A stretch of 64,000 nt of DNA from Marmoricola sp. OAE513 (GTDB lineage Bacteria > Actinomycetota > Actinomycetes > Propionibacteriales > Nocardioidaceae), in NCBI RefSeq assembly GCF_040546585.1, contig NZ_JBEPOC010000001.1, positions 1,240,001 to 1,304,000 of the forward strand, in the 5' to 3' direction. Below the pieces are notes generated by a model. It searched no databases and had not been told where the DNA came from. It saw only the letters and a program-made list of their open reading frames with translations. Both the position numbers and the translations under genes were made by a program. Below, one piece after another: positions 1-64,000 of this stretch (positions are counted from its first letter, which is position 1; each line of letters begins with the position of its first letter).

Positions 1-768
1 GGCGTAGCCGAGCGAGTGGAAGAACGGCGGGCAGGCCTCGAGCACGCCGCCGCTGCGGTAGGGCACCTTCACGAACAGACCGCCGACCGGGATCAGCGAG
101 CGCGGGTTGGGGCGCTCGGTGCCCTTCGGCCGTCCGGTGGTGCCGCTGGTCAGGATGATCACCTTCGCCTGCGCCGCGGGCTTCGGCGGCAGCGCGGTCG
201 ACCCGGAGGCGATGGCGGACTCGAGTGTCGGGGTGGTGCCAAGCGTGCTCGGGTCCTCGATCCAGGCGAGGTAGGTACCTCCGCGGGTGCGCACACCCTC
301 GACCAGCGGCGCGTAGCCCTGGTCGACGACGAGGATGTCGATGCCCTCGCGCTCGCAGACGTCCACGATCGCGGGCCCGCCGAAGTCGGTGTTCAGGTAG
401 ATCAGCCGGGCGCCGATCATCGCCGCGGCGAAGGAGGCCTCCACGAAACCGCGGTGGTTGCGGGCCAGGATGCCGATCCCGCTGCCGGCGGCGAACCCGT
501 CGTCGAGCCAGGTGTTGGCGAGCGCGGTCGCGCGGGCGAGCAGCTCGCCGTACGTCAGGGTGCCGAGCTCGTCGACCACTGCGGCGCGGTCGGGGTAGCG
601 CTCGCCGGAGAAGACCAGCACACCGCCCATCGGCCCGTAGGTCCGCATGCCGCGGACGCCGCGGTAGAAGACGGTGGGCCGGTCGAGCCGGAACAGACCG
701 GCGCGCACGGCTTCGCGGAACGACAGCGCCTCGAGGGCGAGCGTCCGGGGGAGACTGGAGAACTTCAT
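1..768 (-). CDS. Acyl-CoA synthetase (AMP-binding), N-terminal part, cut by the window edge
   Basis: The first 256 residues of an AMP-forming acyl-CoA synthetase/ligase are visible; the rest lies beyond base 1. It starts at an ATG (protein begins MKFSSLPRTLALEAL). The adenylate-forming P-loop ILTSGTTGRPKGT is near residue 205, preceded by the usual fold (LTYGELLARATALA, GILARNHRGFVEA). Family knowledge: such enzymes activate a fatty or other carboxylic acid with ATP and join it to CoA. Its start lies 37 bases beyond the stop of the short-chain dehydrogenase gene, so the two are probably co-transcribed from the promoter that carries a KstR-like box. The substrate cannot be read from this fragment. 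Confidence 0.9.
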   Translation of the reverse strand, partial: MKFSSLPRTLALEALSFREAVRAGLFRLDRPTVFYRGVRGMRTYGPMGGVLVFSGERYPDRAAVVDELGTLTYGELLARATALANTWLDDGFAAGSGIGILARNHRGFVEASFAAAMIGARLIYLNTDFGGPAIVDVCEREGIDILVVDQGYAPLVEGVRTRGGTYLAWIEDPSTLGTTPTLESAIASGSTALPPKPAAQAKVIILTSGTTGRPKGTERPNPRSLIPVGGLFVKVPYRSGGVLEACPPFFHSLGYA

Positions 769-805
769 GGCCGAGAAAGCTCCGGGAGGGCGGTGGAGGA
801 AGGGG

Positions 806-1708
806 TCAGATCGCGTTCTTGCGGATCACGTCGCCCAGCGCGGGGCTGATCGACTCCGCGAAGCTGACCCAGCTGGCGACGAGCGGCGTCACGCGGCGCG
901 AGCGGCTGACCGTCGCGTCGCAGACGACCTCGGCCGCCTGGTCCATCGTCAGGGCCGGCATCCGGTTGTAGAGCTTGGTGGGACTGATCATCGGCGTGCG
1001 CACCAGCGGCATCCGCACCGAGGTGAAGACGATCCCGTCGCCGAGGACCTCCCCCTGCACGCAGTCGGACCACGCCTCGAGGGCAGCCTTGGAGGCGGTG
1101 TAGCCGGAGAAGCGTGACGGCCGCAGCAGGGCCGCCCAGCTGGAGATGTTGATGACCTGGCCGGACTCGCGCTCGACCATCGTCGGAAGCAGACCCATCG
1201 TCAGCCGGACGGCGGCGAAGTAGTTGAGGTGCATCGGGCGTTCGAAGTCCTGGAAGCGCTCCTGGGAGTGCCGAACCTTGCGCCGGATGGACATGCCCGC
1301 GTTGTTGACCAGGACGTCGACGTGGCCGTGCCGGTCGAGGACCTTGGTGACCAGCGCATCGATCTGGTCGAAGTCAGCCAGGTCGCAGCGGTAGGCCACG
1401 GCCGTGCCGCCGTCGGCAGTGATCTCCTCGACGACCTCGGCAAGCTGGTCCTCGCTGCGTGCGACCACGAGCACCTCGGCGCCGGCGGCGGCCAGGTGCA
1501 CGGCGGCCGCACGGCCGATGCCGGAGGAGGCGCCGGTGATCAGGACAACCTTGCCGCCGACGGCCTTGCGCAGCGCGGAAGCGCCCTTGCTGTCACCGAT
1601 GCGGCCCACGGACCGGTTCAGCACCGACCGCGAGCTGATCGGCGTCGCCCCGAACGAGTTCGCCCGCTGCACGACTGCCTTCGCGATACCGCGTCCGCTC
1701 AGATCCAT
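806..1708 (-). CDS. Short-chain dehydrogenase/reductase (SDR)
   Basis: A 300-residue NAD(P)-dependent oxidoreductase. The Rossmann motif LITGASSGIGRAAA lies near residue 50, VNNAGMS follows, and the catalytic Ser and YTASK (Tyr-x3-Lys) come after NISSW. The ATG at 1708 (MDLSGRGIAKAV) is preferred. An in-frame upstream start at 1807 would run through the intergenic operator and into the start of the divergent gene. The gene is followed closely by the acyl-CoA synthetase gene on the same strand, suggesting a two-gene lipid or sterol side-chain unit. The substrate is unknown; the KstR-like box upstream hints at sterol or fatty-acid catabolism (inference). Confidence 0.88.
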   Translation of the reverse strand: MDLSGRGIAKAVVQRANSFGATPISSRSVLNRSVGRIGDSKGASALRKAVGGKVVLITGASSGIGRAAAVHLAAAGAEVLVVARSEDQLAEVVEEITADGGTAVAYRCDLADFDQIDALVTKVLDRHGHVDVLVNNAGMSIRRKVRHSQERFQDFERPMHLNYFAAVRLTMGLLPTMVERESGQVINISSWAALLRPSRFSGYTASKAALEAWSDCVQGEVLGDGIVFTSVRMPLVRTPMISPTKLYNRMPALTMDQAAEVVCDATVSRSRRVTPLVASWVSFAESISPALGDVIRKNAI

Positions 1709-1750
1709 GCACGAAGGATAGGGGTCGAGGGTTGAAGGCGTCTTCAGAAC

Positions 1751-1764
1751 TAGAACGTGTTCTT
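1751..1764. promoter_or_regulatory. KstR-like TetR operator between divergent genes
   Basis: The sequence TAGAACGTGTTCTT has arms AGAAC/GTTCT around a 2-base centre. It matches the published KstR consensus TnnAACnnGTTnnA except at the last base. It lies 42 bases from the SDR start and 33 bases from the DapB-like start, so one repressor could control both directions. A second, perfect copy lies upstream of korA. Confidence 0.6.
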
Positions 1765-1797
1765 GTTTACACCACTGCGAGCCCCTACCCTCCTCGC

Positions 1798-2874
1798 ATG
1801 AGCACACCGAAGCGCGTCGTCGTCTGGGGTACCGGGGTCGTCGGCAAGATGGTCATCGCCGAGATCGTGAAGAGCCCCGTTTTCGAGCTGGTCGGCGTCG
1901 GGGTGAGCAACCCCGAGAAGGTCGGCAAGGACGCCGGCGAGATCTGCGGCATCGACGCGACCGGCGTGATCGCGACCGACTCGGTCGAGGAGCTCGTGGC
2001 GCTGAAGCCGGACGCGCTGGTGCACTACGGCCCCACCGCTCAGTACGCCGACGAGAACATCCGCGTGATGACGTCGTTCCTGCGTGCGGGCATCGACGTC
2101 ACCTCCACGGCGATGACGCCCTGGGTCTGGCCGGGCATGAAGCAGAACCCCGACGTGTGGATCGACCCGATCACCGAAGCGTGCAAGGAGGGCAACTCCT
2201 CCTGCTTCACCACCGGCATCGACCCCGGGTTCGCCAACGACCTGTTCCCGCTGACCCTGATGGGCCTGTGCGGCGAGGTGAAGAGCGTCCGCGCCTCCGA
2301 GCTGCTCGACTACACCGACTACGAGGGTGACTACGAGGACGAGATGGGCATCGGCCGCTCCCCCGACTTCTCACCCCTGCTCGAGATCCCGGACATCCTC
2401 ATCATGGCCTGGGGTGCGACCGTCCCGATGATCGCGCACGCCGCCGGCATCGAGCTCGACGACATCACCACGACCTGGGAGAAGTGGGTCACCCCCACCG
2501 ACCGCCCGAGCGCCAAGGGCATCGTGAAGGCCGGCGACGTCGCCGCCATCCGGTTCACCATCAACGGCGTCTACCAGGGCCGCGAGGTCATCACGCTCGA
2601 GCACGTCAACCGGATCGGCCTGGACGCCGCCCCGGAGTGGCCGTCCGGCTCGGGCGACGACGTCTACCGCGTGGACATCGACGGCTCGCCGTCGATCAGT
2701 CAGGAGACCGCGTTCCGGTTCACCGACGGCAGCGGTCGCGCGCCGGCGGTCGCGGGTTGTCTGGCCACGGGCCTGCGCGCGCTCAACGCCGTGCCGGCGG
2801 TCAACGACCTGCCGGCCGGCTGGGTCACCGCACTGGACCTGCCGCTGATCCCGGGCGTCGGCACCATCCGCTGA
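1798..2874 (+). CDS. NAD(P)H-dependent dihydrodipicolinate reductase-like oxidoreductase
   Basis: A 358-residue protein with an N-terminal Rossmann fold (VVVWGTGVVGKMVI, residues about 6-19) and a DapB-like C-terminal catalytic region. This resembles the amine dehydrogenase / 2,4-diaminopentanoate dehydrogenase-like group that is widespread in actinobacteria next to lipid genes. It is not the lysine-pathway DapB, which is about 250 residues. The ATG at 1798 is chosen because an in-frame GTG/TTG extension to 1732 would cross the operator. The gene is divergent from the SDR/acyl-CoA synthetase pair and shares its KstR-like box. A small membrane-protein gene follows after 23 bases. The natural substrate is not known. 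Confidence 0.8.
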   Translation: MSTPKRVVVWGTGVVGKMVIAEIVKSPVFELVGVGVSNPEKVGKDAGEICGIDATGVIATDSVEELVALKPDALVHYGPTAQYADENIRVMTSFLRAGIDVTSTAMTPWVWPGMKQNPDVWIDPITEACKEGNSSCFTTGIDPGFANDLFPLTLMGLCGEVKSVRASELLDYTDYEGDYEDEMGIGRSPDFSPLLEIPDILIMAWGATVPMIAHAAGIELDDITTTWEKWVTPTDRPSAKGIVKAGDVAAIRFTINGVYQGREVITLEHVNRIGLDAAPEWPSGSGDDVYRVDIDGSPSISQETAFRFTDGSGRAPAVAGCLATGLRALNAVPAVNDLPAGWVTALDLPLIPGVGTIR

Positions 2875-2897
2875 CGCCTCGGCTCCGAAGGACTGAC

Positions 2898-3155
2898 GTG
2901 AGCACGACCATCGACCGGCAGAAAGAGGCGCCGGACGCCCCTGATCTGATGTTCGCGAGCAAGTCACTGCGCGAGCACTGGATCCGTGGCGCCCTCGGCT
3001 TGGTGCTCGCGATCGCCGGCTTCGGTCTGATCGGCGTCGTCGGGCCAGTGTCGCTGCTGCTCGTCCTCGGCGCCGGCATCGCCTGGCGTGGGTGCGTGTC
3101 CTGCTGGGCCCTGGGCCTCTCGCAGACGAGAGCTGCCTGTCAGGTACGCCGGTAG
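2898..3155 (+). CDS. Small membrane protein with C-x2-C motif
   Basis: An 85-residue protein from a GTG start preceded by GAAGGACTG. After about 30 polar residues there are one or two close hydrophobic stretches (ALGLVLAIAGFGLIGVVGPVSLLLVLGAGI), then WRGCVSCWALGLSQTRAAC. The layout recalls short DUF2892/YgaP-type membrane proteins whose second helix ends in a Cys-rich motif, but I cannot assign it firmly. It is 23 bases downstream of the DapB-like gene, so it is probably in the same operon. Its end overlaps the convergent methyltransferase gene by 16 bases. The function is unknown. Confidence 0.6.
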   Translation: MSTTIDRQKEAPDAPDLMFASKSLREHWIRGALGLVLAIAGFGLIGVVGPVSLLLVLGAGIAWRGCVSCWALGLSQTRAACQVRR

Positions 3156-3859
3156 ATCCCGTCGTCGCGCTGGTCGAGGTCGAGAAGCTCGTCGTCGCGC
3201 CCGTAGACCGGCGACGGCAGTCCCCCGGCCCCGCCTGAGGCGTAGCCGCCCTGAACGAGCTCGAACCCGGCAGCGACTGCGCAGTCGGTGAACCGGAAGT
3301 TCGCGTGCCGGATCACGAACACCCCGCCCGGCTTCACCGCGGCCCCAAGGTCGGACACGGTGCGCTCGAAGTCGGCGAACCGGATCAGGTGGTCGCAGCG
3401 CGGCGGCGAGTCGCTCAGTCCCCCGTGCCGGAAGACGGCGAGAGCCAGCACCGCGTCGTACGACGCCGGCGGCACCGCGGAGGCATCGGTCCCCTTCGTC
3501 GCGGTGATCCGGTCGGTCAGACCGGCCGCGGCGATCCGCTTGCGTGCCGTGCGGATCGCCAGCGGGTTCGCGTCGATCCCGTCGATCCGGCTGGTCGGGA
3601 AGTAAAGCCGGAGCGTCAGCAGCTCGTCGCCCGAGGAGCACCCGAACGACAGGATCCGCGGCTCCGCGACGACGAGCGTCGTACGGACCTGCTCGAACTC
3701 GTCCGGGTACCGGTCGGGACTGGTCGTCGTGTACGGCTGGAACAGGTTCGTCGGCCGCACGATGCGGGCAATCGCCGCCTCGCGGCGTTCACCGCCGACG
3801 ACTAGCGCCTTGGCGATCGTCAGAGCCTCGCGGGCACGGGACGGTCGAGAAGCGGGCAC
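3140..3859 (-). CDS. Class I SAM-dependent methyltransferase-like protein
   Basis: A protein of about 239 residues. Motif I ILSFGCSSGDELLTL sits near residue 75, followed by the acidic loop IDGIDANPLAI and a late AAVKPGGVFVIRHANF strand. This is the Rossmann-like order of small-molecule methyltransferases related to CheR-type and UbiE-type folds. The GTG at 3859 is chosen. The same frame stays open far upstream, but that part is antisense to the luciferase-like gene and has no coding character. No clear ribosome site is visible, so the start is uncertain by some codons. Acceptor substrate unknown. Confidence 0.75.
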   Translation of the reverse strand: MPASRPSRAREALTIAKALVVGGERREAAIARIVRPTNLFQPYTTTSPDRYPDEFEQVRTTLVVAEPRILSFGCSSGDELLTLRLYFPTSRIDGIDANPLAIRTARKRIAAAGLTDRITATKGTDASAVPPASYDAVLALAVFRHGGLSDSPPRCDHLIRFADFERTVSDLGAAVKPGGVFVIRHANFRFTDCAVAAGFELVQGGYASGGAGGLPSPVYGRDDELLDLDQRDDGIYRRT

Positions 3860-3949
3860 AGGGTCAGTGTGGCAGGAGTGCTGTGACCCGCACGCGAGGC
3901 AGAGCGGGCCGACGTGCCTAGCGTCGCCCCCGGAGAGGGAGAAATAACA

Positions 3950-3976
3950 GTGCCGAACAGCGGCGCACATCGTTAG
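3950..3976 (+). other. Possible 8-codon leader reading frame
   Basis: GTG-CCG-AAC-AGC-GGC-GCA-CAT-CGT-TAG follows a purine-rich GGAGAGGGAG at the usual spacing. It ends 9 bases before the ATG of the luciferase-like gene, whose own start lacks a strong Shine-Dalgarno. It may act by translational coupling. It may also be chance, since it is very short and there is no amino-acid run typical of attenuators. Confidence 0.25.
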
Positions 3977-3985
3977 GGTCACGCG

Positions 3986-4870
3986 ATGCCTCTCACCGAT
4001 GCCAGCCAGGTCAGGATCGACGCCGTCATGTGGCCCGACTCGAGCTGGCCGACGCTGCGCCAGGAGTGGCTCGACGCGGAGCGCCTCGGAATCCAGCGCG
4101 GCTGGCTCTACGACCACCTGGCGCTCTCCGGACGCCCCGCTTTCCACGACGCGTACGTCTCCCTGAGCGCAGCGGCCGAAGCCACCTCGACGATCGGTCT
4201 GGGCACGATGGTCACGGCACCCAACTTCCGTCACCCGGCCACCACAGCGAAGGCCGCACTGGCTCTGCACGAGATCAGTGCAGGTCGCTTCGTCCTGGGC
4301 CTCGGCGCGGGCGGGGCCGGGGTCGACTCCGACGCCATCGCAGAACCGGGCCTTGCCCGGGCCGACCGGACCGCGCGGTTCGCCGAGTTCGTCGGTACAA
4401 CCTCCCGTCTCCTCAAGGAGCAACGGGTGGACATCGAAGGTCGCTTCTTCGCCGCTCGTAACCTCGACCTCGGCGGCGGAGCGGGTGCTTGCCCGGGGGT
4501 CGCGGTCGCGGGCACGGGCCGCAAGGGCATGGAGCTCGCGGCACGGCACGCGTCGATGTGGATCACCCAGGACGTCGTGCAGGACCCACGCGTCGGTGCT
4601 CCGACCGCGTACGAGGAGGTGTCCCGCCAGGTGGTGATCCTCGACGAGGTGCTCGCAGCGAGCGGACGCGGCACGACCGTGGCTCGACTGGTCGTCCTGG
4701 GCTACGGAGGCGAGCAACCGCTGGCCTCGTTGGAGTCGTTCCGCGACTGCATCGGGCGTTATGCCGCACTCGGCTTCGAGACGATCGCAGTGCTCTGGCC
4801 GCGAGGGCAGCACGCTGCGGCACAACGGGATGTGCTCGAGGCCGGTCTGGCGGAGCTGGCCGATCACTGA
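3986..4870 (+). CDS. LLM-class (luciferase-like) flavin- or F420-dependent oxidoreductase
   Basis: A 294-residue protein with the bacterial luciferase-like (beta/alpha)8 signature: IGLGTMVTAPNFRHPATTAKAALALHEISAGRFVLGLGAGGAG near residues 70-115 and VAVAGTGRKGMELAARHASMWI later. In actinobacteria many such proteins use coenzyme F420 rather than FMN; which one applies here is not visible. It is divergent from the methyltransferase gene. A possible 8-codon leader with its own purine-rich ribosome site (GGAGAGGGAG) ends just upstream. It is monocistronic as far as can be seen. Confidence 0.85.
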   Translation: MPLTDASQVRIDAVMWPDSSWPTLRQEWLDAERLGIQRGWLYDHLALSGRPAFHDAYVSLSAAAEATSTIGLGTMVTAPNFRHPATTAKAALALHEISAGRFVLGLGAGGAGVDSDAIAEPGLARADRTARFAEFVGTTSRLLKEQRVDIEGRFFAARNLDLGGGAGACPGVAVAGTGRKGMELAARHASMWITQDVVQDPRVGAPTAYEEVSRQVVILDEVLAASGRGTTVARLVVLGYGGEQPLASLESFRDCIGRYAALGFETIAVLWPRGQHAAAQRDVLEAGLAELADH

Positions 4871-4920
4871 GGCACGAGGTTGACTCGCGCGTAACCACGT
4901 GGTCTTGCGATGGTGGGTGG

Positions 4921-6300
4921 GTGCCCAAGAACGCCACCACCTCGTCGTACTCGATCACCATGCGGCTGCACACCTCGCCGGACCACGGCCAGGTGGGCGC
5001 GGTCGCGACCGCCATCGCCCAGGCCGGAGGGGTGGTCACCGGCATCGACGTCGTGGAGTCGAGCCCGACCCGGCTGCGCCTCGACGTCACCTGCTCGGCC
5101 GCGGACGGCGACCACGCGCTGCAGCTGCAGGCCGCGGTCGACGCCTTGGACGGGGTCGAGGTGTACAAGGTCAGCGACCGGACCTTCCTGCTCCACCTCG
5201 GCGGCAAGATCGAGGTCTCCTCTAAGGTCCCGCTCAAGACCCGCGACGACCTGTCGATGGCCTACACCCCCGGCGTCGGACGGGTGAGCCAGGCGATCGC
5301 CGACAACCCCGAGGACGTCTCCCGCCTGACCATCAAGGGCAACAGCGTCGCCGTGGTCACCGACGGCTCGGCCGTGCTCGGACTCGGCAACATCGGCCCC
5401 GAGGCCGCCCTGCCGGTGATGGAGGGCAAGGCCGCGCTGTTCAAGCGGTTCGCGAACATCGACGCCTGGCCGATCTGCCTGGCCACCCAGGACACCGACC
5501 AGATCGTCGAGATCGTCGCCGGCATCGCCCCCGGCTTCGGCGGTATCAACCTCGAGGACATCGCCGCGCCACGCTGCTTCGAGATCGAGCAGCGTCTCCG
5601 CGAACGCCTCGACATCCCGGTCTTCCACGACGACCAGCACGGCACCGCCATCGTCGTCCTCGCCGCCCTGCTCAACGCACTGCGGGTCGTGGAGAAGGAC
5701 CTGGCCGCTGCCCGCATCGTCGTCTCCGGAGCCGGAGCCGCCGGTACGGCGATCGTGACCCTGCTGCTCGCCGCGGGCGCGACCGACGTGGTCGTCTACG
5801 ACCGAGTCGGGTGCCTGGTCCCCGGCCTCGAGGGACTCTCGGCGTCGCAAGAGACCCTGGCCGAGGTCACCAACCCGCGCCGGGTCAGCGGCGACCTGCG
5901 CACCGGCCTCCAGGGTGCGGACGTCTTCGTCGGCGTCAGCGCGCCCGGCATCCTGGCCCCTGAGTGGATCACCGAGATGGCCCCTCGTGCGATCGTCTTC
6001 GCGCTGGCCAACCCGGACCCCGAGGTCGACCCGATCGACGCCGCGAGGTACGCCGAGGTCGTGGCCAGCGGTCGCTCGGACTACCCGAACCAGATCAACA
6101 ACGTGCTTGCGTTTCCCGGCGTCTTCCGCGGGCTGCTGGACGCGCGCGCCCAGGAGGTCAGCGTCGAGAAGCTGCTCGCAGCGGCGCGTGCGATCGCCGG
6201 GGTCGTCCACCCCGACGAGCTGAACCCGAGCTTCATCATCCCGTCGGTCTTCCACCCGGACGTCCCGGGTGCGGTGGCGGCGGCGGTGCAGCAGGGCTGA
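4921..6300 (+). CDS. NAD(P)-dependent malic enzyme with N-terminal ACT domain
   Basis: A 459-residue malate oxidoreductase (decarboxylating), converting malate to pyruvate, CO2 and NAD(P)H. Residues about 8-85 look like an ACT amino-acid-binding domain (TMRLHTSPDHGQVGAVATAI). The malic enzyme part follows: SMAYTPGV with the catalytic Tyr, MEGKAALFKRF with the Lys, metal ligands in NLEDIAAPRCFEIE and FHDDQHGTAI, and the nucleotide loop VVSGAGAAGTA. There is no phosphotransacetylase-like tail, unlike long MaeB proteins. The GTG at 4921 is preceded by GGTGGGTGG; the open frame upstream overlaps the luciferase-like gene and is ignored. A strong terminator hairpin follows. Confidence 0.9.
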   Translation: MPKNATTSSYSITMRLHTSPDHGQVGAVATAIAQAGGVVTGIDVVESSPTRLRLDVTCSAADGDHALQLQAAVDALDGVEVYKVSDRTFLLHLGGKIEVSSKVPLKTRDDLSMAYTPGVGRVSQAIADNPEDVSRLTIKGNSVAVVTDGSAVLGLGNIGPEAALPVMEGKAALFKRFANIDAWPICLATQDTDQIVEIVAGIAPGFGGINLEDIAAPRCFEIEQRLRERLDIPVFHDDQHGTAIVVLAALLNALRVVEKDLAAARIVVSGAGAAGTAIVTLLLAAGATDVVVYDRVGCLVPGLEGLSASQETLAEVTNPRRVSGDLRTGLQGADVFVGVSAPGILAPEWITEMAPRAIVFALANPDPEVDPIDAARYAEVVASGRSDYPNQINNVLAFPGVFRGLLDARAQEVSVEKLLAAARAIAGVVHPDELNPSFIIPSVFHPDVPGAVAAAVQQG

Positions 6301-6308
6301 GCAGGCAG

Positions 6309-6342
6309 AAGGCCCCCGACCTGGCGAGAGGTCGAGGGCCTT
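6309..6342. terminator. Terminator hairpin after malic enzyme / tRNA-Tyr
   Basis: AAGGCCCCCGACCT pairs with AGGTCGAGGGCCTT across a 6-base loop (GGCGAG), with one C-A mismatch in a 14-bp stem. It begins 8 bases after the malic enzyme stop. It lies 5 bases past the 3' end of the opposing tRNA gene, so it can serve both. Confidence 0.75.
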
Positions 6343-6346
6343 GCTG

Positions 6347-6429
6347 TGGCAGATGATGGATTCGAACCATCGAAGGCATAAGCCGACGGATTTACAGTCC
6401 GCTCCCATTGGCCGCTCGGGCAATCTGCC
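6347..6429 (-). tRNA. tRNA-Tyr (anticodon GTA)
   Basis: On the minus strand the acceptor stem GGCAGAT pairs with ATCTGCC, followed by discriminator A. The D-arm region is GCCCGAGCGGCCAATGGGAG, the anticodon arm contains CTGTAAATC (anticodon GTA), a long class II variable arm follows, and the T-arm is GATGGTTCGAATCCATC. The length is 83 bases with no encoded CCA. The long variable arm fits bacterial tRNA-Tyr. Confidence 0.95.
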
Positions 6430-6519
6430 AGTGCTCCCTCACCCGTTAAGGTGAGCAGCGCAGACGAGAATAACGCACCTGCTCCACCAGTTGAAATCAG
6501 ACCCGGGAGGATCCACCCC

Positions 6520-7008
6520 ATGGCCGACTCATCGTTCGACATCGTGAGCAAGATCGACAAGCAGGAAGTCGACAACGCCCTCTCCCAGGCAGCGAAAGAA
6601 CTGGCCCAGCGCTACGACTTCAAGGGCACCGGCGCCGAGATCAAGTGGTCCGGCGAGCAGATCGAGATCTCTGCGAACGCCGACGACCGCGCCTCCGCCG
6701 TGCTCGAGCTCTTCAAGGAGAAGCTGATCAAGCGGTCCCAGTCGCTGAAGATCGTCGACGCCACCGAACCGCGCGCTTCGGGTCGGGAGTCGAAGATCAC
6801 GATCACCCTCAAGGAGGGCATCACGTCAGAGGACGCGAAGAAGCTCGGCAAGCTGATCCGCGACGAGGGCCCCAAGAGCGTCAAGGCGCAGATCCAGGGC
6901 GACGAGCTCCGCGTGTCGAGCAAGAGCCGCGACGACCTGCAGGCCGTTCAGCAGCTGATCAACAGCCAGGACCTCGACTTCGCGGTCCAGTTCACCAACC
7001 GCCGCTGA
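6520..7008 (+). CDS. yajQ: YajQ-family nucleotide-binding protein
   Basis: A 162-residue protein that starts [20 protein letters not shown] and contains [13 protein letters not shown] and the end [20 protein letters not shown]. This is the standard full-length YajQ/UPF0234 pattern of two ferredoxin-like domains. Some family members bind cyclic di-GMP or RNA; the role in this host is unknown. The ATG at 6520 has a good ribosome site (CCGGGAGG) 9 bases upstream, and is preferred to the in-frame GTG at 6451. It is convergent with the marR gene across only 10 bases, which contain a small inverted repeat (CCGCTG/CAGCGG). Confidence 0.92.
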
Positions 7009-7018
7009 CCTCCAGCGG

Positions 7019-7504
7019 TCAGGTCGCCGCCAGGGTCGCGTCCTGGCGGCTGGCGATGCGGGCCAGGAGACCGAGCAGCAGTGCCCGGTCGGCCTCGTCG
7101 ACCCCCTCGAGCGCGGCGGCCTCGGCGGCGTCGCGGGCGACGGCGAACTTCGCGTAGGCCTTGCGACCGGTTGCCGTGATCTGCGGGATCCGCACCCGGC
7201 GGTCTGACGGGTCGACCGTGCGCACCACCAGGTCCTGCTTCTCCAACCGGTCCAGGACGCTGATCAGCGTGGTCTTGTCCACGCACACCACCCGGCTCAG
7301 CTCGAGCTGGGTGCGCTGACGCCCGTCGTCGAGCGCGGCCAGCACCAGCCAGTCGCGGACGTCGTTGAGTCCCATCTGGACCGCCGCGAGGTCCAGCTCG
7401 TCGGTCATCCGGCCGGCGGCGGCGTGCAGCAGCATGGTCAGGTCCGTCGGGAAGGACGCGCAGAGCGCCAGCTCTTGCTCGTCGGTGTCCCGCGGGGTGC
7501 CCAT
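7019..7504 (-). CDS. MarR-family transcriptional regulator
   Basis: A protein of about 161 residues with the MarR winged-helix pattern: LNDVRDWLVLAALDDGRQRTQLELSRVVCVDKTTLISVLDRLEKQDLVVRTVDPSDRRVRIPQITATGRKAY, that is, helix-turn-helix followed by the DxRxx wing. The ATG at 7504 is chosen over an upstream GTG at 7540. It is divergent from the MFS transporter gene, the classic arrangement for a local repressor of drug efflux that responds to a phenolic or drug ligand (family knowledge). Inverted and direct repeats in the shared intergenic region are candidate operators. Confidence 0.88.
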   Translation of the reverse strand: MGTPRDTDEQELALCASFPTDLTMLLHAAAGRMTDELDLAAVQMGLNDVRDWLVLAALDDGRQRTQLELSRVVCVDKTTLISVLDRLEKQDLVVRTVDPSDRRVRIPQITATGRKAYAKFAVARDAAEAAALEGVDEADRALLLGLLARIASRQDATLAAT

Positions 7505-7561
7505 GGATCGCACCGTACTGCGGACCTCTCGAGTAGTCAAGAGTCGGATTAGTCACATTCA

Positions 7562-7583
7562 GATCGTCTGGCTTCGGACGATC
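7562..7583. promoter_or_regulatory. Inverted repeat in marR-MFS divergent promoter
   Basis: GATCGTC and GACGATC arms (7 bp, perfect) flank an 8-base centre, 60 bases before the transporter start. A direct repeat TAGTCA at 7534 and 7550 lies nearer marR. Either could be the MarR operator. Confidence 0.4.
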
Positions 7584-7643
7584 CGATTTCATATGGTGAT
7601 GCGAGCTGCACCACCCACTACTCCGAGCACCTGAGGAAACACC

Positions 7644-9134
7644 ATGTCCACGACCCAGACCGAACCCGATTCCGAGACGGGGGTCGACCCCCGCCGATGG
7701 TTGGCACTGGTCGTCATCGCCGTCGCCCAGCTGATGGTCGTTCTCGACGCCAGCATCGTCAACATCGCCCTGCCGTCGGCCCAGGAGGCACTGGGGATCA
7801 CCGACGCCAACCGCCAGTGGGTGATCACGGCGTACGCCCTCGCCTTCGGCGGGCTCCTCCTGCTGGGCGGTCGGATCGCCGACTTCATCGGCCGGAAGCG
7901 GGCCTTCGTCATCGGCCTCGTCGGTTTCGGGGTCGCGTCCGCCGTCGGCGGCCTCGCCCAGAACCAGGGCGAGCTCTTCGGCGCCCGCGGGCTCCAGGGC
8001 GCGTTCGCCGCCCTGATGGCGCCGGCAGCGCTGTCGCTCATCACCGTCACCTTCAGCGAGCCGAAGGAGCGCGCCAAGGCGTTCGGCGTCTACGGCGGCA
8101 TCTCCGGAGGTGGCGCTGCGCTCGGGCTGATCCTCGGCGGCGTCCTGACCGAGTACGCGTCGTGGCGCTGGACCCTGCTGGTGAACACGCCGATCGCGAT
8201 CGCCACCGCCGCTGCGGCGGTCGTCCTGGTGCGCGAGAGCCGGGCCGAGGGCAAGCCGAGGTACGACATCCCCGGCGTGGTCACCAGCACCCTGGGCCTG
8301 GGTGCCCTCGTCTACGGCTTCACCAAGGCCAACGAGAGCGGTTGGTCCGCTGCCAGCACCATCTCGCTGCTCGCCGCTGCCGTGGTGCTGCTGGCCGCCT
8401 TCGTGGTGATCGAGCGGAAGACCGCCGAGCCGCTGCTGCCGCCGCGCGTCTTCACCGAGCGGAACCGGGCCGGCGCTTTCCTGGTCTCGTTGCTGCTCGG
8501 CCTGGCGCTGTTCGGGATGTTCCTGTTCCTCGTCTACTACATGCAGGGCACGCTGCACTACTCGGCGGTGAAGTCGGGACTGGCGTTCCTGCCGTTCAGC
8601 GTCGGCGTCATCGTCGGTGCCGGGATCGCCAGCACGGTGCTCCCCCGCTTCGGGCCCCGACCGCTCATGGTCGGCGGTACGGCAATGGCCGCGGTCGGCA
8701 TGCTCCTGTTCACCCAGATCACGGTCGACGGGGCCTACCTCTCCACCGTGCTGCCGGCACAGATCGTGATGAGCGTCGGCATGGGCCTGGCGTTCGTCGC
8801 CCTGTCCAGCACCGCCCTGGTCGGGGTCGAGGAGCACGACGCGGGCGTGGCCAGCGCCCTGGTCAACACCACCCAGCAGGTGGGTGGCTCCCTCGGTACG
8901 GCGCTGCTCAACACCATCGCCGCCACGGCGACGGCGTCCTACCTCTCGGCCCAGGCCGGGAAGGCCGCCGAGGGCCTGGTCCACGGCTACACCGTCGCCT
9001 TCAACTGGGGCCTCGGCGCCCTGGTGCTCGCCTCGGTGCTCTCCGCGGTCCTCGTGACCAAGCAGCGTCCCGCGCCCGAGGTCGAGGGTGAGGAGACGGC
9101 GTTCGAGCACGCCGAGGAGCTCGCGCTCATCTGA
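7644..9134 (+). CDS. MFS transporter, DHA2 (14-TMS drug efflux) family
   Basis: A 496-residue integral membrane protein with the DHA2 signature. Helix 1 is LALVVIAVAQLMVVLDASIVNIALPSAQ with motif D1 (LDASIVNIALP). Motif A is GGRIADFIGRKRAF and motif C is ISGGGAALGLILGGVLTEYASWRW. Fourteen hydrophobic spans are expected and the length fits. It probably exports drugs or toxic organics by proton antiport. A GAGGA ribosome site precedes the ATG. It is divergent from the marR gene, the likely repressor. A strong terminator follows. Confidence 0.9.
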   Translation: MSTTQTEPDSETGVDPRRWLALVVIAVAQLMVVLDASIVNIALPSAQEALGITDANRQWVITAYALAFGGLLLLGGRIADFIGRKRAFVIGLVGFGVASAVGGLAQNQGELFGARGLQGAFAALMAPAALSLITVTFSEPKERAKAFGVYGGISGGGAALGLILGGVLTEYASWRWTLLVNTPIAIATAAAAVVLVRESRAEGKPRYDIPGVVTSTLGLGALVYGFTKANESGWSAASTISLLAAAVVLLAAFVVIERKTAEPLLPPRVFTERNRAGAFLVSLLLGLALFGMFLFLVYYMQGTLHYSAVKSGLAFLPFSVGVIVGAGIASTVLPRFGPRPLMVGGTAMAAVGMLLFTQITVDGAYLSTVLPAQIVMSVGMGLAFVALSSTALVGVEEHDAGVASALVNTTQQVGGSLGTALLNTIAATATASYLSAQAGKAAEGLVHGYTVAFNWGLGALVLASVLSAVLVTKQRPAPEVEGEETAFEHAEELALI

Positions 9135-9148
9135 CGGAGCACAGCGCA

Positions 9149-9184
9149 AAGGTCCCCGGTCGCAGCGATGCGGCCGGGGACCTT
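9149..9184. terminator. Bidirectional terminator between convergent genes
   Basis: A perfect 11-bp stem AAGGTCCCCGG / CCGGGGACCTT with a 14-base loop. It lies 15 bases after the MFS stop and 7 bases beyond the stop of the convergent luciferase-like gene. The T-rich end is short on both sides. Confidence 0.75.
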
Positions 9185-9191
9185 CTGCGAT

Positions 9192-10223
9192 CTAGCGCCA
9201 GCCCAGCGGCGGCGCCACGTGCGTCAGCAGGCTCTCCAGCACGTGCGCGTTGTAGTCGACGCCGAGCTGGTTGGGCACGGTGAGCAGCAGCGTGTCCGCG
9301 GCGGCGATCGCCTCGTCCTCGGCGAGCTCCTTGGCCAGCACGTCAGGCTCGGCGGCGTAGCTGCGCCCGAAGATCGCCTGGAAGTCGTCGATCCGGCCGA
9401 TCTGGTCGCTCGACCCGGAGTCGCTGCCGAAGTAGGCACGGTCGCGGTCGTCGACCAGCGGGAAGATGCTCCGGCTGACCGACACCCGGGGCTCGCGGTC
9501 GTGGCCGGCCTCGGCCCACGCCGTGCGAAACGTCTCGATCTGCTTGCGCTGCTGGACGTGGAAGGGCTCACCGCTCTCGTCGAGCTTGAGCGTCGAGCTC
9601 ATCAGGTTCATCCCGTGCTCCGCGGTCCACCGTGCGGTCGCGTCGGAGGCCGCGCCCCACCAGATCCGCTCGCGCAGACCTTCGGAGTACGGCTCCAGGC
9701 GGAGCAGGCCCGGCGGGTTGGCGAACATCGGCCGCGGGTTCGGCTGGGCGAACCCTTCGCCCTCGAGCATCTGCAGGAACACGTCGGTGTGGGTGCGCGC
9801 CATCTCGGCCCCGGCCGGGTCGTCCTCGGCCGGCGCGTACCCGAAGTAGCGGAAGCCGTCGATCACCTGCTCCGGTGACCCGCGGCTGATCCCGAGCTGG
9901 AGCCGGCCACCGGAGATCAGGTCGGCAGCGCCTGCGTCCTCGGCCATGTAGAGCGGGTTCTCGTAGCGCATGTCGATCACGCCGGTGCCGATCTCGATCC
10001 GGCTGGTGCGCGCCCCGACCGCCGCGAGCAGGGGAAACGGCGAGGCCAGCTGTCGGGCGAAGTGGTGCACCCGGAAGTAGGCCCCGTCCGCGCCGAGCTC
10101 CTCGGCCGCGACGGCGAGGTCGATGGACTGGAGCAGCACGTCAGAGGCGGACCGCGCACCGGAGTGCGGCGAGTCGTTCCAGTGGCCGAACGAGAGGAAA
10201 CCGATCTTCTTCACACCCACCAC
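9192..10223 (-). CDS. LLM-class flavin-dependent oxidoreductase (alkanal monooxygenase-like)
   Basis: A 343-residue luciferase-family protein. It has KKIGFLSFGHWNDSP at the N-terminus, the AAEELGADGAYFRVHHFARQLASPFPLL pattern near residues 38-66, and GTGVIDMRYENPLYMAEDAGAADLISGGRLQLGISRGSPEQ. This is the bacterial luciferase alpha-like subgroup, which usually uses reduced FMN. The start is a GTG behind GGAAGGGA. It is divergent from the SRPBCC gene with 41 bases between, and separate from the other luciferase-like gene at 3986. Substrate unknown. Confidence 0.86.
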   Translation of the reverse strand: MVGVKKIGFLSFGHWNDSPHSGARSASDVLLQSIDLAVAAEELGADGAYFRVHHFARQLASPFPLLAAVGARTSRIEIGTGVIDMRYENPLYMAEDAGAADLISGGRLQLGISRGSPEQVIDGFRYFGYAPAEDDPAGAEMARTHTDVFLQMLEGEGFAQPNPRPMFANPPGLLRLEPYSEGLRERIWWGAASDATARWTAEHGMNLMSSTLKLDESGEPFHVQQRKQIETFRTAWAEAGHDREPRVSVSRSIFPLVDDRDRAYFGSDSGSSDQIGRIDDFQAIFGRSYAAEPDVLAKELAEDEAIAAADTLLLTVPNQLGVDYNAHVLESLLTHVAPPLGWR

Positions 10224-10264
10224 AACATCCCTTCCTGCGTGGCATTCCCAGTACCCTCGCCAGC

Positions 10265-10729
10265 GTGAGCAACCCCCGCGCGACCGTCGAGATCAACGCC
10301 CCGCTGGAGACCGTGTGGGCGGTGATGATGGACGTCGACGCGTACGGCGAGTGGAACAGCTTCTGCTTCCGCGCAGACTGCCCGTCCCCGCCGGCGGCCG
10401 GCGACCCGATCAAGCTGCACGTCCGCTGGGCGAACGGGAAGACGCAGTCCTCTCCCGAGCGCATCAGCGAGGTCACACCGCCGTACGACGACCAGGGCAC
10501 CACCCGGGCCACCCTCGCCTACGTCTACGAGGGGCTCCCGGCCAAGCTCGGCCTGGTCAAGGGACGCCGCCTCCAGCAGCTCAGCCAGTCACCCGGCGGA
10601 CCGACCGTCTACGACACCGTCGAGGAGTTCTCCGGTCCGCTGGTCGCGCTGGCCGGACCCGGCCGGGTGGAGGAGGGCTTCACCCGGCACGCGAACGATC
10701 TCAAGAGGCGCGCCGAGTCTCAGGCCTGA
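10265..10729 (+). CDS. SRPBCC-family (polyketide cyclase/dehydrase-like) protein
   Basis: A 154-residue protein that opens with [30 protein letters not shown], the first strand and helix of the START/SRPBCC ligand-binding fold, and ends with the long C-terminal helix. Such proteins bind hydrophobic ligands in a helix-grip pocket; the role is otherwise open. The start is a GTG. The end overlaps the convergent cysA gene by 10 bases. Confidence 0.78.
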
Positions 10730-11694
10730 GGGGCAGGCACCGTCGCGGCGGCGTGCGTCGGCGTGAGCCACACGTCGATGCCGTCGGTCAGACCCAACGA
10801 GCGCTGGTGCGCCCGGGTCACCGTCACGGTGATCTCCTCGTGGTCCGCATCGAGCAGCTCGACGGTGAGCCGCACCTCGAAGCCGACCCGCAGCTGGCGC
10901 ACGATCCGCGCCGGCATGCCGCCCTCGATCGGGTGGGTGAACACCTCGATGTCGTGCGGCCGGAACAGCTTGCCGCCCAGCACGGTGGTCGGCCCGAGGA
11001 AGCTCATCACGAAGTCGTTGGCCGGCTCGTCGTACAGCGCGTCGGGGCTGCCGACCTGCTCGACCCGGCCCTCGTTGATCACCACGATCTCGTCGGCGAC
11101 CTCGAGGGCCTCCTCCTGGTCGTGGGTCACGAAGACAGTCGTCACCGGGACCTCGTCGTGCAGCCGGCGAAGCCACTCGCGCAGCTCCTTGCGGACCTTC
11201 GCGTCGAGCGCGCCGAACGGCTCGTCGAGCAGCAGCACGCTCGGTTCGACCGCCAGGGCCCGTGCCAGCGCCATCCGCTGGCGCTGACCGCCGGAGAGCT
11301 GCGAGGGCAGCCGGTGCGCGAACTGCGAGAGGTGCACGAGCTCGAGCAGCTCGTCGACGCGCGCCTTGATCTCGTCCTTGGGACGCTTGCGGATCTCCAG
11401 CCCGAACGCGACGTTGCGCGCCACCGAGAGGTGCTTGAAGGCCGCGTAGTGCTGGAACACGAAGCCGACGTTGCGCTTCTGCACCGGCAGGTCGGTGGCG
11501 TTGACGCCCTCGATCTCCACCGACCCGGAGTCGGCGTCGTCGAGCCCGGCGATGATCCGGAGGAGTGTCGTCTTGCCGCCACCGCTGGGACCGAGCAGAG
11601 CGGTGAGCTGGCCGGTGGGCAGCGAGACCGAGACGTCGTCGAGCGCCACGAACTTGCCGAAGGTCTTGTTGATGTTGCGAACCTCGATGCTCAT
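10720..11694 (-). CDS. cysA: Sulfate/thiosulfate ABC transporter ATPase
   Basis: A 324-residue ABC ATPase. Walker A is [12 protein letters not shown] (residues about 35-46), the signature is [15 protein letters not shown], Walker B is [12 protein letters not shown] and the switch His is in FVTHDQ. A C-terminal TOBE-like regulatory domain begins near residue 240. The CysA assignment rests on context: it is the last gene of sbp-cysT-cysW-cysA, and its start overlaps the cysW stop by 4 bases (ATGA). It powers uptake of sulfate or thiosulfate from the cytoplasmic face. Confidence 0.93.
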
Positions 11695-12533
11695 GAGGCT
11701 CCTTCCGAAGAGGTCCGGCGCGCGACCCGCGCGCGCAGGAGGAAGACGATGAGGATGGCCAGCACCGAGACGCTCGCCAGCAGGAACGAGAGGGCGTAGG
11801 CGCCCTGCTGGTTGAAGTTGAGGTAGTTCTCCTCGACGGCCAGCGTGGTGGTGCGGGTCTCGCCGAGGATGTTGCCAGAGACGACCTTGACCGCCCCGAA
11901 CTCACCGAGCGACCGCGCCAGCGTGAGCACCACGCCGTAGATGACCGCCCACTTGATGCTCGGCAGCGTGACCCGCCAGAAGACCTGCCAGCCGTTGGCA
12001 CCCAGGCTGGCCGCCGCCTGCTCCTGGTCGGTGCCGATCTCGTGCAGGACGGGGACGACCTCGCGGATCACCAGAGGCAACGAGACGAACGCCGTGGCCA
12101 TGATGATGCCGGGGGTCGCGAAGATGATCTGGAAACCCCAGCCCTCCACCGTCGGGCCGAACCAGCCGTTGCGGCCGCCGTACACCAGCGTCAGGGCGAG
12201 ACCGACGACGATCGGCGAGATCGCCAGCGGCAGGTCGATCAGCGCGCTGAGCAACCGCTTGCCGGGGAACTCGTAGCGCACCAGCAGGATCGAGACGACC
12301 ACGCCGAACACCGTGTTGATCAGCGTCGCCGCGACGGCAGCCTTGGCACTGAGCTCCAGGGCGAGCACGAGGTCCGGGTCGTCGAAGATCCCGGTCAGCA
12401 CCGAGGTGCCCCCCTCGAAGGTGTGCGTCACGACCAGCACGAGCGGCCAGGCCACGATCAGCGCGAGGTAGCCGATGACCAGGAGGCGCAGCAGGTAGGT
12501 GAACGGCGTCTTGCGCCGACGACGGCTAGCCAC
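11691..12533 (-). CDS. cysW: Sulfate ABC transporter permease CysW
   Basis: A 280-residue membrane permease with about six spans. It carries the ABC permease EAA-like loop ([36 protein letters not shown]) and typical CysW phrases ([18 protein letters not shown]). The start is a GTG, overlapping the cysT stop by 8 bases, which suggests coupled translation. With CysT it forms the transmembrane channel for sulfate/thiosulfate import. Confidence 0.92.
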
Positions 12534-13383
12534 GACGCGCCACCCGTCGCTGGACGAGGTCCAGGGCCAGGATCACCAGCAGCGAGATGATCAGCAGCAG
12601 CGTGGCGATCGAGGCCGCCCCCGCGTTGTTGTCGTGCTCGATGGCGCTGAGGATCCGTACCGAGGTGACCTCGGAGACGAACGGCAGGTTGCCCGAGAGC
12701 AGCACCAACGAGCCGTACTCGCCGACCGCGCGGGCGAAGGAGAGCGCCGCACCCGCGGCGATCGCCGGTGCCAGGCTCGGCAGGATGATGCGCCGGAAGA
12801 TGACGAACCGGCTCGCCCCCAGGGACGCGGCCGCCTCCTCGACGTCCTCGTCGAGCTCCTCGAGCACCGGCTGCACGGTCCGGACGATGAAGGGCAGCGT
12901 CACGAACAGGAACGCCAGCGTCACCGAGTTCGACGTCTTCGCCAGGTGCAGTCCCAGCGGACTGTCCGGCCCGTAGAGCGAGAGCAGCACCAGGCCGGCG
13001 ACGATCGTCGGGAGCGCGAACGGGATGTCGATCACCAGCTCCAGCAGGCCCTTGCCCCAGAACCGGTCCCGGACCAGCACCCAGGCGATCGCGGTGCCGA
13101 CGAAGATGTTGACGACGGTGACGATCGCGGCGCTGCGCAGCGTCAACTTGATCGCCGCCGCTGTCTGCTCGTTGGTGATAGTGCGCCAGAACTCGTCCCA
13201 GCCACCGGCCACCGAGGTGGCGATGACCGCGGAGAGCGGGATGAGCACCAGCAGGCTGAACCAGAGCATCGAGACGCCCAGGCCGATCCCGCTGGTGCTG
13301 GTCAGGTTGTGGTTGAGGAGGGTCGGCCGGGCCCGGAGCCTCTCGACTCCGGCCGGCCGACCCACCTTCTCAGTAGTACTCAT
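12526..13383 (-). CDS. cysT: Sulfate ABC transporter permease CysT
   Basis: A 285-residue permease. The EAA loop is ELDEDVEEAAASLGASRFVIFRRIILPSLAPAI, and the family phrase SFARAVGEYGSLVLLSGNLP follows. About six membrane spans are visible. The ATG at 13383 lies 30 bases after the sbp stop. It partners with CysW in the inner channel, fed by the lipoprotein encoded just upstream. Confidence 0.92.
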   Translation of the reverse strand: MSTTEKVGRPAGVERLRARPTLLNHNLTSTSGIGLGVSMLWFSLLVLIPLSAVIATSVAGGWDEFWRTITNEQTAAAIKLTLRSAAIVTVVNIFVGTAIAWVLVRDRFWGKGLLELVIDIPFALPTIVAGLVLLSLYGPDSPLGLHLAKTSNSVTLAFLFVTLPFIVRTVQPVLEELDEDVEEAAASLGASRFVIFRRIILPSLAPAIAAGAALSFARAVGEYGSLVLLSGNLPFVSEVTSVRILSAIEHDNNAGAASIATLLLIISLLVILALDLVQRRVARRG

Positions 13384-13413
13384 CTGGGTTGGTCAGGCCC
13401 TTTGCGTGAGGTG

Positions 13414-14523
13414 TTACTCGGAGGCTTTGCCGGAAGCGGCGATGGCCTTGGTGACGATGCCCTCGGGGTTGCCGTCCTTGCCGTCCCCGAAGAGCTTGTC
13501 CTTCACCGCTGCCCAGTCCCCGCCGCCGAAGTCCTTGTCCAGGGTCAGCAGGTGCTTGATCGTGGGGAACGGGTCGGAGGAGTCCGGCGCGCCCTTGATG
13601 TCGGAGGCCTTGAGGCCGACGGCCGCGAGGTCGGCGACGCCCGGGTTGGCGGTGTTGAGCGGACGGAAGCCCTTCAGCGCGAACTGCTTCTGACCCTCCT
13701 TGCTCAGCACGAAGTCGAGCCAGCTCTTGGCGACCGGGGTCGACTTCTTCAGGATGGCGCCGGCGTTCTCGATCAGCATCGTGGTGTCCGGGATGACGTA
13801 CTCGAAGCCCTGGCCGTTCTGCGCGGCCAGGATGGCCTCGTTCTCGTACGCGAGGATGACGTCGCCGGTGCCGCCGAGGAAGGCGGTGGTGGCGTCGCGA
13901 CCGCTGTTCTCCAGCGCGACCACGTTCTTGAACAGCTTGTTCAGGTAGTCGGTGGCCTCGGCCTCGGTACCGCCGTTCTGCGTGATGTTGCCCCAGGCGG
14001 CCAGCGCGTTCCACCGGGCAGCGCCCGAGGAGGCCGGGTTGGCGGTGACGATCTTGACGCCGGGCTTGATCAGGTCGTCCCAGCCCTTGATGTTCTTCGG
14101 GTTGCCCTTCCGGACACCGAGGACGACGACCGAGGTGGAGACGATGCCCTTGTTCGGGCCCTTGTTCCAGTCGGCGTCGACGAGGCCGGCCTTCACCAGG
14201 CGGTCCACGTCGGTGGCGACGGAGAGGTGCACGTAGTCGGCCTTCAGCCCGGCCTCGACGGCGCGGGACTGGTCACCCGAGGCGCCGTACGACGTCTTGA
14301 ACCGGACGCCCTTGCCCTCGGAGGTCTTGTTGAACTCGGCCTGGATGGCCTTGTTCGCTGCCTCGGGGACGGCGAAGCCCACGATCGAGATGGTCTCGTC
14401 CGAGCCGGAACCGGAGCCGGAACCACAAGCAGTCAGCGCGAGGGCGGAGGCGGCTGCGACGGCACCTGCGGCGATCCACCTCCGGCGGCGGAACCTGGAC
14501 GGGGGCGACTGCGTCGTGGTCAT
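13414..14523 (-). CDS. sbp: Sulfate-binding lipoprotein of the CysTWA transporter
   Basis: A 369-residue exported solute-binding protein. The twin-Arg-like start MTTTQSPPSRFRRRRWIAAG is followed by a hydrophobic stretch and lipobox LTAC with Cys33, so it is probably lipid-anchored outside the membrane. The mature part has the Sbp/CysP pattern (ISIVGFAVPEAANKAIQAEF, SYGASGDQSRAVEAGLKADYV, ANPASSGAARWNALAAWG). The ATG at 14523 has a strong CCAAGGAG ribosome site; an in-frame GTG/TTG extension to 14571 is ignored. First gene of the sulfate transporter operon. Confidence 0.93.
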   Translation of the reverse strand: MTTTQSPPSRFRRRRWIAAGAVAAASALALTACGSGSGSGSDETISIVGFAVPEAANKAIQAEFNKTSEGKGVRFKTSYGASGDQSRAVEAGLKADYVHLSVATDVDRLVKAGLVDADWNKGPNKGIVSTSVVVLGVRKGNPKNIKGWDDLIKPGVKIVTANPASSGAARWNALAAWGNITQNGGTEAEATDYLNKLFKNVVALENSGRDATTAFLGGTGDVILAYENEAILAAQNGQGFEYVIPDTTMLIENAGAILKKSTPVAKSWLDFVLSKEGQKQFALKGFRPLNTANPGVADLAAVGLKASDIKGAPDSSDPFPTIKHLLTLDKDFGGGDWAAVKDKLFGDGKDGNPEGIVTKAIAASGKASE

Positions 14524-14777
14524 GCATACTCCTTGGTCAAGAGAGATTGGCGTTTGAAGATTGTTAACCAACTTAGTGCACTTCGCTCAATCAATCCCAG
14601 ATCGTGGGACCGCGGTCTCAGTCCGTGACTCGCATCACTCCGCCACCAGGTGCTGAGATCGGCTTTCTCCTGCCGACGGGCGGACTATCGTGGACGTTGG
14701 AGAAAGTCCGCCTAGAACACGTTCTATTTTGAGCGTAGGATGGGCTGAATTACCGACAGAAGAGAAGGCGTTCCCTC
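14524..14777. promoter_or_regulatory. Divergent sbp / korA intergenic region
   Basis: These 254 bases hold no gene. The half near sbp is relatively AT-rich and probably holds its promoter. Near korA there are two structures: a 7-bp inverted repeat GCGGACT/AGTCCGC (14680-14686 and 14705-14711), and immediately after it the KstR-like palindrome at 14713-14726. No riboswitch was recognised. Confidence 0.5.
14713..14726. promoter_or_regulatory. KstR-like operator upstream of korAB
   Basis: TAGAACACGTTCTA is a perfect match to TnnAACnnGTTnnA, with 6-bp arms TAGAAC/GTTCTA. It lies 51 bases before the korA start. It is the same motif as at 1751-1764, seen on the other strand, which makes chance less likely. 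Confidence 0.65.
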
Positions 14778-16724
14778 GTGGCCAAGCAGGTCCAGCAGCT
14801 CGACCGGGTGATCATTCGCTTCGCCGGAGACTCCGGTGACGGCATGCAACTCACCGGTGACCGGTTCACCCAGGAGTCCGCGGCGTTCGGCAACGACCTC
14901 GCGACCTTCCCGAACTTCCCCGCCGAGATCCGCGCACCTCAGGGCACCCTGCCGGGCGTCTCGTCGTTCCAGGTGCACTTCGCCGACCACGACATCCTCA
15001 CCGCGGGTGACGCCCCGGACGTGCTCGTCGCGATGAACCCGGCGGCGCTCAAGGCGAACCTGCACGACATGAAGCCCGGCACGGCGATCATCGTCGACTC
15101 CCACGACTTCTCGAACCGCAACCTGATCAAGGCCGGTTACGAGGGCAACCCGCTCGAGGAGGAGGGGGCAGGCTCGCTGGCCGAGGACTACAACCTCTCC
15201 GTCCTCGACCTCACCGGCATGACCGTCGAGGCCGTCAAGGACTTCGGGCTGTCCCGCAAGGACGCCGCCCGCGCGAAGAACATGTTCGCCCTCGGCCTGC
15301 TGTCGTGGATGTACGGCCGTCCGACCGAGACCACCATCGACTTCCTCACCGCCCGGTTCGCCAAGGCTCCCGACATCCGTGACGCCAACATCACCGCGTT
15401 CAAGTCCGGCTGGAACTTCGGCGAGACCACCGAGGCGTTCGTCGTCCAGTACGAGATCAAGCCGGCCAAGATGGAGCCCGGCACCTACCGGAACATCAAC
15501 GGCAACCTGGCTCTCGCCTACGGTCTGGTCGCGGCGGGCGTCCAGAGCGGTCTGCCGCTGTTCCTCGGCACCTACCCGATCACCCCGGCGACCGACATCC
15601 TGCACGAGCTGAGCAAGCACAAGCGCTTCGGCATCACCACGTTCCAGGCCGAGGACGAGATCGCCGGCATCGGTGCCGCCCTCGGTGCCTCGTTCGCCGG
15701 AGCGCTCGGTGTCACCACCACCTCCGGGCCTGGTGTGGCGCTCAAGGGCGAGACCATCGGCCTCGCGGTGATGACCGAGCTCCCGCTCGTCATCGTCGAC
15801 ATCCAGCGCGGTGGCCCGTCGACCGGTCTGCCGACCAAGACCGAGCAGGCCGACCTGCTTCAAGCCATGTTCGGCCGCAACGGCGAGTCCCCCGTCCCGA
15901 TCGTCGCGCCGCAGTCGCCCGGTGACTGCTTCAACGCCGCTCTCGAGGCCGCCCGGATCGCGATCACCTACCGCACGCCGGTGATGCTGCTCTCCGACGG
16001 GTACCTGGCCAACGGCTCCGAGCCGTGGTCGATCCCGAGCGTCGAGGACCTCGCCAAGATCGACCCGAACTTCGCCACCGAGACCAACAAGACGGTGACG
16101 GCCAAGGACGGTACCGAGTCCGAGGAGTACTGGCCCTACATCCGTGACGAGGAGACCCTCGCGCGGCCTTGGGCCATTCCCGGCACCCCGGGGCTGGAGC
16201 ACCGGATCGGTGGCCTGGAGAAGGGCGACGGCCACGGCAACATCTCCTACGACCCCGCCAACCACGACTTCATGGTCCGCATCCGTCAGGCCAAGGTCGA
16301 CCGGATCGCCGACTCGCTGCCGCCGCTGGAGATCGACGACCCGTCGGGCAAGGCGAAGGTCCTCGTCCTCGGGTGGGGCTCGACGTACGGTCCGATCGGT
16401 GCAGCCGCGCGCCGGGTCCGCAAGGCCGGCCTGGACGTCGCCCAGGTGCACCTGCGCCACCTGAACCCGTTCCCCAAGGACCTCGGCGAGGTCCTCAAGC
16501 GGTACGACGCCGTGATGATCCCGGAGATGAACCTCGGTCAGCTCTCGCTGCTGATCCGTGCCAAGTACCTCGTCGACGTCGTCGGCTACAACCAGGTCAA
16601 CGGCATGCCGCTCAAGGCAGCCGAGCTCGCCGAAGCCATCACGGACCTGATCACCACCACCACCGGCGAGGTGCGCGCGAGCGACGCCGGTGACAGCGCT
16701 ACAGACAGGGAGACGGTCAAGTGA
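14778..16724 (+). CDS. korA: 2-oxoglutarate:ferredoxin oxidoreductase, alpha (gamma-alpha fusion) subunit
   Basis: A 648-residue 2-oxoacid:acceptor oxidoreductase subunit. Residues 1-200 are the gamma domain (FAGDSGDGMQLTGDRFTQES). The alpha pyrimidine-binding domain has TYPITPATDILHEL and TTTSGPGVALKGETIGLA, then a C-terminal transketolase-like domain (VLGWGSTYGPI). With KorB it converts 2-oxoglutarate plus CoA to succinyl-CoA, reducing ferredoxin; in mycobacteria the homologue supports growth on fatty acids. GTG start. The KstR-like box upstream fits that link. KorB follows with a 4-base overlap. Confidence 0.92.
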   Translation: MAKQVQQLDRVIIRFAGDSGDGMQLTGDRFTQESAAFGNDLATFPNFPAEIRAPQGTLPGVSSFQVHFADHDILTAGDAPDVLVAMNPAALKANLHDMKPGTAIIVDSHDFSNRNLIKAGYEGNPLEEEGAGSLAEDYNLSVLDLTGMTVEAVKDFGLSRKDAARAKNMFALGLLSWMYGRPTETTIDFLTARFAKAPDIRDANITAFKSGWNFGETTEAFVVQYEIKPAKMEPGTYRNINGNLALAYGLVAAGVQSGLPLFLGTYPITPATDILHELSKHKRFGITTFQAEDEIAGIGAALGASFAGALGVTTTSGPGVALKGETIGLAVMTELPLVIVDIQRGGPSTGLPTKTEQADLLQAMFGRNGESPVPIVAPQSPGDCFNAALEAARIAITYRTPVMLLSDGYLANGSEPWSIPSVEDLAKIDPNFATETNKTVTAKDGTESEEYWPYIRDEETLARPWAIPGTPGLEHRIGGLEKGDGHGNISYDPANHDFMVRIRQAKVDRIADSLPPLEIDDPSGKAKVLVLGWGSTYGPIGAAARRVRKAGLDVAQVHLRHLNPFPKDLGEVLKRYDAVMIPEMNLGQLSLLIRAKYLVDVVGYNQVNGMPLKAAELAEAITDLITTTTGEVRASDAGDSATDRETVK

Positions 16725-17794
16725 CCACCCAGGAGCTGCCCTTCCCCGGCCTCGCCGGAGTCCCGACCAAGGACGAGCCGCAGAACCGCAAGGAGTACAC
16801 CGCCGACCAGGAGGTGCGCTGGTGCCCCGGCTGCGGTGACTACGCGATCCTCGCCGCCGTCCAGGGCTTCCTGCCCGACCTCGGCCTGCGCCGCGAGAAC
16901 ATCGTGTTCGTCTCCGGCATCGGCTGCTCGAGCCGGTTCCCCTACTACCTCGACACCTACGGGATGCACTCGATCCACGGCCGCGCCCCGGCGATCGCCA
17001 CCGGCATCGCGACCGCGCGCGAGGACATCAACGTCTGGGTCGTGACCGGTGACGGCGACGCGCTCTCGATCGGTGGAAACCACCTGATCCACGCGATGCG
17101 ACGCAACGTGAACATGACGATCCTGCTGTTCAACAACCGGATCTACGGCCTGACCAAGGGTCAGTACTCCCCCACCTCCGAGCCGGGCAAGATCACCAAG
17201 TCGACCCCGGTCGGCTCGGTCGACCACCCGTTCAACCCGGTCTCGCTGGCCCTGGGCGCCGAGGCGTCCTTCGTGGCCCGCACGATCGACTCGGACCGCA
17301 AGCACCTCACGGCGGTGCTCTCGGCCGCCGCTGCGCACCGGGGTACCTCGCTGGTCGAGATCTACCAGAACTGCCCGATCTTCAACGACGGTGCGTTCGA
17401 CGCGGTCAAGGACGGTGAGTCCAAGGCCGACGCGATCATCCCGCTGGAGCACGGCCAGCCGATCCGCTTCGGAACCCTCGGCGAGGACGGCCTGGGCACC
17501 AAGGGCATCGCGCGCTCCTCCTCCGGCGGTGTCGAGGTCGTCGCAGGGAACAGCCCCGACGTCCTAATCCACGACGCGCACAACCCGGACCCGACGACCG
17601 CGTTCGCGCTGTCCCGGCTCACCGACGCCGGCGTCCTGCACCAGGCGCCGATCGGCATCTTCCGCTCGGTCGAGCGCCCGACGTACGACGACGGTGCCCG
17701 CCAGCAGGTCGCGACCGCCAAGGCCGGCCAGGAGGACCAGTCGGCAGCTCTGGCCGCGCTGATCAACGGCAAGGACACCTGGACAGTTCTCTGA
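16721..17794 (+). CDS. korB: 2-oxoglutarate:ferredoxin oxidoreductase, beta subunit
   Basis: A 357-residue subunit that binds thiamine diphosphate and an iron-sulfur cluster. It has WCPGCGDYAIL and GIGCSSRFPYY (cluster Cys) and the ThDP motif GDGDALSIGGNHLIHAMRRN followed by NNRIYGLTKGQYSPTS. Its GTG start overlaps the korA stop (GTGA), so the two are translated together. It catalyses decarboxylation of the 2-oxoacid and electron transfer to ferredoxin. A small hairpin sits one base past the stop. Confidence 0.93.
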   Translation: MTTQELPFPGLAGVPTKDEPQNRKEYTADQEVRWCPGCGDYAILAAVQGFLPDLGLRRENIVFVSGIGCSSRFPYYLDTYGMHSIHGRAPAIATGIATAREDINVWVVTGDGDALSIGGNHLIHAMRRNVNMTILLFNNRIYGLTKGQYSPTSEPGKITKSTPVGSVDHPFNPVSLALGAEASFVARTIDSDRKHLTAVLSAAAAHRGTSLVEIYQNCPIFNDGAFDAVKDGESKADAIIPLEHGQPIRFGTLGEDGLGTKGIARSSSGGVEVVAGNSPDVLIHDAHNPDPTTAFALSRLTDAGVLHQAPIGIFRSVERPTYDDGARQQVATAKAGQEDQSAALAALINGKDTWTVL

Positions 17795-17795
17795 G

Positions 17796-17813
17796 CACCT
17801 CGAAATCGAGGTG
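17796..17813. terminator. Short hairpin after korB
   Basis: CACCTCGA and TCGAGGTG form a perfect inverted repeat one base after the korB stop (centre AA, so the real loop takes in the inner pairs). There is no T run, so it is a weak or Rho-assisted terminator, or an mRNA 3'-end stabiliser. Confidence 0.4.
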
Positions 17814-17845
17814 AGCGGGGCGACACCCAGCCCTAGAGTCACAGC

Positions 17846-18754
17846 ATGACCCCAGAACGCCGCGGCTTCCTCTCCGGAGCCGCGGCGTACCTGTTGTGGG
17901 GGCTGTTCCCGCTGTACTGGCCGTTGCTCGAGCCGGCCGGCGCGCTGGAGATCCTCAGCCACCGGATCGCGTGGTCGGTCATCACCATGACGGCGGTCCT
18001 GCTGCTGACCAGCCGGGTGCCGTTCTTCCGCGCCCTCCTCGCCGACCGCCGGGCCCGCGCTCTGCTGGTTCTCGCCGCCGTCGTGATCGCGGTGAACTGG
18101 GGCACCTACATCTGGGGCGTCAACCACCACCGCGTCGTGGAGACCTCGCTCGGCTACTTCATCAACCCGCTGGTGACCGTGCTGATGGGCGTGCTCATCC
18201 TCGGCGAGCGGCTGCGTCGCCTGCAGTGGATCGCCCTGGCGGTGGCGGCGGTCGCCGTGGTCGGCCTGACGGTCGAGTACGGACGGCCGCCCTGGGTCGC
18301 GCTGATCCTGGCGTTCTCCTTCGGCACCTACGGGCTGGCCAAGAAGCAGGCGGGAGTCGAGGCAACCGAAAGTCTCACCTTCGAGACGCTGGTGCTGGCG
18401 CCGGTGGCGGTCGGCTACCTGATCTGGGCCGGGACCCGTGGGGAGAGCCACTTCCTCACCGACGGCACCGGGCACGCCCTGCTCATGGTCCTCACCGGCG
18501 TCGTCACCGCCGTGCCGCTGCTCTTCTTCGGTGTAGCCGCCATCCGGGTGCCGATGACGACGCTCGGGCTGCTGCAGTACCTCGCGCCGTTCATCCAGTT
18601 CGTCCTCGGGGTGACGTTCCTCGACGAGCACATGTCCGCGATGCGTTGGGCCGGGTTCCTGCTCGTCTGGATCGCTCTGGTCCTTTTCACCGTCGACTCG
18701 CTGCGCCACCACCGGCGCACCCGCGCTTCGGAGGCGCCCGAAGCACTCGTGTGA
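17846..18754 (+). CDS. rarD: RarD-type EamA-family membrane transporter
   Basis: A 302-residue protein with about ten hydrophobic spans in two EamA repeats. The N-terminus GAAAYLLWGLFPLYWPLLEPAGALEILSHRIAWS and the internal VNWGTYIWGVNHHRVVETSLGYFINPLVTVLMGVLILGERL are characteristic of RarD. RarD proteins are putative drug/metabolite permeases named from a Pseudomonas chloramphenicol-sensitivity locus; the true substrate is unknown. The ATG at 17846 lies 51 bases after korB, so weak read-through is possible, but the hairpin suggests a separate unit. Confidence 0.85.
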   Translation: MTPERRGFLSGAAAYLLWGLFPLYWPLLEPAGALEILSHRIAWSVITMTAVLLLTSRVPFFRALLADRRARALLVLAAVVIAVNWGTYIWGVNHHRVVETSLGYFINPLVTVLMGVLILGERLRRLQWIALAVAAVAVVGLTVEYGRPPWVALILAFSFGTYGLAKKQAGVEATESLTFETLVLAPVAVGYLIWAGTRGESHFLTDGTGHALLMVLTGVVTAVPLLFFGVAAIRVPMTTLGLLQYLAPFIQFVLGVTFLDEHMSAMRWAGFLLVWIALVLFTVDSLRHHRRTRASEAPEALV

Positions 18755-18813
18755 CGCAGCGCACTACATCTCGTCCGTAAGGTGGCACGCCCACCGGTGT
18801 CTCTACTTCTGTC

Positions 18814-20349
18814 ATGACAGAAGAGCTGCGCGCCGCCACGGACACCGAGCTGATCGTGCTCGTGCGTGCCGGCGACGCCGCGGCGTACGAGGAGCTGTTC
18901 CTGCGGCACCGGGACGTCGCCCTGCGCTACGCACGCCGGATCGCGGACAGCGCGCGTGCCGACGACCTGTGCGCCGAGGCCTTCGCGAAGATCCTCGACC
19001 TGCTGCAGCGCGGCAAGGGGCCTGATGTCGCCTTCCGGGCCTACCTGCTGACGACCGTGCGGACCAGTCATCTGAACTCCGTGCGCAGCCACGGCCGCGA
19101 GGATCTCGTCCCGGACCACGAGCCGATCGCCCGGATGGTCCCGGTCATCGAGGACCCGGGCGTGCGCTTCGACCGCAGTGCGATCTGCCGCGCCTTCGAG
19201 CAGCTTCCCGAGCGCTGGCAGGCCGCCCTCTGGCTGACGACCGTCGAGGGCTACAGCCACGACCAGGTCAGTGCCCATCTCGGGATCAACCCCAACGCGG
19301 TCGCGTCCCTGACCTTCCGCGCCCGGGCAGGTCTGCGGGATGCCTACCTGGCCCAGCACCTGCTGGAGATCACCGACCCGCGCTGCCGCAACATCGTCGA
19401 GCACCTGCCGGCGTACGTGCGCGACCGGCTTGCTCCTCGCCGCCGGCAGGCGATCGGTGAGCACCTCGACTCCTGTGCACCGTGCTCGGCGGCCGCGCTG
19501 GAGCTCTCCGACGTCGAGATGAGTCTGGGCGCCGTGCTCGCACCCCTGGCTCTGGCGGGCTTCGCGGTCTCGAGCGCGCCGTCGGTCGGCCTCCTCGGCG
19601 CCGCCCTTCTCCCCCTCAAGACTCTCGGCAGCAAGATCGCTGCGCTCGGCCCGCAGACCGCCGCTGGAGTCGTCGCCGTGGGGCTCGCAGCGGGACTCGG
19701 GCTCACCGCCGCGCACCAGGGCTCCTCGACCCCGCGGCCGGCGTCCCAGGCGGCGCCGTCCGACCCGCTCGGGTCGACACCCCCCACGGCCTCCTCCCCT
19801 GCGGCGTCCGCGCCCGCCCACCCCCGGGCCGCGTCCACTCCCTCGCCGGCACCGCTCCCCCGTCCTGTCCCCGGCACTCCCGACCCCGCACCCCTGCCGG
19901 CGCCCGCGCGAGGCAGTCGTCCGACCACCGCGGCCACCGCTCCGGCGGTCCGCGTCACGCGCCCCGAAGGACGACCCGAGCCGTCGGCGCTGGGCACTCC
20001 GGTGACCACGTCGCAGGGCACTCTTCTCGGTCGCTGGGACCACATCGCGCTCCCCGTGCTCCACGTCCCGCGCGGCGCGGTCCTGGTGGTCACCACCGAC
20101 CGCACCGTCCGCGCCGTCGCGCCCACGACCGAGACCAACGGCTGGACCTGCGAACGTCCCGCACTGCACCTGTTGGCCGGGGGTCTGCTTGCCCGGTCCC
20201 GCACCGTGTGCACAGCCCGCCGGGACGGCGCAGGCACCGTGAGCTTCGCCTTCCAGGTCGCTCCGGGCGCCCGCCTCACGGCGGTGCTCACCGGACCGTC
20301 GCAGACCCCGCGGTCCCGCACCGCGATGCTGCGTCCGCCCCTGCTCTGA
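18814..20349 (+). CDS. ECF-type sigma factor fused to zinc anti-sigma-like and membrane-anchored C-terminal region
   Basis: A 511-residue protein, far longer than a usual ECF sigma factor (about 180). Residues 10-95 look like sigma region 2 (AAYEELFLRHRDVALRYARRI) and about 120-180 like region 4 (LPERWQAALWLTTVEGYSHDQVSAHLGINPNAVASLTFRAR). Residues 186-232 match a zf-HC2/ZAS domain with C191, H197, H217-x3-C221-x2-C224. Hydrophobic stretches at about 238-268 and 282-300 could cross the membrane. A Pro/Ser/Thr-rich linker (about 303-370) and a terminal domain of about 110 residues follow, likely outside. This suggests a sigma factor held at the membrane by its own anti-sigma domain. Confidence 0.8.
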   Translation: MTEELRAATDTELIVLVRAGDAAAYEELFLRHRDVALRYARRIADSARADDLCAEAFAKILDLLQRGKGPDVAFRAYLLTTVRTSHLNSVRSHGREDLVPDHEPIARMVPVIEDPGVRFDRSAICRAFEQLPERWQAALWLTTVEGYSHDQVSAHLGINPNAVASLTFRARAGLRDAYLAQHLLEITDPRCRNIVEHLPAYVRDRLAPRRRQAIGEHLDSCAPCSAAALELSDVEMSLGAVLAPLALAGFAVSSAPSVGLLGAALLPLKTLGSKIAALGPQTAAGVVAVGLAAGLGLTAAHQGSSTPRPASQAAPSDPLGSTPPTASSPAASAPAHPRAASTPSPAPLPRPVPGTPDPAPLPAPARGSRPTTAATAPAVRVTRPEGRPEPSALGTPVTTSQGTLLGRWDHIALPVLHVPRGAVLVVTTDRTVRAVAPTTETNGWTCERPALHLLAGGLLARSRTVCTARRDGAGTVSFAFQVAPGARLTAVLTGPSQTPRSRTAMLRPPLL

Positions 20350-20360
20350 AAGCCTCCCGA

Positions 20361-20375
20361 AACTTTTTCAAAGTT
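20361..20375. promoter_or_regulatory. Inverted repeat after the sigma factor gene
   Basis: AACTTT-TTC-AAAGTT forms a 15-base perfect palindrome with a 3-base centre. It lies in an AT-rich patch 11 bases after the sigma stop and 98 bases before the next gene. It could be an operator for the HTH gene or a weak terminator; no T tract follows. Confidence 0.35.
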
Positions 20376-20473
20376 ATCTGCTGTTTCCGCGTGATGAACG
20401 GCGCCCTGCTCCGTCTAGTTCACGTCGCCCTGAAGTCTGGCGGCGTCAGCGCGAGTTTCTGGGAGGGATCGCC

Positions 20474-20872
20474 GTGCCTGCCGCCATTGACCAGCGAGCG
20501 CGAGCGCGGCGCCGTACCTCGGATTTCACCGAGTACGGCGCCGCTGCCCGTTTTGCCGCGGTGAGCGCTCACGTCGACGCCTCTCTCGCGGATCGCTCAC
20601 TCGGCGCCCGGTCGATCGCGGAGCACTTCGGCTGGCCGGCCTACGAGGTCCGCAACCTGCTCGTCACCTACGGCGGCGTGGCCGCGTTCGTGCGCCGCCG
20701 CCGGCTCGACGCTGCCCTGGACCTGCTCGCCGGCGACCGGCACGGCCAGATCACGCTCGACGACGCGGCAGAAGCAACCGGGCTGGGTTCGCGTCGCACG
20801 CTGGAGCGAGCCGTACGCGGGTTCTACGGCCTCTCCGTCCGCGAGGCGCAGCTGCTCCGCGCGCGACCCTGA
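20474..20872 (+). CDS. Small AraC-type helix-turn-helix protein
   Basis: A 132-residue protein from a GTG start preceded by GGGAGGGA. The C-terminal half (about residues 80-130: ITLDDAAEATGLGSRRTLERAVRGFYGLSVREAQLLRARP) resembles the second HTH of an AraC DNA-binding domain. The middle (SIAEHFGWPAYEVRNLLVTYGGVAAFVRRRRLDAALDLL) could be the first HTH. If so it is a bare DNA-binding domain with no ligand domain. It lies downstream of the sigma fusion gene on the same strand. Targets unknown. Confidence 0.6.
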   Translation: MPAAIDQRARARRRTSDFTEYGAAARFAAVSAHVDASLADRSLGARSIAEHFGWPAYEVRNLLVTYGGVAAFVRRRRLDAALDLLAGDRHGQITLDDAAEATGLGSRRTLERAVRGFYGLSVREAQLLRARP

Positions 20873-21880
20873 CTAGCTGCTGCGGTCAGCCACGACGTCG
20901 GCGAAGTCCTCGAGCGAGGTACGCACGGCACCCTCGGGCAGGGCAGCCAGCAGCTCCTTGGCCGCGGCCGCCTCTCCGACCACGTACTCGCGGGCTTCGG
21001 CCATCGCGGGGTGCGCCCGCAGCAGGCCGAGCGCCTCGGCGTGCAGGGCGTCGTCGGTGAGCTCGCCCGACAGCAGCTCCCGGAGACGCGCGTCGGCCGG
21101 GTCGGTCGAGCGCAGCGCGAACAGCACCGGCAGCGTGGGCACCCCCTCACGGAGGTCGGTGCCCGGCGTCTTGCCCGACTCGACGCTCTCCGAGGCGACG
21201 TCGAGGATGTCGTCAGAGAGCTGGAAGGCCACGCCCACGCGCTCGCCGTACTCGGTCAGCGCCTCGACGACCTCCTCGGAGGCGCCGCCGAACATCGCGC
21301 CGTACCGGGCCGAGGTCGCGATCAGCGAACCGGTCTTGCCGGCCACCACGCGCAGGTAGTGCTCGAGCGGGTCGTCCTCGGCGCCAGGGCCCAGCGTCTC
21401 GAGGATCTGTCCCTCGACGAGCCGCGAGAACGTCTGCGCCTGGATCCGGACGGCATCCGGCCCGAGCGCCGCAGTCAGCTCGGAGGACTTCGCGAACAGG
21501 AAGTCGCCGGTGAGGATCGCGACGTGGTTGTCCCACCGCGCGTTGGCGGACTCCGCCCCGCGACGCAGCGCGGCTTCATCCATCACGTCATCGTGGTACA
21601 GCGATGCGAGGTGGGTGAGCTCGACGACGCAGGCTGCCGTCCGGACGTTGGCCTGGTCGCCCGGCGTGTCCGGGCTCTGCCCGGTCTGGGCGGCCAGGAA
21701 GCACAGCAGCGGGCGGAAGCGCTTGCCGCCGGCCTCCATCAGGTGGCGCGCCGCCTTGGTGACGAACGGGGCCTCGCTCTCCACGTGGCCCAGCAGTGCT
21801 TCCTCGACCTCGTCCATCCGGGCACGCAGTCGCGCCTCGAGGTCGGCGTCGAGGATCGGCAGGGCCAGAGAGGACGTCAC
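20873..21880 (-). CDS. Polyprenyl diphosphate synthase (probable menaquinone side-chain)
   Basis: A 335-residue trans-isoprenyl diphosphate synthase. The first Asp-rich motif is LYHDDVMDEA and the second is FQLSDDILDVASE, with KTGSLIATSARYGAMFGG between. It condenses isopentenyl diphosphate units onto an allylic primer; chain length cannot be told by eye. Its GTG start overlaps the nuoN stop (GTGA), making it a 15th cistron of the complex I operon, so a role in making the menaquinone tail (heptaprenyl/octaprenyl synthase, GrcC/HepT-like) is the natural inference. Confidence 0.88.
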   Translation of the reverse strand: MTSSLALPILDADLEARLRARMDEVEEALLGHVESEAPFVTKAARHLMEAGGKRFRPLLCFLAAQTGQSPDTPGDQANVRTAACVVELTHLASLYHDDVMDEAALRRGAESANARWDNHVAILTGDFLFAKSSELTAALGPDAVRIQAQTFSRLVEGQILETLGPGAEDDPLEHYLRVVAGKTGSLIATSARYGAMFGGASEEVVEALTEYGERVGVAFQLSDDILDVASESVESGKTPGTDLREGVPTLPVLFALRSTDPADARLRELLSGELTDDALHAEALGLLRAHPAMAEAREYVVGEAAAAKELLAALPEGAVRTSLEDFADVVADRSS

Positions 21881-23466
21881 CTGATGAATTGTGCAGTACG
21901 GCCGATCAGGTCCAGCAACGGACCCGGTACGACGCCCAGCACGAAGGTCGCAGCGACGCCGACCGCGATGACCGCGCTGGTCAGGATGCTCGGCACCGTC
22001 ACGCTCGGTCCGTCGCCCACCGGGTCGTTGAAGAACATCACGACGATGATCTTGACGTAGAAGTACGCGGCGACCGCCGACATCAGGACGGCGACGATCA
22101 CGACCGGCCAGGCGTCCGCCGACAGGGCGGCCGCGAACACGGCCCACTTGCCGGTGAAGCCCGAAGTCAGCGGGATGCCGGCCATACCGAGCAGCAGGAA
22201 GGCGAAGGAACCTGCGACCAGCGGCGACTCCTTGCCCAGCCCGGCCCAGCGGGACAGGTGGGTCGCCTCACCGGCACCGTCGCGGACGATGCTGACGATC
22301 GCGAAGGCCGCGATCGTGCTCAGGCCGTAGGTGGTGACGTAGAACAGCACCGCCTGGACCGGGTTGATGTCACCCGCGGCGATCTCCGAGAGCGACCTTG
22401 CTCCGAGGAAGCCGGTGAGCAGGAAGCCCGCGTGCGCGATGGACGAGTACGCCAGCAGCCGCTTGACGTCGGTCTGGCTCAGCGCGAGCACCGAGCCGAC
22501 CACCATCGTCAGGATGGCGATCGCCCAGAACATCGGCTGCCAGTCCCAACGGGCACCACCGAAGGCGACGTAGAACAGGCGCAGCAGGGCACCGAACGCC
22601 GCGACCTTCGTGGCAGCCGCCATGAAGGCCGTGACGGCCGTGGGAGCTCCCTGGTAGACGTCCGGCGTCCAGGCGTGGAACGGGGCGGCGCCGACCTTGA
22701 ACAGCAGGCCCACCGCCAACATGGCCATGCCGCCGAGCAGGAGGGCGTCGTCGCCGCTGCCGCTCTGGATCGCGAAGGCGATCTTGTCGTAGGACATCGA
22801 ACCGGCGTAGCCGTAGACCAGACCGATGCCGTAGACGAAGAAGCCGGAGCTGAAGGCACCGAGCATGAAGTACTTCAGCGCGGCCTCCTGGCTGAGCAGG
22901 CGGCGCCGGCGCGCCAGGCCGCAGAGCAGGTACAGCGGCAGGGAGAGCACCTCGAGAGCCACGAACAGCGTGAGCAGGTCGTTGGCCGCCGGGAAGATCA
23001 GCATGCCTGCCACCGCGAACAGCAGCAGCGGGAAGACCTCGGTGTGCTCGAGGCCCTGCGCCGAGGCCTGACGCTCGGCCTCGGTACCCGGGAGCGCGGA
23101 GGCCTGACCGGCGAAAGCCGTCACACCGCCCTCGAGGCGACGCTCGGCGAACAGACCGACACCGAGCAGACCGAGCACCAGGACGAGGATCCAGATGTAG
23201 AGCGTGGGGCCGTCGAGCGCCAGCGCGCCCTCGCCGACGACGTGGCCGGACTTCGGCTTGTCCGAGGTCGGGTCGATGTCGGCGTACACGATCACAGTCG
23301 CGACGAGCGCGGCCACGATGCCGGCCGCGGCGAGCGCGACCTGGACGACGTACCGGCGGGCCCGGGGGACGGCCGCCTCGACGAGTACCCCGAGCACGGC
23401 GACGCCGAGCACGATCAGGATCGGCGACAGCTTGTCGTACTCGATGTGGGGAGCGGTGAACTTCAC
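21877..23466 (-). CDS. nuoN: NADH-quinone oxidoreductase subunit N
   Basis: A 529-residue polytopic antiporter-like subunit of complex I, about 14 spans, one of the three proton-pumping modules of the membrane arm. Typical pattern: SLPLYLLCGLARRRRLLSQEAALKYFMLGAFSSGFFVYGIGLVYG, and the helix with the lysine in VGLLFKVGAAPFHAWTPDVYQGAPTAVTAFM. The ATG overlaps the nuoM stop (ATGA). Intact, with no frameshift. It is the last nuo gene and is followed with overlap by the polyprenyl synthase gene. Confidence 0.95.
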   Translation of the reverse strand: MKFTAPHIEYDKLSPILIVLGVAVLGVLVEAAVPRARRYVVQVALAAAGIVAALVATVIVYADIDPTSDKPKSGHVVGEGALALDGPTLYIWILVLVLGLLGVGLFAERRLEGGVTAFAGQASALPGTEAERQASAQGLEHTEVFPLLLFAVAGMLIFPAANDLLTLFVALEVLSLPLYLLCGLARRRRLLSQEAALKYFMLGAFSSGFFVYGIGLVYGYAGSMSYDKIAFAIQSGSGDDALLLGGMAMLAVGLLFKVGAAPFHAWTPDVYQGAPTAVTAFMAAATKVAAFGALLRLFYVAFGGARWDWQPMFWAIAILTMVVGSVLALSQTDVKRLLAYSSIAHAGFLLTGFLGARSLSEIAAGDINPVQAVLFYVTTYGLSTIAAFAIVSIVRDGAGEATHLSRWAGLGKESPLVAGSFAFLLLGMAGIPLTSGFTGKWAVFAAALSADAWPVVIVAVLMSAVAAYFYVKIIVVMFFNDPVGDGPSVTVPSILTSAVIAVGVAATFVLGVVPGPLLDLIGRTAQFIR

Positions 23467-25023
23467 TGGTGGGCCCCTTCCTGGGACGTCCCCGCAGAGT
23501 CTTCGGAGACTTCAGGCTTGGGGTCCGCCTTGTCCACGCGGTGCATGGTGTGGTCCACCGCCGGGTTGATCACGGAGAGCAGCGGCTTCGGGAAGAACCC
23601 GAGGATGACGATGAGCAGGAGCACCGGAGCCAGCGAGGCGATCTCGCGGGGGCCGAGGTCCTTGAAACCGGAGACCGCGTCGACCGTCGGACCGGTCATC
23701 GTCCGCTGGTACATGAACAGGATGTAGATCGCTGCCAGCACGATGCCGGTCACGGCGAAGGCTGCGGCGACGTGGCTGTAGGTGAAGGTGCCGACGATCA
23801 CCAGGAACTCCGAGATGAACGGCGACAGGCCGGGCAGCGAGAGCGACGACAGGCCCGCGACCAGGAAGAACCCGGCGAGCACCGGGGCGACCTTCTCGAC
23901 GCCGCCGAAGTCGCTGATCGCCGCAGACCCGCGGCGCGAGATCAGGAAGCCTGTGACCAGGAACAGCGCGGCGGTGGAGAGCCCGTGGTTGAACATGTAG
24001 AGGTTCGCACCCGAGAGTCCCTGGCTGTTCATCACGAAGATGCCGAGCACGATGAAGCCGAAGTGCGACACCGAGGTGTAGGCGATCAGGCGCGGGATGT
24101 TGTTCGACCCGATCGCCATGAACGCGCCGTACACGATGCTGATCACCGCGAAGACGACCACGGCAGGGGTCGCCCAGCGGGAGGCCTCCGGGAAGAGCTC
24201 GAGGCAGAAGCGCAGCATCCCGAAGGTGCCGATCTTGTCGAGCACGCTGACCAGCAGCACCGAGGTGCCCGGGGTGGCGTTCTCGGTCGTGTCGGGCAAC
24301 CAGGTGTGCACCGGGAACATCGGCGCCTTGATCGCGAAGGCGACGAAGAAGCCGAGGAACAGCCAGCGACCGACGTCGGTCCCGAAGTCGATCTGGGCAA
24401 GCTCGCTGACCAGGTAGGTCGCGCCGCCCTTCTCCTTCGCGGACTCCACGTAGAGGCCGATGACCGAGGCCAGCATGATCAGACCGCCGGCGAGCGAGTA
24501 GAGCCAGGAACTTCACGGCGGCCCGGGCTCGGTTGACGCCGCCGTACCCGCCGATGAGGAAGTAGACCGGGATCAGCGTGGCCTCGAAGAACACGTAGAA
24601 CAGGAAGACGTCGGTCGCAGCGAACACGCCGACGGCGAGACCCTCCAGCGCCAGCATCCAGGCGAAGAAGGCCTTGGCCGACCAGCGACCCTCGTCACCG
24701 TCGTTCCAGGACGCCAGGATCACGACGGGCGTCAGGATGACGGTGAGCATGACCAGCGTCAGCCCGACCCCGTCGACACCGAGGGCGTAGTGCGCTCCGA
24801 AGGACTTGATCCACTCGTGCGTCTCGGAGAGCTGGTACGTCGCCGAGGAGTCGGTGTCGTACTGGAACGCCATCACGACGGCGACGGCCAGGGTGACCAG
24901 CGACGTGCCCAGGGCGATCTGCTTGGGCAGCACGGTGTTCGTCGAGGTAGGCAGCAGCGCGAGGCCGAGAGCACCGACGATCGGCAGGAAGAGCAGGACG
25001 GAGAGCCACGGGAAGTCGTTCAT
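23463..25023 (-). CDS. nuoM: NADH-quinone oxidoreductase subunit M (single +1 frameshift)
   Basis: Complex I proton-pumping subunit M, about 519 residues after correction. The first part (MNDFPWLSVLLFLPIVGALGLALLP to NRARAAVKFL) and the second (LYSLAGGLIMLASVIGLYVESAKEKGG to SAGTSQEGAHQ) are in different frames. Dropping one base at about 24504-24505 (CC on the plus strand) restores VKFLLYSLAGGLIML, the family sequence. All other motifs are intact (VHTWLPDTTENATPGTSVLL), so I read this as a base-calling error or very recent mutation, not an old pseudogene. Stop overlaps the nuoN start. Confidence 0.88.
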
Positions 25024-25075
25024 CGGGCCACCTCTGCTTCAGGATGATCGAGCACAGTCGAGATCACTTTCGTCC

Positions 25076-27007
25076 TCATCCGAAGTTCACCGCCAGCAGG
25101 GCGAGGAGCACGATGGTCGCGCCCACCAGGAGTGCCAGCGCGTAGGAGCGCACGAAGCCGTTCTGGAGCAGCCGGAAGCGGCTGGAGATCGCGCCGAAGG
25201 CCGTGGCCGTGCCCTCGACGGCACCGTCGACGACGGTCCGGTCGAAGGTCAGCAGGCCCCGGATGCCAGCGACACCGGGCTTGATGATGATCTCGTCGTT
25301 GAACGCGTCGCCGTACAGGTCGGCGCGAGCTGCCCGGGTGAAGATCGAGACCTTCTCCGGCGCGACCTTGGGCACCTCGCGCTTGCCGACCAGCAGGACC
25401 GCGACGGCGACACCGACGGCGACCACGGCGAGGATGATCAAGCTCATCACGATCGCCGGGATGCCGAGGTGGTGCTCCCCGTGCTCGCCCACGACCGGCT
25501 CCAGCCAGTCGGAGATCCAGCCGTTGAGGGTGAACAGACCACCGAGCGCCGACAGCGCTGCGAGCGCGATCAGCGGGAAGGTCATCACCTTGGGCGACTC
25601 GTGCGGGTGCACGTCCTTCTCCCAACGCTTCTGGCCCGCGTAGGTCAGCAGCATGAGACGGGTCATGTAGAACGCGGTGACCCCGGCGCCGATCAGCGCA
25701 CAGAGGCCGACGACGAAATTGTCGGCGAACGCGGTCTCGATGATCTTGTCCTTCGACCAGAAGCCCGCGAACGGCGGAACTCCCAGGATCGCGAGGTAGC
25801 CGATCGCGAACGTCGCGAAGGTGATCGGCATCGCCTTCTGCAGCGCACCGTAGTTGCGCATGTTCACGTCGTCGTTCATGCCGTGCATCACCGAGCCGGC
25901 CCCGAGGAACATGTTCGCCTTGAAGAAGCCGTGGGTGAGCAGGTGGAAGATCGCGAACGCGTAACCGGCCGGACCGAGGCCGGCGGCCAGGACCATGTAC
26001 CCGATCTGGCTCATCGTGGAGCCGGCGAGCGCCTTCTTGATGTCGTCCTTCGCGCACCCGATGACCGCTCCCATGAGCAGCGTGATGCACCCGATGATGA
26101 TGACTGCGGTGCGGGCGTCCTCGGTGAGGCTGAAGATGAAGTTCGAGCGGACGATCAGGTAGACGCCGGCGGTCACCATGGTGGCGGCGTGGATGAGGGC
26201 CGAGACCGGGGTCGGACCTTCCATCGCGTCCAGCAGCCAGGTCTGCAGCGGGAACTGCGCCGACTTGCCGCACGCGGCCAGCAGGAGCAGCAGACCGATG
26301 CCGGTCAGGGCGCCGTCGCTCGCCTGGCTCGACGCGGCGGAGACCACCGCGAACGAGGTCGAACCGAAGGTGATGAAGATCAGCGCGGTACCCAGGGACA
26401 GACCGATGTCGCCGACCCGGTTGATCACGAACGCCTTCTTGGCGGCGGCGGCTGCGGACGGCTTGTGCTGCCAGAAGCCGATCAGCAGGTACGACGCCAG
26501 GCCGACGCCCTCCCAGCCCAGGAACACCCCGACGTAGTCGGCGGACAGGACCAGCACGAGCATCGCGGCGACGAACAGGTTCAGGTAGCCGAAAAACCGT
26601 CGACGACGCTCGTCGTGCTCCATGTAACCGATCGAGTACACGTGGATCAGCGAGCCGACGCCGGTGATCAGCAGCAGGAAGACCGCGGAGAGCTGGTCGT
26701 AGAGCAGGTCGAAGTTCACCGAGTAGTTCCCGGTGCTGAACCAGTTCCACAGGTGCTGGGTGACCTGGCGGTCCTCGCCGTCACGGCCGAGCAGCGAGAA
26801 GAACAGGATCAGGCTGACCACGAAGGACAGCGACACCGTGGCGGTGCCGAGGAAGTGTCCCCACTTGTCGGTGCGCTTGCCACCGAGCAGGAGCACGGCC
26901 GCACCGAACGCGGGCAGCGCGATCACGAGCCAGAGCAGCGAGAACGCCCCGTCGGTGGGCACGAGGCTCACGACCGGGACGTCGTGCAGGGCTTGGAGGT
27001 TCACCAT
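25076..27007 (-). CDS. nuoL: NADH-quinone oxidoreductase subunit L
   Basis: A 643-residue distal proton-pumping subunit of the membrane arm, with about 16 spans and the long lateral helix towards the C-terminus. Recognisable: [63 protein letters not shown] and [34 protein letters not shown]. The ATG at 27007 follows nuoK by 16 bases, and nuoM starts 52 bases after its stop. No frameshift. Confidence 0.96.
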
Positions 27008-27023
27008 GGCGGTCGTCGTCCCC

Positions 27024-27323
27024 TCAGTACTTCAGCAGGCTCGCGTCGTCGACCGAGGCCGAACGACGGGTGCGGAAGATGGTCATGATGATCGCGAGCC
27101 CGACGACGACCTCGGCAGCAGCCACGACCATCACGAAGAACGCGGCGATCTGGCCCTCGAGGTTGCCGTTGGCACGGGAGAACGTGATCAGCAGCAGGTT
27201 GCTCGCGTTGAGCATCAGCTCGACGCACATGAACACCACCAGGGCGTTGCGACGGACGAGGACGCCCACGCAACCGATGGTGAACAGGATCGCGGAGAGG
27301 ATCACGAAGGGCTCGACACTCAT
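27024..27323 (-). CDS. nuoK: NADH-quinone oxidoreductase subunit K
   Basis: A 99-residue subunit, the usual NuoK length, with three membrane helices. The conserved Glu residues are in [18 protein letters not shown] and [17 protein letters not shown]; in the family these carry protons along the membrane arm. Its ATG overlaps the nuoJ stop by 4 bases (ATGA). Confidence 0.96.
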
Positions 27324-28069
27324 GCGTCATCTCCTCGGTTCAGCTCGTTGATGTCCTCGGCGATCTCGGGCGCCGACTTCACGGTGCCGCGAGCCGCGAG
27401 CACGCGGGAGATCGAGGTTTCGGCCGCGGTTCCGTCCGGCAGCAGAGCCGGGGTGTCGACCGAGTTGTGCCGGGCGAAGACACCCGGTGGGGGCAGCGGA
27501 CCGAGGTGCGTGCCCTTCTCGGCGTAGTCGCGCACCCGCTGGGCGGCGAGGTCGCGCTGCGTCGGCTTCGGGGTCAGACGCTCCCGGTGGGCGAGCACCA
27601 TGGCTCCGAGCGCGGCGGTGATCAGGAGGGCCGAGGTGACCTCGAAGGCGAAGACGTACTTGGTGAACAGGATCCGGGCGATCGCCGGGATGTTCCCCTC
27701 GCTGTTCGCGTCGTCCAGACCGATCACGGTGCCGAACGAGACCTGCCCGACTCCGAGGACCAGGGTCAGGCCGAAGGCCAGGCCGATGAGGATCGAGAGC
27801 GCCCGGTGACCCCGGATGGTCTCGACCACCGAGTCCGACGCGTCGACACCCACCAGCATGACGACGAACAGGAAGAGCATCAGGATGGCGCCGGTGTAGA
27901 CGATGATCTGCACCGCGAACAGGAACGGGGCGTCCTGCGCCAGGTAGAGGATCGCGAGCGACATCATCACGACCGCGAGCAGCAGTGCGGAGTGCACCGC
28001 CTTGCGGACGAACAACATGCCGAGAGCGGCGAGCACCATGATCGGCGCGAGCACCCAGAAGGCCACCAC
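27320..28069 (-). CDS. nuoJ: NADH-quinone oxidoreductase subunit J
   Basis: A 249-residue subunit with five hydrophobic helices in the first 170 residues ([71 protein letters not shown]) and a hydrophilic actinobacterial C-terminal tail of about 75 residues. Two consecutive GTG codons at 28069 and 28066 can start it; the first is used. The ribosome site GAGGGGGAG overlaps the end of nuoI. Confidence 0.94.
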
Positions 28070-28071
28070 GG

Positions 28072-28614
28072 TTACTCCCCCTCGCCTTCGGTGCTGCGCG
28101 GGTGCAAGTTGCCGCGGTAGTAGTCGCCCTCGTCCTCGCCGAGCAGCATCGGGTGCGGCGGCTGCTCCATGCCCGGCAGCAGCGGCGCGAGCAGGTCGGA
28201 CTTCTCGTAGATCAGGCTCTCCCGCGAGGTGTCCGCGAGCTCGTACTCGTTGGTCATCGTCAGCGCGCGGGTCGGGCACGCCTCGATGCAGAGCCCGCAG
28301 AGGATGCAGCGCAGGTAGTTGATCTGGTAGACGCGGCCGTACCGCTCGCCGGGGCTGAAGCGCTCGTCGTCGGTGTTGTTGTCACCCTCGACGTAGATCG
28401 CGTCCGCCGGGCAGGCCCAGGCGCACAGCTCACATCCGACGCACTTCTCCAGACCGTCGGGCCAGCGGTTGAGCTGGTGACGGCCGTGGAACCGCGGAGC
28501 GGTCGGCAGCTTCTCGAACGGGTACTGCTCAGTCACCACCTTGCGGAACATCGTCCGGAAGGTGACGCCGAACCCGGCTACCGGGTCCCAGAACTGTTCC
28601 TTGAGGGTTGCCAT
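28072..28614 (-). CDS. nuoI: NADH-quinone oxidoreductase subunit I (2x 4Fe-4S)
   Basis: A 180-residue ferredoxin-like subunit. Two CxxCxxCxxxCP motifs are visible, [16 protein letters not shown] and [16 protein letters not shown], for clusters N6a and N6b, which pass electrons towards Nuo[13 protein letters not shown] is typical. The ATG at 28614 shares one base with the nuoH stop (TGATG). A mildly acidic C-terminal extension with [13 protein letters not shown] follows the cluster domain. Confidence 0.96.
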
Positions 28615-29906
28615 CAGCTCGCCCCTCCGTCTTCGTTGGTAGACCTTGCTCCGGTGGTTGAGCTTGTCGAAACCGGCATCGGGGGCACCGGGTACCCGCC
28701 GGCGAACGCGTCGAACGGTGCCTCCGTCTCCTCGACCGCGTCGTCGCTGCTGCTCTCGCCGACGAAGAACAGCACGATCATCAGTGCTGCCAGGACACCG
28801 ATCGCGCCGTACAGGTAGGTGCGGTCGAAGCCGCCGTTCAGGTTGATCGTCCGGATGGTGGCGACCGCGATGATCCAGCCCAGCGAGATCGGGATCAGCC
28901 GCTTCCAGCCGAAGTGCATGAACTGGTCGTAGCGCAGGCGCGGGAGCGAGCCGCGCAGCCAGATGAAGATGAAGATGAAGAACAGGACCTTGCCCATGAA
29001 CCAGAGGAACGGCCAGTAGCCCTCGTTCGCCCCGGCCCAGAACTCGTCGATCCAGAACGGTGCGTGCCAGCCGCCGAGGAAGAGGGTCGTGGCCAGCGCG
29101 GACACCGTCGCCATGTTGATGTACTCGGCGAGGAAGAACAGTGCGAACTTCAGCGAGCTGTACTCGGTGTGGAACCCGCCGACGAGCTCGCCCTCGGCTT
29201 CCGGGAGGTCGAACGGTGCGCGGTTGGTCTCGCCGATCATCGAGATCACGTAGATCACGAACGACGGCGCCAGGATCAGGCCGAACCAGAGCTTGTCCTG
29301 CGCAGCGACGATCTCCGAGGTGGACATCGATCCGGCGTACAGGAAGACCGCGACCAGGGCGAGGCCCATCGAGACCTCGTAGGAGATCATCTGGGCGCTC
29401 GAGCGCAGCCCGCCCAGCAGCGAGTACGTCGAGCCCGAGGACCACCCGCCGAGCACGATGCCGTAGATGCCGATCGACGCGATCGCCATCACGAACAGCA
29501 CGGCGACCGGCATGTCGGTCAGCTGCAGCGGGGTCTCGTGCCCGAAGAAGTTCACCTCGGGTCCGAACGGGATCACCGAGAAGGTGAGGAACGCGGGGAT
29601 CACTGCGATCACCGGCGCGATGAAGTAGACGGCCTTGTCGGCGGCCTTCGGGAGGATGTCCTCCTTGAGCGCCAGCTTCACGCCGTCGGCCAGGGACTGC
29701 AGCAGGCCGAACGGGCCGTGCACGTTGGGGCCGATCCGGTGCTGCATCCGGGCCACGACCCGTCGCTCCCACCAGATGTTGAACAGCGTCAGCAGGACGA
29801 GCAGCACGAAGATGAGCACGGCCTTGACGATGACGACCCAGAGGGGGTCCTCACCGAACTTGGTCAGCCCCTTCGCGGTGTCGAGCGAGGTGATGAGGGC
29901 GTTCAT
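28614..29906 (-). CDS. nuoH: NADH-quinone oxidoreductase subunit H
   Basis: A 430-residue, eight-helix subunit that forms the quinone-binding cavity next to the hydrophilic arm. Typical: [77 protein letters not shown] and [18 protein letters not shown]. The last 45 residues or so are an extra polar tail that includes PVSTSSTTG, encoded by the dispersed repeat at 28651-28676. The start overlaps the nuoG stop (ATGA). Confidence 0.96.
28651..28676. repeat. Dispersed 26-bp element, copy inside nuoH tail
   Basis: It starts CCGGTGGTTGAGCTTG and ends TCGAAACCGG; the outer CCGGT-ACCGG ends are inverted. On the coding strand it reads PVSTSSTTG. Near-identical to the nuoE copy at 33790-33815. Confidence 0.75.
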
Positions 29907-32369
29907 CGGGCGCCTCCTTCGAGCGTCACGACCGAGCCGGCTGCGCCCACCAGGTGCCGCACCGAGGCGCCCGGCGCACTCGCCGGGGCCCAGACGACCC
30001 CGTCGGCGACCTCGCCGACGGCGACCGGGAGGCGGACGCTGCCGAGCGGGCCGGACAGGACGACCTCGGCGCCGGCGGTGAGCCCGAGGCTCGCCAGCGT
30101 TGCGGCGTTCACCAGGGCCACCGGCGGACGGACCGAGGCACGCAGGTGCTCGTCGCCGTCCTGCATCCGGCCGTCGTCGAGCAGCTGCTTCCACGAGGAC
30201 AGCACGAGGCTGCCTCCGGTCGTCGAGCTGCCTCCGGTCGTCGAGCTGCCTCCGGTCGTCGAGCTTGCCGAGACGTCAGGACGTTCGGCACGGGCTCCCT
30301 CCCACGGACCGACTTGCGCCATCTCGGCGGCAGCCTGCTCCGGCGTACGGATGCCGATGCTGCGACCGCGCTCCTCGGCGATGCCGGCCAGGACGCGGAC
30401 GTCCGGCAGCGACGACGGGTTGTCGAGGACCTTGCCGAACGAGCGGACCCGGCCCTCCCAGTTCACGAACGAGCCGGCCTTGTCGCTGGCGGGGGCCACC
30501 GGGAAGACCACGTCGGCCAGCTCGGTGAACGCCGACGCACGAACCTCGAGGGAGACCACGAACGCCTTCTTCAGCGCCTTGCGCAGCTTCTTGTCGAGCC
30601 CCCCGGACGGCAGAGCGTCGGCCGGATCGACACCACCGACGACCAGCGCCTTGAGGTCGCCCTCGCGGAGCTCCTCGAGGATCTCGGCGGCGCTGAGACC
30701 GTCCTTGCCGGTGACGGCGTCGACACCCCAGGCAGCGGCGAGGTCCACGCGCGCGGACGGGTCGGCCACCGGCCGTCCGCCGGGCAGCAGGGTGGGCAGG
30801 CAGCCGGCCTCGACCGCACCGCGGTCACCTGCGCGCCGCGGGACCCAGGCGAGCCGGGCACCGGTGTCGGCAGCAAGCTTGGCCGCGGCGCTGAGCGCTC
30901 CGGGCACGGTGGCGAGGCGCTCGCCGACCAGGATCAGGGCGCTGCCGTCGAGGGCGACGTCGCTGTTGCCCGCGACCGCGGCGAGCGCGGAAGCCTCGGC
31001 GCCGGGGGACGGTCGGGAGCAACGTGCCGCCGACCTTCTTCAGACCGCGGGTCCCGACGGCGGACACCGAGAAGACCCGGGTGCCACCGGCCAGGAACGA
31101 CTTGCGCAGGCGCAGGAAGATCGCGCCGGCCTCGTCCTCGGGCTCGAGGCCCGCGAGCAGGACGGTGGGCGCCGTCTCCAGGTCGGCGTACGTCACCGCA
31201 CCGGCGCCGGGGCCACCGAGGACGACGGACGAGGCCAGGAACGCTGCCTCCTCCGCCCCGTGGTCGGCACCGGTCTCGCGGGCGCGGAAGTCGATGTTGT
31301 TGGTGCGGACGGTCACCCGCGCGAACTTGCTCCACGCGTAGGCGTCCTCGACGGTCAGCCGGCCGCCGGGCAGCAGGCCGACCTTCTTCTTCGCCTCGGC
31401 CAGACCGCGTGCCGCGACCGCGAACGCCTCCGGCCAGGAGGCAACCCGCAGCTCACCGGTGTCGGAGTCGCGCACCTGCGGGTGCACGAGCCGGTCGTCC
31501 TGGCGTGCGGAGAGGAACGCGAACCGGTCCTTGTCGGTGATCCACTCCTCGTTGACGGCAGGGTCGTCGCCGGCCATCCGACGCACGACCTTGCCGCGTC
31601 GGTGGTCGACGCGGATCGCCGAGCCGCAGGCGTCGTGCTCGGCGATCGACGGGGTGGAGACCAGGTCGAAGGGCCGTGAGCGGAACCGGTACGCCGCTGA
31701 GGTGAGCGCGCCGACCGGGCAGATCTGGATGGTGTTGCCGGAGAAGTAGGAGAGGAAGTCGGCCCCCTCGGCGATGCCGATCTGCTGCTGCGCGCCACGC
31801 TCGATCAGAGCGATGAACGGGTCACCCGCGATCTCGTCGGCGAACCGGGTGCAACGCTGGCACACGATGCAGCGCTCACGGTCCAGGAGCACCTGCGGGG
31901 CGAGGTTGATCGGCTTGGGGAAGACGCGCTTCACGCCACCGGACTCGGCGAACCGGGACTCGCCACGACCGTTGCTCATCGCCTGGTTCTGCAGCGGGCA
32001 CTCCCCGCCCTTGTCGCAGACGGGGCAGTCGAGCGGGTGGTTGATGAGCAGGAACTCCATCACGCCCTGCTGCGCCTTGTCGGCGACCGGGCTGGTGGCC
32101 TGGGTGTTCACGACCATGCCCTCGGCGACCGGCAGCGTGCACGAGGCCTGCGGCTTGGGGAAGCCGCGGCCGTTGCCGGCGTCCGGGATGTCGACCAGGC
32201 ACTGGCGGCAGGCGCCGGCCGGAGCGAGCAGCGGGTGGTCGCAGAACCGCGGGATCTGGACGCCGATCTGCTCCGCGGCGCGGATCACCAGGGTGTCCTT
32301 CGGGACGCTGACCTGGACGCCGTCGATGGTGACGGTGACCTCGTCGGTGCGGGTGAGCTCGGCGGTCAT
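29903..32369 (-). CDS. nuoG: NADH-quinone oxidoreductase subunit G (single +1 frameshift)
   Basis: The large iron-sulfur subunit, about 821 residues after correction. N-terminal 2Fe-2S Cys at 43, 54, 57 and 77; the H111-x3-C115-x2-C118-x5-C124 cluster; and C167/C170/C173 plus a later ICPVG for a further 4Fe-4S. A molybdopterin-oxidoreductase-like domain follows. The frame breaks in a run of five G (31004-31008, plus strand). Removing one restores [18 protein letters not shown], continuing into [15 protein letters not shown]. Sequencing error is likeliest. Near the C-terminus an 18-bp tandem triplicate encodes GGSSTT repeats. Starts and stops overlap nuoF and nuoH. Confidence 0.88.
30210..30263. 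repeat. 18-bp tandem repeat x3 inside nuoG, joined to a dispersed-element copy
   Basis: CTGCCTCCGGTCGTCGAG occurs three times in a row with no mismatch, then runs into CTTGCCGAGACGTC, the second half of the dispersed element. 18 is a multiple of 3, so the protein gains 6-residue GGSSTT repeats without a frame change. Confidence 0.9.
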
Positions 32370-33691
32370 GCGTGGGCTCCTTCAACCTCGAAGGCGGTGG
32401 AGGCGATCGGGTCGAACGGGCATCCGCCGTGCTCGAGGTGCGCCAGGTACTCCTCGCGGAAGTACTGGATCGAGGAGCTGATCGGGCTGGTCGCACCGTC
32501 GCCGAGGGCGCAGAAGGAACGGCCCAGGATGTTCTCGCACTGGTCGAGCAGCAGGTCCAGGTCCTCCGGGGTGCCCTGACCCTTCTCCAGCCGCGCGAGC
32601 GTCTGGGTCAGCCACCAGGTGCCCTCGCGGCACGGGGTGCACTTGCCGCACGACTCGTGCTTGTAGAACTCGGTCCAGCGCAGCACGGCGCGCACCACGC
32701 AGGTGGTCTCGTCGAAGATCTGCAGCGCACGGGTGCCGAGCATGGATCCGGCCTCGCCGACACCCTCGAAGTCGAGCGGGACGTCGAGGTGGTCAGCGGT
32801 GAGCAGCGGGGTGCTCGATCCGCCGGGCGTCCAGAACTTCAGCTCCCGCTGCTGGCCGTTCGGGGCCCCGCGCATGCCGCCGGCGAGCTCGATCAGCTTG
32901 CGCAGGGTGATGCCCAGCGGAGCCTCGTACTGCCCGGGGTTCTTGACGTGACCCGAGAGCGAGAAGATGCCGAAGCCCTTCGACTTCTCCGTGCCCATCG
33001 ATCCGAACCAGTCCGCGCCGTTCGCGATGATGCTCGGCACCGACGCGATCGACTCGACGTTGTTGATGACCGTCGGGCTGGCGTAGAGACCGGCGACGGC
33101 CGGGAACGGCGGGCGCAGGCGCGGTTGGCCGCGACGACCCTCCAGACCCTCGAGCAGGGCCGTCTCCTCGCCGCAGATGTACGCGCCGGCACCGGCGTGC
33201 ACGACGACGTCGAGGTCGTAGCCGGAACCGTGGATGTTCTTGCCCAGGTGACCCGCCTCGTAGGCCTCCGCGACAGCGGCCTGGACCCGGCGGATGACGT
33301 GCAGGACCTCACCGCGGATGTAGATGAACGCCTTGTTCGCGCGGATCGCGTAGGAGGAGATCGCGACGCCCTCGACCAGGGTGTGCGGCGTCGCCATCAT
33401 CAGCGGGATGTCCTTGCAGGTGCCCGGCTCGGACTCGTCGGCGTTGACCACGAGGTACTTCGGCTTGGGGTTGTCCTGCGGGATGAAGGACCACTTCATG
33501 CCGGTCGGGAAGCCTGCGCCGCCACGTCCGCGGAGACCGGAGTCCTTCACCGCGGTGATGATGTCGTCCTGGGCCATGCCCAGCGCCTTCTTCAGCGCGC
33601 CGTACCCGCCGCGGGACTCGTACGTCGAGAGCTTCCAGCTCTGTGCCGCGTCCCAGTCGTCGGTCAGGACGGGAGTCAGGGTGTCAGTCAT
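32366..33691 (-). CDS. nuoF: NADH-quinone oxidoreductase subunit F (NADH/FMN site)
   Basis: A 441-residue subunit. NADH-binding [19 protein letters not shown] region [16 protein letters not shown] and [27 protein letters not shown], and the N3 4Fe-4S motif [15 protein letters not shown] with a distant Cys. It accepts hydride from NADH and passes electrons to the cluster chain. The ATG at 33691 is used; the stop overlaps the nuoG start, and the start overlaps the nuoE end by 8 bases. Confidence 0.96.
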
Positions 33692-34445
33692 TGGTCTCCT
33701 CCACCGTCTCGGACTCGGCACGCGCGGTGTCTGCCTGCTCGACGGCCTCGACCTTGGTGTCGGCGACGGCGTTGGTGCTGCCCTCGCTTCCGGTGGTCGA
33801 GCTTGTCGAGACCGGAGCCGTCCAGCTCTTCTCGCGCGCGATCTTCAGGCCGACCAGCGACGCCGGACCCGCAGCAGGTCCCTCGTCGGCGAGGCCGTCG
33901 TTGAAGCCGGCGAGCACCCGCTCGGCCTCCCGCCAGGTGACCAGCTTCGGACCGCGGGTGGAGTGGACCTCCTTGCCGGCACGCAGGTCGTCGACGGTGC
34001 TCACCGCGGACTCCGGCGTCTGGTTGTCCATGAACTCCCAGTTGACCATCATCACCGGCGCGTAGTCGCAGGCCGCGTTGCACTCGATGTGCTCGAGGGT
34101 GATCTTCCCGTCCTCGGTGGTCTCGTCGTTGCCGACGTCGAGGTGGCTTTTGAGCCGCTCGAAGATCAGGTCCCCACCCATCACGGCGCAGAGCGTGTTG
34201 GTGCAGACACCGACGTGGTAGTCACCGACCGGGCGGCGCTTGTACATCGTGTAGAAGGTCGCGACGCCGCTGACCTCGGCCTCGGAGATGTCCAGGATCT
34301 CGGCGCAGGCACGGATGCCCTCCGCGGTGACCTGGCCGGACGCGCTCTGCACGAGGTGCAGCATCGGCAACAGGCCGGAGCGCGCTTCGGGGTAGCGCCC
34401 GGCGATCTCCTGGAGCTCGCCGTACGTCTTCTGATCGATGGTCAC
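33684..34445 (-). CDS. nuoE: NADH-quinone oxidoreductase subunit E
   Basis: A 253-residue thioredoxin-like subunit. Cluster N1a ligands are in [11 protein letters not shown] (C-x4-C) and [10 protein letters not shown] (C-x3-C). The GTG at 34445 overlaps the nuoD stop (GTGA). It is longer than bacterial NuoE of about 165-200 residues. The extra C-terminal 40-50 residues are polar and start with [16 protein letters not shown], where the dispersed repeat at 33790-33815 supplies PVSTSSTTG. The tail is acidic and probably disordered. Confidence 0.95.
33790..33815. repeat. Dispersed 26-bp element, copy inside nuoE tail
   Basis: It starts CCGGTGGTCGAGCTTG and ends TCGAGACCGG. It differs from the nuoH copy at two bases, has the same orientation relative to the gene and the same reading frame, and again gives PVSTSSTTG. 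Confidence 0.75.
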
Positions 34446-35779
34446 CGGTCCACGCCTCCCATGACGGGGTCGATCGACGCGATCGCGACGATGACGTCGG
34501 CGACCTGGCCGCCCTCGCTCATCACCGACGTCGCCTGCAGGTTGGTGAACGACGGGTCCCGGAAGTGCGCCCGGAAGGGGCGCGTGCCGCCGTCGGAGAC
34601 CACGTGCGCGCCGAGCTCGCCGCGCGGCGACTCGATCGGCACGTACGCCTGACCGGCCGGCACCCGGAAGCCCTCGGTGACCAGCTTGAAGTGGTGGATC
34701 AGGCCCTCCATGGACTCGCCCATGATGTGCTTGATGTGGTCGAGGCTGTTGCCCATGCCGTCGCTGCCGATCGCGAGCTGGCTCGGCCAGGCGATCTTCT
34801 TGTCGGCGACCATGACCGGGGCACCCTCGAGTCCGGCGAGGCGCTCGACAGCCTGCTCGACGATCTTGAGCGATTCCCACATCTCGTTGAGGCGCACGCG
34901 GAAACGACCGTAGGCGTCCGCCGTGTCCCAGGTCTGGACCTCGAAGTCGTAGTCCTCGTAGCCGCTGTAGGGCTGGCTCTTGCGCAGGTCCCAGGGGTAC
35001 CCGGTCGCACGCAGCGGCGGGCCGGACAGGCCGAGCGCCAGGCAGCCGGCGAGGTCGAGGTGACCGACGTCGACCAGACGTGCCTTGAAGATCGGGTTGG
35101 CGTTGCAGAGGTCGGCGTACTCGGGGAGACGCTTCTTCATCAGCTTGATGAAGTCGCGGATCTCGTCCAGCGCTCCGGCCGGCATGTCCTGCGCGACGCC
35201 GCCGGGACGGATGAACGCGTGGTTCATCCGCAGGCCGGTGATCAGCTCGAACAGGTCGAGGACCAGCTCACGCTCGCGGAAGCCGATCGTCATGACGGTC
35301 AGCGCGCCGATCTCCATGCCGCCGGTGGCGATGCAGACCAGGTGGCTGGAGATACGGTTGAGCTCCATGAGCAGGACCCGCATGACCTGGGCCTTCTCGG
35401 GGATGTCGTCCTCGATGTCGAGCAGCCGCTCGACGCCGAGCACGTACGTCGCCTCGTTGAAGAACGGCGAGAGGTAGTCCATCCGGGTGCAGAACGTGAC
35501 GCCCTGGACCCAGGTCCGGTACTCCATGTTCTTCTCGATGCCGGTGTGCAGGTAGCCGATGCCGCACCGGGCTTGGGTGACCGTCTCGCCCTCGAGCTCG
35601 AGGATGAGGCGGAGCACGCCGTGGGTCGAGGGGTGCTGCGGACCCATGTTCACGACGACCTTGTCGTCGTGCTCCTCGGCGATGCCGGAGACGATGGAGT
35701 CCCAGTCCTGGCCGGTGACGGTGAACACGCGGCCCTGGGTGGTGTCGGACTCGGTTGCTGCGTACGGATCTGCGGTCAT
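34442..35779 (-). CDS. nuoD: NADH-quinone oxidoreductase subunit D
   Basis: A 445-residue 49-kDa-type subunit that lines the quinone site. It has [23 protein letters not shown] with the conserved His, then [34 protein letters not shown], and the C-terminal [24 protein letters not shown]...DPVMGGVDR. The ATG at 35779 shares one base with the nuoC stop (TGATG); an in-frame extension upstream lies inside nuoC and is ignored. Confidence 0.96.
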
Positions 35780-36501
35780 CAGTTGTAGCTCCTTCGCTGA
35801 TCCGGCGGGGGCACGGTCCCGCCCTTGTACTCGACCGGGATGCCGCCGAGCGGGTAGTCCTTGCGCTGCGGGTGACCGGGCCAGTCGTCGGGCATCTGGA
35901 TCCGGGTCAGGGCCGGGTGGCCGTCGAAGATCAGGCCGAAGAAGTCGAACGTCTCGCGCTCGTGCCAGTCCGCCGTCGGGTACGTCGCGCACACGCTGGG
36001 GATGTGCGGGTCGGCGTCGGGCGCGGTGACCTCGAGGCGGATCCGGCGGTTGTGGGTCATCGAGAGCAGGTGGTAGACCGCGTGCAGCTCGCGCCCGGCG
36101 TCCTCCGGGTAGTGCACGCCGTTGACCCCGGCGCAGAACTCGAAGCGCAGCTTCTCGTCGTCGCGCAGCAGCTGGACGACCGGGAGCAGGTCCTCGCGGC
36201 GGATGAAGAAGGTGATCTCGTTGCGGTGCACGACGACCTTCTCCACGGCCTGCTCGACGCCAGCCGCCTTGGCACCCTCGGCGAGCGCCGTCGCGACGTC
36301 GTCCATCCAGCCGCCGTAGGGACCTGAGGTCGCCCCGGGGAGCTCGACGTTGCGGGTCAGGCCGCCGAAGCCAGAGGTGTCGCCGGTTCCGGAGACACCG
36401 AACATGCCCTCGTGGCGGGAGATGACCTCGCCGGGGGCATCGGTGGTCGAGCCTGCCGAGGCCTCGACGACGTCCTTGCTGGGGTCCTGCGTCTCACTCA
36501 C
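35779..36501 (-). CDS. nuoC: NADH-quinone oxidoreductase subunit C
   Basis: A 240-residue 30-kDa-type subunit. The conserved core is [99 protein letters not shown]. The first 55-60 residues are a polar extension including [12 protein letters not shown], which coincides with a degenerate copy of the dispersed element (36441-36463). The ATG overlaps the nuoB stop (ATGA). Confidence 0.95.
36441..36463. repeat. Degenerate dispersed-element copy inside nuoC N-terminal extension
   Basis: CGGTGGTCGAGCCTGCCGAG followed by GCC aligns with the nuoE and nuoH copies with three or four changes. On the coding strand it gives a Ser/Thr/Ala-rich stretch (ASAGSTT) in a weakly conserved region. Confidence 0.5.
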
Positions 36502-37052
36502 CGGAGCAGCCCCTTCATCTGGCTGGTCGGCAGCGCCTTCAGAGCGGACGCCTCGTTGGCCTCGATCTCATCCAGGCGGTTCACGCCGAGCTTGGTGTTC
36601 TGGACCTGGTCGTGCAGCTTGAGGATCGCGTCGATGAGCATCTCGGGTCGCGGCGGGCAGCCGGGCAGGTAGATGTCGACGGGAACCACGTGGTCGACAC
36701 CCTGGACGATCGCGTAGTTGTTGAACATGCCGCCGGAACTGGCGCAAACACCCATCGCGAGCACCCACTTGGGCTCGGGCATCTGGTCGTAGATCTGGCG
36801 CAGGACGGGAGCCATCTTCTGGCTGACCCGGCCGGCGACGATCATCAGGTCCGCCTGGCGCGGGCTGGCACGGAAGACCTCCATGCCGAAGCGGGCGAGG
36901 TCGTACTTCGGGCCACCGCTGGTCATCATCTCGATCGCGCAGCAGGCCAGACCGAAGGTCGCCGGCCAGAACGACGCCTTGCGCATGTAGCCGGCGACGC
37001 CCTCGACGGTGGTCAGCAGGACGCCGGACGGAAGCTTTTCTTCAAGACCCAT
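36498..37052 (-). CDS. nuoB: NADH-quinone oxidoreductase subunit B
   Basis: A 184-residue subunit carrying cluster N2, the last before quinone. Adjacent Cys in [11 protein letters not shown], with the other two ligands in [19 protein letters not shown] and [10 protein letters not shown]. The ATG at 37052 lies 20 bases after nuoA. Confidence 0.96.
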
Positions 37053-37072
37053 GGGTTGTCAGTGGCTCCTTG

Positions 37073-37432
37073 TCAGTCCCAGTCGAGGCCGCCGCGACGC
37101 CACACGTACGTGTAGGCGACGAAGACGGGAACGATGAAGAGGATCATTTCGATCAGCGCGAAGGTGCCCATCGAGTCGAAGGCCACGGCGATCGGGTAGA
37201 GGAAGACGATCTCGATGTCGAAGACGATGAAGAGCATCGCGGTGATGTAGTACCGGACCGGGAAACGACCGCCGCCCACAGGCTGGGGGGTCGGCTCGAT
37301 GCCGCACTCGTAGGAGTCGAGCTTGGCCCGGTTGTTGCGCTTCGGGCCGGTGGCCGCGCTCATGATCACCGAGAAGATGGCGAAGCCGCTCGCCAGGACC
37401 AGGAGCGCCAGCACGGGCGTGTAGAGATCCAT
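37073..37432 (-). CDS. nuoA: NADH-quinone oxidoreductase subunit A
   Basis: A 119-residue, three-helix subunit with the conserved YECGIEPTPQPVGGGRFPVRYYITAMLFIVFDIEIVFLYPIAV, where the Cys-containing loop reports the active/deactive state in homologues. First gene of the 14-gene nuo operon plus polyprenyl synthase. The ATG at 37432 is preceded by GGTGAGGG. A Rex-like operator lies 45 bases upstream. Confidence 0.96.
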   Translation of the reverse strand: MDLYTPVLALLVLASGFAIFSVIMSAATGPKRNNRAKLDSYECGIEPTPQPVGGGRFPVRYYITAMLFIVFDIEIVFLYPIAVAFDSMGTFALIEMILFIVPVFVAYTYVWRRGGLDWD

Positions 37433-37685
37433 CCCTCACCTTCCAGCAAGTCCTCGACCAAGCGTCAGATTGTGCGCTTGTGAACATCTTCACGAACTCG
37501 CGACAAGGGCAGCATAGAGGCGAACGTCACATCGCGCGAACCCCCCTCCCCCTTAACGATTCCTGCAGGTCAGGGGCCGATTTAGCGCATGGCGACGTGC
37601 CCTAAATCACGTGGAATCGCGGGTCTCGCATCACCGCAGGTCAGACGCCGATCAGGACAGCCCAGCCCTGCGCGAAGGCGAGGCG
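37433..37685. promoter_or_regulatory. nuo operon upstream region
   Basis: These 253 bases between menG (3' end) and nuoA (5' end) hold no gene. They contain the Rex-like site (37478-37495). Further upstream is an imperfect 11-bp inverted repeat GATTTAGCGCA / TGCCCTAAATC (37579-37608, loop of 8, one mismatch) that may be an operator or the menG terminator. Confidence 0.5.
37478..37495. promoter_or_regulatory. Rex (redox-sensing repressor) operator upstream of nuoA
   Basis: TTGTGAACATCTTCACGA matches the Rex consensus TTGTGAA-N4-TTCACAA at 13 of 14 fixed positions. It lies 45 bases before the nuoA start codon. Rex represses nuo in Streptomyces coelicolor when NADH/NAD+ is low, so both place and motif fit. 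Confidence 0.75.
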
Positions 37686-38378
37686 TCAGGCCTTGGTGCC
37701 GTGGTGCAGGGCGACGATGCCGCCCGAGAGGTTGCGCCACTTCACCTTGCTCCAGCCGGCGCCCTGCAGGCGCGCGGCCAGACCTGCCTGGTCGGGCCAG
37801 GCCCGGATCGACTCGGCGAGGTAGACGTAGGCGTCCGGCGAGCTCGAGACCGCGCGGGCCACGGCGGGCAGCGCCTTCATCAGGTACTCGATGTAGACCG
37901 TGCGGAACGGGGCCCACGTCGGCGAGGAGAACTCGCACACGACGATCCGGCCGCCGGGCTTGGTGACCCGGAGCAGCTCGGTCAGGCCGGCGTCGGGATC
38001 GACGATGTTGCGCAGGCCGAACGAGATGGTCACCGCGTCGAAGGTGGCGTCCGCGAACGGGAGCTTGGTGCCGTCGCCGGCGACGAACGGCAGGTGCGGC
38101 TTGGCCTTCTTGCCGACCTGCAGCATGCCGACCGAGAAGTCGCACGGCACCACGGTCGCGCCGCGGTCCAGGAACGGCTGGCTCGACGTACCGGTGCCGG
38201 CCGCGAGGTCGAGCACGACCTCGCCGGGTTTCGGGTCCACGGCGTCCAGGACGATCTTGCGCCAGCGCCGGTCCTGGCCCATCGACAGCACGTCGTTGGT
38301 GATGTCGTAGCGCTCGGCGACGTCGTCGAACATCGCTTGTACTTCTGCGGGCTTCTTGTCCAGGTCGGCGCGGGTCAC
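37686..38378 (-). CDS. menG: Demethylmenaquinone methyltransferase (MenG/UbiE family)
   Basis: A 230-residue SAM methyltransferase that adds the C2 methyl in the last step of menaquinone synthesis. It starts [41 protein letters not shown], motif I is [14 protein letters not shown], and it has [33 protein letters not shown]. The GTG at 38378 is preferred because homologues begin here; an in-frame TTG at 38423 is possible. It lies just upstream of the nuo promoter region on the same strand. Its product is used by the enzyme encoded next. Confidence 0.9.
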
Positions 38379-38454
38379 GGGGAAAGGGTACGCACGGGCA
38401 AGATCCGGCCCGGCGGCAGACAACTTTTCGGTCGCTCGGTGCGTCTGAACGGGT

Positions 38455-39384
38455 ATGAGCAGTTCAGGAATGGATCATGGGTCGGTGGCCGAGAAGAGCA
38501 AGCCCCAGAAGAGCAGACGCAACGGGATGACGATGTTCGTCGTCCTGCTGGTCGCGGTGGGCGCGCTCGGGTACGGCGTCGCCGAGGCGACCGCGCAGCT
38601 CCAGGCCAACGAGCCCGCCGCCCTGCCGGCGCCGAGCAGCGCGCCCAGCAGCAACGCTCCCACGGCGCAGCCCAGCTCCCAGTCCGGCCCCAAGGCTCCG
38701 CCGCAGCAGGTGCTTCCCGAGGCCGAGCCGCTGGAGCCCGTCCCCGCTCTGCTGGAGCCGGGCGACAACGGCCCCCGGGTGCGCAGCCTGCAGTCGCGGC
38801 TGCGCCAGATCGCCTGGTACGCCGGCAAGGTCACCGACGACTACGACGCCAAAACGACCGAGGCCGTGAGGGGCTTCCAGGCCAAGCGCGGCCTCCCCGA
38901 GCTCGGGTACGTCGACGAGGCCACCCTGACCCGTCTCAAGGAGATGACCCGGCTCCCCACCAAGGACGAGCTCGCGAACAAGATCAGCGACGGCACCTGG
39001 ACCGACAGCCCGCTGGACCCGCGCTGCCGGACCGGCCGGGCGATGTGCGTCGACAAGACCAGCCGGACGATCCGCTGGGTCGTCGACGGCGAGGTGCAGC
39101 GCACGATGGCGGTCCGCTTCGGGTCGTCGTACACCCCGACGCGGGAGGGCCTGTTCCACGTGAACTCCAAGTCGCGGAACCACGTCTCCAGCCTCTACGA
39201 CACCCCGATGCCGTTCGCGATGTTCTTCAGCCGCGGCCAGGCGGTGCACTACTCCCCTGACTTCGCCGCCCGCGGCTACAACGGCGCCAGCCACGGCTGC
39301 GTGAACGTCAAGGACTACGAGGGCATCAAGGCGCTCTTCGACGAGGTGCAGGTCGGCGACAAGGTCGTCGTCTACTGGGCCTAG
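38455..39384 (+). CDS. L,D-transpeptidase with peptidoglycan-binding domain
   Basis: A 309-residue cell-wall enzyme. A membrane anchor (about residues 26-43, [20 protein letters not shown]) is followed by a Pro/Ser-rich linker to about 95. A PG_binding_1 domain (about 100-160, [19 protein letters not shown]) and a YkuD domain complete it, with the catalytic motif SHGCVNVKD (H280, C282) and HYSPD upstream. Family role: 3-3 cross-links in peptidoglycan or anchoring of proteins. Divergent from menG with 76 bases between. Confidence 0.9.
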
Positions 39385-39447
39385 GTCACACCCGGAGTGT
39401 GGCGGGCGTCGCGGAACGGCGCGGGGTGACGGCGTAGGCTCCGAGTC

Positions 39448-40680
39448 GTGACCAGGCTCGTCGTACGCACCGTGGAGGTCCCGGATCCGGGGAACCTGCT
39501 CGAGCTGCTTCCCGCTGACGCCCCGACCGCGTGGCTGCGTCGCGGCGAGGGCATCGTCGGCTGGGGCGTCGCCGCCCGGCTGCGCACCCACGGAGCCGGT
39601 CGCTTCAAGGACGCCGTCGACTGGTGGCACCAGATCGCCGCCGATGCCGAGGTCCGCGACGATCTCGGCGTACCCGGGAGCGGGCTGGTCTGCCTGGGCA
39701 GCTTCGCGTTCGCGGACGAGCCCGGCGACTCCGTGCTGGTCGTGCCGCAGGTCGTGGTCGGCCGACGCGGTGATCGCACCTGGCTCACCGTCATCGGCGA
39801 CGGTGAGGCCGCCCCGGTCCCGACCCTGGTCCGGCAGGACGCTCCGCGCGCACCGACCGGCGTCACCTTCGCCGACGGCAACCTCTCGGGCACCGCCTGG
39901 GAGTCGGTCGTGGCGGGCGCCGTCGCGCGGATCAACGCCGGCGAGCTCGAGAAGGTCGTCCTCGCGCGCGACCTGATCGCCACCACCGACGAGACCCTCG
40001 ATGTCCGCTGGCCGCTGCGGCAGCTCGGGCGCGACTACGAGATGTGCTGGACCTTCCACGTCGACGGCCTGTTCGGCGCCACCCCCGAGCTGCTGGTGCG
40101 TCGCGAGCGCGGCCTGGTCACCTCGCGCGTGCTCGCCGGCACCATCCGGCGTACCGGCGACGACGAGCGCGACCTCGCGCTGGCCGCGACCCTGGCGCGT
40201 TCCTCCAAGGACCTCGAGGAGCACGAGTACGCCGTCCGCTCGGTCGCCGACGCGCTCGCACCGCACTGCACCTCGATGAACGTGCCGGAGTCGCCGTTCG
40301 TGCTGCACCTTCCCAATGTCATGCACCTCGCGACCGACGTCGCCGGCGTGGTCCCGGACACCGACTCCTCGACGGTCCTCGAGCTCGCCGCGGCGCTGCA
40401 CCCCTCGGCCGCCGTCGGGGGCACCCCGACCGCCGTGGCCGTCACCTTGATCAGCGAGATCGAGGGCATGGACCGCGGCCGGTACGCCGGTCCCGTCGGC
40501 TGGATGGACGCCTCGGGCGACGGCGAGTTCGGCATCGCGCTGCGCTCGGCCGAGTACGACGGCAACCAGGTCCGGCTCTTCGCCGGCTGCGGCATCGTCG
40601 CCGAGTCCGACCCGGAGTCCGAGCTCGCCGAGGCCGGCGCCAAGTTCGTTCCGGTGCGCGACGCGCTCGGAGCCCAGTAG
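39448..40680 (+). CDS. menF: Isochorismate synthase (MenF/EntC family)
   Basis: A 410-residue chorismate-binding enzyme that converts chorismate to isochorismate, the first committed step to menaquinone. The C-terminal half has ARINAGELEKVVLARDL, the CWTFHVDGLFGATPELLV stretch, SRVLAGTIRRTGDDERD, HPSAAVGGTPTAVAV and EIEGMDRGRYAGPVGWMDASGDGEFGIALRSAE. A salicylate or siderophore isochorismate synthase would look alike. The nearby menD, menC, menE and menA genes favour menaquinone. GTG start. Confidence 0.88.
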   Translation: MTRLVVRTVEVPDPGNLLELLPADAPTAWLRRGEGIVGWGVAARLRTHGAGRFKDAVDWWHQIAADAEVRDDLGVPGSGLVCLGSFAFADEPGDSVLVVPQVVVGRRGDRTWLTVIGDGEAAPVPTLVRQDAPRAPTGVTFADGNLSGTAWESVVAGAVARINAGELEKVVLARDLIATTDETLDVRWPLRQLGRDYEMCWTFHVDGLFGATPELLVRRERGLVTSRVLAGTIRRTGDDERDLALAATLARSSKDLEEHEYAVRSVADALAPHCTSMNVPESPFVLHLPNVMHLATDVAGVVPDTDSSTVLELAAALHPSAAVGGTPTAVAVTLISEIEGMDRGRYAGPVGWMDASGDGEFGIALRSAEYDGNQVRLFAGCGIVAESDPESELAEAGAKFVPVRDALGAQ

Positions 40681-40735
40681 CGATACACCCGGACGGGCCA
40701 TGGTGCGCCGGGCGGACGCGGCCTAGGTTCGGACG

Positions 40736-41563
40736 ATGGGCAGCGGAACCGAGGGAATCGACGACGCGAAGTTCGTCGGAGCGATCCCGGACATCTACGA
40801 GCGCCTCCTGGTCCCGATGATCTTCCGCGCGCCAGCCGTCGGTCTCGCGCGGCTCGTCGGAGCGCGAGCTCCCGCCGACGTGCTCGAGACGGCGGCGGGA
40901 ACCGGAGCACTGACCCGAGAGCTCCTCCGGGAGTGCCCGGGTGCGCAGATCACCGCGACGGACCTGAACCCGCCGATGCTGAGCGCCGGCGCGGCCCGGA
41001 CCGATCCAGCGGCGGTGACCTGGCAGCAGGCCGACGCCCTCGACCTCGGGTTCGCGGACGCGTCCTTCGACATCGTCGCGTGCCAGTTCGGCGTGATGTT
41101 CTTCCCCGACCGCGTCGCCGGTTACGCCGAGGCCCTCCGGGTGCTGCGGCCCGGAGGGGTGTTCGCGTTCAACACCTGGGACCGGATCGAGAACAACGTC
41201 GTGACGCACGTGATCGAGGAGGCGCTCGCAGCCGCCGTCCCGGACAGCCCGATCCGTTTCATGAGCCGTACCCCGCACGGGTACTTCTCGCCCGACCAGG
41301 TCGTCGCGGACCTGCACGCTGCCGGTTTCGACGAACCCCAGATCTCCGCGGTCGACGGGATCGGGCGGACCACGGCCAGCGAGGCCGCCGTCGCGTTCTG
41401 CCAGGGCACCCCGCTGCGCGTCGCGATCGAGGCTCACCCGACGTTGACCGTGCCCGCGGCGACACAGATCGCCGAGGCCGCGCTGCGCGAACACTTCGGC
41501 GACGGCCCGATCGACGGCTCGATCCGCTGGTTCGAGGTGATCGCCGAATCGGGCTCGGACTGA
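40736..41563 (+). CDS. Class I SAM-dependent methyltransferase
   Basis: A 275-residue protein with motif I VLETAAGTGALTRELL (near residue 46), an acidic post-motif (ITATDLNPPMLSAG), DIVACQFGVMFFPD and EALRVLRPGGVFAFNTW. This is a UbiE/COQ5-like small-molecule methyltransferase subfamily. Substrate unknown. It lies between menF and an NmrA-type reductase gene on the same strand, 55 and 37 bases apart; there is no firm functional link to either. Confidence 0.82.
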   Translation: MGSGTEGIDDAKFVGAIPDIYERLLVPMIFRAPAVGLARLVGARAPADVLETAAGTGALTRELLRECPGAQITATDLNPPMLSAGAARTDPAAVTWQQADALDLGFADASFDIVACQFGVMFFPDRVAGYAEALRVLRPGGVFAFNTWDRIENNVVTHVIEEALAAAVPDSPIRFMSRTPHGYFSPDQVVADLHAAGFDEPQISAVDGIGRTTASEAAVAFCQGTPLRVAIEAHPTLTVPAATQIAEAALREHFGDGPIDGSIRWFEVIAESGSD

Positions 41564-41600
41564 GCGGGAACATCACGGGCCCCCAGGGAGTTCGAACGCC

Positions 41601-42431
41601 ATGAGCACTCTCGCGATCACCGGCTCGACCGGGCACCTCGGCGGCCTGGTCGCGCACGCGCTGGCCGACCTGTCCCCGCGCCTCATCGTCCGGGACACCG
41701 CGCGCGCTCCGTCCATCCCCGGTGCCACCGTCGCGCAGGCCTCCTACGGTGACCGGGCAGCGAGCATCGAGGCGCTGCTGGGCGTCGACGTGCTCTTCAT
41801 GGTCTCGGCGTCGGAGAGCCGTACCCGCCGCGAGGAGCACCGGACCTTCATCGACGCCGCTGCCGAGGCCGGCGTGAGCCACCTCGTCTACACGTCGTTC
41901 TCCGGCGCCGCCGAGGACGCGACCTTCACCCTTGGCCGCGACCACCACGACGCCGAGCAGGCGATCGTCGCCTCGGGCATCGCGCACACGATCCTGCGCG
42001 ACAACTTCTACCTCGACCTGCTGCCGTTCTTCGCGGGCGAGGACGGCGTCATCCGCGGACCGGCCGGCGACGGACGCGTCGCGGCCGTGGCACGCGCCGA
42101 CGTCGCCGAGGTCGCTGCCGAGGTGCTCCGGTCGCCCGAGGACCACGCCGGCACGACGTACGAGCTGACCGGCCCGGAGTCGCTGACGCTCGCCGAGATC
42201 GCCACCCGGGCGGGCGCGATCCTGGGGCGCACGCTGACCTTCGAGGACGAGAGCGTCGAGGACGCCTACGCCTCCCGGCTCGCGGCGTACGGCGCCGAGC
42301 AGTGGCAGCTCGACGCCTGGGTGAGCACCTACACGGCGATCCGAGACGGCGAGTGCGCCCGGCTGACCGACGACGTACGGAAGGTCACCGGGCGGCGGCC
42401 GCGGTCACTCGAGCGCGCACTGCGCCCCTAG
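41601..42431 (+). CDS. NmrA-like NAD(P)H-binding oxidoreductase
   Basis: A 276-residue atypical SDR with the N-terminal LAITGSTGHLGGLVAHALA (GxxGxxG), then LVYTSFSGAAEDATF and HTILRDNFYLDLLP. The overall pattern is that of QorB/NmrA quinone-oxidoreductase-like proteins. The usual YxxxK is not evident, as in the NmrA group. It may reduce quinones or act as a redox sensor. The last 4 bases overlap the convergent metallo-hydrolase gene. Confidence 0.82.
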   Translation: MSTLAITGSTGHLGGLVAHALADLSPRLIVRDTARAPSIPGATVAQASYGDRAASIEALLGVDVLFMVSASESRTRREEHRTFIDAAAEAGVSHLVYTSFSGAAEDATFTLGRDHHDAEQAIVASGIAHTILRDNFYLDLLPFFAGEDGVIRGPAGDGRVAAVARADVAEVAAEVLRSPEDHAGTTYELTGPESLTLAEIATRAGAILGRTLTFEDESVEDAYASRLAAYGAEQWQLDAWVSTYTAIRDGECARLTDDVRKVTGRRPRSLERALRP

Positions 42432-43063
42432 AGCTCCTGACCCGCCGTCAGCCGCACGTAGGTCTGGTCCGTCGGTGCGAGCAACCGCTCGAGCTGACCA
42501 CCGACGATGTTCAGCCCGGCCTCGCTGTAGATCGCGTCGTGGATCGCGAGCGACCGCGGTGCGCCGACCGCACGGGCGTAGTCGATGCACTCCGAGACCT
42601 TCAGCCACGGCGCGCTGACCGGGAGCAGCAGCAGGTCCGGCGCGGCCGGGAGCGTGGTGAGCGCGTCGCCCGGGTGGAAGACCGAGGCGCCCTCGATCTC
42701 GATCAGGTAGCCGGAGTTGTCGAAGTGCGGCAGCTCGGGGTGGATGATCGCGTGCTTCTCGCCGACGGCGGTGACGGGAACCCCTGCATCGAACTGCTCA
42801 CCCGGCGCCACGACGGTGACCCGCTCGGCGACAGCCGGGGCGGTCTCCCAGATCTGCGCAGCCACGGCCTCGATGGTGAAGATCGGCGCGTCGCTCGCGC
42901 CGAGCAGCTCCGGGGTCCAGTGATCCGGGTGCTCGTGGGTGATCAGGATCGCGGTCGCCCCGTCGAGGGCATCGGCAGCGGTGAACATCCCGGGGTCGAC
43001 GACGACCACCTGACCGTCGCTCTCGAGTCTCACGCAGGCATGTCCGTGCTTGAAGATTCGCAT
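42428..43063 (-). CDS. MBL-fold metal-dependent hydrolase
   Basis: A 211-residue metallo-beta-lactamase-fold protein of the UlaG/YtnP-like compact type: MRIFKHGHACVRLE at the start, the metal motif ITHEHPDHW (HxHxDH) near residue 43, VFHPGDALTTLP, and a late AIHDAIYSEAG His. Two metal ions and a hydrolase role are expected; substrate unknown. Divergent from the flavin monooxygenase gene, with a 15-base palindrome between. Confidence 0.85.
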   Translation of the reverse strand: MRIFKHGHACVRLESDGQVVVVDPGMFTAADALDGATAILITHEHPDHWTPELLGASDAPIFTIEAVAAQIWETAPAVAERVTVVAPGEQFDAGVPVTAVGEKHAIIHPELPHFDNSGYLIEIEGASVFHPGDALTTLPAAPDLLLLPVSAPWLKVSECIDYARAVGAPRSLAIHDAIYSEAGLNIVGGQLERLLAPTDQTYVRLTAGQEL

Positions 43064-43087
43064 GCCCCCAGACTAGGGTCCTCACTA

Positions 43088-43102
43088 TTGAACTGAGTTC
43101 AA
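43088..43102. promoter_or_regulatory. Palindromic operator between metallo-hydrolase and monooxygenase genes
   Basis: TTGAAC-TGA-GTTCAA is a perfect 15-base palindrome, 24 bases from the hydrolase start and 29 bases from the monooxygenase start. The shape fits a TetR-type site, but no regulator gene is adjacent. Confidence 0.5.
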
Positions 43103-43131
43103 GAGGGCTCGGCTCGAGAAGGAGGCAGGTC

Positions 43132-44635
43132 ATGACCGACCACGACGTGATCATCGTCGGCGCGGGCTTCGGCGGGATGGGCGCGGCCATCACGCTCAAG
43201 AAGCAGGGCCTCGACGACCTGCTCATCATCGAGCGCGAGGACGACCTCGGCGGCACCTGGCACGTGAACCACTACCCCGGGCTCGCCGTCGACATCGCCA
43301 GCGTCACCTACTCGTACTCGTTCGAGCCCAACCCGTACTGGAAGAACTGGTTCGCCCGCGGCCCCGAGCTCAAGGCGTACGCCGAGCACGTCGCCGACAA
43401 GTACGACCTCCGGCGGCACATGGAGTTCGGGATCAGCGCCGAGGGTGCGCGCTGGGACGACGACGCCCAGCACTGGGTCGTCACCAGCACCCCGGTCAGC
43501 GGCCCCCGGCCGGGGCAAGCAGACCGTGCGCACGGCCCGGTTCCTGATGACCGCGACCGGGTTCCTGTCGCAGCCGAAGCTCCCCGACATCGAAGGCGTC
43601 CACGACTTCGCCGGCACGGTGATCCACACCGCGAAGTGGGACGACTCCGTCGACCTCGAGGGCAAGCGGATCGGGGTCATCGGCACCGGGGCGACCGCCG
43701 TGCAGCTGATACCGCAGATCGCCAAGAAGGCCGGCTCACTCACGGTCTACCAGCGCACGCCCATCTGGGTGACGCCGAAGAACGACTTCAAGATCCCCAA
43801 GCCGTTGCAGACCCTGTTCGCCGCCCAGCCGTGGACCCAGCGGGCGGCCCGGGCCGCCAACAGCGCATGGCTCGAGGGGATGATGGTCACCGCGGTGCTG
43901 CACTACAAGCAGGCCAAGTTCCTCAACGCCGGCGCGGCCGCACTCGCCAAGGGACACCTGCGACGCCAGGTGAAGGACCCGGCCACGCGGGCCAAGCTGA
44001 CGCCCGACTACAGCTTCGGGTGCAAGCGTCCGACGTTCTCCAACGACTACTACCCGACGTTCAACGCCGAGCACGTGACCCTCGAGACGACCCCGATCGC
44101 GCGGATCACACCCACGGGGATCGTGACGACGGACGGCAGCGAGACGTCCGTCGACGTCCTGGTCCTCGCCACCGGCTTCAACCTCTGGGACACGAACTTC
44201 CCGGCGTTCGAGATCATCGGCAAGCAAGGCGTCGACCTCGGCAAGTCCTGGCGCCAGCACGGGTACCACGCGTTCGAGGGCGTCACGGTCCCGGGCTTCC
44301 CGAACTTCATCAGCCTGAACTCGCCGTACTCCTACTCGGGGCTGAGCTACTTCATGACCATCGAGGTGCAGATGCGGCACATCGAGCGCCTCTTCGCCGC
44401 GCTCGGGGAGCGGGACGCCGCGACGTTCGAGGTCAGCGCTGCGGCCGACCGGGCGTTCCTGGACCAGATGCTCGACCGGATGGACGACACCGTCTTCAAC
44501 CAAGGATCGTGCGGCACGGCGCGCAGCTACTACTACACGAACGAGGGCGACGCGGTGCTGCTGCGACCGACGTCCTCGGGGAGCGCGCGCAAGGCGGTCG
44601 AGACGTTCCCGCTGGCGGACTACACCTTCGGCTAA
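43132..44635 (+). CDS. Baeyer-Villiger-type flavin monooxygenase (single +1 frameshift)
   Basis: A class B flavin monooxygenase, about 500 residues after correction. FAD motif VGAGFGGMGAAITL at the start, fingerprint FAGTVIHTAKWDD (FxGxxxHxxxW), NADPH motif VIGTGATAVQLIP, and a C-terminal LATGFNLWDTNFPAF. The frame breaks near 43503-43515 in C and G runs. Removing one base gives VSGPRPGKQTVRTARFL and a continuous protein to 44635. Sequencing error is likeliest. A strong AAGGAGG ribosome site precedes the ATG. Substrate could be a ketone, steroid or cyclic ketone. Confidence 0.85.
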
Positions 44636-44678
44636 ACCTCGTTGCTCGTCCGGGGCCGGAGCCGGGAGGATCCGGTCC

Positions 44679-45290
44679 GTGCTCGACGTCCTCTTCTCCG
44701 GCCTGGTGACCGGTTACGCGATCGCCGTCCCGGTGGGGGCGGTGGCCGCGCTGATCATCGCGCTCAGCGCCCGCACCTCCTGGACCGTCGGAGCTGCTGC
44801 AGGCCTCGGGGTCGCGACCGTCGACGGTCTGTACGCCGCGGTGGCGGTCGTCGCCGGCCACGCGGTCGCCTCGGCGCTCGAACCGGTCGACGACGTGCTG
44901 CAGGCGGTCTCGATCGGCGCGCTGCTGCTCATCGCGGTGCTCACGCTGGCGCACGCGCTGCGCCCGGCGTCGGCCGCCGACGACGGCCGGGGCACCACCT
45001 GGACGCCGCTGCGCGCGTGGCTGACCTTCATGGGCATCACCGCGGTGAACCCGGCGACCGTCGTCTACTTCGCGGCGATCGTGCTCGGTGGGACCGTCGA
45101 CATCGATGGGCCCGCAGAAGGAATGCTCTTCATCGCAGCGGCTTTCGTGGCGAGCGCGAGCTGGCAGGTATTCGTGGCATCGCTGGGGACGGGGCTGGGA
45201 CGCTGGATCTCGGGCCCGCGCGGTCGCCGGGCGACCGGGGTTGTTGCGGCGCTCGTGATCGCGGCGCTCGCGCTCAAGCCGCTGTTCTGA
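44679..45290 (+). CDS. LysE-family exporter
   Basis: A 203-residue protein with about six spans and the LysE/RhtB layout: FSGLVTGYAIAVPVGAVAALIIALSARTSWTVGAAAGLGVATVDGLYAAVAVV at the start, and FMGITAVNPATVVYFAAIVLG (the NP motif) in the middle. It probably exports an amino acid or similar metabolite. GTG start. It follows the monooxygenase gene by 43 bases. Confidence 0.82.
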   Translation: MLDVLFSGLVTGYAIAVPVGAVAALIIALSARTSWTVGAAAGLGVATVDGLYAAVAVVAGHAVASALEPVDDVLQAVSIGALLLIAVLTLAHALRPASAADDGRGTTWTPLRAWLTFMGITAVNPATVVYFAAIVLGGTVDIDGPAEGMLFIAAAFVASASWQVFVASLGTGLGRWISGPRGRRATGVVAALVIAALALKPLF

Positions 45291-45418
45291 GGCGCGACGA
45301 GCGTCCACAACGAGGTGGGATGGCTCTGAGTCCACAGGGCGCGAGCTCTCCCCGGCGAGGTTGTCGGTGGTCGGTCGAACCGTGGCGGGATCGAACAACC
45401 GATCCCGAAAGGCTTGTC

Positions 45419-45688
45419 ATGTCGAACACCCGCAAACCCCGCTCCAGCCGTTCAGCCCGCTCGTCCCTCACGTCCTTGGCAAGCGCACTGCCGCGCTGCG
45501 AGTGCCGGCACTCCTACGAACCCGATGGCCGCTGTACCGGTGATGCGACTGCTCGCGTGATCTCGGTGTGCGGAGCCGAGGACTGCGACTGCGCGGCCGG
45601 GGTCTCGCTCGCCTGCGGCCACTGCCTGACTCTCTGGCTTCGCAACGCCGAGCGCGACGGACAGCGCCTCCGCGTACTCCCGCTCTAG
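45419..45688 (+). CDS. Small Cys-rich protein of unknown function
   Basis: An 89-residue protein: a Ser/Arg-rich N-terminus (NTRKPRSSRSARSS), then nine Cys in about 55 residues, including CECRHSYEPDGRC, CGAEDCDCAAG and ACGHC. The spacing suggests a zinc-binding fold, but I recognise no family. AAAGG precedes the ATG. The end overlaps the convergent antiporter gene by 4 bases. Two TCGAAC half-sites 16 bases apart (45375, 45391) lie in its upstream region. Confidence 0.55.
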   Translation: MSNTRKPRSSRSARSSLTSLASALPRCECRHSYEPDGRCTGDATARVISVCGAEDCDCAAGVSLACGHCLTLWLRNAERDGQRLRVLPL

Positions 45689-47559
45689 CCGGTGAGCTCG
45701 TGCACGAAGCACCAGCGCCAGGTCTCACCCGGTTCGGCCGAGCGCATCACCGGGTGCCCGGTCTCGTGGAAGTGAGCGGTCGCGTGCATCTTCGGGGAGG
45801 AGTCGCAGCAGGCGACGTGGCCGCAGTCCAGGCACATGCGCAGGTGCACCCAGGCGGATCCCTCCCGGATGCAGTCGCTGCACTCCGCGACCGCGTCCGG
45901 CTCGACGGGTCCCCGTGGCTGCTGCAGGTCCTCGCAGCCGCCCTCGAACACCAGCGGGCTCTGCGCGGCGCGCACGCGCTCGGTCTCGTTGTCGCTGTAC
46001 TCCAACATCGACTCCTCCACGTCCAGCATCGCCAGCACCTCTTCCACGATCTCGTGCGCGACCCGGCCGGTCGACCGGATCTCCAGGACTCTGGTCCGCT
46101 CCGCCTCGATCATCTTGCGTCGCTTCTTCGAGTACAGCTCGCTCGGCGTCATGGTCTCCGTGGTCGCGCCGATGCGCTCCCAGGCGGCGTAGTCGCGGCG
46201 GCGCACCCGGTCGCGCAGCGTGCCCGCGATGTCGTGCGGGTCCTCCTCGTGCTGCTCGAGCATGACGTCGAGCTTCGCCAGCCCGGCCTGCGACGCCTGG
46301 TGCAGCAGGTTGGCGCGCGACAGTGCGTCTGCTGTCGGGTCCGGCGACGGGACCCTCAGTCGGCGAGCGATCCACGGCAGCGACATGCCCTGCAGGAAGA
46401 GTGTTCCGGCCGTGACCGTGAAGGCGATGAGGAGCAGCACCTCACGGTGATCGGTGTCGACCGGGATGATGAACGCCGCGGCAAGCGTCACCACGCCACG
46501 CATGCCGGCCCAGCCGAGCAGGAACGTGTACGTCCACGGGGGCTTCTGACCGGTGTCGCCGTCGGGGCCCGGCCGCACGATCAGGTAGCGCGCGAGGAAC
46601 ACCCAGACGATCCGCAGCACGATGACCGCGAGGAGCGTCAGCGCGCAGACCAGCGCGATCTTCCCGCCACCCAGGCTGTCCTCGCCGGCGTCGTCGATGA
46701 TCGTGCGCGCCTGCAGACCGATCAGCAGGAAGACCGAACCCTCCAGCAGGAAGGAGATGCTGCGCCAGTTCATCCGCTCGGCGATCCTCGACTGGGCCGT
46801 CTGGAGGATCGGCGCCTTGTGCCCGAGCAGCAGGCCGGCGACGACGACGCTGATCACGCCGGAGGCGTGGATCTCCTCGGCGGCGATGTAGGCGGCGAAC
46901 GGAGTGATGATCGACAGGCCGGAGTCGAAGACCGGGTCGGTGACGTGCTTGCGGATGAAGCCGATCACGACGAAGAACGCCAGACCGATCAGGACGCCAC
47001 CACCCGCCGCGAGCGCGAAGTCGCGCGTCACGATGTACCAGGCGACGGTGCTGGTCAGGGCCGCGATCGCGGTGTTCAACGCCACCAGGGCGGTGGCGTC
47101 GTTGAACAGCGACTCACCCTCGAGAATCGTGACGACCCGCCGCGGCAGGCCGATCCGACGACCGATCGCCGTCGCCGCGATCGCGTCCGGCGGCGAGACG
47201 ACGGCACCGATCGCGAAGGCCGCGGCCCACCCGATCGTCGGCACCAGGGAGTGCACCAGCAGCGCGATGCCGGAGGTGGTGAACGCGACGAGGCCGACCG
47301 AGAGCAGCAGGATCGGGCGCCTGTTCGCGTTGAAGTCGACGAGCGAGGTCTGCAAGGAGGCCGAGTACAGCAGCGGCGGGAGCAGGCCGAGCAGGACGAC
47401 CTCGGGGTGCAGCTCGACGTCGGGGATGAACGGCAGGTACGAGCCCGCGATGCCGACGACGATCAGGGTCAGCGGCGCCGAGAGGTCCAGCCGTGCGCAG
47501 AGGGCATTGGTGGCCAGAACGGCGGCGACGAGGGAGACGAGGGTCAGGACGAGATCCAC
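45685..47559 (-). CDS. CPA1-type Na+/H+ antiporter with C-terminal UBP zinc finger
   Basis: A 624-residue protein. Residues about 1-410 are a cation:proton antiporter with about 12 spans, and the ion-site helix motif is EGESLFNDATALVALNT. A cytoplasmic helical region follows (about 415-540). The last 80 residues or so hold ECSDCIREGSAWVHLRMCLDCGHVACCDSSPKMHATAHFHETGHPV, the Cys/His spacing of a UBP-type (ubiquitin-hydrolase) zinc finger. Such fusions exist in actinobacteria; the finger's role is unclear because there is no ubiquitin. It probably exports Na+ for pH and salt homeostasis. Confidence 0.88.
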   Translation of the reverse strand: MDLVLTLVSLVAAVLATNALCARLDLSAPLTLIVVGIAGSYLPFIPDVELHPEVVLLGLLPPLLYSASLQTSLVDFNANRRPILLLSVGLVAFTTSGIALLVHSLVPTIGWAAAFAIGAVVSPPDAIAATAIGRRIGLPRRVVTILEGESLFNDATALVALNTAIAALTSTVAWYIVTRDFALAAGGGVLIGLAFFVVIGFIRKHVTDPVFDSGLSIITPFAAYIAAEEIHASGVISVVVAGLLLGHKAPILQTAQSRIAERMNWRSISFLLEGSVFLLIGLQARTIIDDAGEDSLGGGKIALVCALTLLAVIVLRIVWVFLARYLIVRPGPDGDTGQKPPWTYTFLLGWAGMRGVVTLAAAFIIPVDTDHREVLLLIAFTVTAGTLFLQGMSLPWIARRLRVPSPDPTADALSRANLLHQASQAGLAKLDVMLEQHEEDPHDIAGTLRDRVRRRDYAAWERIGATTETMTPSELYSKKRRKMIEAERTRVLEIRSTGRVAHEIVEEVLAMLDVEESMLEYSDNETERVRAAQSPLVFEGGCEDLQQPRGPVEPDAVAECSDCIREGSAWVHLRMCLDCGHVACCDSSPKMHATAHFHETGHPVMRSAEPGETWRWCFVHELTG

Positions 47560-47589
47560 GAGGTGATCCTAGGTGTGACCTGTTTCAGG

Positions 47590-47616
47590 GACGTCTCGGC
47601 AAGCTCGACGACCGGG
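47590..47616. repeat. Dispersed element, intergenic copy
   Basis: GACGTCTCGGCAAGCTCGAC followed by GACCGGG is the reverse orientation of the nuoG copy (CCGGTCGTCGAGCTTGCCGAG). It fills most of the 64-base gap between the antiporter and PIG-L genes. Confidence 0.65.
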
Positions 47617-47623
47617 GCTCGCC

Positions 47624-48361
47624 CTACTCGAACGACGGCGGGGCGTCGAAGTCGTAGGCGCGGAACAGCACCGCGTGCTCGACGCCCAGCGCCTTGCCGC
47701 CCATCGACGCGATCATCGGGATCAGGAAGCCGGCCGGTGGGTGGCCCTCGATCGCGCCGAGGTACTCACGGTGCGCCTCCAACGATGCCACTCCCTTCGC
47801 CAGCGCGTCTCCGGTCACGTCGACGCCGTGGGTCGGCTGGGTGTGCCCGCTGACCAGGAACCAGCGCGCCCGGTGCGGCGCCAGGCCCTCCTCGACGAGC
47901 TCGGGGAAGACCCACGGGTTGTCGGCGTCACGGATGGCGTCCAGCGTGGCCATGCCGGCCACCCGGTGGTCGGCCATGTTGAGGCCGGCGACGAACTCGA
48001 CCTCCCACGAGCCGGTCAGGACGACGTCGGGACGGAAGGTGCGGATCGCACGGGCGATGTCGCGGCGCAGCTCGAGGGTCGGCTGCAGGACCCCGTCAGG
48101 GTGCTCGAGCATCACGAGGCTGCTGACACCGACCGCGGCGCACGCGGCCTCCTGCTCGCCCCGGCGGATCCGCGCGGTCTCCTCCGGCGGCAGTGGCATC
48201 CCCGCCTCGCCGCGGGTCAGCAGGAGGTAGGAGACCTCGACACCCTGGTCGACCCACTTCGCGACCGCGGCGGACGTGCCGTACTCGACGTCGTCGGGGT
48301 GGGCGACGACGCAGAGCACACGGGCGAACTCGGCATCGGGAAGGTGCGGCAGTGTCTCCAT
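47624..48361 (-). CDS. PIG-L family deacetylase
   Basis: A 245-residue LmbE/PIG-L protein. The zinc motif VVAHPDDVEYG is near residue 17, followed by LLLTRGEAG, the ADHRVAG His motif and VSGHTQPTHGVDVTG. Family members remove acetyl groups from N-acetylglucosamine-type substrates, e.g. MshB in mycothiol synthesis. This one is shorter than MshB (about 300) and lacks that context, so I leave the substrate open. The ATG at 48361 or an in-frame GTG at 48382 can start it. Confidence 0.82.
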   Translation of the reverse strand: METLPHLPDAEFARVLCVVAHPDDVEYGTSAAVAKWVDQGVEVSYLLLTRGEAGMPLPPEETARIRRGEQEAACAAVGVSSLVMLEHPDGVLQPTLELRRDIARAIRTFRPDVVLTGSWEVEFVAGLNMADHRVAGMATLDAIRDADNPWVFPELVEEGLAPHRARWFLVSGHTQPTHGVDVTGDALAKGVASLEAHREYLGAIEGHPPAGFLIPMIASMGGKALGVEHAVLFRAYDFDAPPSFE

Positions 48362-48399
48362 GTCCCGATCGTAGGGACTCACCCCCGCCAGCGACAGGG

Positions 48400-49986
48400 T
48401 CAGGCGAGGGAGCGGATGCGGGCGTCGAGGTCGCGCCGGTTGTCCCGCCGGATGGTCGCCTCGACCACGTCGATGCCGCCGTTCGGGTTGGCGAGCGCGT
48501 GTGCGAGCTCTGCCGCGTCGTCGACCTTCCAGTGCGGGATCCGCAAACCGTTGCAGAGCGCTCCGAGGTCGACGCCGTGCGGGGTCCCGAAGACCTTCTC
48601 GAAGCTGTCGGCGTACTCGGCGGCACCCTGCTCAAGGGTCGCGAAGATCGAACCGCCGTTGTCGTTGGCCACCACGATCGTGAGATCCGGGCGCTGCTCC
48701 GCCGGGCCGAGCACCAGCGCGGTCAGGTCGTGCAGGAAGGTGACGTCGCCGACGTACAGGATCGCGCGCGTGGTGTGCGGGCGCCCGAGCGTCGCTCCGA
48801 TCGCCGAGGAGAGCGTTCCGTCGATACCTGCCAGCCCGCGGTTGGCGATGACCAGCCGGCGACCGCCGACCGGGTACGCCCCGGCGACCAGGTCGAGGTC
48901 GCGCACGGGGTTGCTCGCGCCGACGAACAGCAGACCCTCGTCGGGCACCGCGGCGTGCACCGCCTTCGCCACGTCGTACGGCGTGAGCTCGCCCTGGTCT
49001 GCCAGGACCCCGTCGATGCGGGCGGACAGCGTCCGGTCGGCGTCGCGCCAGGACTCCAGCCATGCGGGGTCGGCGACCTCGTCGACCTCGAAGGGACCGT
49101 CGTACTCGAAGGACACCGGGTGCGGGCGGTCCGCCCACAGCCCGCGGGCTCGGCGCGAGACGACCTCGATGCCCTCCCGGGCGAGCAGTCGTTGGACCGG
49201 ACGCGACAGCGTCGGCGACCCGGCCACCACGACGCGCTCCACCTGATCACCCAGCTCCGTGCCGAGGAGCAACCGGTACGCGCGGATCACGTTCGGGCCG
49301 TTGCGGGCGCCGCTGGTCGGCTCGGCGAGAAGCGGCCACCCGGCTGCTTCGGCGAGCACCCGTGGGCCTGGTCCGGTGTCATCGCCGGCGACCACGACGG
49401 TGCGAGGACCCTGGGCGAGCAGGTGCGGGGTGCCACGGGTCCACGGTCCACGGTCCGGCTGCACCGTCGTCGGCACGAAGCGATCGGCGGGTAGAAGCGG
49501 CTCGTCGAGCTGGACGTTGAGGTGCACCGGACCGAGCTCGGTACCGGCCAGCGCTCCGGCGAGCTCGGCGCCCGAGATCACGTCGGTGGACGGGATCGCG
49601 GCGCCGTAGAGGGCCACCTGGTCCGTGGTCTGGTTGGCCAGCGTGCCGCGCAGTCGCGCCGGTCGGTCCGCCGTGACCGCGATCAGCGGCACTCCCGCGT
49701 GCGCAGCCTCCATCAGGGCAGGGTGCAGGTTGGCGGTCGCCGTTCCTGACGTGGTGACCACCGCGACGGGCACGCGGGAGGACTTGGCGATGCCGAGTGC
49801 CAGGAAGGCGCCGGTGCGCTCGTCGATCCGGGTGTGCAGCGTGAGCACATCGGCTGCGGCAGCATCCACGAGGGCGAGCGACAACGGAGCGTTGCGCGAA
49901 CCCGGCGCCACCACGACGTGTCGTACGCCGACGCCGAGCAGCGCCTCGACGCAGGCCCGCGCGAGCACGGTGGAGTTCTCGGTCAC
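48400..49986 (-). CDS. menD: 2-succinyl-5-enolpyruvyl-6-hydroxy-3-cyclohexene-1-carboxylate synthase
   Basis: A 528-residue ThDP enzyme that joins isochorismate and 2-oxoglutarate in menaquinone synthesis. N-terminal VLARACVEALLGVGVRHVVVAPGSRNAPLSLAL, TADRPARLRGTLANQTTDQVALYG, and the ThDP motif VGDVTFLHDLTAL ending in VVANDNGGSIF are all diagnostic of MenD. The ATG overlaps the menC stop (ATGA), so menE-menC-menD form one unit. Its oxoacid substrate is shared with KorAB. Confidence 0.95.
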   Translation of the reverse strand: MTENSTVLARACVEALLGVGVRHVVVAPGSRNAPLSLALVDAAAADVLTLHTRIDERTGAFLALGIAKSSRVPVAVVTTSGTATANLHPALMEAAHAGVPLIAVTADRPARLRGTLANQTTDQVALYGAAIPSTDVISGAELAGALAGTELGPVHLNVQLDEPLLPADRFVPTTVQPDRGPWTRGTPHLLAQGPRTVVVAGDDTGPGPRVLAEAAGWPLLAEPTSGARNGPNVIRAYRLLLGTELGDQVERVVVAGSPTLSRPVQRLLAREGIEVVSRRARGLWADRPHPVSFEYDGPFEVDEVADPAWLESWRDADRTLSARIDGVLADQGELTPYDVAKAVHAAVPDEGLLFVGASNPVRDLDLVAGAYPVGGRRLVIANRGLAGIDGTLSSAIGATLGRPHTTRAILYVGDVTFLHDLTALVLGPAEQRPDLTIVVANDNGGSIFATLEQGAAEYADSFEKVFGTPHGVDLGALCNGLRIPHWKVDDAAELAHALANPNGGIDVVEATIRRDNRRDLDARIRSLA

Positions 49987-50936
49987 AGGGACAGATCCTG
50001 CCGCACGGACGCGAGCCGGTCGCGCCAGTGCGCCGTCCGGGCGTAGTTCGGGGACAGCGCCAGCGCCTTGCCAGGATCGACGTCGCGTCTCCCGACCGGG
50101 AGCATCCCGTCGACCGGGAGCAACGGGTCGAGGACCAGGTCGTCACCGAGGAGCTGGACGGTCGCGAGGCCGCACGCGTGCTGCAGCTCGGGCAGCGCCG
50201 CGGCCAGTGCCACTCCCGCGGCGATGCCGATGCTCGTCTCCAACGCGCTGCTCACCACCACCGGCAGTCCGATGTCCTCGGCGATCCGTAGGCAGGCCCG
50301 GACGCCACCGAGAGGCTGCACCTTGAGCACGGCGATGTCCGCGGCGTCGAGATCGCGCACCCGGTAGGGGTCCTCGGCCCGACGGATGGACTCGTCGGCG
50401 GCGATCGGCACGTCGACCTTCCGGCGCACGAGCGCCAGGTCCTCGACGGTCGGGCTCGGCTGCTCGACGTACTCCAGACCGCCGGCCGACCGGTCGAGCA
50501 CCGGGATCCGCCGGACCGCCTCGTCCGAGGACCAACCCGCGTTCGCGTCGATCCGGATCAGGCCGTCCGGCCCGAGTGCCTCGCGCACGGCCTCCAGACG
50601 CGCCTCGTCCTCGGCGTCGGCCTGACCGCGCTCGGCGACCTTCACCTTCGCGGTGCGGCACCCCTGGGACGCGAGCACGATCTCGCGGGCACGTTGGGGT
50701 GAGCACGCCGGCACGGTGACGTTGACCGGGATGCTGGTGCGCACCGGCTCGGGCCACCCGGTCTCAGCAGCTTCCAGCGCAGCCCGTAGCCAGGGCAGGG
50801 CGGTGGCGTCGTCGTACTCGAGGAACGGGCTGAACTCGCCCCAGCCGGCATCACCGCGCAGCACCATTCCCTCGCGCACGTCGATCCCGCGGAACCGGGT
50901 GCGCAGCGGGATCGAGTACACCTGCGTCTCAGGCAT
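49983..50936 (-). CDS. menC: o-Succinylbenzoate synthase
   Basis: A 317-residue enolase-superfamily dehydratase that makes o-succinylbenzoate. The catalytic Lys is in TAKVKVAERG, metal ligands are in IRIDANAGW, YVEQPSPTVEDL and PIAADESI, and the second Lys is in AVLKVQPLGG. The ATG at 50936 is chosen; it overlaps the menE stop by 8 bases. The stop overlaps the menD start. Confidence 0.94.
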   Translation of the reverse strand: MPETQVYSIPLRTRFRGIDVREGMVLRGDAGWGEFSPFLEYDDATALPWLRAALEAAETGWPEPVRTSIPVNVTVPACSPQRAREIVLASQGCRTAKVKVAERGQADAEDEARLEAVREALGPDGLIRIDANAGWSSDEAVRRIPVLDRSAGGLEYVEQPSPTVEDLALVRRKVDVPIAADESIRRAEDPYRVRDLDAADIAVLKVQPLGGVRACLRIAEDIGLPVVVSSALETSIGIAAGVALAAALPELQHACGLATVQLLGDDLVLDPLLPVDGMLPVGRRDVDPGKALALSPNYARTAHWRDRLASVRQDLSL

Positions 50937-51949
50937 CGGCTGCGATCTCCTGGATCCGGACGCGGTCGGGTTTCCCGTTCGCGAGCTCGGGCAGCCGCTC
51001 GACGACGACCACCGCCCGTGGCGCCCACTCTCGCGGTTCGACGGCCTCCCGCACCGTGGCAAGGGACGGCGGGTGGCTGGTCTCGAGGACCGCGACGACG
51101 CGCTCGCCCCACTCCGGGTCCGGCACGCCCACGACCTCGACCGCACGGACGGAAAGGGACCCGGCGAGCTGGGTGGCGACCGCGTGCGCCGGAACCTTCA
51201 CCCCGCCGCTGATGATCATGTCGTCGACCCGACCGTCGATGCGGAGGCGGCCGTCCTCGGCCCAGTGGCCGACGTCGTTGGTCACGAGCCAGCCGTCGCG
51301 AAAGGCGGCGGCCGTGCGCTCGGGCTCGCCCTCGTAGCCGGCGAAGAGAACGGGGCCGCGGAGGAGGACGTCGCCGTCGTCGATCCTGATCTCGACGCCG
51401 TCGAGCGGGACGCCGTCGTACACGCAACCGCCGCAGGTCTCGCTCATGCCGTAGGTCTGCACGACGGCGATGCCTGCTTCCTCGGCGTCGGCCCGGACCG
51501 AGGGGTCCGAGCGGACCGCCACCGACCAGCACGGCGGTGAACCGACCGAGGTCGCGCACCGCTCCCTGGTCCTCGAGCGCCCGGAAGAGCTGGGTGGGGA
51601 CGAGGGAGACGTAGCGACGGTCGGAGGTCATCCGCTCCCAGGCGGCACCCAGGTCCGCGCCCAGCAGCACCGGCTCGGTGCCGGCGACCACCGAGCGGTA
51701 CAGCACCTGCACCCCGGCGACGTAGGTCGGCGGGAGGTTCAGCACCCACTGACCGTGCCCGCCGAGGCGCTCGGCGGTGGCCAGGACCGAGGCGCGCAAG
51801 GCGCCGCGGGAGAGCTGCACCCGCTTCGGTCGCCCGGTCGACCCGGAGGTCTCGATGACCAGCGGCGGCGGGTCGGGAGCCGTGTCCCAGTCGCGGAGCA
51901 GCGCCAGGATCTCCTCGGCGCTCCCGGAGACCGGCGACAGACTGCTCAC
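50929..51949 (-). CDS. menE: o-Succinylbenzoate-CoA ligase (single +1 frameshift)
   Basis: An AMP-forming ligase that activates o-succinylbenzoate with CoA, about 339 residues after correction, so short and compact as in other actinobacteria. The P-loop IETSGSTGRPKRVQLS is near residue 35. After the break come TYGMSETCGGCVYDG and the catalytic Lys in LANGKPDRVRI. The frame breaks in a run of four G (51502-51505, plus strand). Removing one gives VLVGGGPLGPSVRADAEEAG. Base-calling error is likeliest. GTG start at 51949. First gene of menE-menC-menD. Confidence 0.88.
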
Positions 51950-51992
51950 ACCCGAGAACCTACTCGCCCGAGAGCCTGCGAGAATGCCCGCC

Positions 51993-52868
51993 ATGGCAAC
52001 AGCAGCGCAGTGGATCGAAGGCGCCCGCCCCCGCACCCTCCCCGCGGCGGTCGCGCCCGTCCTGGCCGGTACCGGCATCGCGGCGTACTCGCACGTCGAG
52101 GTGTGGTGGAAGGCCGGGCTGGCGTTGCTCGTCTCGCTGCTCCTCCAGGTCGGCGTCAACTACGCGAACGACTACTCCGACGGGATCCGGGGGACCGACG
52201 ACGACCGGGTCGGTCCGTTGCGGCTCGTCGGGTCGGGTGTGGCCCAGCCCGACGCCGTGAAGGCGGCCGCGTTCACCGCGTTCGGTGCAGCCGGGGTGGC
52301 CGGCCTCGCGCTGGCGGCGAGCACGTCGTGGTGGTTGGTCGCGGTCGGCGCCGTCAGCATCCTGGCTGCGTGGTTCTACACCGGCGGCAAGAAGCCCTAC
52401 GGCTACCTCGGCCTCGGCGAGGTGATGGTGTTCGTGTTCTTCGGCCTCGTCGCGGTGCTCGGCACCGTCTACGTCCAGGCCGAGGAGATCAACGGTTCGT
52501 CCTGGATGGCGGCGATCGGCATCGGCGCGATCGCGTGCGCCATCCTCGTCGCGAACAACCTGCGCGACATCCCCACCGACACCGTGGCCGGCAAGAACAC
52601 CCTCGCGGTCAAGCTCGGTGACGACTGGACCCGCGGCCTGTACGTCGCGCTGATCTGCGTCGCGATCACGATGCTGGCGATGGTCGCCGACGAGACCTCC
52701 GCGTGGGCGGGTCTCGGCGCGCTCGGACTGGTCCCGCTGCTGCGCTCGAGCCTCGTGGTCGCGCGAGGCGCGAGCGGTCGCGCGCTGATCCCGGTGCTCC
52801 AGCTGACCGGCGTCGGGGAGCTGCTCTACGCGGCGGGCATCTTCGCGGGACTGCTCATCGCGCGCTAG
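51993..52868 (+). CDS. menA: 1,4-Dihydroxy-2-naphthoate polyprenyltransferase
   Basis: A 291-residue UbiA-family membrane prenyltransferase that joins the naphthoate head to the polyprenyl tail. [20 protein letters not shown] opens the protein. The first Asp motif is [17 protein letters not shown] and the second is [22 protein letters not shown]. About eight or nine spans. The ATG at 51993 is used; an ATG at 51984 is also possible. Divergent from menE across 43 bases, convergent with the PLP enzyme gene by 14 bases of overlap. Confidence 0.94.
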
Positions 52869-53973
52869 TCGGCTCGACCCAGGCGCCGGTCTCGTAGAAG
52901 CGCTCCAGCGTCGCCGTGTACGGCCCGATGTCGAGCCCCTGCTCGGCCAACCAGCCGTCGTCGTAGTACGTGTCGGCGTACCGCTCGCCGCCGTCGCACA
53001 GCAGGGTCACCACCGAACCGGTCTCGCCTGCGGACCGCATCTCCGAGACCAGGCGGAGCGCGCCCCACATCGCGGTTCCGGTCGAGGCGCCGACCGAGCG
53101 CCCGGTGGTGCGCGAGGTCCAGCGCATCGCGGCGATCGACGCCGCGTCGGGCACCGAGATCATCGCGTCCACGACGCTGGCCTGGAAGGACGGCTCGACG
53201 CGCGGTCGCCCGATGCCCTCGATCCGCGAACCGACTCCGGTCACGTGGCTCGGGTCCTCGTTCACCCAGCCCTCGAAGAACGCCGAGTTCTCCGGGTCGA
53301 CCACGCAGACCTTGGTCGGGTACTGCTGGTAGCGCACGAACCGACCCAGGGTGGCCGACGTGCCGCCGGTGCCGGCGCCGACCACCAGCCAGGTCGGAAC
53401 GGGGTGACGCTCCGCGGAGAGCTGGTCGAAGATCGACTCGGCGATGTTGTTGTTGCCGCGCCAATCGGTGGCCCGCTCGGCGTACGTGAACTGGTCGAGG
53501 TAGTGCCCGCCCGTCTCGGCAGCGAGGCGCGCGGCCTCGGCGTAGATCGACCCGGCGTCGGCGACCAGGTGGCAGCGCCCGCCCTGGAACTCGATCAGCG
53601 CGATCTTCTCCGGCGACGTCGATGCCGGCATCACCGCGACGAAGGGCAGGCCGAGCAGCCGCGCGAAGTACGCCTCCGAGACGGCGGTCGACCCCGAGGA
53701 CGCCTCCACGATCGTGGAGCCCTCGTGGATCCATCCGTTGCAGAGCGCGTAGAGGAACAGCGAACGGGCCAGCCGGTGCTTCAGGGAACCGGTCGGGTGC
53801 ACGGACTCGTCCTTGAGGTACAGGTCGATGCCCCATGCGGCCGGCAGGCCGAAGACGTGCAGGTGGGTGTCGGCCGAGCGGTTGGCGTCCGCCTCCACCA
53901 GCCGGACCGCCTCGTTGACCCAGGCCCGCCCGGACTGGTCGCGCGACGCGGTTCGGCAGCAGCCGTCGCTCAT
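52855..53973 (-). CDS. PLP-dependent cysteine synthase-family enzyme (Cds1-like)
   Basis: A 372-residue fold-type II PLP enzyme. The PLP Lys is in [20 protein letters not shown] (near residue 65), [21 protein letters not shown] supplies the Asn/Ser loop, and the phosphate-binding [16 protein letters not shown] follows. The sequence around the Lys recalls mycobacterial Cds1 (L-cysteine desulfhydrase) more than CysK, so cysteine desulfuration is my inference; O-acetylserine sulfhydrylase is the alternative. The ATG overlaps the stop of the preceding DUF4229-like gene (ATGA). Confidence 0.85.
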
Positions 53974-54257
53974 GGCTGGCGCGGGCTCTCGACGTCCTCG
54001 TCCTCGGCCGTCTTCATCTCCTCGAACCGGATCCGGGCCCGCTCGGCTCGCTCCTGCACGCTGATGGCCAGCTGCTCGCGCGGACCCTCCAACAGCTTGT
54101 AGGAGAGCACGAACGAGATCGCGCCGCCGATCACGAGCGACCACAGGATGATCTGGCCCTCGTCGTCGGAGAGGATGACGCCGACCGCGCCGACGACGGC
54201 GAAGCTGACGACGAACAGGCCGAGACGTGCAGCGGTGTAGATCAGGAAGTACTTCAC
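53970..54257 (-). CDS. DUF4229-like small membrane protein
   Basis: A 95-residue protein with two close membrane helices ([28 protein letters not shown] and [21 protein letters not shown]) and a charged C-terminus ([20 protein letters not shown]). This matches the actinobacterial DUF4229 layout. The gene is translated together with the downstream PLP enzyme gene through a 4-base overlap. Function unknown. It diverges from the next gene across 40 bases. Confidence 0.75.
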
Positions 54258-54297
54258 CCGGCCTAGGGTATTCCCGGCCAGGAACTACGCTTGCAGG

Positions 54298-54531
54298 GTG
54301 ATCCGCTTCGTAGTCTTCCTGCTGCTCCTCGCGCTGGTCCTGTACGCCGTGTTCTGGGCAATCGACCGGCGCAATTCCGGGGGTAGCGAGGATCCGGCGC
54401 GCCCGCTCCCCCGCGGCCCGCTCGGACCGGACGACGACGAGGCCTTCCTGCGCAATCTGGATCGCGAGCAGCGTCGAACCACCGACGACCCCCCTCCCAC
54501 GTCCCAGGAGACCCATGAGCACCCTGAGTGA
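54298..54531 (+). CDS. Small single-span membrane protein
   Basis: A 77-residue protein from a GTG start: one N-terminal helix ([20 protein letters not shown]) and a polar tail with [21 protein letters not shown], a pattern seen in short actinobacterial membrane proteins near the menaquinone genes. Function unknown. Its last 17 bases overlap the start of the glutathione peroxidase gene in another frame, so expression is probably coupled. Confidence 0.65.
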
Positions 54532-55003
54532 TTTCTCTGCCCGCACGCTGACCGGCCAGGAGCAGGACCTCGCGGCGTACGCCGGCAAGGTCGTCCTCGT
54601 CGTCAACACCGCCTCCAAGTGCGGCTTCACGCCCCAGTTCGAGGGCCTGGAGAAGGTCTACGAGAAGTACAACGAGCAGGGCCTCGTCGTGCTCGGCTTC
54701 CCGTGCAACCAGTTCGCCTCCCAGGACCCGGGCACCTCGGACGAGATCGGCGAGTTCTGCCAGAAGAACTACGGCGTCTCGTTCCCGATGATGGAGAAGG
54801 TCGACGTGAACGGCGACGACGCGCACCCGCTCTACACCTGGCTGAAGTCCGAGAAGGGCGGCGTGCTCGGCAGCAAGAAGATCAAGTGGAACTTCACCAA
54901 GTTCCTGATCGGCCGCGACGGCAAGGTCGTCAAGCGCTACGGCAGCTCGACCAAGCCCGAGGCGATCGCCGGCGACATCGAGAAAGAGCTCGCCAAGAAC
55001 TGA
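54515..55003 (+). CDS. Glutathione peroxidase-family thiol peroxidase
   Basis: A 162-residue GPx-fold protein with Cys, not selenocysteine, at the active site: [16 protein letters not shown] (C36), [13 protein letters not shown] (C64, Q69), then C82 in GEFCQKNYG as probable resolving Cys, and [10 protein letters not shown]. Such Cys-GPx usually take electrons from thioredoxin rather than glutathione. It overlaps the upstream small membrane-protein gene. The 32-bp repeat array begins two bases past its stop. Confidence 0.9.
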
Positions 55004-55004
55004 C

Positions 55005-55345
55005 GCCGAGCGGGCTCAGATGTCCCGCCGAAGCACGCCGAGCGGGCTCAGATGTCCCACGCGCAGACGCCGAGCGGGCCCAGATGTCCCGCCGAAGCAC
55101 GCCGAGCGGGCTCAGATGTCCCGCCGGAGCACTCGAGCGGGCTCCGATGCTTCCCGGCTCGGCGCTACGCACCCGGGGCAGACTGCCGAGCTGAGTCAGC
55201 CCGGCTCGCTCGGCGGTCCTGAGCGTGACATCTCAGCCCGCTCGGCGATCCTGGGCGTGACATCTCAGCCCGCTCGGCGATCCTGGGCGAGACATCCCGG
55301 CCCGCTCGGCGGTCCTGGGCGGGACATCTGAGCCCGCTCGGCGAT
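55005..55345. repeat. Inverted pair of 32-bp tandem repeat arrays
   Basis: Left arm: the core GCCGAGCGGGCTCAGATGTC starts at 55005, 55037, 55069 and 55101 (spacing exactly 32), with a degraded fifth copy near 55133. Right arm: the reverse complement (GACATCTSAGCCCGCTCGGC) has its GCTCGGC at 55208, 55240, 55272, 55304 and 55336, again spaced exactly 32, the first copy degraded. A 12-base linker differs between arms. The centre (about 55150-55205) holds further decayed half copies. It fills the gap between convergent gpx and ccsB genes and could fold into a long stepped hairpin. It is noncoding: 32 is not a multiple of 3. Confidence 0.9.
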
Positions 55346-55349
55346 CTGG

Positions 55350-56345
55350 TTACTTCGAGTACGAGTGCTGGGATCCGCTGCCGAAGAAGAAGTTGATCCC
55401 GACGAAGTTGAACCACAGGGTCGCCAGGCCGACGATCGCGACGATCGCCGCGGCGCGGCCCTTCCAGCCTGCGGTCGCGCGGGCGTGCAGGTACGCGGCG
55501 TACACGACCCACGTGATGAAGGCCCAGACCTCCTTGGGGTCCCAGCCCCAGTAGCGGCCCCATGCCTGGCGGGCCCAGATCGGGCCGGCGATGAGCGCGG
55601 CGAAGGTCCAGATCGGGAACGCGAACGCGTGCACCTGGTAGGAGAAGCGGTCGAGGCTCGGCAGCTCGGGCAGACGGGCCAGGTAGCCGCTGCGGCCGAT
55701 CGAACCCTCGGGGTTGCGCTCGAGCCAGCGCTCCTTGATCAGGTAGAGCACCGAGGTCATGCCGCCGAGGGTGAACGCGCCGGTGGCGATGATCGCGGCG
55801 ACGACGTGGATGATCAGCCAGGGCGACTCCAGCGCGTCGGTCAGCGTGACGACCGGCGCGTAGAGCAGCAGCGCGTCGACCATCAGCGTCACCAGGACGA
55901 AGCCGGTGACGACCGGGGACAACCAGCCGAGCTCGTACTTCTTGTAGAGCAGCAGGTAGCCGATCACCACGACGAGGGTGCCCGTGAGGGTGAACTCGTA
56001 CATGTTGCCCCAGGGCACCCGGACCGGGTCGGCGGCGAGGCCGCGTGAGACCACGGAGACCAGATGGACGGCGGCGGCGACGACGGTGGCGACCAGGCCG
56101 ACGCGCGCGAACCGCTGCATCCGCTCGCTCGGAGTCTCGACGTCGGTGACCGTCTCAGCCAGGACGTCGGTTCCCCCGGCGGTCGCCTCGGCGGAGCGGG
56201 CGGCCACCTGGGACGCGGTCGCCTCGACCTCGACCGAGCGGCCCGCGGCCCACTCGGCGAGGTGCGCGAGCAGCGCGATGAAGTAAAAGGCACCACAGAC
56301 CGCGAGGGCCTGGTTGCTCAGCAGCTCGAACTGTTCGTGGGTCAC
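55350..56345 (-). CDS. ccsB: Cytochrome c biogenesis protein CcsB (CcsA/CcmC-like haem handling)
   Basis: A 331-residue polytopic protein with the haem-binding WWD-type motif WGRYWGWDPKEVWAFITWVVYAAYLHARATAGW near the C-terminal end, flanked by His-bearing helices (SPWLIIHVVAAIIATGAFTLG). With ResB it exports haem and attaches it to apocytochrome c on the outer face (System II). Its ATG overlaps the resB stop (ATGA). The gene ends close to the repeat array. Confidence 0.93.
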   Translation of the reverse strand: MTHEQFELLSNQALAVCGAFYFIALLAHLAEWAAGRSVEVEATASQVAARSAEATAGGTDVLAETVTDVETPSERMQRFARVGLVATVVAAAVHLVSVVSRGLAADPVRVPWGNMYEFTLTGTLVVVIGYLLLYKKYELGWLSPVVTGFVLVTLMVDALLLYAPVVTLTDALESPWLIIHVVAAIIATGAFTLGGMTSVLYLIKERWLERNPEGSIGRSGYLARLPELPSLDRFSYQVHAFAFPIWTFAALIAGPIWARQAWGRYWGWDPKEVWAFITWVVYAAYLHARATAGWKGRAAAIVAIVGLATLWFNFVGINFFFGSGSQHSYSK

Positions 56346-57889
56346 GCCTTGTCCTCCAACTGTGCGACGAGATCGTCGATCTCACCGGTGAGGTCGCCGC
56401 CGGCTGAACGGTGCAGCCCGGCTACCTCGACGAGCGTACGTCCGTCCTCGCGACGGACCCGGATCCAGACCCGGCGGGGCCGGATGAACAACGACCCCAG
56501 CAGCCCGAGCAGCGCCAGGATCATCCCGGCGAGCGCGACCTGCTCGTTCGGGTTCTTGCTGATCTGCAGCTTCACGAAGCGGCTCACGCCGTCGAACGTG
56601 ATCGATCCGAGGTCATCGGGCAGCTGCGCCGTCTCGCCGACCCGCAGGCTGAACCGGTAGTCCTTGCCCTCGGCATTCTTCACCTGGGTCAGCTTGCTCA
56701 TGTCGAGGGAGTAGACCGACTGCGGGATCCCGGAGTCGAGCCCGAGGTCGCCGGAGTAGACGAACATCGAGAGCAGCGGGCTCTTCGCCTCCGGGAAGAC
56801 CGTGGACGGCTGGCCCCTGAGCGTCGCGTACGTCGGGAAGAACAGTCCGCCGAATCCGAGCTGGCTGGGCTTCGCCTCGGGCACCTTGATGACGCCGTCG
56901 GACAGGAACGTGCTGTCCTGCGGCAGGAAGATCACCGGCCCCTTGTACGCGATGTTGCCGTTGCCGTCCTTCACGGTCACCTGCGGCGCGTAGCCGTGCC
57001 CGATCAGGTAGATCTGGGTGCCGTCGATGTCGAGCGGGTGGTTGACCGAGATCCGCGCGCGCTTGGTCGCGGCGTCCACGTCCGACTGGTAGGCGAGGTC
57101 GGCCGAGAAGTCCGAGGCCATCCCGAACTCCTTCTCGTCGGTCGAGTAGGTCACCCGGAACTTCTCGACGGCGAAGGAGAACGGCTGGAGGTCGGAGGCG
57201 TCGAAGAGGCGTCCGGGGACGAAGTCGTCGTACTGGTTGGCGACGTTCGCGAACTGCCCGCCCTCGACGACCACGACGCCGCCCTTGAACCCGAACAGCG
57301 ACCCGGTCGCGAAGCCGACCAGCACGATCAGGATCGAGAGGTGGAAGACCAGGTTGCCGGCCTCGCGCAGGTAACCCCGCTCGGCCGAGATCGATCCGTC
57401 GTGGACGTCGGTGCGGTAGCCGCCGAGCAGCGTCTTCGCACGCTCCAGGACCTGCTCGGGCTCGCCCTCGACGGTGAACGAGCGGTACTCCGGGAGCCGG
57501 GACAGGTTGCCGGGCGTCTTCGGCGGACGGGCGCGCAGGGCCTTCCAGTAGACCCGCGTGCGCGGCAGGATGCAGCCGACCAGCGAGATCATCAGCAGGA
57601 TGTAGATCGCGGAGAACCACGGCGAACTGTAGACGGAGAACAGTCCGAGCTTCTCGTAGATCGGCGCGAGCGAGGGGTGTGCGTCGCGCCAGCGGGCGGC
57701 CTCGAGCGAGTCCACCGCGTCCTGCGGCACGACCGAACCGGGGACTGCACCCAGCGCGAGCAGGAAGAGCAGGATCAGCGCGGTCTTCATCGACGTGAGC
57801 TGGCGCCAGGTCCAGCGGAGGAACTCCACCGGTGCCAGCGGGGCGACCTCCGGCTTGCGGTCGCGCTCGTTCTCGAACTGCTCGCTCAT
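56342..57889 (-). CDS. resB: Cytochrome c biogenesis protein ResB/Ccs1
   Basis: A 515-residue ResB protein: early spans (LTSMKTALILLFLLALGAVPGSVVPQ, WFSAIYILLMISLVGCILPRTRVYWKALRARPP), GNLVFHLSILIVLVGFATGSLFGFKGGVVVVEGG, a large outer domain, and a late span near 470-490 (VALAGMILALLGLLGSLFIRPRRVWIRV). System II partner of CcsB. The ATG at 57889 lies inside one copy of an 18-bp direct repeat shared with the end of ccdA. Confidence 0.92.
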   Translation of the reverse strand: MSEQFENERDRKPEVAPLAPVEFLRWTWRQLTSMKTALILLFLLALGAVPGSVVPQDAVDSLEAARWRDAHPSLAPIYEKLGLFSVYSSPWFSAIYILLMISLVGCILPRTRVYWKALRARPPKTPGNLSRLPEYRSFTVEGEPEQVLERAKTLLGGYRTDVHDGSISAERGYLREAGNLVFHLSILIVLVGFATGSLFGFKGGVVVVEGGQFANVANQYDDFVPGRLFDASDLQPFSFAVEKFRVTYSTDEKEFGMASDFSADLAYQSDVDAATKRARISVNHPLDIDGTQIYLIGHGYAPQVTVKDGNGNIAYKGPVIFLPQDSTFLSDGVIKVPEAKPSQLGFGGLFFPTYATLRGQPSTVFPEAKSPLLSMFVYSGDLGLDSGIPQSVYSLDMSKLTQVKNAEGKDYRFSLRVGETAQLPDDLGSITFDGVSRFVKLQISKNPNEQVALAGMILALLGLLGSLFIRPRRVWIRVRREDGRTLVEVAGLHRSAGGDLTGEIDDLVAQLEDKA

Positions 57890-57932
57890 CACAGCTCCGC
57901 CGTTCTGCACTGGATCATCACAGCTCCGCCGT
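57886..57932. repeat. 18-bp direct repeat at the ccdA/resB junction
   Basis: TCATCACAGCTCCGCCGT occurs at 57886-57903 and 57915-57932, 11 bases apart. On the coding strand each copy reads ACGGCGGAGCTGTGATGA, so each carries TGATGA: the first supplies the ccdA stop, the second the resB start. Confidence 0.9.
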
Positions 57933-58679
57933 GAACCCAGGAGCGAGGTTGCGCAGGTCCTCGACGATGTAGTCCCACCAGCCGGTGACGAGCAGGACAC
58001 CGACGGCGATGAGCATGAGTCCGCCGATCTGGGTGACCACGCGCTGGTGCTTGCGGACCCACGCGATCGCGCCGAGCGTACGGCGGTACGCCAGTGCCGC
58101 GGCCACGAACGGCAGCCCGAGGCCCAAGCAGAAGACTGCACTGAGGAACGCGCCGCGCCCTGCACTCGCCTCGTTCACGGCGAGTGCCTGGATGGCCCCG
58201 AGCGTGGGACCCAGGCACGGCGACCAGCCCAGCCCGAACATCAGCCCGATCAGCGGCGCGGCCGCCAGACCCACCGCCGGGATCCGGTGGAAGCGCCAGT
58301 CGCGCTGCAACCACGGGACCGCGCCGAGGAACGCGACCCCGAGCAGGATCGTCACCGAGCCGAGCACGATGCTGATCTCGCGCTGGTACTGGAAGAGCCA
58401 GACCCCGACGCCGCCGAAGAGCGTGCCGTAGGAGACGAAGACGAAGGTGAACCCGGCCACGAAGAGCAGCGAGCCCGCCAGCATCCGACCGCGCTTGGCC
58501 GACTCGAGGTCCGCTCCGGACAGCCCGGTCGTGTAGGACAGGTAACCGGGCAGCAGCGGCACGACGCACGGGCTGAAGAACGACACCAGCCCGGCGATCA
58601 GCGCGACCGGGACGGCCAGGACGAGCGATCCGCTGAAGGCGGTGTCGGAGAACCAGGACGCCAGACCGAGGGGACTCAC
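57918..58679 (-). CDS. ccdA: Cytochrome c biogenesis protein CcdA
   Basis: A 253-residue six-span thiol reductant carrier. The redox Cys are in VSFFSPCVVPLLPGYLSY and GLGWSPCLGPTLGAI. It moves electrons from cytoplasmic thioredoxin to the outer TlpA-type protein, keeping apocytochrome c Cys reduced. The ATG overlaps the stop of the tlpA-like gene (ATGA). It ends FTAEL just before the repeated junction. Confidence 0.93.
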   Translation of the reverse strand: MSPLGLASWFSDTAFSGSLVLAVPVALIAGLVSFFSPCVVPLLPGYLSYTTGLSGADLESAKRGRMLAGSLLFVAGFTFVFVSYGTLFGGVGVWLFQYQREISIVLGSVTILLGVAFLGAVPWLQRDWRFHRIPAVGLAAAPLIGLMFGLGWSPCLGPTLGAIQALAVNEASAGRGAFLSAVFCLGLGLPFVAAALAYRRTLGAIAWVRKHQRVVTQIGGLMLIAVGVLLVTGWWDYIVEDLRNLAPGFTAEL

Positions 58680-59248
58680 TTCGTCACGTCCTCGACGAGG
58701 TCGACCAAGGTCGTCGCACTGGTCACCTCACCGAGCACGCTCGCGGCCACCCGGCCCTCGGCGTCGATGATCACCGTGCTGGGGATCGAGGCCGGCGTCA
58801 GCGTCCCGCGGAACTTCAGCAGGTTCTTGCCGCCCGGGTCGAAGATCGACGGGTAGGGCACCTTGCGCTCCCGCTCGAAGGCCAGCGCGTTGTCCTTGCT
58901 CAGGTCGCGGGTGTTGATCCCGAGGAACACGACTCCCTGGGGCATCAGCTCGTTCGCGGCCTTCACCAGGTCGTCCACCTCGGAGCGGCACGGCGGGCAC
59001 CAGGAGCCCCAGACGTTGATGACGACGACCTTGCCGCGGTAGTCGGCCAGCTGCACCTGGTCGCCCTCGAGGGTCTCCCCCGAGACGTTGCCCGGCTTCT
59101 TCCGGTCGCCGGCGTCGAGCTGGGTGATCACCCCGCTGCCGTCGACGTACCCCTTGTCGCCGCTGCTCCGGAGGTCGCTGCCGCAGCCCGCTGCGACCAG
59201 CAGGCTGAGGAGGAGCGCACCCAGAGCGGTACGACGACGACCGGTCAC
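58676..59248 (-). CDS. TlpA/ResA-like thiol-disulfide lipoprotein
   Basis: A 190-residue protein. Lipoprotein signal RRRTALGALLLSLLVAAGC with Cys22, then a thioredoxin fold with WGSWCPPCRSEVDDL (C84, C87) and the cis-Pro region ASIPSTVIID. It is an outer-face thiol reductase for apocytochrome c, reduced by CcdA. The GTG at 59248 is chosen because it begins just before the Arg-rich signal start; the frame upstream is antisense-like and overlaps the phosphatase gene. The phosphatase stop lies 4 bases upstream. Confidence 0.9.
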   Translation of the reverse strand: MTGRRRTALGALLLSLLVAAGCGSDLRSSGDKGYVDGSGVITQLDAGDRKKPGNVSGETLEGDQVQLADYRGKVVVINVWGSWCPPCRSEVDDLVKAANELMPQGVVFLGINTRDLSKDNALAFERERKVPYPSIFDPGGKNLLKFRGTLTPASIPSTVIIDAEGRVAASVLGEVTSATTLVDLVEDVTK

Positions 59249-59252
59249 CCGC

Positions 59253-59990
59253 TCAGCCGTCGGTGTTCTCGGCCGGGCTGCCGGCACCCTGGGAGCCGGG
59301 CTGGGCACCGAGGTCGTTCGGCTCGGTGAACCCGGTGCCCGAGGAGAACGCGGCACGCCGCTCGGCCTCGGGGATCATGTCGCCCGCCGGCTCGGCATAC
59401 CCGACGGAGACGAGCTCGTCGCCGTCGAACTCGAACGACGTCAGGCTGCACAGGGTGCACAGACGCTTGCGCGGGTCGTGCATGAAGCGGCGCTTCTCGG
59501 CGTGCAGCCGGCAGATCCAGATCGGCAGCTGGTGGGAGACGATCAGTGCCTCGTGTCCGCGCGCGGCCTCGCGGGCATCCTCGACCGCGGCCCACATCCG
59601 CGCGGCGACCTCGGCGTACGGCTCGCCCCACGACGGCTTGAAGGGGTTCCACAGGTGCCTCCACGCGGACGGGCGGCGCAGGACGCCGTCGCCGACCGAG
59701 AAGGGGCGACCCTCGAAGATGTTGCCGGACTCGATCACGCGCTCGTCGGTGGTGATCTCGACGCCGCGCACCTTCGCCAACGGGCCGGCGGTCTGCTGCG
59801 CGCGCTCGAGCGGCGACGCGACGACGTGGGTGATGTCACGATCCCCGATTCGCTCGGCGACGCGCTCGGCCATCGCCATGCCACGGTCGGAGAGCAAGAA
59901 GCCCGGGGCCCGGCCGTACAGGATGCCCTCCGGGTTGTAGACCTCGCCGTGCCGGAGCAGGTGGACGGTGGTGCGGACGGAGTCGCTCAT
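59253..59990 (-). CDS. Histidine phosphatase (phosphoglycerate mutase-like)
   Basis: A 245-residue protein with the RHG motif VHLLRHGEVYNPEG (H14), SPLERAQQTAGP and the second catalytic His in ALIVSHQLPIW. This is a branch-1 histidine phosphatase of unknown substrate; a glycolytic mutase role is unlikely here. The ATG shares one base with the hemL stop (TGATG). It sits between hemL and the cytochrome c maturation genes in one transcription unit. Confidence 0.88.
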   Translation of the reverse strand: MSDSVRTTVHLLRHGEVYNPEGILYGRAPGFLLSDRGMAMAERVAERIGDRDITHVVASPLERAQQTAGPLAKVRGVEITTDERVIESGNIFEGRPFSVGDGVLRRPSAWRHLWNPFKPSWGEPYAEVAARMWAAVEDAREAARGHEALIVSHQLPIWICRLHAEKRRFMHDPRKRLCTLCSLTSFEFDGDELVSVGYAEPAGDMIPEAERRAAFSSGTGFTEPNDLGAQPGSQGAGSPAENTDG

Positions 59991-61327
59991 CAGTTGTTGC
60001 TCCCGTTGGTCGATCCTGGCGAAGCCTTCGCTGCGGCGGCAGCGGCGGCGGGAAGCGCGTCGAGCACGTGCTGGACGGCACGGTCGTCGTGTGCTCCGGA
60101 GACGAACCACGACTCGAACGCGCTCGGGGGCAGGTACACCCCGGCGTCGAGCATCGCGTGGAAGAACGCCTTGAAGACCTCGGAGTCCTGGGTCTGCGCG
60201 GTCGCGTAGTCGCGGACCGCCGCACCGGCGACTGCCTCGCCGAAGAAGACGGAGAACATGTTGCCGTTGCTCTGCAGCCGGTGCGGGACCCCGGCCGCTG
60301 TCAGTGCGTCGGTCGCGGCGGACGAGATCGTTGCTGCGACGGCGTCGACGCCGGCGTACACGTCCTCAGTCGCCAGCTGCAACGTCGCCAGACCGGCGGC
60401 TGTGGCGACGGGGTTCCCCGAGAGCGTCCCGGCCTGGTAGACGGGGCCCTGCGGGGACAGCATCGCCATCACGTCGGCGCGACCGCCGAAGGCGGCTGCC
60501 GGGAAGCCGCCGCCCATCACCTTGCCGAAGGTCATCAGGTCGGGAACCCAGCCCTCGGTAGCACCGTCGGTACCCCACTGGCCGCTGCGCGAGACCCGGA
60601 AGCCGGTCATCACCTCGTCGGAGACGAACAGTGCGCCGAACCGCGTGCACGTCTCGGCCAGGAACGCGTTGAAGCCGGGCTCGGGGGGAACGACGCCCAT
60701 GTTGCCCGGAGAAGCCTCGGTGATCAGGCAGGCGATCGCCGAGCCGTGCTCGGCGAACGCCGCCTCGACGGCCGCGCGGTCGTTGTACGGCAGCACGATC
60801 GTCTGCGCGGCCGAGGACTCGGGGACGCCGGGGGTGGTGCTGACCCCGAGGGTGGCCAGGCCCGAGCCGGCGCTCGCCAGGAGCGAGTCGACGTGCCCGT
60901 GGTAGCAGCCGGAGAACTTCACGACGACGTCGCGCCCGGTGAAGCCGCGGGCGAGCCGGATCGCGGACATGGTCGCCTCGGTGCCGGAGCTGACCAGGCG
61001 GACGCTCTCCACCGGGGTGCGCGCGACGATCTCCTCGGCGAGCAGCACCTCGTTGGCCGTCGGGGTGCCGTACGACGAGCCGCGCGAGATCGCTTCGGTG
61101 ACCGCGGCCACGACGGCAGGGTGCGCGTGCCCCAGGAGCATCGGTCCCCAGGAGCACACCAGGTCGACGTACGAGCGGCCGTCGACGTCGGTCAGCCACG
61201 CGCCGCTCCCCGAGGCCATGAAGCGCGGGGTGCCGCCGACCGCTGCAAACGCGCGGACCGGGGAGTTGACGCCCCCCGGGGTCACGGCACGTGCACGGTC
61301 GAACCAGATCTCGGACTCAGAAGGCAC
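59990..61327 (-). CDS. hemL: Glutamate-1-semialdehyde 2,1-aminomutase
   Basis: A 445-residue PLP enzyme that forms 5-aminolevulinate in the C5 haem pathway. The start is [24 protein letters not shown]. It has [27 protein letters not shown]-like [35 protein letters not shown], and the PLP Lys in [21 protein letters not shown] start at 61327. It is the first gene of hemL-phosphatase-tlpA-ccdA-resB-ccsB, tying haem synthesis to cytochrome c assembly. Confidence 0.95.
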
Positions 61328-61604
61328 AACGCATTCTCGCTGACCGGGCAGTCCTGCTGCGAATCGATGTCCGGTTCGCCCCCGCTTGTACCCCTGAAAT
61401 TCGGCTAAGGAATTGTTTTTCAGAATTTCCGCGACATGAACGTCATGGCTGTCCGTCTCCTGTGTGCTGCACCGCTTGCACCCGGAGCAGACCTCTCAAA
61501 AAAGACATTCGTGCCACCGTGACCCAGAACGGGGCATAATCGTTGGAGAGGATGGCGTCCGATTTATCCAGATCGGACAGAGGAGAACCAGGGAGACTCA
61601 CCAC
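61328..61604. promoter_or_regulatory. hemL / lytic transglycosylase divergent region
   Basis: These 277 bases hold no gene. About 61390-61430 is unusually AT-rich for this genome and contains an inverted repeat GAAATTC/GAATTTC (61396-61402, 61423-61429). Nearer the transglycosylase, TCCGAT/ATCGGA (61558-61577) and GGACAGAGGAGAACCAGG precede the ATG. No c-di-AMP (ydaO) riboswitch was recognised. Confidence 0.45.
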
Positions 61605-62849
61605 ATGTTCGCACTGCCGAAGGGCCGCAAGAGCAAAGCGATGACGCTCGTCCCGCTCGCGCTCATCTCCGCAGCATGGACCGCCAGCCTCGCCGGCGTG
61701 GACCCTGCCACTGCCTCGAAGAAGGACGCGGCCCGTCTCCCCGGGGGCGCCGCCGTGCCGAGCGAGGCCATCAAGGCCCCGGCCAGCGTCCCGATCCCCG
61801 GTGCGATCGCACCCAGCGTCCCCGACGGCACCGCTGACGCGGTCGTCGCCGGCGCCTCGACCAGCGGCATCCCGTCCGCCGCCCTGTCGGCGTACCAGCG
61901 CGGTGCGCAGATCATCAACGCGGCCGACCCGACCTGCAACGTCCCGTGGGAGCTGCTCGCCGCGATCGGACGCGTCGAGTCCAACCACGGCCAGTACGGC
62001 GGCAACGTCCTCGGCAGCGACGGTGTCAGCAAGCCGGGCATCTACGGTCCGCAGCTGAACGGTCAGAACGGCACGCAGGCGATCACCGACACCGACGGCG
62101 GCGAGCTCGACAAGGACGCCACCTACGACCGCGCGGTCGGCCCGATGCAGTTCATCCCGTCCACCTGGTCCTCGGTCAAGGTCGACGCCGACGGCGACGG
62201 CCAGCGCAACCCGCAGGACATCGACGACGCCTCGCTCGCCTCCGGCGTCTACCTCTGCTCGGGCCCGGACGACATGTCCGCCCGCAAGGGCCAGGAAGCC
62301 GCCGTGTTCCGCTACAACCACAGCCAGGCGTACGTGGACCTGGTCCTGCGGATCATGGAGGCATACAGCCAGGGCGACTACTCGGCCACCCCGTCGGGCA
62401 CCTACGGCGGCACGGTCTTCACCCCGAGCTACTCCTCGGCCATCAAGACCCGCAAGGCCCGCGCGAACAAGCCCGCCAAGCCGGCCGACACCCCGGTCAC
62501 CTCCGACCCCGGCACCGACACAGGCACGGACAACGGTGGCGGTAGCGGCGACGGGGACAGCCCGGCCAAGCCGTCGGTCCCGAAGAACCCGCTCTCGCCG
62601 GTCACCGACGCGGTCGGTGGCACCGTCACCGCGGTGACGCAGCCGGTGGTCGACACGCTGAACACCCTGACTGCGGCGCTCGGCTTCTGCAACGCTCAGC
62701 TCGGCAAGATCCCGGACCCGCTCGGCCTGCTGAAGCCCGCCAAGGCCAAGTGCGCCGCCAAGGTCCAGGGGATGACGAAGGACGACGCCTCGGCGCTGAT
62801 CCCGAACACGCTCAACGCGGTCCTGAAGTGGCTCGGCCTCGGCAAGTGA
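61605..62849 (+). CDS. Secreted lytic transglycosylase
   Basis: A 414-residue exported wall enzyme. Signal peptide with hydrophobic core TLVPLALISAAWTASLAGV. The catalytic domain (about residues 85-260) has CNVPWELLAAIGRVESNHG with the catalytic Glu, then RAVGPMQFIPSTWSSVKVDADGDGQRNPQDIDDASLASGVYLCS and FRYNHSQAYVDLVLRIM. A Pro/Ser/Gly-rich linker (about 275-325) and a C-terminal region with two Cys follow. It cleaves peptidoglycan glycan strands. The ATG at 61605 follows AGAGGAGAACCAGGGAGA. Confidence 0.9.
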   Translation: MFALPKGRKSKAMTLVPLALISAAWTASLAGVDPATASKKDAARLPGGAAVPSEAIKAPASVPIPGAIAPSVPDGTADAVVAGASTSGIPSAALSAYQRGAQIINAADPTCNVPWELLAAIGRVESNHGQYGGNVLGSDGVSKPGIYGPQLNGQNGTQAITDTDGGELDKDATYDRAVGPMQFIPSTWSSVKVDADGDGQRNPQDIDDASLASGVYLCSGPDDMSARKGQEAAVFRYNHSQAYVDLVLRIMEAYSQGDYSATPSGTYGGTVFTPSYSSAIKTRKARANKPAKPADTPVTSDPGTDTGTDNGGGSGDGDSPAKPSVPKNPLSPVTDAVGGTVTAVTQPVVDTLNTLTAALGFCNAQLGKIPDPLGLLKPAKAKCAAKVQGMTKDDASALIPNTLNAVLKWLGLGK

Positions 62850-62865
62850 CACAGGACTGACCCAG

Positions 62866-62893
62866 AACGGCCCCGGCGAGAGCCGGGGCCGTT
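62866..62893. terminator. Bidirectional terminator between transglycosylase and hemB genes
   Basis: A perfect 12-bp stem AACGGCCCCGGC / GCCGGGGCCGTT with a GAGA tetraloop, 16 bases after the transglycosylase stop and 36 bases beyond the hemB stop. The strongest terminator-like hairpin in the window. Confidence 0.85.
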
Positions 62894-62902
62894 CTGCGTT
62901 CT

Positions 62903-62926
62903 CCGGTCGCCGAGCTCGCCGAGACG
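62903..62926. repeat. Degenerate dispersed-element copy near hemB 3' end
   Basis: CCGGTCGCCGAGCTCGCCGA followed by GACG aligns with the nuoG and intergenic copies with a few changes. It lies between the terminator and the hemB stop. Confidence 0.4.
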
Positions 62927-62929
62927 CGG

Positions 62930-63907
62930 TCAGCTGCGCAGCAGCGTCGCGGCCTCGAGCGCCCAGTAGGTCAGCACGATGTCGGCGCCGGCGCGGTGGA
63001 TCGAGGTGAGCGACTCCAGGATCGCGGCCTCGCGGTCGATCCAGCCCTGGGCGGCGGCGGCCTCGACCATCGAGTACTCCCCGGAGACGTTGTACGCCGC
63101 AACCGGGACGTCCACGGCGTCCTTCACCGCTGCCAGCACGTCGAGGTACCCCATCGCCGGCTTCACCATCACGATGTCCGCGCCCTCGGCCACGTCCAGT
63201 CGAGCCTCGCGGACACCCTCGAGCCGGTTGGCCGGATCCTGCTGGTACGTGCGGCGGTCGCCCTGCAGCGAGGACGCAACCGCCTCGCGGAACGGACCGT
63301 AGAACGCGGAGGCGTACTTCGCGGAGTAGGCCAGGATCCCGACCTCGCTGTGCTCGGCGGCATCCAGCGCCTGGCGGACCATCCGCACCTGTCCGTCCAT
63401 CATCCCGCTGGGGCTGACCAGGTCGACCCCGGCGGCGGCCTGGGCCAGCGCCATGGTCGCGTAGACGTCGAGGGTGCGGTCGTTGTCGACGTTTCCGTCG
63501 CCGTCCAGGACGCCGCAGTGGCCGTGGTCGGTGAACTCGTCGAGACAGAGGTCCGACATCACCGTCAGCTCGTCACCGACCTCGGCGACGACATCGGTGA
63601 TCGCGAGGTTGAGGATGCCGTGCGGATCGATGCCGCCGGAGCCGACGGCGTCCTTGTGCTCGGGGATGCCGTAGAGCATCACCCCGCCGAGCCCTGCGGC
63701 GACGGCCTCGTTCGCAGCCTTCTTCAGCGTCTCGCGCGTGTGCTGGACGACTCCGGGCATGGACGCGATCGGCGTCACCTCGGTCGCGCCCTCGCGGACG
63801 AACAGGGGCAGCACCAGCTGGCGCGGAGCCACCCCGGACTCCGCGACCAACCGTCGCAGCGCAGGGGTGCGTCGCAGGCGGCGGGGGCGGATGTCCGGGT
63901 AGGTCAT
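62930..63907 (-). CDS. hemB: Delta-aminolevulinic acid dehydratase (porphobilinogen synthase)
   Basis: A 325-residue enzyme that condenses two 5-aminolevulinates to porphobilinogen. Substrate Lys regions are [16 protein letters not shown] and [14 protein letters not shown]. The metal region reads [27 protein letters not shown]: two Cys and an Asp replace the three Zn-binding Cys of E. coli HemB, a mixed pattern that bears on Zn versus Mg use. The ATG at 63907 is used. Downstream in pathway from HemL. Confidence 0.95.
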
Positions 63908-63917
63908 GGGCTCCAGA

Positions 63918-64000
63918 TTACTTCGAGCTGGCCCGCCGGCGTCCGGCAGGACGACGCTCCGACGGCTTGGTGACCGGCGCACCGGCCTCGATCAGCGACG
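63918..64000 (-). CDS. 3' end of a gene upstream of hemB (product unknown)
   Basis: The last 27 codons of a minus-strand frame, ending in a basic tail ([15 protein letters not shown]) and TAA, 10 bases before the hemB start. Too little remains to name it. A haem-pathway gene such as hemD would fit the position, but that is only inference. Confidence 0.4.

Follow-up and report, generated by a model that had tools for sequence, protein, structure and literature searches.

A probable membrane-tethered ECF sigma factor with a cis-fused zinc anti-sigma domain in Marmoricola sp. OAE513

Considering that the zinc anti-sigma factors RsrA, ChrR and RsiW are separate proteins acting in trans, the gene at 18814-20349 (forward strand) of the analyzed Marmoricola sp. 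OAE513 window (the whole stretch of DNA under study, 64 kb) raises an obvious question. Here the corresponding domain lies in cis, directly after sigma region 4, so how would the sigma factor be held in check, and how would it be set free? The gene is a single open frame without interruption and encodes 511 amino acids. The ORF, the Pfam matches and two full-length syntenic orthologues (L024 and L104) gave the following order: sigma factor, zinc anti-sigma domain, membrane span, Pro-rich linker, and outer domain. We consider it probable that the product is a membrane-tethered extracytoplasmic function (ECF) sigma factor with a cis-fused class I zinc anti-sigma (ZAS) domain, of the ECF52/ECF53 type, which is freed by proteolysis in response to an outer signal.

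The original prediction, made from the sequence alone, was that ECF regions 2 and 4 and a zf-HC2 domain are joined in one chain of 511 residues. The Pfam search bore this out, and all three domains exceeded their curated cut-offs. Sigma70_r2 (PF04542) matched residues 28-95 (18895-19098, +; 35.7 bits against a cut-off of 24, 7.7e-9), Sigma70_r4_2 (PF08281) matched residues 126-172 (19189-19329, +; 40.1 bits against 25.7, 2.9e-10), and zf-HC2 (PF13490), on whose presence the prediction depended, matched residues 191-224 (19384-19485, +; 36.2 bits against 22.2, 6.6e-9). The sigma70-ECF model TIGR02937 also scored above its cut-off (60.2 vs. 42.9), and the protein has the region composition of an ECF sigma factor, namely regions 2 and 4 only, without region 1 or 3. 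Its sigma half had profile and structure matches to many solved ECF sigma factors; region 2 was aligned to region 2 of Escherichia coli sigmaE by VIA-align with a Z of 13.6 (rmsd 2.1 over 92).

No separate anti-sigma gene adjoins 18814-20349, as had been predicted. The upstream neighbors are korA, korB, and rarD, and downstream lie a small helix-turn-helix gene, a polyprenyl diphosphate synthase gene, and then the nuo genes. The small gene directly downstream (20474-20872) encodes 132 amino acids with a partial AraC-type helix-turn-helix that scored below the Pfam cut-off. The order korA-korB-rarD-sigma was kept around L024 and the order sigma-ppsA-nuoN around L104. L114 and L024 yield an identical protein and were counted once. 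From a quick tree with long branches, only the clade of the 511-residue protein, L024, L104, and a shorter orthologue (L105) was used. A perfect palindrome, viewed as a candidate operator, spans the start codon (18805-18824, core TCTGTCATGACAGA) and is common to L024; it is otherwise absent from the genome as an exact match. A chance origin of this palindrome is plausible, because 19 perfect 14-bp palindromes occur in the window.

Does the middle part look like a true anti-sigma domain? In 82 of the 82 aligned sequences, C191, H217, C221, and C224 were invariant, which gives the ligand set C-x25-H-x3-C-x2-C. These four residues of the originally predicted zinc motif are thus retained, and H197 was rejected as a ligand, since its column is mostly occupied by R or K (R 43, K 16, and H 15 of the 82). 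The ligands of RsrA are C11, H37, C41, and C44, so their spacing is equal. A profile built from 50 family members matched the solved anti-sigma factor ChrR (2q1z and 2z2s) over positions 201-263, with an E value of 4e-4, and the middle part of a homologue matched the NCBIfam model NF052375 ("anti-sigma factor") at 1.4e-6, under the cut-off of that model. The AlphaFold2 model (from 50 sequences; pTM 0.36) placed helices at residues 189-202, 208-220, and 222-254 with high confidence. The domain therefore resembles RsrA, ChrR, and RsiW in its H-x3-C-x2-C motif, in its three short helices followed by a fourth, and in the ChrR match, and the Hx3Cx2C motif within an anti-sigma helical domain, together with the zf-HC2 match and the invariant ligands, places it in class I of the ZAS domains. 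Coevolution and crystal structures have shown that helix 1 of class I anti-sigma factors lies on sigma region 4 and helix 4 on sigma region 2 (PMC7406223). Helices 3-4 are assigned here to residues 222-254 (19477-19575, +), including the first hydrophobic stretch, from the AlphaFold2 helix and from conservation. E230, L231, and P244, in or adjoining helix 4, were invariant across the 82 sequences.

The Kyte-Doolittle scan revealed two hydrophobic stretches, at residues 234-268 and ~281-300, and the original prediction had read such stretches as membrane spans in the plural. In the structure model, the first of them (234-252) is most likely helix 4 of the anti-sigma domain, because the predicted helix 222-254 is continuous with the zinc domain and agrees with class I anti-sigma structures (PMC7406223). 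We therefore infer a single membrane span at residues ~281-300 (19654-19713, +), with the preceding part in the cytoplasm and the outer domain outside. The claim of membrane spans thus stands for ~281-300, which is credible as a span, and not for 234-252, which lies inside a confidently predicted helix. K269 and K274 lie on the inner side of this putative span, which is only moderately hydrophobic (1.77 over residues 282-300; ~1.8-2.7 in most homologues) and is not drawn as a helix in the AlphaFold2 model (pLDDT <50). An arrangement with two spans was rejected on the assignment of the first stretch to helix 4 with its invariant E230, L231, and P244; it is also disfavored because the cysteine-paired outer domain would return to the cytoplasm. 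Moreover, an even number of cysteines lay beyond the span in 66 homologues and an odd number in 5, with none in 4 (related sequences, not independent events), while the sigma part was cysteine-free in 70 of 75. This distribution supports an exported and disulfide-bonded outer part.

Beyond the ZAS helices, the AlphaFold2 model was of low confidence up to residue ~390, followed by a beta-sandwich at residues 397-505 (block pLDDT mostly 78-91). The former region is largely the Pro-rich linker (residues ~301-390; 19714-19983, +), which combines low pLDDT with 25.7% Pro over residues 300-400, and the latter is the outer domain (20002-20328, +); both parts were foreseen in the original prediction and are present. 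The two cysteines of the C-terminal part, C446 and C466, make up a pair in a GWxC...C pattern, and they were kept in all four of the full-length orthologous proteins compared. We take this pattern to resemble DUF11, and Pfam found no match to DUF11 (PF01345) in the 511-residue protein and no family at all for its outer domain. Foldseek returned no match for this domain at E ≤ 0.001, and the best VIA-align hits (Z up to 8.3) were unrelated generic beta-sandwiches. Neither program clearly matched the domain to a known carbohydrate-binding fold; it may nevertheless bind carbohydrates. The fused homologues bear different outer domains: DUF11 exceeded its cut-off in two of them (L081 and L087) and fell just below it in a third (L038), a ricin-type lectin domain forms the outer part in the fused sigma factor of a Streptomyces plasmid (L141, 4974-6653), and the outer part of another (L143), which keeps the zinc motif, is annotated as LamG. 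Judged from these homologues, the outer part looks like an exchangeable sensor. In the plasmid protein, the zinc motif HLGACPDC is present even though Pfam did not list zf-HC2.

We found that the fusion is distributed widely. One scan of public genomes returned at least 80 loci in other actinomycete genomes that encode a sigma factor fused to the zinc domain, in Nocardioides, Aeromicrobium, Kribbella, many Pseudonocardiaceae, Cellulomonadaceae, Nakamurella, and Streptomyces. Because these 80 loci encode the fusion and the ligands are kept in 82 of 82 sequences, the fusion is, on sequence grounds, neither a chance event nor a sequencing slip. In fact, the architecture is not new. It has been described for ECF48, ECF52, and ECF53, together with proteolysis as the suggested control (PMC5826349, PMC8999054). 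In these groups, a transmembrane part that resembles an anti-sigma factor and contains a zinc finger is fused to the C-terminus (PMC8999054), a feature shared by our protein. ECF52 proteins, found only in Actinobacteria, consist of a sigma factor, a zinc finger, a transmembrane region, a Pro-rich extension, and a carbohydrate-binding domain, and their release by proteolysis was already proposed (PMC5826349). The studied ECF52 case is SCO4117 of Streptomyces coelicolor; when a truncated form without the zinc, membrane, and carbohydrate parts was expressed, the defect was less severe than in the complete deletion strain, and SCO4117 expression was raised (PMC5826349). Our protein shares with SCO4117 the ECF sigma factor, the pfam13490 zinc finger, the transmembrane region, the Pro-rich extension, a terminal extracytoplasmic domain, and the lack of a separate anti-sigma factor. 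However, the outer domain of SCO4117 is a carbohydrate-binding module of the NPCBM type (smart00776), whereas here it is a small beta-sandwich without a Pfam match, and SCO4117 adjoins atrA, whereas this gene lies between korAB-rarD and ppsA-nuo. Predicted glycosyl hydrolase domains, borne by some ECF52 and ECF53 members (PMC10766802), were not seen in the 511-residue protein. IutY (ECF243) of Pseudomonas putida is likewise a sigma factor and a membrane regulator in one chain and is activated proteolytically (PMC8999054), but it has another regulator and a siderophore input and belongs to a Gram-negative system. An actinobacterial ECF sigma factor is here extended by a zinc finger, a transmembrane helix, and a long C-terminal part, and judged by the published architecture descriptions, the protein is an ECF52/ECF53-type fused sigma factor.

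How might such a chain work? At rest, the ZAS domain would pack onto regions 2 and 4 of the sigma factor and keep it from binding RNA polymerase, while the single span would anchor the chain in the membrane. Raised on its Pro-rich stalk, the beta-sandwich outside may respond to a cue at the cell surface. Such a cue would trigger site 1 cleavage outside the cell and then cleavage by a site-2 metalloprotease, for which the M50 proteins of this genome are candidates, freeing the sigma-ZAS part. Finally, the ZAS domain would be removed or loosened, and the sigma factor would act on its presumed regulon. M50 proteases are indeed encoded in the genome, at positions 439321 and 3810601; their presence is weak support for proteolysis, because they are near-universal in bacteria.

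The invariant ligands with the RsrA spacing also suit a zinc/thiol switch in cis, in which oxidation of C191, C221, and C224 would expel zinc and loosen the ZAS domain as in RsrA, without cleavage. Two orthologues would agree with such a cytosolic redox sensor. The syntenic orthologue L105 (833-1561), between korB and ppsA of genome G004, encodes only 242 amino acids, and its near-twin L139, in G015, is equally long; both keep all four zinc ligands and end just past CxxC, without span or outer domain. G004 and G015 are draft genomes of the same genus, and the two separate assemblies agree. Nevertheless, about half of the membrane-bound class I anti-sigma factors keep the zinc motif (PMC7406223), probably for structure only, and in RsiW the zinc is structural, not sensory (PMC7406223). 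Moreover, a switch of this kind would leave a costly outer domain and stalk idle. We therefore regard it as unlikely for the 511-residue protein.

Slightly less likely still is that the ZAS domain is a mere structural adaptor, with membrane holding as the inhibitor and proteolysis alone as the activator. The Marmoricola sp. OAE513 genome encodes four fused sigma factors, and one of them lacks the zinc domain. This paralogue of 453 amino acids (L011, 1474-2835; genome ~1774466-1775827) joins a sigma factor to a span, a Pro-rich stalk, and an outer domain of the GWxC type and has no zinc motif, which speaks for an adaptor. On the other hand, neither the zinc ligands nor the helix 4 positions varied in any of the 82 aligned sequences, which implies a kept ZAS function. 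Two further paralogues of the same genome are L001, of 550 amino acids with an intact ZAS domain, and L012, of 469 amino acids with HxxxCxxC kept. The paralogue without zinc motif adjoins a sigma-only gene of 217 amino acids (L013) and a divergent gene, whose surface-protein product has a DUF7933 domain. Genes for a fused sigma factor, a lone sigma factor, and a surface protein are grouped in a similar way on a Paenarthrobacter plasmid (L142, 3980-6964), where a fused sigma factor is followed by a second sigma gene and adjoined by a SpaA isopeptide-forming pilin gene.

That the fusion is dead or mis-assembled and regulates nothing is highly improbable: purifying selection was strongest on the sigma part (dN/dS ~0.24-0.45), followed by the ZAS domain (0.6-0.8) and then by the outer domain (~0.8-1.1), whose fast evolution is the sole point in favor, and synteny and reading frame are conserved in the orthologues alongside the 80 fused homologues.

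Membrane tethering of an ECF sigma factor that carries its own ZAS domain thus agrees best with the HMM matches, the conservation, the ChrR match, and the structure model. Given the two short orthologues without span and outer domain, some lineages can dispense with tethering. The forms observed were sigma-ZAS-span-outer (18814-20349), sigma-ZAS (L105 and L139), sigma-span-outer lacking ZAS (L011), and a lone sigma factor (L013). Based on these forms, we tentatively suggest that one genus holds a naturally dissected fused sigma factor, in which cis-inhibition and membrane tethering may be separable and interchangeable locks on the sigma factor. Fused sigma/anti-sigma proteins are transmembrane signaling devices made of one protein. 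They are widespread in actinomycetes, while SCO4117 is the only one studied within the literature that we found, and the proteolysis model for them is so far a proposal. With the natural variants that this genus offers, the tether and the zinc domain could be examined independently of each other.
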